Shown piece after piece: positions 1 through 36,901 of a stretch of DNA of 36,901 nucleotides; position 1 is the first letter of the stretch; every line of letters starts with the position of its first letter. The notes below the pieces were generated by a model, which saw only the letters and a list, made by a program, of their open reading frames with translations, had not been told where the DNA came from and did not search any database. The stretch comes from Lachnospiraceae bacterium (lineage in GTDB: Bacteria > Bacillota > Clostridia > Lachnospirales > Lachnospiraceae): positions 1 to 36,901 of the forward strand of contig JAIEEY010000458.1 in assembly GCA_029067205.1 (NCBI GenBank). The letters are read 5' to 3'. Both the position numbers and the translations under genes were made by a program.

Positions 1-16
1 CATATAATGTCAGCGA

Positions 17-270
17 TCAGGCGCAACAATGGCTCAACTCCCCCAAATCCCGTATGCCGGTGAATGCCAGATCCAGCATTTCCAGCCGGTTGCATTTGTG
101 CAGGAAAGACAATGTTCCAGGTTGTAAAGGATTGCCGCGCAGATTTAACATGGTTAAATTGTGAAGTTCCTGCAAAGGTTCGGGAGTGCTGACTTTGTTT
201 CCTTCCCTGGTTGATTTTTGATAAAAACACGCGCCAGTAACATTGGTATCAGTATATCATATAAATCCAT
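17..270 (-). pseudogene. leucine-rich-repeat protein remnant
   Basis: Read leftward, two overlapping frames together resemble a short leucine-rich-repeat protein. One starts at ATG 268-270 (MDLYDILIPML...). The other is open from about position 245 to a TGA at 17-19 and contains the spaced leucines LQELHNLTMLNLRGNPL and RLEMLDLAFTGI. No single frame covers both, so a frameshift around 190-215 is needed to join them. No clear ribosome binding site precedes the ATG. The leucine spacing is seen directly; the gene assignment is inference. It may be the decayed end of a larger surface or regulatory LRR gene. Confidence 0.35.
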
Positions 271-378
271 ATGATCAAAGAACTCGTAGATAAAAAATTT
301 GTGATGAATTGACATCTTTTATAAATTCCATTATCATATATACATTCTACAATAACATACGATTTTGGAGGAACAACA

Positions 379-1158
379 ATGGAGCGGTCAGTCCCAATCG
401 AAACAGACGCAGGTGTTATCAGGAAACGCGATGGCATTTTTCTTGATCGAGTACAGGATGATGGATATCATATGATTTTTTCGGGGGAGATCAACAAGAC
501 AGCGGTTTCCAATAACAGGAGTGGGAAAAAATGGCTTCCCTATACACTGACCTTTGAAGGAGTGCTGGCCAGTTTTTGCTGTGAACTGGACACTTACGAA
601 AACCTGGGAGATGTCAGTTACCATGAGAGCAGCAATTTTGACTTGATCGAGGAGAGCGCATGGCTGCAGTCGCTTCCTGTGAGAAAAGATTATGACAAAG
701 GCAGTTACAGGCATTATCGCCTTGTTACATATGATACAGTTTATAATATCATCGCGAAAAATTATGAATTATTGATTGATATGGAGTCGACAGAGCTGAC
801 AAATGAGCAGAGGGCAGAGGATTGCATAAAGAGATTTGGTTTTCATTTTGACACGATTTCCAAAGATGGGATCCGTAAGCTGATCGAGCAGGAAATAGAG
901 CATTTTCAGGAGGGAAGCTCCGAGTATATCAGACTGCTCTGCGGATATCTGTATTGCATCGGCGATATTACCGATGTGCCGCTGCTTGAAAAAGCAAAGT
1001 ATGGCATCAATATGGACGTTGGTTGTATGATCGATGGCGAATGGATCGACAGCCTCAAAAATGGCGGACAAAAAACGGAATCTGTCAGTTCGCGGGAGGA
1101 TATCATAAAAGGTTTTGTCGCTTATTATACAAATTTTGCGGCAGATGATGATGCGTGA
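379..1158 (+). CDS. hypothetical protein, 259 aa
   Basis: The open frame of 259 residues starts at ATG 379, with a good GGAGG site 8 bases upstream (368-372). No signal peptide or membrane segment is visible. The protein is acidic, with a mixed alpha/beta look: a charged N-terminal part (about 1-100), a middle stretch containing YRHYRLVTYDTVYNIIAKNY (about 110-130) and a helical C-terminal half. I do not recognise a family. It is followed directly by a long hairpin repeat and then tatD, so it may form a short transcription unit with tatD and rsmA, but the hairpin could also end its transcript. Confidence 0.8.
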   Translation: MERSVPIETDAGVIRKRDGIFLDRVQDDGYHMIFSGEINKTAVSNNRSGKKWLPYTLTFEGVLASFCCELDTYENLGDVSYHESSNFDLIEESAWLQSLPVRKDYDKGSYRHYRLVTYDTVYNIIAKNYELLIDMESTELTNEQRAEDCIKRFGFHFDTISKDGIRKLIEQEIEHFQEGSSEYIRLLCGYLYCIGDITDVPLLEKAKYGINMDVGCMIDGEWIDSLKNGGQKTESVSSREDIIKGFVAYYTNFAADDDA

Positions 1159-1173
1159 TTGATCTGCATAAAC

Positions 1174-1232
1174 AGGGAACTGTGCAGAAATAGCCTATGC
1201 AAGCTGCACATGTTATTTCTGCACAGTTCCCT
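1174..1232. repeat. AGGAACTGT hairpin repeat, copy 1
   Basis: Two perfect 19-base arms, AGGGAACTGTGCAGAAATA (1174-1192) and its reverse complement (1214-1232), enclose a 21-base loop. The loop reads CCTATGCA..CTGCACATG, and the same kind of loop recurs in the copy at 8415-8469. It has no U-rich tail, so it is more likely a member of an interspersed repeat family than a simple terminator. It lies between the 379-1158 gene and tatD and may stabilise or separate the transcripts. Confidence 0.85.
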
Positions 1233-1254
1233 GGGAGAAAGGAAGGCATATAAA

Positions 1255-2019
1255 ATGATATTTGAGACACATGCCCATTATGATGATGAGGCATTTGATG
1301 ATGACAGAGATACATTATTATCGTCCATGCAGGCGAATGGAATCGGGTTGATCGTAAATGTGGGTGCAAGTCTGAAGAGTACAACGGCGAGTATCAGACT
1401 TGCCGAAAAGTATCCTTTTGTCTATGCGGCAGCGGGCGTACACCCAAACGAGACAGCAGAGCTGAATGAGGATAGCTTTGCATGGCTCAGGGAACAGTGC
1501 CTTCACAAAAAGGTTGTCGCAGTAGGAGAGATTGGGCTTGACTATTACTGGGACGAACCTTCCCATGAGATACAGAAGTTGTGGTTTGCCCGCCAGTTAG
1601 AGCTTGCAAGAGAAGTCCAAAAACCAGTGATTATCCATTCCAGAGATGCCGCAAAAGATACATTCGACATGATGACGGCGCACAATGCCGGTGAAATCGG
1701 AGGTGTGATCCACTGTTTTTCCTACAGCGCGGAGATGGCACAGGAGTATGTGAAGATGGGATTTTACATCGGAGTCGGCGGCGTAGTCACCTTTAAGAAC
1801 GGCAAGAAGTTAAAAGAGGTGGTCGAGGTCATTCCAATGGAGAGGATTCTGTTAGAGACGGACAGTCCGTATCTGTCGCCGGAGCCCAACCGCGGAAAGA
1901 GGAATTCTTCGCTGAATATACCATATATCGCACAGAAAATCGCTGAAATCAAGGGAATGTCATACGATGAGGTTGTATCTGTGACAGAGGAGAATGCAAG
2001 GCGGATGTATCATATATAA
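1255..2019 (+). CDS. tatD: TatD family metal-dependent deoxyribonuclease
   Basis: This cytoplasmic metal-dependent hydrolase of the amidohydrolase fold is a TatD-family 3'-5' DNase (YcfH/YabD group). From ATG 1255 the protein has 254 residues, the usual family length. The frame is open further upstream, but this start has GGAAGG at 1241-1246 and begins at the conserved motif THAH (metal ligands H6 and H8). Other family motifs are VGEIGLDYYWD (metal-binding Glu), IIHSRDA, GVIHCFS and LLETDSPYL with the catalytic Asp. In Firmicutes tatD is commonly followed by rnmV and rsmA. Here rsmA follows after a structured 141-base spacer and rnmV is missing from the pair. The exact substrate is known only for other family members. 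Confidence 0.93.
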   Translation: MIFETHAHYDDEAFDDDRDTLLSSMQANGIGLIVNVGASLKSTTASIRLAEKYPFVYAAAGVHPNETAELNEDSFAWLREQCLHKKVVAVGEIGLDYYWDEPSHEIQKLWFARQLELAREVQKPVIIHSRDAAKDTFDMMTAHNAGEIGGVIHCFSYSAEMAQEYVKMGFYIGVGGVVTFKNGKKLKEVVEVIPMERILLETDSPYLSPEPNRGKRNSSLNIPYIAQKIAEIKGMSYDEVVSVTEENARRMYHI

Positions 2020-2033
2020 ACGAAGTGAGTATT

Positions 2034-2136
2034 GCGCCAGCCGCAAAGCGGCATATTTCCTTATGCGCATTGCGTATTTGCGGCTGTGTGCATCACTTTA
2101 TACTGAGCGGTCAGTCTTTTTGACCGCCAGTATAAA
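2034..2136. repeat. double inverted-repeat spacer before rsmA
   Basis: The tatD-rsmA spacer holds two nested structures. The first pairs CAGCCGCAAA (2038-2047) with TTTGCGGCTG (2077-2086). The second pairs TTTATACTG and GCGGTCA (2097-2112) with TGACCGC and CAGTATAAA (2121-2136), giving a long hairpin with one bulge. The second ends 24 bases before the rsmA start codon. It could be an intergenic repeat unit, a processing site or a partial terminator; there is no convincing U-tract. Confidence 0.65.
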
Positions 2137-2160
2137 ACAATGGTTACGAGGGGGTAATAG

Positions 2161-3045
2161 ATGGCAACGCTTGGAAATCCGACAAATACAATTGCAGTAT
2201 TACAGAAATATAATTTTAATTTCCAGAAAAAATATGGACAGAATTTTCTGATTGATGCAAATATTCTTGAAAAAATCATTGCTGCAGCAGGAGTAAATGA
2301 AAATGACTGTGTGCTGGAAATTGGTCCGGGGATTGGCACGATGACACAATACCTTTGCGAAAATGCGAGGGAAGTGGTGGCGGTTGAGATTGACAAAAAG
2401 CTGGTACCGATACTTGAGCAGGATACACTGTCAGCTTATGACAATATTACAATCATCAATGAAGACATTTTAAAAGTGGATATCAACGCGATCGTGCAGG
2501 AAAAAAATAACGGAAAGCCGGTCAAGGTCGTGGCAAACCTTCCATATTACATCACGACACCGATTATCATGGGGCTTTTTGAGAGCCATGTTCCGTTGGA
2601 GAGCATCACAATCATGGTGCAGAAGGAAGTGGCAGAGCGCATGCAGGTAGGTCCTGGCACAAAAGATTATGGCGCGCTTTCCCTGGCAGTTCAGTATTAT
2701 GCGAAACCCGAAGTGATGATGACAGTGCCGGCGAGCTGTTTCATGCCGCGTCCAAATGTTGACAGTGCTGTCATAAAATTGACGCGCCATGACAATCCGC
2801 CAGTGACAGTCTCAGATGAAAAACTGATGTTCGATATCATTCGCGCATCTTTTAATCAGCGCAGGAAAACTCTGGTGAACGGGCTTGGCAATGCGGCAGG
2901 GTTAGAAATAAAAAAAGAGCAAGTCTCGTCTGCACTGGAAAAGATGGGACTGTCACCTGCGATACGCGGGGAAGCGCTCACGCTGGGAGATTTTGCAGTG
3001 CTGACAGAATTGCTTGGCAAAACAGATGAATCAAGTAGGGCATAA
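2161..3045 (+). CDS. rsmA: 16S rRNA dimethyladenosine transferase RsmA/KsgA
   Basis: RsmA dimethylates the two adjacent adenosines A1518 and A1519 in the 3'-terminal helix of 16S rRNA during late 30S assembly, using S-adenosylmethionine; its loss gives kasugamycin resistance. The 294-residue protein has the normal length. Visible motifs are KKYGQNFL at about 24-31, the SAM-binding motif LEIGPGIGTM, the acidic VEIDKKL, NEDIL and the catalytic NLPYYI. The ATG at 2161 follows a GAGGGGG site by 7 bases. It is the third gene of the rightward group after tatD and ends at a bidirectional terminator shared with mscL. Confidence 0.97.
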   Translation: MATLGNPTNTIAVLQKYNFNFQKKYGQNFLIDANILEKIIAAAGVNENDCVLEIGPGIGTMTQYLCENAREVVAVEIDKKLVPILEQDTLSAYDNITIINEDILKVDINAIVQEKNNGKPVKVVANLPYYITTPIIMGLFESHVPLESITIMVQKEVAERMQVGPGTKDYGALSLAVQYYAKPEVMMTVPASCFMPRPNVDSAVIKLTRHDNPPVTVSDEKLMFDIIRASFNQRRKTLVNGLGNAAGLEIKKEQVSSALEKMGLSPAIRGEALTLGDFAVLTELLGKTDESSRA

Positions 3046-3047
3046 TA

Positions 3048-3076
3048 AAATCGAGCAGATTAATTCTGCTCGATTT
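3048..3076. terminator. bidirectional terminator between rsmA and mscL
   Basis: Perfect 12-base arms AAATCGAGCAGA (3048-3059) and TCTGCTCGATTT (3065-3076) with a 5-base loop. A-rich and T-rich flanks on both sides suit the convergent genes rsmA (+) and mscL (-). The stop codon of mscL (3060-3062) lies in the loop. Confidence 0.85.
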
Positions 3077-3509
3077 GCTCTGTCTTGATGGTGTTGTCTT
3101 CAAGCTGTGAAGTGCAATGCGGGCATCTGGTAGCCGCAATTGCAATTTCGGATTTGCAGAATGGGCATGTCTTTGTGGTTGGGGCTTTGGGCGGTTCCTC
3201 TTTGTGAATGCGGGACATCGCCGTATTCATGACTTTTACAAGCAGGAATACGATCAATGCCATAATCAGGAAATTGACCACAGCGGTGATGAATTTTCCA
3301 TAATACAGTGTGACATCACCTGTGATATTCCACGCAAGCTGGTCAAAGTTCATGCCGCCAAACAGACCAAGGATCGGATTGATAATGTCATTGACAAGCG
3401 AGGAGACAATGCTTGTGAACGCGCCGCCGATGATGATACCAACAGCCATATCCATCACGTTTCCCTTGCTGATAAACTTCTTAAATTCTTCAAAAAATTT
3501 CTTAATCAT
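3060..3509 (-). CDS. mscL: large-conductance mechanosensitive channel MscL with C-terminal zinc ribbon
   Basis: MscL is a membrane tension-gated channel that releases solutes on hypo-osmotic shock. The start is ATG 3507-3509 (MIKKFFEEFKKF), chosen because GGAG lies 7 bases before it and the amphipathic N-terminal helix begins there. The 149 residues show the family motif GNVMDMAVGIIIGGAF, TM1 at about 15-45 and TM2 at about 65-95. They end in an extra tail with CPFC and CPHC pairs (about 115-135), a rubredoxin/zinc-ribbon type module added to the usual C-terminal helix. Such tails occur in some Firmicute MscL proteins; their role is unknown to me. The gene stands alone, with its own promoter at 3588-3617. 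Confidence 0.95.
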   Translation of the reverse strand: MIKKFFEEFKKFISKGNVMDMAVGIIIGGAFTSIVSSLVNDIINPILGLFGGMNFDQLAWNITGDVTLYYGKFITAVVNFLIMALIVFLLVKVMNTAMSRIHKEEPPKAPTTKTCPFCKSEIAIAATRCPHCTSQLEDNTIKTEQIEQN

Positions 3510-3587
3510 TTGAGTACTCCTTCGTAATTGTATATTTTTTCCAGGACAGCAAAATTGGTCATGATGCCTCTGCCGTGGGACAGGGCT

Positions 3588-3618
3588 ATTATAACATATT
3601 GCAGCCAATGGCTGCAAT
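3588..3618 (-). promoter_or_regulatory. mscL promoter with overlapping perfect palindrome
   Basis: On the minus strand a -10 TATAAT (3588-3593) lies 18 bases from a -35 TTGCAG (3612-3617). A perfect palindrome with 10-base arms, ATTGCAGCCA A TGGCTGCAAT (3598-3618), covers the spacer and the -35 box, exactly where a repressor would act. Both elements are seen directly; the operator role is inference. Confidence 0.6.
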
Positions 3619-3656
3619 CAAACTTTTAAGGACAAAAGAATCATCTTATTCGTATA

Positions 3657-3812
3657 GTTACTGTTACGCCCCTATTGTGTTTTGCATATTTATATGTTTT
3701 TTCGTTGTGAACAGCAACATTTATGCACACAAAATGCTAAAGGGAAAAGCGAAAGCTTTTAGCATTTTGGTGCTTGATTCCCTCTGCTTTGATGGGAGGA
3801 GTGAACAGTAAC
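3657..3812. repeat. MITE-like structured repeat, copy 1
   Basis: This 156-base element is bounded by the inverted ends GTTACTGTTA (3657-3666) and GAACAGTAAC (3803-3812). Inside is a stem pairing AAAATGCTAAA with TTTAGCATTTT (about 3730-3767). A clearly related copy lies at 27669-27825. Between the copies the stem changes in a paired way. It holds no open reading frame of note. It is probably a non-autonomous mobile repeat or a conserved structured RNA. Confidence 0.8.
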
Positions 3813-4034
3813 AACATTTCAAATCAAGAAAAAGAATACTATATGTACTATGATAGTATCATGATAAGCACATAGATGACTGCTAATACACGCTCTAAGA
3901 TATCAATTTATTTATGTGCTTGTCATGGTCTGTATTTCGACTGGCTCACAAACCGAATTTTGAAACCAATTTCTCCATGCACACAAATTTTTATTCATCC
4001 GCAATTTGTTACTCACTATCCAAATCGATTCAGA
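3813..4034. other. gap with imperfect inverted repeat, no gene seen
   Basis: There is no coding region with a ribosome binding site here. An imperfect inverted repeat pairs ATGATAAGCACATA (3861-3874) with TATGTGCTTGTCAT (3913-3926). It lies downstream of the leftward gene at 4035-4493 and could act as its transcript end, although no U-tract follows. Confidence 0.4.
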
Positions 4035-4493
4035 TCAGCCAACCAATGCACAAATTGTTTCTTTGTTGTCGAGCAGCAGCTTCTGTTGCCACATATATAG
4101 CCAATTTCTATGATTTGTTATCCATTGGTCGATTTTTTCGGCTTCCTCAATCCACTCATCTGGATAATTCCAATTCCCATCATACCTTGGATTTTGATAG
4201 TCATGCGCTCCATAGCAGAAAATAGACGCGAATTCATCATCGCCTTTCTGTTTCAAGAACTGTATGGTCGCCTCTATCTCTTTAGGAGCTGTTGCTTCAT
4301 AAAATGTCCACACTCCACTTCGACCGGACATTGCAAACCAATTTGAAATTGTGAAAAAAGCAGTCACACACAATGGTCTTTTTTCAGCCGAAACAGAATC
4401 ATACAATTCCAGTAAAAATTCTCCCTCCAATAAATAAAAATCATCAATGTCTATTTCTGAAAGTTTTTGATAAAGTTTCTCTATATTCTTCAT
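4035..4493 (-). CDS. hypothetical small protein, possible DMP19/immunity-type
   Basis: The 152-residue soluble protein starts at ATG 4491-4493 with GGAG 10 bases upstream. It is rich in aromatic and acidic residues (WTFYEATAPKEIEATIQFL and a tryptophan-rich C-terminal third with repeated NW/EW pairs). The central part (TAFFTISNWF...TFYE...FLKQKGDDEF) vaguely recalls DMP19/DUF4375-type proteins, but I cannot confirm it. It is the last gene of a leftward group, 19 bases after the lipoprotein gene. By context it may be an immunity-type protein; this is inference only. Confidence 0.7.
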   Translation of the reverse strand: MKNIEKLYQKLSEIDIDDFYLLEGEFLLELYDSVSAEKRPLCVTAFFTISNWFAMSGRSGVWTFYEATAPKEIEATIQFLKQKGDDEFASIFCYGAHDYQNPRYDGNWNYPDEWIEEAEKIDQWITNHRNWLYMWQQKLLLDNKETICALVG

Positions 4494-4512
4494 TTTCTAT
4501 TCTCCGTGATAC

Positions 4513-4908
4513 CTATAAGACACCTTTCAATGTATCTTCAAGGAAAGATATGTCTATTTCATGATCCGTGTCTATACTTGTGTAGAAATAATCCTTATAG
4601 TCTATCTGATATTCACTCATAACGATAAGTTCTTCAATCAGATTATTTTCGGAATCATACCACTTGAGTCGATAACTCCAACCGCTGTGATCTTTGCTGG
4701 ATTTCCCTCTGCTAAACTTTAAATCATTTATATTGTCTGTTATGTACTGAATATCCTCTTCGTTCGTTATCTCAACAGTTGTTCCGTCACTTCCTGAACA
4801 AAGTTCAATTTTACTTGCGTTAGCAATACCAAAAGCCTTCTCAGACGAACAGCCGGCCAGTCCGAATATACAGACTAATACAGCTGCAAATGTAATTCGT
4901 TTTTTCAT
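4513..4908 (-). CDS. small lipoprotein of unknown function
   Basis: The 131-residue precursor starts at ATG 4906-4908 behind AAGGAG. It has a lysine/arginine n-region, a hydrophobic stretch and the lipobox LAGC with Cys at about residue 20, so it should be lipid-anchored outside the membrane. The mature part (about 110 residues) has the repeated pattern of a small beta-rich domain, including TVEITNEEDIQYITDNIND and the phrase YRLKWYDSENNLIEEL. This pattern is common in Firmicute lipoproteins whose role is unknown. It sits between the broken DUF4241 gene and the 4035 gene, all leftward with short gaps. Confidence 0.8.
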   Translation of the reverse strand: MKKRITFAAVLVCIFGLAGCSSEKAFGIANASKIELCSGSDGTTVEITNEEDIQYITDNINDLKFSRGKSSKDHSGWSYRLKWYDSENNLIEELIVMSEYQIDYKDYFYTSIDTDHEIDISFLEDTLKGVL

Positions 4909-4923
4909 AAAAATCTCCTTGAT

Positions 4924-5502
4924 TTAAAAATACTCCGGATTCATAAAGGGCATGATAAGATTTACGATCTTTCCTTCCTCATCCAGCCCCCAATATCCAC
5001 TAAATATACCATCTCCCATACCGCTTGAGAACATAACGAGTCTTTGTCCGGTTTCTGGCAGCTGCCACAATAGGAAATTCCCACCCTCATTTTGTACTTC
5101 TGGATACACTTCATAGCTTTTCTGGAAAAGAGCCTCAAAATAATCCGTATATTTGCTCTTTCCGGGAGTTTCTTTCTGCCACTTTTCAAGAAACAGTCGA
5201 TAATCCTCCGATGTTTTCGCATCTGCAAAGCAGGCAAGACCTGCATCTACACCAAAAAAGGTAAAAACTTTTGGCTTGCCAAGATCCTCTATTTTACTCC
5301 CTTTCGGCATGGCAATCTCATAGCGCGCAGCCTGTCCCCGCTGATTCGAAGCTTTGCCGCGACAATCCGCAGACCTGCGATCTTAGAGTGATACACAGAC
5401 AATTCCACTGGATAACTTCCAATGGGGATTCTCTGATCCAGTACTGTCTCATACTTGCTTCCCAGATGTTCCCCTGATATATTCTTTGACTAGTTTACTC
5501 AT
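4924..5502 (-). pseudogene. DUF4241-type protein, broken by two frameshifts
   Basis: Three frames join into one protein of about 190 residues. The ATG at 5500-5502 (MSKLVKEYI) overlaps the stop of the upstream gene. The reading shifts near 5470-5482 into SGEHLGSKYETVLDQ...IPIGSYPVELSVYHSKIAGL...VAAKLRIS, then near 5333 into QAARYEIAMPKGSKIEDL and on to the stop at 4924. The pattern IPIGSYPVELS...R(I)V.AK...A.RYEIAMP and the C-terminal FGVDAG...GGDG-like SSGMGDGIFSGYWGLDEEG...NLIMPF match the DUF4241 family, often found beside secreted-toxin or immunity genes. The second shift is explained by a single missing C. Either the gene is decayed or the sequence has errors here. Confidence 0.7.
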
Positions 5503-6211
5503 CTTCTGCTGCCTCCTGTTCCGCCAGATAGTCCAAAAATTCTGTTCCATGGCAGCCCTGGTCCATTTCACGGAAGGTTTGTACCATTTCTTCGTAATCA
5601 ATATCGCACTCGCCGCCAAACGGGATAACATAAAGATCCGCATTCCCCTGATCTTCCCAAAAGCCTTCCTTCCGCAATTCTCCTAGGGCTTCGGCAATCC
5701 ACATACGGATCTGCTCGCGTTCCTTTTCAAAAGCATCTTCAAAATCCATTGCATTTTCTTCATACCATTCTGCCGCTTCTTCCGATAAAGGATCCGCATA
5801 CTCTGAAATAGCTAAAGGAAGATTGAGACTGTTCTGCTTTAAATAATCCTGAATTTGTCCAAACAGAGCGGACTCCGCTGTTACCGCATCCCACGCAGCC
5901 CACGCCCCAAAACGGTAAAGATCTTTCTCATCCTCCTCACAATTTTCAATATTTTCTGCGTACATTTCCTCTGTATTGAAATATACGATTGTATAAAAAT
6001 CCTCATCATACACACGCTGCACAATGTTTGCAACTTCAAACGAAATCCCATAAATTGATTGTTTCGCATACATCTCTTTCAATTGTGGATAATAATCTTT
6101 TACAGCGTCCTTGTACATTCCTATAAATTTGTCTCTGTCCAACCTGCTGTCCATGTCATTGTTTTTGTACCTTGCCATTAAAGTTTCTGTCATCAATTCC
6201 TTTGTTACCAT
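5495..6211 (-). CDS. DUF4303-like protein
   Basis: The 238-residue soluble, strongly acidic protein starts at ATG 6209-6211, with AAAGGAG about 11 bases upstream. The pattern (YGISFEVAN...VYFNTEEMYAEN...YRFGAWAAWDAV...LGELRKEGFW...LYVIPFGGE...GTEFLDYLAE) resembles DUF4303 proteins. These are short cytoplasmic proteins often found in toxin-immunity or phage-related gene clusters. The stop TAA overlaps the ATG of the downstream DUF4241 gene (ATGAGTAA), so the two were probably translationally coupled. It is the first gene of the leftward cluster and must be driven from within 6212-6300. Family assignment is moderate; function unknown. Confidence 0.65.
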   Translation of the reverse strand: MVTKELMTETLMARYKNNDMDSRLDRDKFIGMYKDAVKDYYPQLKEMYAKQSIYGISFEVANIVQRVYDEDFYTIVYFNTEEMYAENIENCEEDEKDLYRFGAWAAWDAVTAESALFGQIQDYLKQNSLNLPLAISEYADPLSEEAAEWYEENAMDFEDAFEKEREQIRMWIAEALGELRKEGFWEDQGNADLYVIPFGGECDIDYEEMVQTFREMDQGCHGTEFLDYLAEQEAAEDE

Positions 6212-6492
6212 AATAATTCATTCTCCTTTCTTCCTCTAACTTATTATTGAACAAGTTACTTCATAACACTTGGCTATCCTAATATTGATCTCTATATGCC
6301 CTGCCATTTTATAACGATTCCTTTACCGTTATGATAATAGCTGATTAGACAATTTTTTCGTGTAATACCATTTCTAATTCCAATTTTTCACATTGCTTAA
6401 CACTGTTATCTTACCACATATGCATACACAGTTCCATTCATTTTTACTGAAACATGAATCAAAACAAACACAATAAAGCTCTGTTAAATCGT

Positions 6493-6520
6493 TTTACATT
6501 TCAATACGATTTGTTATAAT
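6493..6520 (+). promoter_or_regulatory. promoter of the radical SAM gene
   Basis: TTTACA (6493-6498), a 16-base spacer, then TATAAT (6515-6520), 34 bases before the start codon at 6555. The rest of the 6212-6554 gap is AT-rich and holds no gene that I can support. It must also contain the leftward promoter for the 5495-6211 gene, which I could not place with confidence. Confidence 0.65.
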
Positions 6521-6554
6521 AAAATCAAATTCATACATACAGGAGCCAAGAAAT

Positions 6555-8405
6555 ATGAACCTAACCCAAAACAACAAAGTCCTCCTAATCGGAATCAACG
6601 CCAAATACATCCACTCCAATCCAGCTGTCTACAGTTTAAAGGCCTATGCGGACAAATACTACTCTGTCCGTCCCGATGGCTGCATACTCGAGATTGCAGA
6701 GTACACAATCAACCAGCCGTCCAATGCCATCTTAGCTGACCTATATCAAAAAAAACCTCATGTGGCAGCCTTTTCCTGCTATATTTGGAATTGGAATATG
6801 ATACAGGATCTGCTCGCGGAGCTGCCCAAGCTGCTGCCTGATACGGAACTCTGGCTCGGCGGACCAGAAGTTTCTTTTCGTGCCCAAAATTTGATGCAGG
6901 AAATACCTCAGCTCACAGGAATCATGGTCGGCGAGGGTGAGGAGACCTTTTTGGAGCTTTTGAAGTATTATTGGGGACATGCGAAAGTGTTACAGGATAT
7001 CATGATGCAGGACAAAGATTTGTCCTGCATCAAGGGAATTGTCTGCAAAGATGGCTTTACTGGAGAGCGCAGCCTCACGGATATTGACAAGCTGCCTTTT
7101 ATATACAATCCGATGCTTGCTTACCAGAAAACGAGAAAAGAAAATGACACACTTGTCACTTTTAAGAACCGCATTATTTACTATGAATCCCAGCGCGGCT
7201 GTCCGTTTCGGTGCGCCTACTGTCTTTCTTCCGTTGACAAAGAAGTCCGCCTTCGCAATATCGAAACAGTAAAATCCGAACTGCAGTATTTCCTTGACTG
7301 CAAAGTGCCACAGGTAAAATTTATCGACCGCACATTTAACTGCAATCAGCAGCATGCACTTTCCATCTGGAGTTATCTGAAAGAAAATGACAATGGTGTC
7401 ACAAACTTTCATTTTGAAATAGCCGCAGACCTATTGACCGACAGCCAGCTCGAAGTGATGCATGGTATGCGTCCTGGACTAATCCAGCTTGAAATCGGAG
7501 TACAGTCCACCAACGAAACTACATTACAGGCAATCAACCGCCGCATGGACATTGACGCACTTCGAAACACAGTCGCAGCCATCCACAGCTTTCAAAATAT
7601 TCACCAGCATCTTGACCTGATTGCCGGACTTCCTTACGAGAATTATGACAGTTTTGTCAGTTCTTTCAATGATGTGTATGCGATGAAACCCAACCAATTG
7701 CAGCTTGGTTTTTTGAAAGTGTTGAAAGGATCACCAATGGAACAGCACGCTGACGAATATGGTATTGTCTACGGCTCCAGGCCACCTTACGAAGTGCTGT
7801 ATACCAAATGGCTAAGCTTTGACGATATTCTGCAATTAAAAGGGATCGAGGAAATGGTAGAAATATACTACAATTCAAACCAGTTCACCCACACACTACC
7901 TGTCCTGATACAGGAATTCGCCTCCCCTTTCCATATGTACGAGGCACTTGCGCACTATTACCGCGCAAACGGATATATGCTCAGTACACCTTCCAGAAGC
8001 TACCGCTATCAGGTGTTATTGGACTTTGCATGTTCTGTTGCGTCAGACAGGCGTACTCTTTTTGTCGAGCTTCTTGCCTTCGACCTGTATCTGCGCGAAA
8101 ATCTAAAGAGCAGGCCAGACTTTTCACCAGAAAATGCCATAGACAAAAATGCTGCGGAAAAGAAAAAAATGCGCCGTTTCTTCGAACACGAGGCGCAGGC
8201 ACATGAATATCTGAAAGGATATGACAACTATACATCGGTACAGCTTTTGCGAATGACGCATATTGAAAAATTCTCTTACCCTGTGTGGAAAGAATGTCTG
8301 GCAGACTGCACAGACAGGCTGGAAGCGCCTGCCTATATTTTATTTGACTACAAAAACCGGAACGCACTGACGCACGATGCAGCATTTTTCGAAATTATTT
8401 TATAG
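6555..8405 (+). CDS. B12-binding radical SAM protein with C-terminal DUF4080
   Basis: The 616-residue protein has three parts. Residues about 8-150 form a cobalamin-binding-like Rossmann domain (VLLIGINAKYIHSNPAVYSL, then GGPEVSF and VGEGEETF). Residues about 205-400 are the radical SAM core, with the cluster motif GCPFRCAYCLSS and the later motifs EIGVQSTN and DLIAGLPYE. The C-terminal third matches the DUF4080 region seen with this subclass. Such enzymes cleave SAM with a 4Fe-4S cluster, and many act in methylations or rearrangements; the substrate of this one is not known. The start ATG follows AGGAG by 9 bases. It is monocistronic, followed by a hairpin repeat and a terminator. Confidence 0.92.
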   Translation: MNLTQNNKVLLIGINAKYIHSNPAVYSLKAYADKYYSVRPDGCILEIAEYTINQPSNAILADLYQKKPHVAAFSCYIWNWNMIQDLLAELPKLLPDTELWLGGPEVSFRAQNLMQEIPQLTGIMVGEGEETFLELLKYYWGHAKVLQDIMMQDKDLSCIKGIVCKDGFTGERSLTDIDKLPFIYNPMLAYQKTRKENDTLVTFKNRIIYYESQRGCPFRCAYCLSSVDKEVRLRNIETVKSELQYFLDCKVPQVKFIDRTFNCNQQHALSIWSYLKENDNGVTNFHFEIAADLLTDSQLEVMHGMRPGLIQLEIGVQSTNETTLQAINRRMDIDALRNTVAAIHSFQNIHQHLDLIAGLPYENYDSFVSSFNDVYAMKPNQLQLGFLKVLKGSPMEQHADEYGIVYGSRPPYEVLYTKWLSFDDILQLKGIEEMVEIYYNSNQFTHTLPVLIQEFASPFHMYEALAHYYRANGYMLSTPSRSYRYQVLLDFACSVASDRRTLFVELLAFDLYLRENLKSRPDFSPENAIDKNAAEKKKMRRFFEHEAQAHEYLKGYDNYTSVQLLRMTHIEKFSYPVWKECLADCTDRLEAPAYILFDYKNRNALTHDAAFFEIIL

Positions 8406-8414
8406 ATGCTACTT

Positions 8415-8469
8415 AGGAACTGTAAAAAATAACTTATGCACCTTGACATGTTATTTCTTTACAGTTCCT
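8415..8469. repeat. AGGAACTGT hairpin repeat, copy 2
   Basis: AGGAACTGTAAAAAATAAC (8415-8433) pairs with GTTATTTCTTTACAGTTCCT (8450-8469), with one bulged base. The loop CTTATGCACCTTGACAT is clearly related to the loop of copy 1. It sits 10 bases after the radical SAM stop codon. Confidence 0.85.
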
Positions 8470-8531
8470 TATTCAACTTTCCATGAAAAAAATCTGCCAT
8501 ATATGATCTTCGCATGGCGACTGTACGCATA

Positions 8532-8565
8532 ACAAAAGGGCAATCATAAGATCACGCCCTTTTGT
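8532..8565. terminator. bidirectional terminator
   Basis: ACAAAAGGGC (8532-8541) pairs with GCCCTTTTGT (8556-8565) across a 14-base loop. The A and T runs inside the arms serve both the rightward radical SAM gene and the leftward HD-domain gene. Confidence 0.75.
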
Positions 8566-8628
8566 CACTCATTGCACATGAAAATTCCTAAAAGCCGATA
8601 TAACTGCAACGCGTCAAATGTTTGCTGT

Positions 8629-9174
8629 TCACGGTCGGAATGTCCGCAATGCGTCAATTGTCTGCTGTATCAATTCATCCAGACTCCAGCCCAGCATCTC
8701 GGCGCCCCTGTCGATCACTTCCCTGGAACAGCCTGCCGCAAATCCTTTGCTCTTGTATTTCTTCTTTACGGATTTTACTTCCAGATCCTGGACGCTTTTT
8801 GATGGTCTCATGATTACCACTGCACCAATCAGCCCTGTCAGCTCGTCCACTGCATAGAGCACCTTCTCCATCTCATGCTCTGGTTTGATATCCACCGTAA
8901 GTTCATATCCATGGCTTGCCACCGCATGAATGAGTCGTTCATCTACACCGCGTTCCCTCAAAATCTCCTGTTCTTTGATGCAGTGTTGCTCTGGGTACAT
9001 CTCAAAATCAAGGTCATGCAGGATTCCGACAACCTCCCAAAAATCCTTCTCGTCCCCATATCCCAGTTTTTCAGCAAAATACCGCATTGTACTGCCCACA
9101 ATCTCTGCGTGCTCCAGATGAAATTCATCCTTATTATATTCTTTTAATAAGTCCCACGCCTGCTCTTTGTTCAT
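8629..9174 (-). CDS. HD-domain phosphohydrolase
   Basis: The 181-residue cytoplasmic protein starts at ATG 9172-9174, with AAAGGA 11 bases upstream. It shows the HD-domain pattern: H22, the HD pair H53-D54 in GILHDLDFE, a further conserved His in VASHGYE, and Asp in AVDELTG. These residues normally bind divalent metal. The family contains nucleotide and other phosphomonoester hydrolases (YedJ/YfbR-like), and the substrate cannot be told from sequence. The length suits a single-domain HD protein. It stands alone, followed by a shared terminator. Confidence 0.88.
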   Translation of the reverse strand: MNKEQAWDLLKEYNKDEFHLEHAEIVGSTMRYFAEKLGYGDEKDFWEVVGILHDLDFEMYPEQHCIKEQEILRERGVDERLIHAVASHGYELTVDIKPEHEMEKVLYAVDELTGLIGAVVIMRPSKSVQDLEVKSVKKKYKSKGFAAGCSREVIDRGAEMLGWSLDELIQQTIDALRTFRP

Positions 9175-9244
9175 CGATAACCATTCCTTTCAATATTTCA
9201 ATGCATCTATTGCAATTAATATTATACGATCTTGATAGGAATAA

Positions 9245-9835
9245 TCAATACTGAATTATATCGATTCCTTCTTTAATCATGGAATCCATAAATGCCACGT
9301 ATTCTTCTTTGGTAAATTTCGGCTTATACTCCGCTGCAATTTTCTTTGCTTCCTTTGTACTATCCTTTAATAATCTATATGCTCCAAGTGCAATTACTTT
9401 TGCATTCACGATATACGCAAGCTCTTCATCAGCCACTTTAAAATCAGCACTGTGGAAATTTCCCTCAATTTCAACCTCATATTTGCCGCCGGCAGCAATT
9501 TTGGCCGCTTCCACCAATTCTGCGTCTGGCTCCTGTGAAAATGTTGGCAGGTATCCTGGCATTGTCTCGATCTCCACAGATGCACCGATCGCAGCTCAGC
9601 CTGCAAAGAAAGAACGGTCGGTCTTTTCCGCCGCGTCCACGATTGCATCTTGATTCGACGCACGGACAAGCGTCTCTATTATGACTTCATCTGGCACCGC
9701 GTTGACCGGATTACCGCCTTTTATCACAATCGGGTGAATCCTGACATGATCGGAATCCTTAAATGTCTCTCTGTGGTATGCAAGCGCAGTCAGTCCAATT
9801 GATGCTGGATAGTGCGGAGGGGCGACAAACGGGGA
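9245..9835 (-). pseudogene. M20 family amidohydrolase, 3' fragment with in-frame stop
   Basis: One leftward frame runs from about 9835 to the stop at 9245 and encodes the C-terminal third of an M20/AbgB-type amidohydrolase: PPHYPASIGLTALAYH, HPIVIKGGNPVNAVPDEV, MPGYLPTFSQEP and HSADF. It is interrupted by an in-frame TGA just after the phrase RSFFAG (about 9596-9598). The N-terminal two thirds, with the metal-binding residues, are absent. The coding homology stops where the mobile-element remnant begins, so the gene was probably cut by insertion or deletion. The remaining 110-residue open piece (9245-9577) has no ribosome binding site and is unlikely to be functional. Confidence 0.85.
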
Positions 9836-10105
9836 AAACAGCTATCAGCACCAAATCAATCCTATCAATCTATATTACAGGAGGGTAAAGACCATGAAGA
9901 AAGAGCAGGAACGGCGGTTATGCGGAAACTTGACACGCTTGTTGCCGGCTTCCCCAACACATACAGTCTTATAGGGCAGGACGAAGTATCTAAGACCTAT
10001 TTCTTTTCGGAATCGTACATCAGCTATCGTAAGCCGAGGGCAATTAGCACAGAGCAGAAGGAACGGGCAAGGCAGATGATGATTAAACGGAATAAGACAA
10101 AATAA
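9812..10105 (+). CDS. uncertain ORF at the edge of the mobile remnant
   Basis: A 97-residue frame overlaps the M20 junction. Its C-terminal part (FPNTYSLIGQDEVSKTYFF, YISYRKPR, then a basic tail ending KRNKTK) looks like real protein, but its N-terminal part reads through M20 sequence. A strong AGGAGG (9880-9885) precedes an ATG at 9894 in another frame, which stops after 26 codons. A frameshift between that start and the 97-residue frame would restore a gene starting at 9894. I do not recognise the family. It is probably a damaged cargo gene of the element. Confidence 0.3.
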   Translation: MRRGDKRGKQLSAPNQSYQSILQEGKDHEERAGTAVMRKLDTLVAGFPNTYSLIGQDEVSKTYFFSESYISYRKPRAISTEQKERARQMMIKRNKTK

Positions 10106-10246
10106 GATTAAGCAAGATGTAATGGAATTGTGCAGGCGAGTGTGGTAGAATATTTACGTTAAGTAAATCGACAAAAAATGAAAATTATAACATTTTTATG
10201 CAATTACAAAGCAATAACAGTTCAAAGTTTGTAGGGGTAAAATATT

Positions 10247-10852
10247 ATGATTGAAACAGAAATAAAAAATACACCATTGGTATTTGAGACTGAACCGACA
10301 GTTTTTTCGCCAAATGCTGTTGACATTGGAACATTATCAATGCTTTCATTGATTGATTTTTCCGAAAATGACAAAGTATTAGATTTAGGGTGTGGTTATG
10401 GTGTTGTGGGGATTTTGGCGGGTAAAAAGATTGGCGGACAGAATGTTGTTATGTGCGATATATCTGAAATAGCTGTAAGCCTTGCCAAAAGAAACGCTGA
10501 ATTGAATGGTATTTCTAATATTGATACCAGAATAAGCAACGGATTAGATAATATCATCGAAAATGATTTCACGCTTATATTATCTAATCCACCGTACCAT
10601 ACGGATTTTTCAGTTGCGAAACACTTTATTGAAATTGGCTTCAAAAAGTTAAAAATTGGTGGGCGAATGGCAATGGTTACGAAACGCCTTGAATGGTATA
10701 AAAATAAACTGTCATCTGTTTTTGGTGGCGTAAAAGTACAAGAGCTTAATGGGTACTATGTATTTATAGCTGAAAAAAGATGTGCATATATCAAAAAGAA
10801 AGAAAAAGGCAATAAGTTATCAAAAAAATTGCAACGAAAGAAAAGGAAATAG
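10247..10852 (+). CDS. RsmC-like SAM-dependent methyltransferase
   Basis: The 201-residue class I methyltransferase starts at ATG 10247 (weak site TAGGGG 10 bases upstream). Motif I is VLDLGCGYGVVGILAG (about 45-60), the acidic motif II is VVMCDISE, and the catalytic motif is SNPPYHT, typical of N-methyltransferases acting on bases (pfam MTS; RsmC makes m2G1207 in 16S rRNA, and tRNA-modifying relatives exist). It is shorter than two-domain RsmC and resembles the single-domain Gram-positive form (YbxB). The C-terminal 25 residues are very lysine-rich (KKKEKGNKLSKKLQRKKRK), suggesting RNA binding. It is AT-rich compared with the host genes and lies inside the mobile remnant, so it is likely transferred cargo. 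Confidence 0.85.
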   Translation: MIETEIKNTPLVFETEPTVFSPNAVDIGTLSMLSLIDFSENDKVLDLGCGYGVVGILAGKKIGGQNVVMCDISEIAVSLAKRNAELNGISNIDTRISNGLDNIIENDFTLILSNPPYHTDFSVAKHFIEIGFKKLKIGGRMAMVTKRLEWYKNKLSSVFGGVKVQELNGYYVFIAEKRCAYIKKKEKGNKLSKKLQRKKRK

Positions 10853-10890
10853 TTTTTATTTAAATAAATTAGAATTTGGAGGGAACAAAA

Positions 10891-11323
10891 TTGACTATTG
10901 AACCAGTAAAAGAAGATGATGTTATAGAAGTTGCAAAAGTAATGATGTCGGCATATAAAGATGAACCATGGAATGAAACATGGACTTTAGAAAAAGCAGA
11001 GTTAAGAGTTAATGCTATTTTGGGCAATTATAAAGGATTTGGTCTAAAAGCGTATGATGAGAATGGCATACAGGGCGCTCTTTTAGGCTTTGTTGATCCA
11101 TATGCTGAAGATAGTGATTTTTATGTTTCTGAATTGTTTGTAAAGTCTGAAAAAAAGAAAGGGTATTGGTTCTCAACTATTACATGAATTATATAACTAT
11201 TTACGGGAAGAAAGAATAGAAACAATTCAGCTTATGTCAATAGTATCTAATCAACCATTTTATGAAAAAAATGGAATGCTTAGAGATAATGTGGGCGTGA
11301 TGTATGCGAAAGTTAATCCGTAA
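10891..11323 (+). pseudogene. GNAT acetyltransferase, frameshifted in an A-tract
   Basis: The start is TTG at 10891, 8 bases after GGAGGG. The first frame encodes LTIEPVKEDDVIEVAKVMMS... up to YVSELFVKSEK and then runs to a stop at 11187. If one A is removed from the A7 tract at 11150-11156, the frame continues as KRKGIGSQLLHELYNYLREE...NQPFYEKNGM...MYAKVNP to TAA 11321-11323. This includes the acetyl-CoA-binding motif (R/K)xxGIGxxL. The full product would be about 143 residues, normal for GNAT N-acetyltransferases. The substrate is unknown. The shift is either real decay, a slippage switch or a sequencing error. Confidence 0.8.
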
Positions 11324-11387
11324 GCAAAAAGGCAATTTCTAATTTGTAGAATTAGCACATGAAAATTAAATATTGCTTACCTTTGGT

Positions 11388-11424
11388 GGTGGTTTATCCT
11401 AACGGAAAATTAGCCACCTTTTTA
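11388..11424 (+). terminator. possible terminator after the GNAT gene
   Basis: GGTGG (11388-11392) pairs with CCACC (11414-11418), followed by TTTTTATTT. The stem is short, so the call is weak. The rest of the 11324-11496 gap shows no gene. Confidence 0.4.
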
Positions 11425-11496
11425 TTTGCGGAAACTATAATATGAGAGTGATTGTGGTATGATTTTAGCTGAACAGATTTAATGGAGATTTATATT

Positions 11497-11790
11497 ATGG
11501 GAGAAAATATATTGAAAATCGGCAATGCTATTATATGGGTAATTGCATATTTCGGAATTATGATTTTTAATACGTTTTTGAATGTAGCAGTGTGGAGAAA
11601 GGAATTTCCAATTTATTCAGAATGGATAAATATTATAGTTATAATGTTATGTGCGGTTGGATTTATTTATGAGCACAAACACTATGACAGGGCAAAGAAC
11701 CTACCGATAGCCGACACCCACAAAAATTATCGTGGAAAGGCACTATGTAGGCACAGAAAAAATAGAAACGGAAAAGGGAATATAGTATAA
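11497..11790 (+). CDS. small membrane protein, probably 3'-truncated
   Basis: ATG 11497 (MGENILKIGNAIIWV) has GGAG 9 bases upstream; an in-frame ATG at 11482 is possible but lacks a site. Two hydrophobic segments, IWVIAYFGIMIFNTFLNVAV and INIIVIMLCAVGFIYEH, indicate two membrane helices. After about residue 65 the sequence becomes basic and low in hydrophobicity (KNLPIADTHKNYRGKALCRH...). It coincides with what looks like the leader region of the recombinase, so the original C-terminus was probably lost at a junction near 11690. Family not recognised. Confidence 0.5.
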   Translation: MGENILKIGNAIIWVIAYFGIMIFNTFLNVAVWRKEFPIYSEWINIIVIMLCAVGFIYEHKHYDRAKNLPIADTHKNYRGKALCRHRKNRNGKGNIV

Positions 11791-11831
11791 TATGAGTTAA
11801 GAGGAAGTCCCTTTTCATCAAGGAGGACGAA

Positions 11832-12785
11832 ATGAAAAGAGCAAAATTAAATAACGACAAAATCACTGCTTTATATTGCAGGCTTTCCAAAGATGACGGA
11901 ACGAACAACGAGAGCATGAGTATGGGCACACAGAAAACCATGCTGAAAGAGTAAGCAAAACGAAACGGTTTTCTGAACTGTCAGTTCTATGTTGATGACG
12001 GTTACAGCGGTACAAACTATGACCGCCCTGCTTTTAGGCAGCTTATTGAGGACATACGCAACGGGGAAATATCAAGCGTGGGGCTTCACACTATCTGTAA
12101 CCGCTTGCGTAAGGCAAAGGTCATAAAGCCGAGTTTCTACAAAAAGGAACTGTTTGAGAGATTCGTTGACGAGGAAAAAATGTATGACTGGGATACCGCT
12201 TATGTCAGCAAGATATTACACGATCCAGTCTATGCAGGAAACCTTATCGTGGCAGAAAGACCGACCAAGACCATGCGTTCCAAGAAAAGACAGTATATCC
12301 CGTTTGCAGAGCGTGAAGTCATCTATGGCACACATGAGCCAATCATTGAACAGAACCGCTGGGACAATGTGCAGAAGATTTTGCAGAGCAGACCGCCCGT
12401 TATCGGGGAAAGTTCAAGCGGATATGACAACATCTTCCGAGGGATTATCAAATGTGCCGATTGTGGGAGTTCCATGCTTGCCAAAGTGGAACAGAAAAGA
12501 AAGCGGAGCAATGTACTAGACAGGACTTTCTACTGCTGTACCAAATACCGCAAGTTCGGGAAAGAGGGTTGTTCGTCACACAACATTGAGGCGAGGACGG
12601 TACACGAAGTTGTGCTTGCAGACATTCAAAAACACGCAGGGCAGGCATTGACGGACAGGAAAGCAATGGTAACGGAAATTGCCAAGCGTCTTAATCCCCA
12701 ACTGTCAGCGGACAAGGAACAGCAGAAAAAGGAACTAAGGCAATGCAGGCAGCGGGTGTCGGAAATAGAAAACCTGTATGCCAAG
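11832..12785 (+). pseudogene. large serine recombinase (TndX/Tn4451-type), stop + internal deletion
   Basis: ATG 11832 follows a strong AAGGAGG site. The N-terminus KITALYCRLSKDDGTNNES carries the resolvase-type catalytic serine (in YCRLS). An in-frame TAA lies at 11952-11954, after 40 codons. The frame then continues (FYVDDGYSGTNYDRPAFRQL) to about 12078, where the sequence jumps to the recombinase domain (LHTICNRLRKAKV...WDTAYVSKILHDPVYAGN). About 100 residues that carry the rest of the catalytic domain are missing. The zinc-ribbon domain is present (IKCADCGSSM...FYCC...GCSSHNIE). Homology ends at about 12785 inside the coiled-coil. The enzyme cannot be active. Confidence 0.85.
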
Positions 12786-12894
12786 CTGCGGGTCTCCGGC
12801 AGCTTGCGCAGCCTTGCCGTGATACTTGATCACCTTGCTCACAAACCCGTTGTTTGCGCATCTTATGTACATTATAGTTTTTCGAATCATTGTA

Positions 12895-13335
12895 TCACAA
12901 TGCGGATTCCAGTTCCCTGACAAATGTCTCCAACCCTACTTGATCTTCCTCACGAAAACGTCCTATTATAGGACTGTCAATATCCAGAACACCGAATAAC
13001 TCTCCATTTTTATATATAGGAATGACAATCTCGGAATTTGATGCACTGTCACACGCAATATGCCCCTCAAACTGATGGACATCATCGACGCGCTGTGTCT
13101 CCCCTGTAGCTGCTGCCCTTCCGCAGACTCCCTTCCCGACTGCGATCTGCGTGCAGGCAATCTTTCCCTGAAATGGTCCCAGGATCAGTTTTCCATCCTG
13201 CATAATATAAAACCCTGCCCAGTTGATCTGATCAAGACTGTCATAGAGCAATGCAGCCGCATTTGCGAGATTGGAAATCTGATAGGGATTGTCCTCTGTC
13301 AAAGATTTTAATTGTGCAACTATTAACTGATACAT
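12895..13335 (-). CDS. msrC: free methionine-(R)-sulfoxide reductase (GAF-type fRMsr)
   Basis: This GAF-fold enzyme reduces free methionine-R-sulfoxide to methionine. The start is ATG 13333-13335 (MYQLIVAQ), because AGGAGG lies 6 bases upstream; an in-frame ATG at 13401 has no such site. The 146 residues contain the three family cysteines C61 (ACTQI), C71 (GKGVCG) and C95 (GHIACD). Their spacing equals that of E. coli C84, C94 and C118, so the catalytic and resolving cysteines are all present. Other conserved parts are NWAGFYI, DDVHQFEGH and SEIVIPI. The gene ends 110 bases from the mobile-element edge and is otherwise alone. It probably belongs to oxidative-damage repair. Confidence 0.95.
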   Translation of the reverse strand: MYQLIVAQLKSLTEDNPYQISNLANAAALLYDSLDQINWAGFYIMQDGKLILGPFQGKIACTQIAVGKGVCGRAAATGETQRVDDVHQFEGHIACDSASNSEIVIPIYKNGELFGVLDIDSPIIGRFREEDQVGLETFVRELESAL

Positions 13336-13530
13336 ATTTTCCTCCTGTATCACATTGTATCCAATCAAATTTTCCTCTGCTTTCTTATAATACCTTCTCA
13401 AGTTCCTCTAATAAATTGCAATAACAGGTATTACTATAGCAGATATTCATGTATTTGTACAGTTTCTTCTTCCTATGCAAAAGACACTATTATAGATTTG
13501 CATATTCGTTGTGATTTCTGCAAAATTGTG

Positions 13531-14571
13531 TTATAGCATTTCCCTGTATACCCGCATGACATTTCGGCACAGAATATTCTCGATTTCAGTATTTGTAAAA
13601 TGCTGTCTCTCAAATTCCTCAACGAGCTTGTGCATCTGGGAACAGTCCTGTATCTCGAGTTCGCCGCTGATGCCGTCAAAATCAGAACCAAGCCCAAGAC
13701 ATTCGCTGCCCCCTACATTGAGCATATGGCGTGCATGCGCCGCCATTCGCGACACTCGGGAATGACTATCATTTGTTTCATTTAGAAAACACCCATAATA
13801 ATTGAGTCCGATCACGCCGCCGCGCTCCGCAATCGTTTTGATCATGTCGTCTGTGAGATTTCTGCAATGTCCGCACAGCGCGCGCGCATTGGAGTGACTT
13901 GCCACAAACGGCTTTTTCGTATTTTTTACAATGTCCCAGAAGCCCGCGTCGGACAGGTGCGAAACGTCAATGATGATGCCAAGCTCCTCCATCCTTTCTA
14001 TGAATGAAAACCCTTTTTGTGTCAATCCTTTGGAGCTGTCGAAAATACAGAACCCTTTGTCATTTTTGATGGCGCTGCCCTTTTCAGCGCTTTTTCCCAT
14101 CTGTGTGTCCCTTATAAAAAGGTTGGGGCTTGCAAGCTCATTGGGATAATTCCATGTCAGTGTCATCATGCGTGCCCCAAGCTGGTATAATCTCTCCAGA
14201 TTCTCGATTTGTCCCTTACAGCAACCGCCCTCCTCGATCGTTATGAGCGCTGACATCTTTCCCTGTTTCTCATTTTCAAGGATATCATCGTACGTCTTTA
14301 TGACACGAATGTCATTTCTATTTTTTTCCATCTCATCATAAAATACATCAATCAGCTCCAGCACATATGCAAACGGATCAAGTCCCCTTTTCAAATCTAT
14401 GTACATGGCAAAATTCTGCAGTAAGTAACCTGAGCTTTTCATTTTCTGAATATCAATGTGTAAATTGTTCCCAGAAAGCTGATGGGGATTTCCCTTTTTC
14501 TCGGAAATACATCTTTTTCTGCTCTCCCAGATCTCGGATATCGTATCACAATGCATATCTGCTATTTTCAT
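13531..14571 (-). CDS. membrane-dipeptidase-type peptidase, family M19
   Basis: This zinc dipeptidase of the renal-dipeptidase family (M19) hydrolyses dipeptides, in some members containing D-amino acids. The 346-residue protein starts at ATG 14569-14571 behind AAAGGAG. Metal-site motifs are present in order: DMHCDT (H7, D9), TIEEGG (bridging Glu), DVSHLSDAG, ASHSNARAL and GSDFDG. There is no signal peptide, so the enzyme should be cytoplasmic, as in most bacterial members. It is convergent with nothing and co-oriented with msrC, 195 bases apart, so each may have its own promoter. Substrate details are inference. Confidence 0.94.
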   Translation of the reverse strand: MKIADMHCDTISEIWESRKRCISEKKGNPHQLSGNNLHIDIQKMKSSGYLLQNFAMYIDLKRGLDPFAYVLELIDVFYDEMEKNRNDIRVIKTYDDILENEKQGKMSALITIEEGGCCKGQIENLERLYQLGARMMTLTWNYPNELASPNLFIRDTQMGKSAEKGSAIKNDKGFCIFDSSKGLTQKGFSFIERMEELGIIIDVSHLSDAGFWDIVKNTKKPFVASHSNARALCGHCRNLTDDMIKTIAERGGVIGLNYYGCFLNETNDSHSRVSRMAAHARHMLNVGGSECLGLGSDFDGISGELEIQDCSQMHKLVEEFERQHFTNTEIENILCRNVMRVYREML

Positions 14572-14612
14572 ATTCCTGCTCCTTTCCTATTTTATTCCCG
14601 CTGTCAATACGG

Positions 14613-14650
14613 AAACCTCACCGAATAGATTTCTCTATCTGGTGAGGTTT
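14613..14650 (-). terminator. terminator of the ATPase-HNH-DUF262 operon
   Basis: AAACCTCACC (14613-14622) pairs with GGTGAGGTTT (14641-14650), with an inner AGAT/ATCT pair extending the stem. It sits 34 bases after the DUF262 stop codon and before the M19 gene, so it probably separates the two transcripts. The U-tract is short. Confidence 0.7.
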
Positions 14651-14683
14651 GTTCCTATATCTAAAGCGAGCTTGAAAAATGCA

Positions 14684-16348
14684 CTAATCTACATAATCAA
14701 CATCAACACCGATATTTTTTATATATTTATATATATCACTCAATGCATCTTTTTTGTTTTTGTTCGTCTCAACATAATAATTCTGAATTTTGACAGGTGA
14801 GACAAATGGCACTCCATTAATATGATGATCTGTCCAATTTACCAGATAGCGCTTATTACCTGTCGCAAAAGGAATATTATCACTCAGATCCAACTGTTCA
14901 TTCAAATGCGCAAATATCTTTTCATAAAATTCTTTTACGGTACGACCACCTATTACCTCATACCCAATTTTAATTTTCAGTTTATCATTGTCTGCTGACC
15001 CTTTTGTCCTTACCTCATGAGAACTGATAACTTCCTTTTTCTTCTCAAGTAAACCCGCGATCTTCTTGTTGAAAAATCCTATCTGCCTGTTCTCATCCAC
15101 AAACCACCTGCCCTTTCGATGCTGTTCCACATCCAGACAGAAATCATAAATCTCTGAATTGATCTCGGTCTCCTCTACAGTCAAATGTTCGACATCGATG
15201 TCATACATCGAGAAAATAATGCCCGCAAGAATAAATAAAGAATGGTATTTGCTTTCTAAGATACCGACATCCCTCTGCTTTAATTCTTTAATCGCAATAT
15301 CCACTGACCTGATAACAGCTTTATTAAGCATATTGACAAATCGGCTGATCCTATCACAGTCATCATGCTTAAAAACAGAATCCATTGCATTGATAATCTT
15401 GTTGGGCGCATTACTCAAAATCGTAGAATAAATCTCGAAAGCAATACTATCATTGTCATAATATTTCACAGTCCCGTTATCAAATCGCTTTGGTTCCGAT
15501 ATTTTTTTAAAACCTGAAAATCTGAAAATAACATCACAGTTCTCCTTGCAGCAGATCATGTGATTTACTCCAACGATATTCTTAAAAATATCAAACACAC
15601 CTGCTTCTTTTACAGCGTCAATCTCATACTCACCTCTGATCAGATCCAGCTCTCTGTCAAATGCCTCACCTGCGTCATCAATCAGGCTTCTGTTCAAAAC
15701 ATAGTCATTCCATACGGATTGTAATATTTCATACTGGGACAAGGCCACACTTCCTGTATTGATATTTTTAAATAATTCCGGCAGATCCTCCTTACTTCCC
15801 CTGTAAATGATCAATGCAATATCATCATGCGCGATTTCAATTTTTGCCTTTAGAATGTCCAGAAGCCGCTCAACCAGCTCCAGACTTTCAAATTCCGCTG
15901 CAATCTTTTTATCCCCATTCTTTAGCGTAGAATACAACACACTCACTTTCTCAAATTCATACAGATTATTAAGCTTCTCATACCATTTTTTGATACATTT
16001 GCTTAATGCTGCTGGCTCGGTATTCAATTGTTCATTCTTTAAAAATTCCTGAATATCCGATTCAACCTTTTTGTAAAAACGATCAAATGGAATAATCGCG
16101 CCCGGACGGGAAAGATATTGATTCAGCGTATTGATCCTCTGCAGACCATCTATAATATAATATGCATTTTTATCCTCATACAGGGTGATCGCACCAATTG
16201 GAAACCCTCGAAACAGGGAATCCAGCAGCTGCTCTTTTTTTGATTTCTTCCACACAAAATTTCTTTGAAAATCTGGTATCACAAGCTTAAATATTGTCAG
16301 CAGCTTTTTAATTGTCGTCTGATCCAATGCAAACACCTTACTCTCCAT
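14684..16348 (-). CDS. DUF262 (GmrS/BrxU N-domain-like) protein, third gene of candidate defence operon
   Basis: The 554-residue protein starts at ATG 16346-16348, which overlaps the stop of the HNH gene by 11 bases, with AGGAGG 13 bases upstream; an in-frame ATG at 16378 lies before that site. The N-terminal DUF262 domain (about 10-230) shows IPDFQRNFVW (24-33), LFRGFPIGAITLY (45-57), the nucleotide-handling motif IIDGLQR (65-71, family consensus DGQQR) and LPELFKNINTG...LSQYE. DUF262 is the ParB-like NTPase part of GmrSD and BrxU restriction enzymes. The C-terminal half is alpha-helical and lacks the DUF1524 HNH nuclease found in those fusions. Here a separate HNH protein is encoded upstream. 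The likely role is defence against phage or foreign DNA. Confidence 0.85.
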   Translation of the reverse strand: MESKVFALDQTTIKKLLTIFKLVIPDFQRNFVWKKSKKEQLLDSLFRGFPIGAITLYEDKNAYYIIDGLQRINTLNQYLSRPGAIIPFDRFYKKVESDIQEFLKNEQLNTEPAALSKCIKKWYEKLNNLYEFEKVSVLYSTLKNGDKKIAAEFESLELVERLLDILKAKIEIAHDDIALIIYRGSKEDLPELFKNINTGSVALSQYEILQSVWNDYVLNRSLIDDAGEAFDRELDLIRGEYEIDAVKEAGVFDIFKNIVGVNHMICCKENCDVIFRFSGFKKISEPKRFDNGTVKYYDNDSIAFEIYSTILSNAPNKIINAMDSVFKHDDCDRISRFVNMLNKAVIRSVDIAIKELKQRDVGILESKYHSLFILAGIIFSMYDIDVEHLTVEETEINSEIYDFCLDVEQHRKGRWFVDENRQIGFFNKKIAGLLEKKKEVISSHEVRTKGSADNDKLKIKIGYEVIGGRTVKEFYEKIFAHLNEQLDLSDNIPFATGNKRYLVNWTDHHINGVPFVSPVKIQNYYVETNKNKKDALSDIYKYIKNIGVDVDYVD

Positions 16349-16988
16349 ATTTCTCTTTACACCTCCTATAATACGCAAATACAGATAAAAATATTATATT
16401 TTGACTTGATGTATCCATTTTCTTCAATTCCTCATAAAATCCATCTTCTGACATCAGATCCCGCATAAACTCCCGTCTTTTACAAACAAGGCCTTCCCGG
16501 TTCAGACGGTATAATTCAATCATATACTCCGCCTTTTCCTTCTCTATACTGTCCAGCTCTCTGCCCGCAGCAATCGTTCCATCCAGTTTATAAGAAAAAT
16601 ACCTCTCAATGTCAACTATTTTAGCAGGATCAAGATATTTCCTGGAATCGTGTGCACGAGTGCTTCTCTTTGTATTACATGTCCTGCAAGCACACAACAG
16701 ATTGCTCCATTGAAATATCATTTGCGGATACCTTCTTTTGGTTCTGATATGCTCGACCGTCATTTCATCCTCAAAATCCTGTATGAACTTCGTGCAAAAA
16801 GAACATCGCTCATGATTCATTTTCTTAAAATGCCGTTTGGTTTCGGCTGTATTGTAATAATATACTTTCTTATGTGCATTATAAAAGTCATATGCATCTT
16901 TCGTACTCATGCCCGCTATAGCAAGCTTAAACTCTTTATTCGTCTTTGACAGTGCTTTCGGGGTGTATGTTCTGTTAATTTTTATCAT
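16338..16988 (-). CDS. HNH endonuclease (PtuB-like)
   Basis: The 216-residue protein starts at ATG 16986-16988, with GGAG 6 bases upstream, overlapping the end of the ATPase gene by 14 bases. A zinc/HNH core spans about residues 60-110: CSFC (62-65), TVEHIRTKRRYP with the catalytic-type His80, WSNLLCACRTCNTK with Asn96, the CxxC pair 101-104 and Asn105. This order (CxxC, EH..K..YP, W.NLL..C..CN..K) is that of PtuB-type nucleases of Septu and retron-associated systems. The C-terminal half is helical and charged. Its place between an AAA ATPase and a DUF262 protein indicates a DNA- or RNA-cutting effector. The family is seen in sequence; the target is unknown. Confidence 0.88.
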   Translation of the reverse strand: MIKINRTYTPKALSKTNKEFKLAIAGMSTKDAYDFYNAHKKVYYYNTAETKRHFKKMNHERCSFCTKFIQDFEDEMTVEHIRTKRRYPQMIFQWSNLLCACRTCNTKRSTRAHDSRKYLDPAKIVDIERYFSYKLDGTIAAGRELDSIEKEKAEYMIELYRLNREGLVCKRREFMRDLMSEDGFYEELKKMDTSSQNIIFLSVFAYYRRCKEKYGE

Positions 16989-17946
16989 TCCGTTCTCCAA
17001 TGTTCTGCGCTTTTGTGATAATCTTATTGTACCTTCTGTATAAATTGGGATATTCCTGCCTTAACGTCTCTATGGCAGTATGGAGCCTATCCGCATCAAC
17101 ATCATCACTCAGCAAAAGAGCATCTCCTATATAATTGATATCGTCCCTCACCTGCGTCGGAAGCTCTTCCACTTTAAAAAATTGCTCATATATACAGTCC
17201 AGATCTTCATAATACACATCTTCCTCAATTTTCTCCAACCTGCCACTCTTTATGCCATATATGAAACAGTGTTTATATCTTGTCAGCAGAAGCGGCGAAT
17301 GTGTTGTCAATATAAAACTGCAATTGGCAAAATCTGCTTTCATGCTCCCGATCAATTTGGACTGGATATTCACATGGAGAAACATCTCTATTTCATCAAT
17401 CATTACATAAATCTGCTTCTGAGCCAGCAATTCATTAAACAATTCTTCCGTCACAGATGAAATGTCAATATCCCAGGTCATTGCCCAGATCACATTTAGA
17501 TAAATATTGATGATATTTTCAATCCCGTCACTGTACCTGCCGCTTAATTCTTTTACATTGATCTCAAATATCTTACTGATGGTACGGCAGATAAAAGAAT
17601 GTATCACTCTATTCGTCAACAGCTGGTCGCGAAGCCGTTTCAGATGAAGACTGTAATCCCTGTAACTATCTTTCTGATAATGAATAAATTCCTCATAATC
17701 CTTTAATTGTATATTGTCAGTGTTATTCTCGCTGATCACAATTCGATTTGTAGGTATATATATCGCTATTTCTCCTGTCTGATCCAATATGAATTTTTCC
17801 ATCAGTCTGCTGCGAAATACATCATCCAGCGCGTTCAGAATTGTTGTTTTGCCGCAGTTATTGTAACCATATATAATAGAAACATCATTGCTGATATCAA
17901 ATTTCTGCTTTTTAATCACCCCGGTTTGCGGTATTTGAATTACCAT
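16975..17946 (-). CDS. AAA/ABC-type ATPase (PtuA-like), first gene of candidate defence operon
   Basis: The 323-residue ATPase starts at ATG 17944-17946 behind AAAGGAG. Walker A is GYNNCGKTT (27-35), a signature-like YSDGIENIINIYL lies at 138-150, Walker B is IYVMIDEIE (179-187) and the H-loop is TTHSPLLL with H216. This is the OLD/RloC/PtuA-type layout of SMC-like ATPases, but the segment between Walker A and the signature is only about 100 residues, so it lacks a long coiled coil and is shorter than typical PtuA. No TOPRIM or nuclease domain follows; the nuclease is the next gene. The three genes overlap end to start, indicating one operon from the promoter at 18001-18029. Confidence 0.88.
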   Translation of the reverse strand: MVIQIPQTGVIKKQKFDISNDVSIIYGYNNCGKTTILNALDDVFRSRLMEKFILDQTGEIAIYIPTNRIVISENNTDNIQLKDYEEFIHYQKDSYRDYSLHLKRLRDQLLTNRVIHSFICRTISKIFEINVKELSGRYSDGIENIINIYLNVIWAMTWDIDISSVTEELFNELLAQKQIYVMIDEIEMFLHVNIQSKLIGSMKADFANCSFILTTHSPLLLTRYKHCFIYGIKSGRLEKIEEDVYYEDLDCIYEQFFKVEELPTQVRDDINYIGDALLLSDDVDADRLHTAIETLRQEYPNLYRRYNKIITKAQNIGERNDKN

Positions 17947-18000
17947 ATGTATGTACTCCTTTGCATTTTACTTATGAGACTGTTCTGCTTCTTTCTTTAA

Positions 18001-18029
18001 ATTCTACCCCTTCTCATAGATTTTCTCAA
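18001..18029 (-). promoter_or_regulatory. promoter of the ATPase-HNH-DUF262 operon
   Basis: On the minus strand TTGAGA (18024-18029), a 17-base spacer and TAGAAT (18001-18006) lie 55 bases before the ATPase start codon. This is one mismatch from consensus in each box. Confidence 0.6.
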
Positions 18030-18106
18030 CAGTTTTATCCCCAGACTTTTCTCATTCACTGTTCCAATTTGGTCATGATTTCTGCCTGACTGAATCGTTA
18101 TACATA

Positions 18107-18135
18107 TTGACACATATACATGAGCATTTTATAAT
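18107..18135 (+). promoter_or_regulatory. promoter of the hydrogenase-like receptor gene
   Basis: TTGACA (18107-18112), 17 bases, TATAAT (18130-18135): a full sigma-A consensus. The start codon at 18223 leaves an 80-base leader. The leftward operon promoter is back-to-back with it, so the 17947-18222 gap is a divergent control region. Confidence 0.75.
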
Positions 18136-18222
18136 ATATCTATACAATATACACAAGAATATTTACTCCATAACTTTAATAAAAAACGAAAGGATAGTGT
18201 ATCAATTCACTAAGGTACAAAC

Positions 18223-20157
18223 ATGAGTATTATCAACGTAGATATCGACAAGTGTGTAGGCTGTAATGCCTGCGTGCGCGCATGTCCGGTGGGGGACGCC
18301 AACATTGCACGCATGGACGAGAATGGCAAATTAAAAATTGTGATAGATGATGAAAAGTGCATCAAGTGCGGCGCATGCATCAGGGCATGTTCGCATGGTG
18401 CACGGTCGTATGTCGATGATACCCGGCAATTTCTCGAAGATCTGAAACGAGGACAGGAGATTGCACTGATTGCCGCTCCTTCCATTAAGATTGCATTCGA
18501 TGGAAACTGGCGCCATGCTCTCCAGTGGCTGCAAGACCACGGAGCAAAGAAGGTCTATGATGTGAGCTTTGGCGCAGACATCTGCACCTGGGCACACCTG
18601 CGCTATATGGAGAAAAATCCTGGCAGGAAACTGATCTCGCAGCCCTGTGCGGCAGTCGTAAACTATGTGCAGCGGCACAAACCCGAACTCTTTTCCAACC
18701 TCTCCCCGATCCACAGCCCTATGCTCTGTCTGGCTGTATATATCAAAAAAGTTCTGGGGTATAAAGGAAAAATAGCCGCTATTTCGCCCTGTGTCGCCAA
18801 AATCGAGGAATTTCGTGAGACAGGACTTATAGATTACAATGTGACCATGGAGCACTTACGGCAGTATTTTGAAGAAAACAATGTGAGACTGCCGGAGGTC
18901 AAGGTCTACAGCGAATTTGAGTTTGACGGCAAACAAGGGTTAGAGGGCGCCATCTATCCCAAGCCGGGCGGACTAATGAGCAATATTCTGACACATGCGC
19001 CACAGATGAATGTCATCACCTCCGAGGGAACGGAATCGCTCTATCACGATATGGATACATACAGCACCCTGCGGGAACAGGACAAGCCGGATCTCTTTGA
19101 CGTGCTCAACTGCGGCGACGGCTGCAACGGCGGACCTGCGACAGGTGTTCACTATCAGCGCTTTGCCATGAACAACATCATGCATGATGTGGAACAGTAT
19201 GCCAAGAAAGTCCGCAAGGCAAACACCACCAAAAAAGGCGTGGACCAGCAGTTTGCCGAATTTGACAAAACACTCAATCTGAATGATTACATACGTACAT
19301 ACAAACGCTATACGATCGACAAAAAAGGGACTTCCGAAAGAGAAATCGATGACGCGTTCGCACGCATGGGCAAACACACTGCGTCCGAGAAACGGTTTGA
19401 CTGCCATTCCTGTGGCTATCGCTCCTGCCGCGAAATGGCGATCGCGATTTCGCGGGGATTAAACACACCGGAAAACTGTCACGAATTTATGATGAAGTCC
19501 ATTCAGGCGGAACGCCACAGAGTCAGCGAGGTCAACGAAAAGGTCGTTGCCATGAACGATGAGCTGATGCGCGTATTTGGCAACCTCTTTGAAAATATTG
19601 AAATGGTAAAGCAGGAAACAGAACAGATCCGGCAGGAGAGCAGCAAGAGCTCACAGGAAATGACAGATGTGTCAAAACGTATGGAAGAGCTGAACCAGAT
19701 GAACCAGAATATCACACAGGCGATGCAGGCGATCAATCAGAGCATTGGGAAATACAATGAAATGACACAGAACGTCGAGAAAATCGCCGGAAAGATCAAC
19801 CTCCTCTCACTAAATGCTGCAATCGAGGCTGCAAGGGCAGGCGAAGCAGGGCGCGGCTTTGCAGTTGTGGCGTCCAACATCCGGGAGCTGTCTGATAACT
19901 CCAAGACCTCTGTCAGCAGCGCCAAAGAAAATGACGAAGAAATCAAGAGTGCGATCGAGAATGTCAATCTGGCAATCGAAAACTTTGAATCTACTGTCAC
20001 AAAACTGATCACAGTGACAAACAGCGCGATTGAGGGCGTAAAGACCACATCCGACAACAGCCAGAGTATCAAAAAATCGATGGAGGATTTAGAGCAGCTT
20101 GCAAAAGACGTGGAAGATATGATCATCGAAACTAATAAAGTATTACAAATCGAGTAG
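18223..20157 (+). CDS. soluble chemotaxis-type receptor with [FeFe]-hydrogenase-like sensor domain
   Basis: The 644-residue protein fuses four modules. Two 4Fe-4S ferredoxin motifs come first ([11 protein letters not shown] from C11, [11 protein letters not shown] from C46). The [FeFe]-hydrogenase large-subunit domain covers about 75-350, with QPCAA (C142), SPCVAKIEE (C190) and NCGDGCNGG (C297, C301), which match the H-cluster ligands. An Fe-S domain follows (CHSC...C at 394-416). A methyl-accepting signalling domain (about 460-640) has the hairpin tip [21 protein letters not shown] (broken here only by length). The canonical TSCCP is replaced, so the proton-relay cysteine of catalytic enzymes is missing. 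There is no membrane segment or HAMP. It is probably a cytoplasmic H2 or redox sensor talking to CheA/CheW. Confidence 0.9.
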
Positions 20158-20180
20158 GGAAGAGTTCCCTGCTCGATTTT
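20147..20180 (+). terminator. terminator after the hydrogenase-like receptor
   Basis: AAATCGAG (20147-20154) pairs with CTCGATTT (20172-20179), with an inner GGGAA/TTCCC pair and a T-run. It overlaps the end of the receptor gene and ends where the leftward gene at 20182 stops, so it may serve both. Confidence 0.85.
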
Positions 20181-20181
20181 C

Positions 20182-20658
20182 TCACCAGGTAAGTCCTTTC
20201 TTCACTTCAACAACCCGATATCCCATCTGAGAAAGCAGATCGTATCCATTTAATGTGATGCTTTTTCGTGTCTCAAATAAATAATTCTGCTCTGTAAAAT
20301 AAGTGAGCAGCAACCCTGCCATTTTCGGCTCAATAATCGTGAAATAATACTCTTCCGGATTCGTCCGGGACTCAACAAGCGTGACAGAATACTCTGGATT
20401 ACCCATAGACATCGTAATTCCTTCATTATATTGAATCATACCACCCTGCAAAGGATTCGTTACTGCAACCCACGATACTGCAACACCTTCATTATATTGA
20501 CCGTAAAGACTATCCTTTATATCAGCAAAAACGACGCTGATCACAGAAGTCTTATCCTCAAACGGTGAGAGGTGCACTACTGTCTCATGCTCACAAATCG
20601 AATACCACCAGACAAACTTTTGCCCATTTACCGTTATCGTCCTTACTTTTCTCTTCAT
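20182..20658 (-). CDS. hypothetical protein with FVWW motif (paralogue of next gene)
   Basis: The 158-residue protein starts at ATG 20656-20658, directly abutting the stop of the upstream gene. Its N-terminal 35 residues (RTITVNGQKFVWWYS) match those of the neighbour (RRIQYHGQNFVWWIA): a basic start, I-x-V/Y-x-G-Q-x-F-V-W-W, then a beta-rich segment. The C-terminal half (PEYSVTLVES...YYFTIIEPKMAGLLLTYF) looks like beta strands and a helix. There is no signal peptide or known catalytic motif. I do not recognise the family. It is probably a small beta-sheet domain protein duplicated in tandem; function unknown. Confidence 0.75.
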   Translation of the reverse strand: MKRKVRTITVNGQKFVWWYSICEHETVVHLSPFEDKTSVISVVFADIKDSLYGQYNEGVAVSWVAVTNPLQGGMIQYNEGITMSMGNPEYSVTLVESRTNPEEYYFTIIEPKMAGLLLTYFTEQNYLFETRKSITLNGYDLLSQMGYRVVEVKKGLTW

Positions 20659-20979
20659 TCAGCCCTGTTCCCCCTTTCCACCGACTGCCCACGCAATGAT
20701 CTGTGTCACATCTTTTGGCGTCACTACCAGCAGCGGCTCCTGAAACGGAATTTTGCACAATTGCCATTTCCCGGAAGTCTTCTCTCCATGAAGACGCCTT
20801 CCTTTACTGATGATACGAAAGCTTTCCCTATTAACCCTATAGGCAAGTACAATACTTTTATCCTCGGAAACGATATTCAGATAAATCCTGTCACAGTCAT
20901 CACTGTCCGGCGCAATCCACCACACAAAATTCTGACCATGATACTGAATCCGCCTTCGTCCCTTTGCTGATACTCCCAT
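20659..20979 (-). CDS. hypothetical protein with FVWW motif
   Basis: The 106-residue protein starts at ATG 20977-20979, 19 bases after the PIN-like gene ends and with AGGAGG nearby (about 20986-20991). The N-terminus is GVSAKGRRRIQYHGQNFVWWIAPDSDDCDRIYLNI, the same opening as its downstream neighbour. The middle holds VLAYRVNRESFRII and the end PLLVVTPKDVTQIIAWAV. The pair plus the PIN-like gene form a leftward unit with almost no spacing. It is a paralogue by sequence and unknown by function. Confidence 0.75.
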   Translation of the reverse strand: MGVSAKGRRRIQYHGQNFVWWIAPDSDDCDRIYLNIVSEDKSIVLAYRVNRESFRIISKGRRLHGEKTSGKWQLCKIPFQEPLLVVTPKDVTQIIAWAVGGKGEQG

Positions 20980-20998
20980 CGTTCCTCCTGATATTTTT

Positions 20999-21655
20999 CT
21001 AAGATTTCTGCTTTTCTTTTAAAAGCGTTTTTAACTTTTTGTAAATGGCACTGCTCTTCTGACTGTCCCGGAACTCCTTGCTCAAACCATTGTTGATGGC
21101 GACTCTTGTCTTGTAACTGTTAAAGATTTCCAGAATCTTGTCCGAGTACTCCTCCTCTGTGAGATACTGCAGAAGTTCTTCCTTGGTAGCCTTGTTTGAG
21201 TCCGATACTTTGGACTTGCTCTTCGCCTTTGGTTTTGTCCTAGTCTTGAGCTCTTCCTCTGCGGTCTCTGCGTCTGCTTTGGAATCCTTCTCTTCACCCA
21301 TAAAATTGGGAATCCTTTTCACCGATACATTGCGTTCTGCCCAGAAATCAACCAGATGATTAAAGCCCGTATCTCTGGATACGATATAAAAGCAGTCGTC
21401 TGTACCCTCGCTTTTTGCGATCATATATCCCAGATAAGACGCCAGTTGGAAATCCAGAGAATTTTTTGCCCCTGTGCCTGCTTTGTAGGACTCAAGCTTT
21501 GCACGCTGCCGCGCGATTTTCTCCACCAACTCCAGTGAAAATGCCTTGCTCTGTTCTGTGTACATCACACAGATTACATCCTTTTCACCGAGATTTTCTG
21601 CCCCCGTAAATCCATCAGCGTGGACATTCTCATAGTCTATAAAATAATAATTCAT
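20999..21655 (-). CDS. PIN-like (NYN/PIN7-type) ribonuclease-fold protein
   Basis: The 218-residue protein starts at ATG 21653-21655 behind GGGGG. It begins with the PIN-fold motif YYFIDYENVH (D7, N10). Further acidic positions follow in NSLDFQLASYLGYM and in YIVSRDTGFNHLV, giving the Asp triad expected for a metal-dependent RNase. A highly charged linker rich in Lys, Ser and Glu (about 125-160) leads to a helical C-terminal domain (LTEEEYSDKILEIFNSYKTRV). Such FIDYENV proteins occur in Firmicutes near defence genes and in conserved islands. Here it precedes the two FVWW genes. The nuclease activity is inferred from the fold. Confidence 0.82.
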   Translation of the reverse strand: MNYYFIDYENVHADGFTGAENLGEKDVICVMYTEQSKAFSLELVEKIARQRAKLESYKAGTGAKNSLDFQLASYLGYMIAKSEGTDDCFYIVSRDTGFNHLVDFWAERNVSVKRIPNFMGEEKDSKADAETAEEELKTRTKPKAKSKSKVSDSNKATKEELLQYLTEEEYSDKILEIFNSYKTRVAINNGLSKEFRDSQKSSAIYKKLKTLLKEKQKS

Positions 21656-21768
21656 ATTAATCCCCCATTCTTACCAAAGTCTGCGAATTTGGGCGTAAGC
21701 ACAAATTTGCCGTGTGAAAAATTTATTTTCACACTACTGCCTGTTCCTTTCTCTTTCTATCATAACTT

Positions 21769-22218
21769 CTATTTTAATATCGCTTTCCACTCATCGTTTT
21801 CTATCACATACTGAAACTCGTTCAGCCCATCGTCAAGCATCACCTGCAGCAGCTGGTCAAAATCCTCTACCAAAGGCATATACGACAGCTCCGATTTCCC
21901 AACCCAGTGCATTTCTCCTTCCTCCGAGGAGACGACTTCCCCCTCAAACTGGTCTGCACGGAACAGAAACACAATGTAGCGCCCATCATCTGTCGGAAAC
22001 TGCTTTACGCCGCAGAGTCTGGGATTGAGCACCGTCAGTCCTGTCTCCTCTTGCATCTCACGCACCACAGCATCGACAATGGACTCCCCCGCCTCAACGT
22101 GTCCGCCCGGCAGCGTGTATCCTTTCCAATCCTCCTTCACTCTGTTCTGCAATAAATACCTGTCCTTGTCATATATCAGACATAACACTGTCAGCTCAAC
22201 TGATTCTGTGCGTGCCAT
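21769..22218 (-). CDS. Nudix hydrolase (MutT/8-oxo-dGTP diphosphatase-like)
   Basis: The 149-residue protein starts at ATG 22216-22218 (MARTESVEL), with AGGAGG 11 bases upstream; an earlier in-frame ATG has no such site. The Nudix box is complete: GGHVEAGES (38-46) followed by REMQEETG (53-60), matching Gx5Ex7REUxEExGU, which binds Mg2+ and cleaves nucleoside diphosphates linked to another group. The N-terminus LTVLCLIYDKDRYLLQNR is typical of YjhB/MutX-type 8-oxo-dGTP diphosphatases. The true substrate cannot be read from sequence. It stands 113 bases upstream of the PIN-like gene, so co-transcription is possible. Confidence 0.92.
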   Translation of the reverse strand: MARTESVELTVLCLIYDKDRYLLQNRVKEDWKGYTLPGGHVEAGESIVDAVVREMQEETGLTVLNPRLCGVKQFPTDDGRYIVFLFRADQFEGEVVSSEEGEMHWVGKSELSYMPLVEDFDQLLQVMLDDGLNEFQYVIENDEWKAILK

Positions 22219-22288
22219 AAGCGCCCTCTCCTCCTTAGACCCACTCCTTTTATGACTGCCATTCGCTGCTTTAATATTATCCATTATA

Positions 22289-22636
22289 TCATGCCGCCGA
22301 CATGACCTCAATCAAAATATCTTGTATGCGGAATTGTTTTAATGGAAACCAAAACGCGACAGAGTCTGCAAACTCTGTGGCGCAAAAAGAATCAAACCTT
22401 GAAAAACTTCTCCGAAGATCAGAGAACAGGCAGACTTGTGGAGAGCGGTAGAACATTTCTTCCCTGTCATCCTGAATGACTTCTTTATAAAGTATGGAAA
22501 AATCTGCCGCACTCCAGACTGTGATTTTCATCTGGTTTGTGTCCAAAGCGGCCGTAGCAAAAACCGTTCCATCAGCTGAAAAAAATGGCCCGCTTACCGG
22601 CAGTGTACTTTTTATATACGTCTTGTACGCTGTCAC
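22289..22636 (-). CDS. uncertain ORF with one propeller-like repeat
   Basis: A 115-residue frame starts at GTG 22634-22636, but the AAAGGAG there touches the start codon, so initiation is doubtful. Residues 11-45 (LPVSGPFFSADGTVFATAAL...MKITVWSAADFSILYKEV) look like one WD40/beta-propeller blade. The rest does not continue the repeat. It may be the remnant of a longer propeller protein. No other feature supports expression. Confidence 0.3.
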   Translation of the reverse strand: MTAYKTYIKSTLPVSGPFFSADGTVFATAALDTNQMKITVWSAADFSILYKEVIQDDREEMFYRSPQVCLFSDLRRSFSRFDSFCATEFADSVAFWFPLKQFRIQDILIEVMSAA

Positions 22637-22724
22637 TCCTTTCTTCTGTTTGAGATCTCATGAATTAGACACATTAAATCTCCTGGTTGTCACAATATAT
22701 TAAATATAAGTGAAATAGCTGCAA

Positions 22725-22755
22725 CAAAAAAGCACTTAGCATTTCACCAAGCGCT
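22725..22755 (-). terminator. terminator of the ABC transporter operon
   Basis: On the minus strand AGCGCTT (22749-22755) pairs with AAGTGCT (22731-22737) with one G-U pair, followed by a run of six T (22725-22730). It lies 10 bases after the ABC ATPase stop codon. Confidence 0.75.
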
Positions 22756-22764
22756 CCAATCGCA

Positions 22765-23538
22765 TTATCCACATGCAGTATCTGCTGCCAACTTCACAAT
22801 CTGCTCATAAAACGCATTCTGACTCTGGTCATCACTCCTCTCGCAGATATCCCGAATCACACCATCTGCCAGAAAAAAGATTTTATGACAATAACTTGCG
22901 ACAAGCGGATCGTGTGTCACCATCACGACTGCCTTGTGATCGTCTTGATTAATCCTTGTAAAACAGTCCATGATATTCAATGCCGATGATATATCCAGAT
23001 TTCCCGTCGGCTCGTCCGCAAGAATGATATCTGGATTGTTGGACATCGCCCTCGCAATCGCAACGCGCTGCTTCTCTCCGCCAGAGAGCTCGTATGGGTA
23101 TTTCTTCAAGAGATTTGATAACTCCAACAGATGGGCATTCCTGTCCACCACAACCTTCATATCCCGATATTTTACCTGATTGAGCACCAGTGGAAGCATG
23201 ATGTTCTCCTCCACAGACAGATTGTCCATCAGCATAAAATCCTGAAATACAAAGCCGATTTTATTTCGTCTGAGCTCAGACAGATTATCCGCCTGAAGTC
23301 TGCGCACGTCTGTGTCGCCGTAATATATTTTTCCTTTTGTCGGCTGGTCTATTGTCCCTATGATTTTTAATAGTGTTGTCTTGCCGCAGCCAGACCGCCC
23401 CATGATTCCTATAAAATCCTCTTTTTCTATCTGAAGATCAATTCCTTTCAGGACAGAATACGCTCGTTCACCAGCCATCCGTTCCATTATCGAATGATGA
23501 TAGCTCTTCCTCAATCCACGTACATATACCAAACTCAT
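22765..23538 (-). CDS. ABC transporter ATP-binding protein (MacB/BceA-like)
   Basis: The 257-residue ATPase starts at ATG 23536-23538 (MSLVYVRGL), with AGGAGG 9 bases upstream. Motifs are Walker A GRSGCGKTT (47-55), Q-loop FVFQDF, signature LSGGEKQR, Walker B IILADEPTGNLD and H-loop VMVTHD. It belongs to the MacB/LolD/BceA type that works with FtsX-fold permeases in peptide-antibiotic export, sensing or lipoprotein release. It is the last gene of a four-gene leftward operon; the permease lies 210 bases upstream with a repeat remnant between. The normal length and complete motifs suggest it is active. Confidence 0.93.
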   Translation of the reverse strand: MSLVYVRGLRKSYHHSIMERMAGERAYSVLKGIDLQIEKEDFIGIMGRSGCGKTTLLKIIGTIDQPTKGKIYYGDTDVRRLQADNLSELRRNKIGFVFQDFMLMDNLSVEENIMLPLVLNQVKYRDMKVVVDRNAHLLELSNLLKKYPYELSGGEKQRVAIARAMSNNPDIILADEPTGNLDISSALNIMDCFTRINQDDHKAVVMVTHDPLVASYCHKIFFLADGVIRDICERSDDQSQNAFYEQIVKLAADTACG

Positions 23539-23662
23539 GCTTCGTCTCCTCCTATACAGCTTTCTTGACTTGTTTATTTCTCCAATTGAAAATTGCAAAA
23601 AGCCTCGCCGCAGCCCGCTACACCTACGTTTTTAACCAATTGCTTTATCAATTTCATCTCGA

Positions 23663-23708
23663 AGAAATATCCTGCGCAATCTGTATCAGTTATTTTTCTA
23701 CAGTTCCT
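23663..23708. repeat. AGGAACTGT hairpin repeat, copy 3 (left arm degraded)
   Basis: AGAAATATCCTGCGCAATCT and GTTATTTTTCTACAGTTCCT align with the loop and right arm of copies 1 and 2; the outer left arm is lost. It sits inside the ABC operon, between the permease and the ATPase. Confidence 0.65.
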
Positions 23709-23748
23709 AATTTGTCAAAAATACAATCACAGACGTAAAAGACAAAAT

Positions 23749-25545
23749 TTAACGATCAACATTCTCAACAATCACTCTCCGAAATTTTCTCAAACAGGCG
23801 TAAATTAATACACTATTCAAAACGAGAAATGCAGCCTGAAAAGGAATATATCTACACACATAATCCCAAATCCCCTCATTCCATCCTGTCGTCTCGGCAA
23901 ACATATAGATACCCGATATCAGAATGGACAGGAGCAGTGGTATCAGCAACAGATTCCGATATTCTGCGGACACCGCTTTCGCTATGGCTTTTTCCGACAT
24001 TCCAATCTGATACAATAATCCATACTTATGCCTCAGCAACGGTAAATCTCCCTGCACTCTCAGGACAAAAAGCGCAAAACTGGATATCAGACAAAAGAGC
24101 CCCGCAAACACACTAATGATTTTGACAAAAGTCATATTTTCGTTGGCGTCTGCAAAAAATGCACACCGCCAGAAAATGTCTGCATTTGTTTCCTGAAAAC
24201 AATTCTTATACTGCTCATATTCTTTCTGCAGACCTCCTTTTTTTGCGATAATCGTATATTCATTTCCTTTATATTCAGCTATAACCGATTCCGGCAATAT
24301 GATAAACTCGCGCAGACAATCCGGCTTTTCCATTCCAAAAACGATTTCATTGCGCACTTCCACAATTGTCAAAACACATTCCGGCTTATCCAAGTCAAGT
24401 ATTGTGGATTCATTTACCAGAATCGCCTCCGTCTCCTCCAATTGAATATCGTGGTCGGTCAATTGACTATAATCCCTGTCCGAAATACATAAATATGTCT
24501 CTTTATACCCCTGTTCATTTATTTCGCCTTCAATTGCCGACAACTCAATCCGGTCATTACCCAATAGTTCCCGATACTTTTCAATTTCTGTCTGCTCACT
24601 GTTTTGCATCACTCCCACAAAACCATAAGGATATTCTGCGCTGTCCACGTCCTCCTGAATTCGTGAGATCACGCAGCCGCCCGTAAAAAACAATACTGCA
24701 AAATCCAGTACAAACATCATATAAAGCAGCCTGCAATTGCTTATGAATTTAAAGTAAAACTCATTTAAGACAATCATATTTCCATAATAAAAGTTCTGAA
24801 ACATCTTGAGAATCGTAAGCGTCAAACTTCCGCCATACGACAGAATCATGTACATTCCGACCAGACAGACCACTATGCTGAGCATCTCATACAAAGTGTC
24901 ATTCCGCCTTAACAGAATCATTGCATAGGCGAACGCACCAATTCCCCCGACTACAAGGAAACAAGTTGTCTCATGTCTTTTTTCTTTTCTCACACTTCTC
25001 AATTGTATCGCCGACAAATCCTTTTTCGAAAAATAGATTAAAATTACCAGATATTCAACAACAAAAAGCAAGAAACTCGCTTTGATCACCGTGACAATCA
25101 ACCTAAGAATATCGGACAGTGAAAATCGAACCAAATACCCCCATATCCTAAGAACCGTCAAAAACAATGTGGACAAAATACCTCCCACAAAAATCCCCGA
25201 CACAACAGAAAAAACATAGATCAGCAAAAACTCTACAGAATAGAATTTGAATATTGTCTTTCGGCTGCTGCCCAACATCATCAGCAGACTGTAATCCCTA
25301 TTTTTGGTTCGTACATAATATCCCGTCGAATAGAAGGTAAAGAAAATTGACACTGCACCTGCAATTAAGAAGAACAGTGTACAGAGCAAATCCATGCTGC
25401 CGGCTTTTTCGCCCAGTCCATATTGCTCATTCACCATTAACGCCGACAGGAAAAAGGTATCCAGCACAATTGATAAAATAATGCTCAGCGCATAGAGCAG
25501 CATATTTTTCCTGTCCATATTTTTGCAGACCATTTTTACAAGCAT
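23749..25545 (-). CDS. FtsX-like ABC transporter permease (BceB-like)
   Basis: The 598-residue permease starts at ATG 25543-25545; upstream a GGGGG site is about 6 bases away. Hydrophobic segments suggest about ten membrane helices: one at about 15-37, three between about 50 and 180, two near 195-245, one near 265-290, then a soluble outside domain of about 170 residues (290-460), and three at the C-terminus (about 470-585). This is the BceB layout with a large extracellular domain between helices 7 and 8. The motif NRDYSLLMMLGSSRKTIFKF matches the FtsX-fold coupling region. With the ATPase downstream it should form a transporter for peptide antibiotics or a sensor of them. Confidence 0.9.
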   Translation of the reverse strand: MLVKMVCKNMDRKNMLLYALSIILSIVLDTFFLSALMVNEQYGLGEKAGSMDLLCTLFFLIAGAVSIFFTFYSTGYYVRTKNRDYSLLMMLGSSRKTIFKFYSVEFLLIYVFSVVSGIFVGGILSTLFLTVLRIWGYLVRFSLSDILRLIVTVIKASFLLFVVEYLVILIYFSKKDLSAIQLRSVRKEKRHETTCFLVVGGIGAFAYAMILLRRNDTLYEMLSIVVCLVGMYMILSYGGSLTLTILKMFQNFYYGNMIVLNEFYFKFISNCRLLYMMFVLDFAVLFFTGGCVISRIQEDVDSAEYPYGFVGVMQNSEQTEIEKYRELLGNDRIELSAIEGEINEQGYKETYLCISDRDYSQLTDHDIQLEETEAILVNESTILDLDKPECVLTIVEVRNEIVFGMEKPDCLREFIILPESVIAEYKGNEYTIIAKKGGLQKEYEQYKNCFQETNADIFWRCAFFADANENMTFVKIISVFAGLFCLISSFALFVLRVQGDLPLLRHKYGLLYQIGMSEKAIAKAVSAEYRNLLLIPLLLSILISGIYMFAETTGWNEGIWDYVCRYIPFQAAFLVLNSVLIYACLRKFRRVIVENVDR

Positions 25546-25574
25546 AGCTATCCCCCCATCTCTTTGCCAACACG

Positions 25575-25865
25575 TTACTCCATACTCCTCAACACATTTT
25601 CCAGCATCTCCACATACTCCCTAAAATTCATGATGCCTGTCTCGGTGAGCTTGTATGTGCTTTTGGGTTTCTTGTTGACAAACTCCTTTTTGCAGCTGAC
25701 ATAGCCCCATTCTTCCAGTTTCAACAGCTGCGCGCTCAGATTGCCGGAGGTTGCCTCTGTGTATTTTTTCAGTTCCGTAAAATCCTTCTCCCCAGTAATC
25801 AGCCCCGAGATTATGGACAGCCTTAATTTATTGCTAAACACTTCTGGCATTGAAGAAATATCCAC
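25575..25865 (-). CDS. winged-helix transcriptional regulator (HTH_34-type)
   Basis: The 96-residue DNA-binding protein starts at GTG 25863-25865, with GGGAG upstream inside the end of the preceding gene. The whole protein is one winged helix: LRLSIISGLITGEKDFTELKK (helices 1-2), TSGNLSAQLLKLEEWGYVS (recognition helix), FVNKKPKSTYKLTETG (wing), then a dimerising helix. This is the HTH_34/MarR-like type that often controls an adjacent membrane protein and ABC transporter. It is embedded in the operon it probably controls; a palindrome sits on the operon promoter. Confidence 0.9.
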   Translation of the reverse strand: MDISSMPEVFSNKLRLSIISGLITGEKDFTELKKYTEATSGNLSAQLLKLEEWGYVSCKKEFVNKKPKSTYKLTETGIMNFREYVEMLENVLRSME

Positions 25866-25866
25866 G

Positions 25867-26523
25867 TCACTTTGCTCCCTTCCGTTTCAACTCCATTCCA
25901 AGCAGCACCATTCCTACTGAGACGACCGCTGCTGTCAGGAATGCATCCAATCCGATTTCCATATCATTTCCATGAAAATCCGCCGCGCTGACTGAAAACC
26001 CTGTCACTGCAAGAAACATATACAATATCGCCACCACAAACGACACCCACAAAATCAGCTTATCCTGTATCACAAATCCCAAGACAAAGCAGCCGATTAC
26101 CGGAAAGAGGAACATCAGTGTCTTTTGATAAAAATGGACATTCTGTTCCTGAAAATACGTACTCGAGAAAAAGAGACGAAATACCTCCCCGCCAATCAGC
26201 AAAACGCCCCAAATATTGATCAGACTCATACTCAAATGATTGTTCCACTTCTTCATCTTATAGCGATAGAGCCAAAACAAGATTACATACCCTGTGATCG
26301 AAACGTAATTCAATCCCCAGAAAAGTCTCCATACAGAATACGGCACCTGCTCTATTCCCTTAATAATTTGTAATATGATTGCATACAACAAGTATGTCGC
26401 CAGATTGACAACCCCAATTGCAATGAAAAAATTAGCTATCCTTGAAAAATCATTTTGAGTCCTGTCGATTACTCTCTTAATCAAACTGACCTCTTCAATC
26501 GCCTCCGTGATATTTTGTGCCAT
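25867..26523 (-). CDS. membrane protein, first gene of ABC operon
   Basis: The start is ATG 26521-26523 (MAQNITEAIEEV), with GGAGG 6 bases upstream; the frame is open further up but lacks a site. The 218 residues show a soluble helical N-terminus (1-30) and six hydrophobic segments, beginning with FFIAIGVVNLATYLLYAIIL and ending with FLTAAVVSVGMVLLGMELK. No catalytic motif is seen. The order membrane protein, winged-helix regulator, permease, ATPase is common in Firmicutes, where the membrane protein may sense or be co-regulated with the transporter. Function unknown. Confidence 0.8.
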   Translation of the reverse strand: MAQNITEAIEEVSLIKRVIDRTQNDFSRIANFFIAIGVVNLATYLLYAIILQIIKGIEQVPYSVWRLFWGLNYVSITGYVILFWLYRYKMKKWNNHLSMSLINIWGVLLIGGEVFRLFFSSTYFQEQNVHFYQKTLMFLFPVIGCFVLGFVIQDKLILWVSFVVAILYMFLAVTGFSVSAADFHGNDMEIGLDAFLTAAVVSVGMVLLGMELKRKGAK

Positions 26524-26680
26524 ATGATCTCCTCCATTCTTTAAAAACGCATAACATTTCCCCTGCAACATATTCGCAAGCATTTTTAAAATAATTCCTA
26601 CCCTGCACGCCAAGAATCTCCCTTGGCTGTAGCTTTGAGCAAAAACACCTTATCTGCAAGACAAACAGATTCTTATCAGA

Positions 26681-26734
26681 TTAGTCTATTTTATAGACTA
26701 ATCTATATTATAGTCAGATTTAAAAATTTGTCAA
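26681..26734 (-). promoter_or_regulatory. operon promoter with palindromic operator
   Basis: On the minus strand TTGACA (26729-26734), a 16-base spacer and TATAAT (26707-26712) form a near-perfect promoter. Just downstream, across the likely start of transcription, lies a perfect palindrome, TTAGTCTA TTTTA TAGACTAA (26681-26701). It is a good candidate binding site for the operon's winged-helix regulator. Confidence 0.7.
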
Positions 26735-26916
26735 GAGCCAGAATACAAAGTCCGTAAGCAGAACAATCGAACCAGGAAAATTTTCTCTACCACCACACAA
26801 AACTGCTAATTTCCTTGACCCACAGGTTCAATAAAGAATCGGAAATTTTTCTATACTCGTGAACTGCTGTTGCGTTTTTTTAGTAACATATTCTTCATTT
26901 GCGCGGGCATAAGAAA

Positions 26917-26942
26917 AGCATCTAAGATTTCTCCTAGATGCT
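26917..26942 (-). terminator. terminator of the zinc-ribbon membrane protein gene
   Basis: AGCATCTA (26917-26924) and TAGATGCT (26935-26942) form a perfect stem, with a short T-run on the minus strand. It lies 38 bases after the stop of the leftward gene at 26980. The rest of the gap 26735-26916 shows no gene. Confidence 0.75.
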
Positions 26943-26979
26943 ATATCTTACCTACAGATACAAATTGATATGATCAGCC

Positions 26980-27558
26980 CTATTTCTGTTCATTTAAAAT
27001 ATGTTGCACTGCGCCCCATTCAATAACTGGTACATTTTTATGAGCAGCCGTCGAGGTCTGTTTCTTTTTGCTCTGTACTTTCATAATGTTAAACAAAAGG
27101 CTGCCTGCCCCTGCTACAAGACCAATTCCCACCACAGCAAGGGCAAGGATCAGGTTATAGTCCACTCCAGAAAAGAAATAGCACCCAGCACCGATTATAA
27201 TACCAACAATAACACAAACGCTCGGCGTACTGAACATCTCATCCTTGATACCACTGACTGCCCATGACTGCGGCTTATTGCAGAACGGACACTGATCCTT
27301 AAAAGCTTTGACATAAATCTGTTTTTCCGTGGCATTGCGATGCGCTTCTTTCACAGCCCTTACAAGATTCGCATGAGCCATCTCATTCAACTTCTGCTGT
27401 TTTTTATCGTCTAGTTTGTTGTAATTGCTGTTGATTTCCGCCTCCATGCCGGAAATAACCGCAACCATCGGTCCGCTGTCTTTCATACACTGCTCACAGC
27501 AGAATGAATACGGCACATCAATCTTTTCGGTTTTTGTATGCTTGTAATAGGTTCCCAC
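26980..27558 (-). CDS. membrane protein with split zinc-ribbon
   Basis: The 192-residue protein starts at GTG 27556-27558, 10 bases after AGGAGG. It has CCEQC (about 20-24) and CPFC (about 90-93), four to five cysteines that could bind one zinc, separated by a charged helix (KLDDKKQQKLNEMAH). Two hydrophobic segments follow (VCVIVGIIIGAGCYFF and LILALAVVGIGLVAGAGSLL), then a basic cytoplasmic tail. The family is not recognised. It stands alone between the ABC operon promoter and a MITE-like repeat. Confidence 0.75.
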   Translation of the reverse strand: MGTYYKHTKTEKIDVPYSFCCEQCMKDSGPMVAVISGMEAEINSNYNKLDDKKQQKLNEMAHANLVRAVKEAHRNATEKQIYVKAFKDQCPFCNKPQSWAVSGIKDEMFSTPSVCVIVGIIIGAGCYFFSGVDYNLILALAVVGIGLVAGAGSLLFNIMKVQSKKKQTSTAAHKNVPVIEWGAVQHILNEQK

Positions 27559-27668
27559 GTTCCATCTCCTCCTAAGTATAAAAAATATTTCCGCTTTTTA
27601 TTATATTCCTCCCATTTTTCAAAATCAAGTTCTTGCATATTTTTTTGTCCTGTACACTCAGAATAATG

Positions 27669-27825
27669 GTTACTGTTTACACCCTGCCAGATTTTCGCAT
27701 GATTTTGCACATTGTTGGTGTGAACAGCAACATTTTTGCACACAAATTGATAAAGGGAAAAAGCTAAAGCTTTTAGCAATTTGGCGCATGATTCCCACTA
27801 CTTTTGCGGAAATCTGAACAGTAAC
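27669..27825. repeat. MITE-like structured repeat, copy 2
   Basis: This 157-base element has ends GTTACTGTTT (27669-27678) and GAACAGTAAC (27816-27825). It matches the copy at 3657-3812 closely over the right 106 bases and more loosely in the left 50. The inner stem pairs AAATTG with CAATTT, while copy 1 pairs AAAATGC with GCATTTT, so changes are compensated. Confidence 0.8.
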
Positions 27826-27864
27826 GCCAATCAAACAGAAAAATCAATTTTGCAAGATATATCA

Positions 27865-27893
27865 TTGTGATTCAGTTGGTTGTATGCTATAAT
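27865..27893 (+). promoter_or_regulatory. promoter of the MFS efflux operon leader
   Basis: TTGTGA (27865-27870), 17 bases, TATAAT (27888-27893). It leaves a leader of about 220 bases before the MFS start codon, holding a small reading frame and alternative hairpins. Confidence 0.65.
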
Positions 27894-27990
27894 TTTAATA
27901 TTGCTGACAGCGACAAGCCGAACTTTGAAGGATAAAGATATGTCTATCAGACAGTTTGCATTCAAATGAATAAACGCGAAAGGAAATAAA

Positions 27991-28029
27991 ATGAAGCTTT
28001 GTATTGTAATAGCTCCATGCAGAGTCTGA
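27991..28029 (+). CDS. 12-residue leader peptide MKLCIVIAPCRV
   Basis: ATG 27991 follows AAAGGAA by 6-7 bases and reads MKLCIVIAPCRV before TGA 28027-28029. Codons 8-13 overlap the first arm of hairpin A, and the stop lies in the arm of hairpin B. The position, a strong site and the overlap with two competing stems are as in leader peptides of erm, mef/msr and tet(M) genes, where a stalled ribosome decides which stem forms. The peptide matches no leader that I recall. Its function is inferred from layout. Confidence 0.7.
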   Translation: MKLCIVIAPCRV

Positions 28030-28077
28030 GGAGACTGCATGGAGGAACAGCATTGTGCTGATATCCTCAGACTTTGC
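28013..28077 (+). promoter_or_regulatory. attenuator with two mutually exclusive hairpins
   Basis: Hairpin A pairs CTCCATGCAG (28013-28022) with CTGCATGGAG (28035-28044). Hairpin B pairs GCAGAGTCTGAGGA (28019-28032) with TCCTCAGACTTTGC (28064-28077), 14 pairs with one G-U. They share bases 28019-28022, and the 3' arm of A lies in the loop of B, so only one can form fully. B is followed by TTCTGTTTTG and may end transcription. A ribosome stalled on the leader peptide would cover the left arms and change the outcome. Confidence 0.7.
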
Positions 28078-28118
28078 TTCTGTTTTGAGAAATATCTAAT
28101 ACGAAATGGAGCAAAGAA

Positions 28119-29411
28119 ATGAAACATATTAAGAAAAATGAATTTTTTGAGTTAAGGGATTTTTTGATTCTTTGGAGTACCCAGAGTGTATCTCAGCTTG
28201 GCAGCAGTATTACGGCATTTGCACTGACTTTATGGCTGTATGAGAAGACTGGTTCTTCCCTGAGCACAGCGGCACTTACCATATGCTCTTATGCACCATA
28301 TGTATTAATGAGCATATTTGCCGGCGCATTGACAGACCGATTTGACAAAAAGAAGACGATGCTTGGCTGCGATGTGTTTGCAGTAACATGTACAATAATT
28401 GTATTTGTGTTATTTAGGACAAATCGCTTGATGGTATGGCATTTATATGTTCTAAATGCGATTTCAGGATTAATGAATACAGTACAACAGCCTGCTTCAG
28501 AGGTTGCTATGACTTTGATCATTCCAGAAAAGTATTATCAAAAGACAAGTGGGCTTCGCTCTTTGTCAAACTCACTGGTATCCATATTGAATCCTTTGAT
28601 TGCCACAGCATTATACTCATTTGCAGGGCTCACTGGTGTGATCGCAGCTGATGTTGGAAGCTTTACCATTGCATTTGTGGCATTATTGTTTTTTATCAGA
28701 ATCCCGGAAAACAAGAGTGAGAAGAGAGAACGTGTAATGAATCTTGCAAAAGAAGGTCTTGTGTTTTTGAAAGAAAATCCGCTGATTATGACACTGATAT
28801 TATTTATGTCGGGTGTTAATCTGGTGGCTTCAGCTTTTGATGCAACGCTGCCTGGTTATGTGCTTCCGAATCCGAAAGGCGGTTCATCTGTTCTGGGAAT
28901 TGTCACATCTTGTTCTGGTGTTGCTATGATTATTGGCAGTCTGATTGTTTCCGCCTTACCAAAACCGAAGGATAGGGTAAAAGTCATTTATGTGACAATG
29001 CTGTTTTCACTGGGAACGGAAAATTTTTTGTTAGCATTTTCCAGAGAACCTGTATTATGGTGCATTGGGCAGATAATCGGATGGCTTCTTGTACCGGTTA
29101 TGAGTGCAAATCTGGATGTGATTCTCAGGACTACGATTCCAGTGGAACTACAAGGGCGTGTTTATGCGTGCCGTAACACGCTTCAATTTTTTACGATTCC
29201 TATCGGATTGTTTTTAGGTGGTTTTATGGTAGATCATGTATGTGAACCGATTATGAGCGACTATGGCAATATATCAATTCTAAAAACTCTTTTTGGCTCA
29301 GGAAAGGGTTCTGGTGCTGCGCTGATGATGTTTGTACTTGGTGTAAGCGGTAGTTTGATCTGCATCATCACCGGCAGGAAATTGAAGAAGTATCAATATA
29401 ACGAAAAATAA
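28119..29411 (+). CDS. MFS efflux transporter (MefA/MFS_3-like)
   Basis: The 430-residue major facilitator protein starts at ATG 28119, with GGAG about 10 bases upstream. It has about 12 membrane helices. The antiporter motif A in loop 2-3 reads GALTDRFDKKKTM. The opening FLILWSTQSVSQLGSSITAFAL and the charged central loop (NKSEKRERVMNLAKEGLVFL) match the MFS_3/MefA-type group of macrolide and other drug exporters driven by the proton gradient. The attenuator upstream fits induction by a ribosome-targeting antibiotic. The substrate is inferred from family and leader, not shown. The gene is followed by a strong terminator and is single. Confidence 0.9.
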   Translation: MKHIKKNEFFELRDFLILWSTQSVSQLGSSITAFALTLWLYEKTGSSLSTAALTICSYAPYVLMSIFAGALTDRFDKKKTMLGCDVFAVTCTIIVFVLFRTNRLMVWHLYVLNAISGLMNTVQQPASEVAMTLIIPEKYYQKTSGLRSLSNSLVSILNPLIATALYSFAGLTGVIAADVGSFTIAFVALLFFIRIPENKSEKRERVMNLAKEGLVFLKENPLIMTLILFMSGVNLVASAFDATLPGYVLPNPKGGSSVLGIVTSCSGVAMIIGSLIVSALPKPKDRVKVIYVTMLFSLGTENFLLAFSREPVLWCIGQIIGWLLVPVMSANLDVILRTTIPVELQGRVYACRNTLQFFTIPIGLFLGGFMVDHVCEPIMSDYGNISILKTLFGSGKGSGAALMMFVLGVSGSLICIITGRKLKKYQYNEK

Positions 29412-29425
29412 TTTTCAAATAATAT

Positions 29426-29494
29426 AACCCTTCCACACGGTTTGTATCTTTACGTTTTCACACTTAAATAAAGATACAAACCGTGGGAAGGGTT
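29426..29494. terminator. long bidirectional terminator
   Basis: AACCCTTCC..CACGGTTTGTATCTTTA (29426-29453) pairs with TAAAGATACAAACCGTG..GGAAGGGTT (29468-29494), with one small bulge. It serves the rightward MFS gene and the leftward TPM-domain gene. Confidence 0.9.
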
Positions 29495-29513
29495 ATTCTA
29501 TTTGGGAAACTGG

Positions 29514-30383
29514 TTAAAATTTTCCTCTGCTGCCGCCATGCGTCGCACCGGAAGAAGATCTGTGTGTCCGGGAACCGCCAGAACTGCTTGAACGATTCGA
29601 ATGATTCGAATGATTGGAACTATTGTTTTCTGGCTTTTTCCTGCGGTCAACATGCTTATAAAGAAATAAGTCATTCTTTTTCGTAAGCTGCATGCTGCCC
29701 TGTTTGATATAATTATCTGCCGCAAACTGGCTGTGCACTGATTTCAGCTGTCCTTTCATGAATCCTGTCACAATCAGCGATATGACAAACGCAATTGCCA
29801 GTGCTGTCAGAAGACCCCAGACGGGCTCAAACGATCCAGGCGGAAGATTATTGACATCATATGGCTCTCCAGTCTTTGCCTGTGTTATAAAATCATCACA
29901 CAGCTTTGCAAAATTTGTGAACGCTGCTGCATAATCACCTGCTCTCAAATCAGACACAAATTGTTCAGAGATATACTCCTGCCCTGCATCAGTGAATGCC
30001 GTTATGCCATAACCGCGTGTCGATATGCACCAGTCTCTTTCCTCCATACTGATCAATAGAAGGATTCCGTCCCGCCTGTCTCCAAAGCCATAGCCGTTAT
30101 AATCATAATAATCATCCGCATATACTACAGCAGTTTCACCTTCCATAGAGTCGACTGTGACCACCACGACATCGACCTGCTGCCGTTCGCTGATCCCATC
30201 CAGCAGGTCTGACAAATCGGATTCTTCGCTTTCCGATAGCAGATCAGCCATATCCACAAGCCTCGGCAGATCACCTGCCGCAGACGTGGGAAGCACTAAA
30301 ATTGCAGATAGTAAAACTACTGTACATACAGCGAATAACAGTGCAAAACATATGCCATTCAATCTCTTATGTAATGTCCTCAT
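29514..30383 (-). CDS. TPM-domain (YgcG/YdjH-like) membrane protein
   Basis: The 289-residue precursor starts at ATG 30381-30383 behind a GGGGG/AAAGG site. It has a signal segment (about 12-35, ending SAAG), a TPM/TLP18.3 domain outside (about 40-170: LVDMADLLSESEESDLSDLL, VVVVTVDSMEG, GDRRDGILLLISMEERD), a transmembrane helix at about 190-212 and a cytoplasmic tail. The tail ends in an Arg/Ser/Asn/His-rich low-complexity stretch (NHSNHSNRSSSSGGSRTHRSS). It is the last of three leftward genes whose order resembles B. subtilis ydjI-ydjG-ydjH in content. There the products recruit PspA to the membrane under stress. Confidence 0.88.
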   Translation of the reverse strand: MRTLHKRLNGICFALLFAVCTVVLLSAILVLPTSAAGDLPRLVDMADLLSESEESDLSDLLDGISERQQVDVVVVTVDSMEGETAVVYADDYYDYNGYGFGDRRDGILLLISMEERDWCISTRGYGITAFTDAGQEYISEQFVSDLRAGDYAAAFTNFAKLCDDFITQAKTGEPYDVNNLPPGSFEPVWGLLTALAIAFVISLIVTGFMKGQLKSVHSQFAADNYIKQGSMQLTKKNDLFLYKHVDRRKKPENNSSNHSNHSNRSSSSGGSRTHRSSSGATHGGSRGKF

Positions 30384-30395
30384 CCTTTGTCCCCC

Positions 30396-31481
30396 TTACA
30401 ATAACCAGAGCAGGCAGTAAATGGCATAAAATATTATACCTATGATCCCTGTCAGACCAAACAGCCATTTTTTATATGCCGCTTTATCCAATGGCAGATT
30501 ACCGACCATCTTGCCTGTCTGACCGTTCATGGCAAAAAGATAATTCTCACCGTTCCATGTAGTGCTCAAAAGCCATACTGGAAAAAGGGCATAGGATACT
30601 TTTGCGTTCTGCAGCTGGATACTGCCAGTCTCCTTCGTAACTGTCGAATAGCCCTTGACAGTCTCATAAAAAGCAGCCTCGGCGCTTTTCCTGATCCGGT
30701 CGTTGGCACGTTCTATGCTCTTCTCTGAACTCACATCATATTTATCCGCCAGATAACCTGCCAGATATGCGGTCTGGAAATTAACAACTGCCGAGCAATC
30801 AAAGGGTTCGATGGATTCCATCAGATCATCAGGCATCTTGACAGAGCCGTCCACAGGAACACTTTCAAATTTAATACTTCCCCCCCTGCTTACTGCATAA
30901 TACATTGTCTCAGTATAATCATAGGTATTATCGCTCCAGCGGCGGACTTTGGCTGCTTTATAGCGCATACTGACATTGGCACCAGTGTCAAACAGCCAGA
31001 ACGGAATGTATACCCCTTTCACTTCATCGATATGATTTTGATCCTTAAATACTTTGGGAAGCAGACGTTTCCCTTCATAATGTTTCTGGAGGGCAGCTTT
31101 CGCGGCGTTTTTGTCAATCTTAAACGGAATCACATAATCCGGTTTCAATGCACCTGATAACTGTCCCATCAGGACTACCGGGTTTCCACAGAACGGACAG
31201 GACGTAGCTGCTGTATTCTCATCGCAAGTGATCTCGCCGCCGCAGGATTGGCAGACGTAAGCGTTTAAGCTTCCAAGCTCATCCGCCTGCCAGTCATTTC
31301 CCGAACCCATCTGCCAGCTCATATCGTCCGCCTGGTCACTACTCAACTCACTGTCATAGCTTGCCAGTGTTTCCATCTCAAATTCCGTGTCACAGTAAGG
31401 ACATTTCATTTTTTGTAACGTACTGTCAAAGGCAATGGCGCCGCCGCAGCACGGACATTTGTATTCTTGTATTGCTGCCAT
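30396..31481 (-). CDS. zinc-ribbon membrane protein (YdjG-like)
   Basis: The 361-residue protein starts at ATG 31479-31481 behind AAGGAGG. It carries two zinc ribbons: CPCC...CPYC (about 9-30) and CQSC...CPFC (about 77-98). A middle domain of about 200 residues follows (DYVIPFKIDKNAAKAAL, VKGVYIPFWLFDT, YALFPVWLLSTTW). Two short hydrophobic segments close the C-terminus (WLFGLTGIIGIIFYAIYCLLWLL). It lies between SPFH and TPM genes with 12- and 18-base gaps, so it is one operon. YdjG of B. subtilis, also a zinc-ribbon membrane protein, binds PspA with YdjH. Assignment by architecture and context. Confidence 0.85.
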   Translation of the reverse strand: MAAIQEYKCPCCGGAIAFDSTLQKMKCPYCDTEFEMETLASYDSELSSDQADDMSWQMGSGNDWQADELGSLNAYVCQSCGGEITCDENTAATSCPFCGNPVVLMGQLSGALKPDYVIPFKIDKNAAKAALQKHYEGKRLLPKVFKDQNHIDEVKGVYIPFWLFDTGANVSMRYKAAKVRRWSDNTYDYTETMYYAVSRGGSIKFESVPVDGSVKMPDDLMESIEPFDCSAVVNFQTAYLAGYLADKYDVSSEKSIERANDRIRKSAEAAFYETVKGYSTVTKETGSIQLQNAKVSYALFPVWLLSTTWNGENYLFAMNGQTGKMVGNLPLDKAAYKKWLFGLTGIIGIIFYAIYCLLWLL

Positions 31482-31499
31482 CGTACTCCTCCTTAGGAA

Positions 31500-32726
31500 C
31501 TACCTCACATCACCCTGAGGCTTCTTTGCCCCACATTCCGAACAGAATTTTCCCTTGTTGACTGCCCCGCAGGAGCATACCCAGCCGTTGTTTTCTGCCG
31601 GTTTCGGCGAACCGCATTCCGGGCAGAACTTACCTGTCGCCTCTGCCCCGCAGGAACACTTCCATGCAACTTTTGGTGTTTGGGGCTGCTGTGGCATCTG
31701 CTGCTGTGCCGCCTGCTGCTGCCCCATTGCAAACAGGTTTTGTGCATTCACGCCGCCTCCGGCATTCATGGCCATTCCCATGCCCATAAATCCTGTCATC
31801 GCCCCGGCAGAGTTGGACGCTGCCGCCTTCATGGCATCCGCCTGCGCGCCTACCAATGTTGCACCTGCCATATTGGGATTCTGCAAAACTGCCATGCGCT
31901 GTAACTGCTTGATCATTTCCGCATCTTCCGGTGGCAGGGTGACAGAGCCAAGCGCAATACTGACTACCTTTAGTCCGCGCAGTTCACCCCACTTTGCCGA
32001 AAGAGCAGTATTCATCGCCTCCTCAAGCTCTGTATTGTGGGAAACAATCTGGTTCGGACGCAGTTCCAGATCAGAGAGTCTGCCAAATGCCGGCTGAAGC
32101 GCACTGATAAATTCTGTTTTCAGCTGGCCGTCCAGCTCGCTGCGCTCATAATCCTTCTCCACATTACCGCAGACATTTGCATAAAACAGCAGAGGATCGG
32201 CTATTTTATAGGAGTAAACACCGGAGCAGCGGACAGAGACATCCACGTCCAGACCAATCTTGGAATCCACCACGCGGAAAGGAATCGGATTCGGTGTTCC
32301 AAATTTATTGTCAATCAGTTCCTTTGTATTAAAGTAGTACACCCGCTGATCCTTACCCGTGTCGCCGCCGAACGTAAAACGCTTTCCGATCGTCTTGAAA
32401 GTTTCCTTGATGCCTGTGCCAAGACTCCCCGTGAAAATACTTGGTTCCGTGGAGGTGTCGTATTTGAATTCCCCTGGCTCTGCACATACTTCCACGATTT
32501 TTCCCTGTTCCACGATGATCATGCACTGACCATCTGCCACAGCGACCACGCTGCCATTGGAAATGATGTTATCATTTCCTTTTGTGTTGGAAGAACGGGA
32601 ACTTGTGCGTTTTTTGCCCTTTGTGACTAGGATATCTTTGCCCATCGCCTCGCAGTAGAAAAATTCCTTCCACTGATCTGCAAGTGTCCCTCCGATCGCA
32701 CCCAATCCGGCTTTAATCAACCCCAT
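31500..32726 (-). CDS. SPFH-domain protein with double zinc ribbon (YdjI-like)
   Basis: The 408-residue protein starts at ATG 32724-32726 behind AAAGGAG. Residues about 55-280 form an SPFH/virion-core-like domain (VVAVADGQCMIIVEQGKI, PIPFRVVDSKIGLDVDVSVRCSG in pieces, LRGLKVVSIALGSVTLP). A Met/Gly/Ala- and Gln-rich linker follows (about 300-350), then two zinc ribbons (CSCG...CPECG and CSCG...CSECG). SPFH proteins organise membrane microdomains. In B. subtilis YdjI supports the PspA-YdjGH complex at the membrane. It is the first gene of the operon. A 9-base inverted repeat (32765-32805) lies in the upstream control region. Confidence 0.9.
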   Translation of the reverse strand: MGLIKAGLGAIGGTLADQWKEFFYCEAMGKDILVTKGKKRTSSRSSNTKGNDNIISNGSVVAVADGQCMIIVEQGKIVEVCAEPGEFKYDTSTEPSIFTGSLGTGIKETFKTIGKRFTFGGDTGKDQRVYYFNTKELIDNKFGTPNPIPFRVVDSKIGLDVDVSVRCSGVYSYKIADPLLFYANVCGNVEKDYERSELDGQLKTEFISALQPAFGRLSDLELRPNQIVSHNTELEEAMNTALSAKWGELRGLKVVSIALGSVTLPPEDAEMIKQLQRMAVLQNPNMAGATLVGAQADAMKAAASNSAGAMTGFMGMGMAMNAGGGVNAQNLFAMGQQQAAQQQMPQQPQTPKVAWKCSCGAEATGKFCPECGSPKPAENNGWVCSCGAVNKGKFCSECGAKKPQGDVR

Positions 32727-32764
32727 AATGAAAACTCCTTTCTATATCGCATTTCAATAGTATA

Positions 32765-32805
32765 TTTATGACATGTAGAGACAGTATATCACATTCTGTC
32801 ATAAA
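32765..32805. promoter_or_regulatory. inverted repeat upstream of the SPFH operon
   Basis: TTTATGACA (32765-32773) and TGTCATAAA (32797-32805) are perfect inverted arms 23 bases apart, 40-80 bases before the SPFH start. The minus strand between them contains a TATACT box. It could be an operator for a stress regulator; I could not place a good -35. Confidence 0.45.
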
Positions 32806-32820
32806 AATAAATATTGTGAC

Positions 32821-33123
32821 ATGAAACGACTTATAATTGCGTTGAATCGACAATTATTGCCACGCACTGTAGTATCTATAAACCATGTACAACAATAACT
32901 CATACTTTTTACACAAAAAAATGCACTTCTTGTGGATGATACGCGGCTTCCAAAATACGGCAGGGTGATAGAACTGGTTTCAAAGTACTTTAACCATGTC
33001 ACAATAGGATACGAATTTGGTTACTGTGTCCTGACTCTTGCATGGACGGATGGGATAACTACTGTTCCCGTGAGATATAATACAAAGCTATGGATTTGCG
33101 TTTCAGGGGGAAGAATTGCCTGA
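32821..33123 (+). pseudogene. IS transposase remnant (IS4-like)
   Basis: One frame reads MKRLIIALNRQLLPRTVVSI, an in-frame TAA after 25 codons, then LVDDTRLPKYGRVIELVSKY, FNHVTIGYEF, TLAWTDGITTVPVRY and a stop at 33123. The spaced DD, the phrase WTDG and PV resemble the N-terminal part of a DDE transposase. Only about 100 residues are left of an expected 400 or so. No terminal repeats were found. The rest of the 32727-33211 gap shows only the hairpin at 33150. Confidence 0.6.
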
Positions 33124-33149
33124 TTGGATAAATTCGTTTCATTGTTGTG

Positions 33150-33181
33150 CTGAACTGCCTCTCACGCAAGAGGCAGTTCAG
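33150..33181. terminator. strong hairpin after the CAP-domain gene
   Basis: CTGAACTGCCTCT (33150-33162) and AGAGGCAGTTCAG (33169-33181) form a perfect 13-pair stem with a 6-base loop. It is 31 bases after the CAP gene's stop. It lacks a T-run on either strand, so it may protect the mRNA end rather than terminate by itself. Confidence 0.55.
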
Positions 33182-33211
33182 ATCTGTTCAAAAGAAGGAA
33201 AAGTGTATATC

Positions 33212-34765
33212 CTATCTGGGGTATTTTAAAACCACGGCGATATAATTTCCGTCATTTCCGTCTATAGTAAACATAGATTGTCCATTGTCTGTAATGGTGA
33301 ACCGGCTTAACTCGGTGAACATTCCCGACACATCGTCATAACGGTAAAGAACTGCCTGTTTCCCAGCATTCTCTGCGCCCCAGCCAACGTGTATATTCAC
33401 GGAAGCCGGAAGTGCCCCCACAGATGTCAGCTCAAAACTGCGTTTCGCCGCTGCATTTGTCTTGACCTGTTCTAGAAATTCTGTCTTATAAGAAAGTGCC
33501 ACATTCCAGGATGCAGGGTTGGACTGCACATTTGTTCCATCAAAGCTTAATACAATATCGCTGTCAATATGTAATGCACAAAGAATATTTCTGCCAGAAA
33601 GGAGGCTCATTGTTTCTGCTGGAACTTCAAATCTGTTTCCCGTAAGAATGTCGGCAGTACCACCATCTGGGATTCCGGCGATCAGGGCATTTGCCGCAGT
33701 CCAGTCCGTATTCAGGATATGTTCCTCCGGCTGTACATTGTCAGGATCAAAGAAGTTTACCGTGTAGGATAAATTGACTCCACCTCCTGTGATCACTACC
33801 TCAAATGTATCTCCTGCATGATATCCGTCAATCCTGTCTGGACGAAAAATGATGCAACCTTTCTGACCATATCCGCCATTATCTACATTGAAATATCCGT
33901 TTGAAACGCCAGAAGAAAAGTTCCAGGTCATACCATCACGGACTCTCTTTAATGTGACATGTACGGCGTTTTTGTCCACACTGCTGCCAATTGAGACAGA
34001 CCAGGGAAATTTGGTGCCAAAATATTCGACTGGCATGTTTTGTGCCGGCCAGGCAACCTGGGTTTCCGATGCAGAACGGCTCCTGTCAAAACAATACAGA
34101 GCGGAATAGGTTCCCCCTGGTCCATAGACTGCCCCGAAGCCGGTCTGTCCCATAGATGGATTCAGAATCCAGCGTCTGTGTCCCACGCGGTCAATATTGC
34201 TGGAATCCCCGTCTTCCATCCATGATTGTACGATTGTCTGATTTAAGGAACAATTCCAGGATGCCATTGCAATATTACAGCTGGATGCGCCATCGTATCC
34301 GAGCTTGTACATGCTATCATTCATTCCAGCAGGTTTCGAGGGACTGTGACTCAAAGCATGGTTCGCGTAGTTGACCAGAGCGGCAGCCTGCGCTTTCCTG
34401 TTATACTCTTCATTGAGTGTCACATTGTCCTGCAGTCCGGCAATGTACCGTATTTGGTTCATCGTCTTCATGGCAGCATTGAGCGTGTCCTGTGATAAGA
34501 CACCCGCATTGCTATACGGCGATGTCAACTGTGGCTCTGTCACGAAAGTAAGTGGATCGTTTAACGAAATTCCATCACTCTTAATACGTGCACTGATCTC
34601 GGCTTGTGTATGATAAGCCACATTGAGCCGGCTTTGGGATTCCTCCGCTGCATGTACCGAAGAGATATCTCCCAGACCATTCCATGATGTTGTGAAAACC
34701 ATTGTGGCAGCAGCCATTGCAGCGAATGCCTTCCGCAGCTTTGTTTTAAAGTTCTGATTATACAT
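33212..34765 (-). CDS. secreted CAP/SCP-domain protein
   Basis: The start is ATG 34763-34765 (MYNQNFKTKLRKAF), or the in-frame ATG two codons earlier; both follow AAAGGAAG, and the shorter one has better spacing. The roughly 517-residue precursor has a signal peptide (basic start, AAMAAATMVFTTSW, cleavage near VHA-A at about 40). A CAP domain (about 85-235) has NQIRYIAGL, HALSHSP with the conserved His, CNIAMASWN and GHRRWILNPSM. The CAP cavity His and Glu-type positions look present. Two beta-rich domains without anchor motif follow. It is predicted extracellular. Bacterial CAP proteins are linked to cell-wall or host interaction; no substrate can be named. Confidence 0.88.
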   Translation of the reverse strand: MYNQNFKTKLRKAFAAMAAATMVFTTSWNGLGDISSVHAAEESQSRLNVAYHTQAEISARIKSDGISLNDPLTFVTEPQLTSPYSNAGVLSQDTLNAAMKTMNQIRYIAGLQDNVTLNEEYNRKAQAAALVNYANHALSHSPSKPAGMNDSMYKLGYDGASSCNIAMASWNCSLNQTIVQSWMEDGDSSNIDRVGHRRWILNPSMGQTGFGAVYGPGGTYSALYCFDRSRSASETQVAWPAQNMPVEYFGTKFPWSVSIGSSVDKNAVHVTLKRVRDGMTWNFSSGVSNGYFNVDNGGYGQKGCIIFRPDRIDGYHAGDTFEVVITGGGVNLSYTVNFFDPDNVQPEEHILNTDWTAANALIAGIPDGGTADILTGNRFEVPAETMSLLSGRNILCALHIDSDIVLSFDGTNVQSNPASWNVALSYKTEFLEQVKTNAAAKRSFELTSVGALPASVNIHVGWGAENAGKQAVLYRYDDVSGMFTELSRFTITDNGQSMFTIDGNDGNYIAVVLKYPR

Positions 34766-34807
34766 TTTCATATCTTCCTTTCCGTTCTTTTCAGAAACAT
34801 TTTTTTG

Positions 34808-34837
34808 ATTATACTCCGTTTGGTAAAATGCTGTCAA
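34808..34837 (-). promoter_or_regulatory. promoter of the CAP-domain gene
   Basis: On the minus strand TTGACA (34832-34837), 18 bases, TATAAT (34808-34813), about 40 bases before the start codon. Confidence 0.7.
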
Positions 34838-34860
34838 TGGGTGATAATGCTATCAGCACG

Positions 34861-34889
34861 TTGTACAATCCGTGTCTGCTGTATATAAT
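34861..34889 (+). promoter_or_regulatory. rightward promoter before the agr-like remnants
   Basis: TTGTAC (34861-34866), 17 bases, TATAAT (34884-34889), back-to-back with the CAP promoter. It lies about 180 bases before the response-regulator remnant. Nothing else is seen in 34890-35060. Confidence 0.55.
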
Positions 34890-35067
34890 GTAAATAACCG
34901 TTTTTAATGACAATTACTATTTTTAGTAGTGGCAAATGTTTTAGGGTGTCTTAACAGAGTATTGTAACAAAGCTGAATTATTAGTGATATTTCACAACAA
35001 AAAAGATGCGTTTCACAGCATTTCATTGTCGCTATTCAGACATAAAAACGATAATTAGGAAAAGGGA

Positions 35068-35294
35068 GTGAAAAAATTCGGATCGTAATATGTGATGATG
35101 AAAAGGAAATCAGGGAATCGTATGCGGGGAAAATCAGACAGCTCTATCCACATGCAGACCTCGTGCAATATCAGTCGGGTAAGGAGCTTCTTACGGAAAG
35201 ACAAAAGCCGGATATTTTGCTGCTTGACATTCACATGCCAGGCAGAAACGGAATGGAAACGGAAAGGCAGCTGCGTCGCAAAAATGATGGGTGA
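35068..35294 (+). pseudogene. response regulator receiver domain, truncated (AgrA/LytTR-like)
   Basis: From GTG 35068, behind GGGA, the sequence reads KKIRIVICDDEKEIRES only if one A is added to the A6 tract at 35071-35076. It then continues YAGKIRQLYPHADLVQYQSG, KPDILLLDIHMPGRNGME and stops at 35292-35294. The acidic pair DD and the phospho-acceptor D in LLLDIHMPG are present. The receiver domain ends before its conserved Thr and Lys, and no output domain follows. Thus both ends are damaged. The style matches AgrA/VirR-type regulators paired with a GHKL kinase, and a kinase fragment follows. Confidence 0.8.
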
Positions 35295-35434
35295 TATAGA
35301 GATGCCAATGTCGCGCCTGCGCAGTAAAGAGTTTTCGGGTATAATATTGCAATATGTAAAAAATAAGCAGCTATTTGCAGACAAAAATTTGTCGAGTAAG
35401 CAAATCTGTATGGTTTTTTGCCTGTATCAATGTA

Positions 35435-35451
35435 AGGAACTGTAGAAAAAT
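35435..35451. repeat. AGGAACTGT repeat, left half only
   Basis: AGGAACTGTAGAAAAAT matches the left arm of the hairpin family and is the exact complement of the right arm of copy 3. It stands just before the kinase fragment, at a point where the agr-like genes are broken. Confidence 0.5.
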
Positions 35452-35470
35452 GGAGGAATGAGGAGTTACA

Positions 35471-35953
35471 GTGGGGCATTATCTTGATTATATCTTCGAT
35501 ATGGAGGAAATCATTGGGGAAATGTCGTTTCCGTGTAGTACTGGTAATCCGATGGTAGACATTTTACTTGGAAATAAACTGGGGATTGCGAAAGGGAATG
35601 GTGTCGATGTACATTGTTCCCTGACTTTGCCGTATCCTTGTCCGGTGCATGATATTGATTTCTGTATTATTCTGTCAAATGCTTTAGATAATGCGATTTG
35701 CGCTTGTAACAAAGTACAGGAACAGGAGGCATTTAAAAATGTGGAACAGTATAAACGCGTGACAGGAGACATACAGGGAGATTTTATTTTGATAGAGATT
35801 GAGAACAGTTTTGAGGGCAGGGTGTTCGAGGAGGGAACAGGACTGTCGAATATCAGGAAAATCGCTGAAAAATATCAAGAGGCGGCGAACATTAAGAGCG
35901 ATAATAAAATCAATGGTGTCATTAGGAACTACAATAATATTATATGTGCATAG
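35471..35953 (+). pseudogene. GHKL histidine kinase, ATPase-domain fragment (AgrC-like)
   Basis: A 160-residue open frame carries the second half of a GHKL sensor kinase: TGNPMVDILLGNKLGIAK, the N-box SNALDNAICAC, FILIEIENSFEG and the G-box GTGLSNIRKIAEKY. The membrane sensor region and the phospho-accepting His are absent. The last part (beyond about residue 140) departs from the family and ends inside the hairpin repeat at 35924-35978. With the truncated response regulator upstream, this is the wreck of an agr/com-type quorum-sensing pair. The open frame is probably not functional. Confidence 0.8.
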
Positions 35954-35978
35954 TATATATTGCGCATTTACAGTTCCT
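35924..35978. repeat. AGGAACT hairpin repeat, divergent copy
   Basis: AGGAACT (35924-35930) and AGTTCCT (35972-35978) bound a 55-base AT-rich segment with ATATGTGCA...TGCGCAT in the middle, echoing the loop of the family. It cuts the end of the kinase fragment. Confidence 0.55.
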
Positions 35979-36018
35979 GATGCAATCTATTATAGAATTT
36001 TTATGTTTGTTATCAACT

Positions 36019-36179
36019 AGTACAGCGTTGCATTAATTTTGAAGTAATAGGCGCCTGATATTTGTGTCAGGACAAGTCGGAAGAAGTCAACAATGCGGTG
36101 GCATTGTTGACTGACGACAGCGCTGTACTGGCGCAAAGAGCAGGTGCATATTACTCGATTAATAATGCAATGCTGTACT
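36019..36179. repeat. 161-base element with long imperfect inverted ends
   Basis: The ends AGTACAGCGTTGCATTA (36019-) and TAATGCAATGCTGTACT (-36179) match with one mismatch, and similarity continues inward for about 50 bases (GAGTAATA.GC.CCTG). The centre holds a perfect hairpin, GTCAACAATGC GGTG GCATTGTTGAC (about 36087-36112). No coding capacity was seen. It looks like a MITE or a large structured RNA element; it is a third repeat family distinct from the other two. Confidence 0.7.
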
Positions 36180-36208
36180 GGTGTTCCATTCGGCCAGAAA
36201 TTGAAATA

Positions 36209-36835
36209 CTAGGAAACCATGACGATCCGAATTTCAGTGGCATGGAACACATCATTTTCAAAGCTGCCCTTCAGTTCGACACACAGACCTTTCACAATAT
36301 TCTGAAATGTGGCTTCAGTATCCTCGTAGCTGTCTCCGCCATTGTGAATGGTTCTCGTATAGAAACGGGTATTTTCCTCATAGGCTACCATGATCAATTC
36401 AGAATCGGGAATCTCTGCGTCAGGGGAAGGACCGCCGCCTGCAATGGAACCATCGTCAAGAACTTCTGTGAAATTCTCAGCAATATAAAAAGAATCCCCA
36501 TCGATTTTCCATACAGTACCCTCGAAATCCGCGTCAACGACAGATGCTATTTCCGGCGGCAGGACATGCCATTTTCCCTCTGTGTTATTTTGATCGGCGC
36601 TGTCTGCATTTTTTGCATTTTCTGTGTTTTCTGCATTGGAAGTGTCAGTATTTGCGTCCTCCTGTGGTGCGCCTGTCGCCGAAAGCTCTGTGTTGGCAGA
36701 AGCAGACGATGGCAGGTCAACGGTCTGGCTGTTGACCGGATCAGGTGCGGGGCTGGAACTGCAGCCGACTGCCAACAGGCTGGATATACAGGCAGCACCC
36801 AATAATCCGATTGCGTTTTTCATTTGTTTTTTCAT
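36209..36835 (-). CDS. lipoprotein of unknown function
   Basis: The 208-residue precursor starts at ATG 36833-36835 behind AAGGAGG. It has a lipobox LLAVGC with Cys at about 25, so it is lipid-anchored outside the membrane. A low-complexity linker rich in Ser, Asn, Asp, Thr and Glu (about 26-90, with NAENTENAKNADSAD) leads to a compact C-terminal domain (about 100-208). That domain has beta-strand patterns: FEGTVWKIDGDSFYIAE, LIMVAYEENTRFYTRTI and HATEIRIVMV. This is an OB-like or DUF5666-like arrangement, which I cannot confirm. The gene stands alone at the right edge of the window. Confidence 0.85.
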   Translation of the reverse strand: MKKQMKNAIGLLGAACISSLLAVGCSSSPAPDPVNSQTVDLPSSASANTELSATGAPQEDANTDTSNAENTENAKNADSADQNNTEGKWHVLPPEIASVVDADFEGTVWKIDGDSFYIAENFTEVLDDGSIAGGGPSPDAEIPDSELIMVAYEENTRFYTRTIHNGGDSYEDTEATFQNIVKGLCVELKGSFENDVFHATEIRIVMVS

Positions 36836-36901
36836 AAAAAATCCTCCTTGGTATGTGTTTGAATATTATTTGGTTCCTGACAGTTTTCTATTATCTGTCT
36901 A

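What the first reader, a model, noticed from the sequence alone, without database searches (positions are those of the whole stretch)
14684..17946. Three-gene AAA ATPase - HNH nuclease - DUF262 operon: candidate Septu-like defence system with an added GmrS-type partner
Three genes overlap end to start (14 and 11 bases) behind one promoter and before one terminator. The ATPase (Walker A, signature-like SDG, Walker B, H-loop) and the HNH protein (CxxC, EH, W.NLL, C..CN..K) match the PtuA/PtuB layout of Septu. The third protein has DUF262 motifs (FQRNFVW, DGLQR) known from GmrSD and BrxU, where DUF262 is fused to an HNH nuclease. Here the HNH is separate and shared with an ATPase, so the operon looks like a merge of two defence designs. 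The ATPase lacks the long coiled coil of typical PtuA. Low spacing and coupling argue for a fixed complex. I know of no described system with exactly these three parts, but I cannot search.
Basis: partly seen in the sequence, partly recalled or inferred. Interest (0 to 1): 0.85.

Follow-up and report, generated by a model that had tools for sequence, protein, structure and literature searches.

The report
Septu variant with DUF262 partner
This is a small three-gene cluster, kept together in several related bacteria, in which a known virus-defence pair (an ATPase and a nuclease called Septu) is accompanied by a third protein that probably senses invading or modified DNA; it looks like a new variant of a known defence system rather than a wholly new kind.

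The parts
16975..17946 (-). PtuA: ABC/OLD-type ATPase of Septu, 323 aa, short form
   Evidence: PADLOC PtuA 2e-29; PDB PtuA 8ee4 3.1e-16 with the ten-sequence profile; Walker A/B, signature and H-loop invariant in 10 orthologues
16338..16988 (-). PtuB: HNH nuclease of Septu, 216 aa from ATG (220 from TTG at 17000)
   Evidence: PADLOC PtuB 4.2e-27, TIGR02646 above cut-off, PDB PtuB 8ee7 1.7e-14; HNH and CxxC residues invariant
14684..16348 (-). DUF262 (GmrSD_N-type) protein, 554 aa, no DUF1524 match
   Evidence: Pfam PF03235 5e-27; PADLOC NsnA 1.1e-18 over residues 23-367
15716..16288 (-). DUF262 NTPase-type domain, residues 21-211
   Evidence: Pfam match range; FQR, DGLQR, FKNIN motifs invariant in 10
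14687..15001 (-). C-terminal module, residues 450-554, undescribed; SeqA-like model
18001..18029 (-). promoter-like site upstream of PtuA, 10 of 12 bases
   Evidence: not above chance as a class
14612..14650 (-). strong hairpin after the DUF262 gene (approximate ends), possible processing or termination site
   Evidence: fold z -5.2; no T run on this strand

Best explanation
A three-protein Septu variant. PtuA and PtuB form the ATP-dependent nuclease core, with the HNH of PtuB as the effector that cuts nucleic acid (tRNA or DNA) and stops phage growth. The DUF262 protein is a dedicated partner that uses NTP binding or hydrolysis to read phage or modified DNA, aided in most members by its C-terminal module, and passes this to the PtuA ATPase, releasing or activating PtuB. 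It would take the place that reverse transcriptase/msDNA holds in retron-type Septu. Shown here: gene identities, regular linkage, conservation of the active-site motifs, separate clade. Inferred: the sensor role, the gating step, the target and the defence function itself.
For: Linkage in both directions: the ten full-length DUF262 orthologues found all sit behind ptuA-ptuB. PtuB of this clade (E below 1e-100) occurs in 9 of 38 genus genomes and 2 of 299 family genomes; all have the DUF262 gene except G407, whose contig ends about 0.1 kb after ptuB. Of 17 other PtuB loci none has DUF262 adjacent, and 16 have none within four ORFs. PtuA and PtuB of these operons form their own clade (11 of 11 in one clade; 27 and 28 leaves, support 0.72 and 0.80). 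All three genes look under purifying selection against L021 (pN/pS about 0.24-0.26, synonymous sites saturated). Known roles: DUF262 is an NTPase tied to recognition of modified DNA in GmrSD, BrxU and SspE (PMC10952713 passages; PMC12137116 passages); Septu PtuA and PtuB active sites are needed and tRNA-Tyr is cut upon infection (PMC13096335 passages).
Against: No experiment. The full-length DUF262 model was poor (pLDDT 40.5), so no interface could be assessed. Nine of the ten operons were collected with the DUF262 protein or its module as query, so the ten of ten figure is partly by construction; the PtuB search is the independent test. Not all operons overlap. The three gene trees share only 3-5 of 7 splits. 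Pfam showed no other defence gene among ten neighbours scanned (PADLOC was not run on them).
Confidence: 0.5

Rival explanations
1. The DUF262 protein is a second effector (ParB/Srx-type nuclease or nucleotide hydrolase) and PtuA-PtuB, or PtuA alone, does the sensing, giving a two-effector system.
For: PtuX of ptuXYZ is described as a putative nuclease of ParB/Srx fold; earlier work took GmrS as endonuclease and NTPase (abstract of PMC4619093 in search listing).
Against: DUF262 proteins with known roles are NTPase/recognition parts with a separate nuclease domain; here a nuclease with intact HNH residues is already present.
Confidence: 0.2
2. The DUF262 protein is mainly a lock: it holds PtuAB inactive, like RT-msDNA in retron Septu, and defence starts when a phage product breaks the complex.
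For: Septu type II has ptuC (reverse transcriptase) as the extra part (PMC8565338 passages); that it acts as a lock is recalled. The third gene is always last and overlaps ptuB in 5 of 10 operons.
Against: The deletion in L020/L047 hit all three genes at once, so it does not tell whether loss of DUF262 alone is tolerated.
Confidence: 0.2
3. Ordinary Septu that happens to travel with an independent DUF262 gene.
For: PADLOC profiles match PtuA and PtuB as Septu; DUF262 genes also occur without PtuAB, as in plasmid records.
Against: Same order in ten operons in at least five surroundings, no adjacent DUF262 in 17 other PtuB loci, separate PtuA/PtuB clade.
Confidence: 0.08

Closest known systems
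Septu type I (PtuA-PtuB)
   Same: ATPase plus HNH pair, same order, same motifs, profile matches
   Different: separate clade; PtuA about 130 residues shorter than solved PtuA 8ee4 (gaps of about 84 and 48, the first resting on weak alignment pieces); regular third gene
Septu type II / type I-A retron (ptuC RT + PtuA + PtuB)
   Same: three-gene system with PtuA and PtuB as effector pair
   Different: extra gene is DUF262, at the end, not a reverse transcriptase at the start; no Rfam RNA at gathering threshold in 12000-20500
Menshen / NsnABC
   Same: DUF262 protein with an OLD/ABC ATPase and a third protein; NsnA is the nearest PADLOC profile of the DUF262 protein
   Different: ATPase is PtuA, not NsnB; HNH PtuB in place of NsnC. 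A true NsnABC scores 375, 365 and 412 bits, P0003 scores 66 against NsnA
ptuXYZ (proposed 2025, PMC11980606)
   Same: DUF262 + PtuA-like ATPase + nuclease in one operon
   Different: effector there is a PIN/YoeB-type RNase, DUF262 gene first; here HNH PtuB and DUF262 last
GmrSD / BrxU / SspE / GrwA
   Same: DUF262 domain with QR, DGxQR, FxxxN motifs
   Different: no DUF1524 nuclease domain; separate PtuB HNH and an ATPase instead

Membership tests
Septu type I | PtuA-type ATPase next to PtuB-type HNH | tested here: met
   ten operons
Septu type I | two-gene system without a further conserved gene | tested here: not met
   DUF262 gene in all ten complete operons found
Septu type I | PtuA with the long insertion of solved PtuAs | tested here: not met
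   profile alignment to 8ee4 (465 aa) skips about 84 and 48 residues; 322-351 aa against 369-468 in 16 others. PADLOC also holds PtuA profiles of 289 and 294 positions, so short PtuAs are not unique to this clade
Septu type I | antiphage activity needing both enzymes | not testable with these tools
   needs plaque assays
Septu type II / retron I-A | reverse transcriptase gene and msr-msd RNA | tested here: not met
   no RT domain among the ten neighbouring ORFs scanned, Rfam none in 12000-20500, NCBIfam retron PtuA/PtuB equivalogs far below cut-off
Menshen (NsnABC) | NsnA-type DUF262 protein | tested here: inconclusive
   best PADLOC match but far below a true NsnA (65.7 against 375 bits)
Menshen (NsnABC) | NsnB ATPase and NsnC | tested here: not met
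   best match of the ATPase is PtuA, and NsnB is not among the 25 listed of 92; the HNH protein lists PtuB first, with no NsnC among the 25 listed of 60
GmrSD type IV restriction | DUF262 domain | tested here: met
GmrSD type IV restriction | DUF1524 nuclease domain, fused or adjacent | tested here: not met
   no such Pfam match in any of the three proteins at E up to 0.01
ptuXYZ | PIN/YoeB-type third protein | tested here: not met
   no such match in the three proteins; effector is HNH PtuB
SeqA-type methyl-DNA-binding domain (C-terminal module) | SeqA C-terminal fold | tested here: inconclusive
SeqA-type methyl-DNA-binding domain (C-terminal module) | sequence profile match | tested here: not met
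   no SeqA among Pfam matches of 9 modules at E up to 1; PF03925 found nowhere in the genome while E. coli control rings; hhalign no better than shuffles

The most novel reading that the evidence does not exclude
To my knowledge it would be the first Septu with a known DNA-modification input and a SeqA-like fold in a defence sensor.
Probability: 0.17. Interest if true: 0.8.

Novelty: new variant of a known kind. Interest (0 to 1): 0.58.

Why it matters
As far as I know, how two-gene Septu senses infection is not settled. A natural variant with a separate, conserved DUF262 protein offers a system in which sensor and effector can be pulled apart. Together with Menshen and ptuXYZ it points to a general plan: DUF262 plus an OLD/ABC ATPase, with the effector exchanged (NsnC, YoeB-type RNase, HNH). 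Present profile libraries would probably label this operon plain Septu and miss the third gene.

Tried and rejected
Searches that found no relative: P0003, P0002 and the module alignments in viral contigs; the module in plasmids. P0003 in plasmids (16 records) and phages (1 record) gave only partial DUF262 matches, none covering 80% of the query; five plasmid neighbourhoods were opened and none had a gene annotated as PtuA, PtuB or HNH (one had a 399-base 'ATP-binding protein' gene, not tested). A2 in viral contigs gave 8 DUF262 loci, neighbours not examined. Phylum search with the DUF262 profile: 4 of 398 genomes, the best besides the window's own at 9.7e-25 and not an orthologue. Order search with P0003: 5 of 392, one of them the window, one the module alone, three general DUF262 proteins.

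The full-length DUF262 model was too poor to use (pLDDT 40.5, pTM 0.29, four sequences). No complex could be predicted. The module model: the best of five has pLDDT 87.8, the other four 65.9-72.6. Foldseek on it gave nothing significant in PDB or viral models. Pfam gave only weak matches to other families of unknown function for the module (DUF6438 0.053 for one sequence; DUF3964 0.0045 at best, in 2 of 9). The SeqA idea was tested by sequence and not supported: hhalign probability 0.6, reached or exceeded by 5 of 60 column shuffles. Ungapped scores put the last strand-loop-helix on the SeqA YWVITNTNT segment in 3 of 4 SeqAs (38, 10 and 27 of 300 shuffles as good) and elsewhere in the fourth (68 of 300); the middle strand fell on the expected SeqA strand in 1 of 4, the first helix in none. 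One of five SeqA places (L113, a degenerate copy with stops) was used in the hhalign alignment with stop signs taken out, and dropped from the second test. D12-class methyltransferase genes were found in 6 of 7 operon-bearing genomes (4 of 4 long-form, 2 of 3 short-form), which separates nothing.

Literature: no paper that I saw in the held library joins Septu/PtuA, HNH PtuB and DUF262 as one system (searches; only 12 of 25 hits were listed, and I read passages of few). The Menshen domain-polymorphism paper (NAR 2025, gkaf357) was seen only as a title in a reference list and is not held, so it may bear on this. The search for the Nsn names found no relevant paper among 20 listed of 153; that NsnA belongs to Menshen is recalled. 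Passages of PMC10853773 were read without use.

Full report
WHAT IS THERE. Three minus-strand genes lie end to start: 16975-17946 (323 aa), 16338-16988 (216 aa from ATG) and 14684-16348 (554 aa), overlapping by 14 and 11 bases. They sit between a gene with hydrogenase-like and chemotaxis-signalling domains on the other strand and a membrane dipeptidase gene on the same strand. A promoter-like site exists but the scan is close to chance; a strong hairpin follows the last gene without a T run. No tRNA was found in the window and no Rfam RNA in 12000-20500.

WHAT THE PROTEINS ARE. The first is PtuA (PADLOC 2e-29; solved Septu and retron PtuAs with the ten-member profile, best 3.1e-16) and the second PtuB (PADLOC 4.2e-27; TIGR02646 above its cut-off; solved PtuB 1.7e-14). 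The third has a GmrSD_N (DUF262) domain at residues 21-211 and no DUF1524 match. Its nearest PADLOC profile is NsnA (1.1e-18, residues 23-367), which 10 of 10 orthologues match. That NsnA/B/C are the Menshen proteins is recalled; a review says that Menshen pairs a DUF262 gene with a predicted OLD nuclease (PMC10952713, passages).

CONSERVATION. A genome-contig search with the C-terminal module gave three loci, among them L021, a contig of another uncultured Lachnospiraceae with the same three genes (65.9, 62.5 and 66.4% identity; pN/pS about 0.24-0.26 with saturated synonymous sites). A search of the 38 genus genomes with its DUF262 protein gave nine: eight full-length (the window's own included) and one remnant; a family search of 397 genomes gave one more. 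With L021 that makes ten complete operons including the window, all ptuA-ptuB-DUF262 in this order. Surroundings differ: hydrogenase-like/dipeptidase (window), flavoreductase/dipeptidase (L040, L041), ABC transporter/DUF523-like (L042, L043), AAA proteins and two-component genes (L044, L045), sugar-pathway genes (L046), RecQ-like/Crp-like (L050) (labels outside the window are my reading of the sequences, not profile results). 151, 60 and 68 residues are invariant in DUF262, PtuB and PtuA, including the catalytic motifs named in the observation check.

LINKAGE, TESTED THE OTHER WAY. The PtuB profile finds, in the genus, nine genomes at E below 1e-100 and then a gap to 4e-12, where other PtuBs begin. 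Eight of the nine are those with the full-length DUF262 gene; the ninth, G407, has ptuA and ptuB at the end of a contig, about 0.1 kb after ptuB. In the family, 2 of 299 genomes have the strong match (the window's and G642), both with DUF262. Of 17 other PtuB loci (13, four) none has an adjacent DUF262 gene and 16 have none within four ORFs; in the other, L094, a DUF262 gene about 3.5 kb off belongs to a separate NsnABC operon, and the PtuB there has no PtuA. Several of these stretches end early at contig ends. In trees with these controls, PtuA and PtuB of the DUF262 operons form one clade each (11 of 11; support 0.72 and 0.80; midpoint root). The three gene trees agree only in part (distance correlation 0.82-0.92; 3-5 of 7 splits shared; no null model run).

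TWO FORMS AND A LOSS. Seven DUF262 proteins are long (547-603 aa) with the C-terminal module, three are short (438-452 aa) without it, and a search with the module profile finds it nowhere else in the 38 genus genomes, the three short-form genomes included. In G414 (= L020/L047), a close relative with flanks 92 and 98% identical, a deletion of about 2.5 kb (window 15283-17765) removed most of ptuA, all of ptuB and the DUF262 domain. The system is dispensable there.

MECHANISM. In Septu EcB88 the Walker and HNH residues are needed and infection leads to tRNA-Tyr cleavage (PMC13096335, passages). In GmrSD, BrxU, SspE and GrwAB the DUF262 domain is an NTPase tied, or thought to be tied, to recognition of modified DNA (PMC10952713 and PMC12137116, passages). 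The simplest reading is that the DUF262 protein senses DNA and gates the PtuA-PtuB nuclease, in the place held by the reverse transcriptase in Septu type II (PMC8565338, passages). That the DUF262 protein is a lock or a second effector remains open.

WHAT IS KNOWN. The closest published designs are ptuXYZ, with DUF262, PtuA-like ATPase and a PIN/YoeB RNase (PMC11980606, section 26 read), and Menshen. A complete NsnABC operon lies on the same contig as one of our operons in G642 and scores 375, 365 and 412 bits, far from the present proteins. My searches of the held library found no description of a PtuA-PtuB-DUF262 system, but not every hit was read and the Menshen domain-polymorphism paper could not be opened. 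I file it as a new variant of Septu, not a new kind.

Noticed in passing
L094 203-3311 (G642:C28, about 43202-46310): Complete NsnABC (Menshen-type) operon by PADLOC, followed after another gene by a PtuB-like gene without PtuA; the same contig carries the three-gene operon at about 4317-7699.
   Followed up: partly
L022 7539-8294 (same place as L006 8176-8931): Protein with hydrophobic N-terminal stretches and the same C-terminal module, directly after an AlwI-type endonuclease with two D12-class adenine methyltransferases.
   Followed up: partly
L047 7558-8262 / L020 7677-8381: Deletion of about 2.5 kb through all three genes, leaving a 3' remnant of the DUF262 gene.
   Followed up: yes
L045 1701-2369 and 7882-8382: A complete and a partial copy of nearly the same response-regulator gene flank the operon, which suggests insertion with partial duplication.
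   Followed up: no
L021, within the DUF262 gene 2591-4402 (after about residue 329): Insertion of about 56 residues of low-complexity GEAGVR-like repeats not seen in the nine other orthologues.
   Followed up: no
window 12078-12920: Part of a serine recombinase (Recombinase and zinc-ribbon domains) without a resolvase domain match, a likely mobile-element remnant near the operon.
   Followed up: partly
window 18223-20157: [FeFe]-hydrogenase-like domain fused to a methyl-accepting chemotaxis signalling domain, beside the operon.
   Followed up: no
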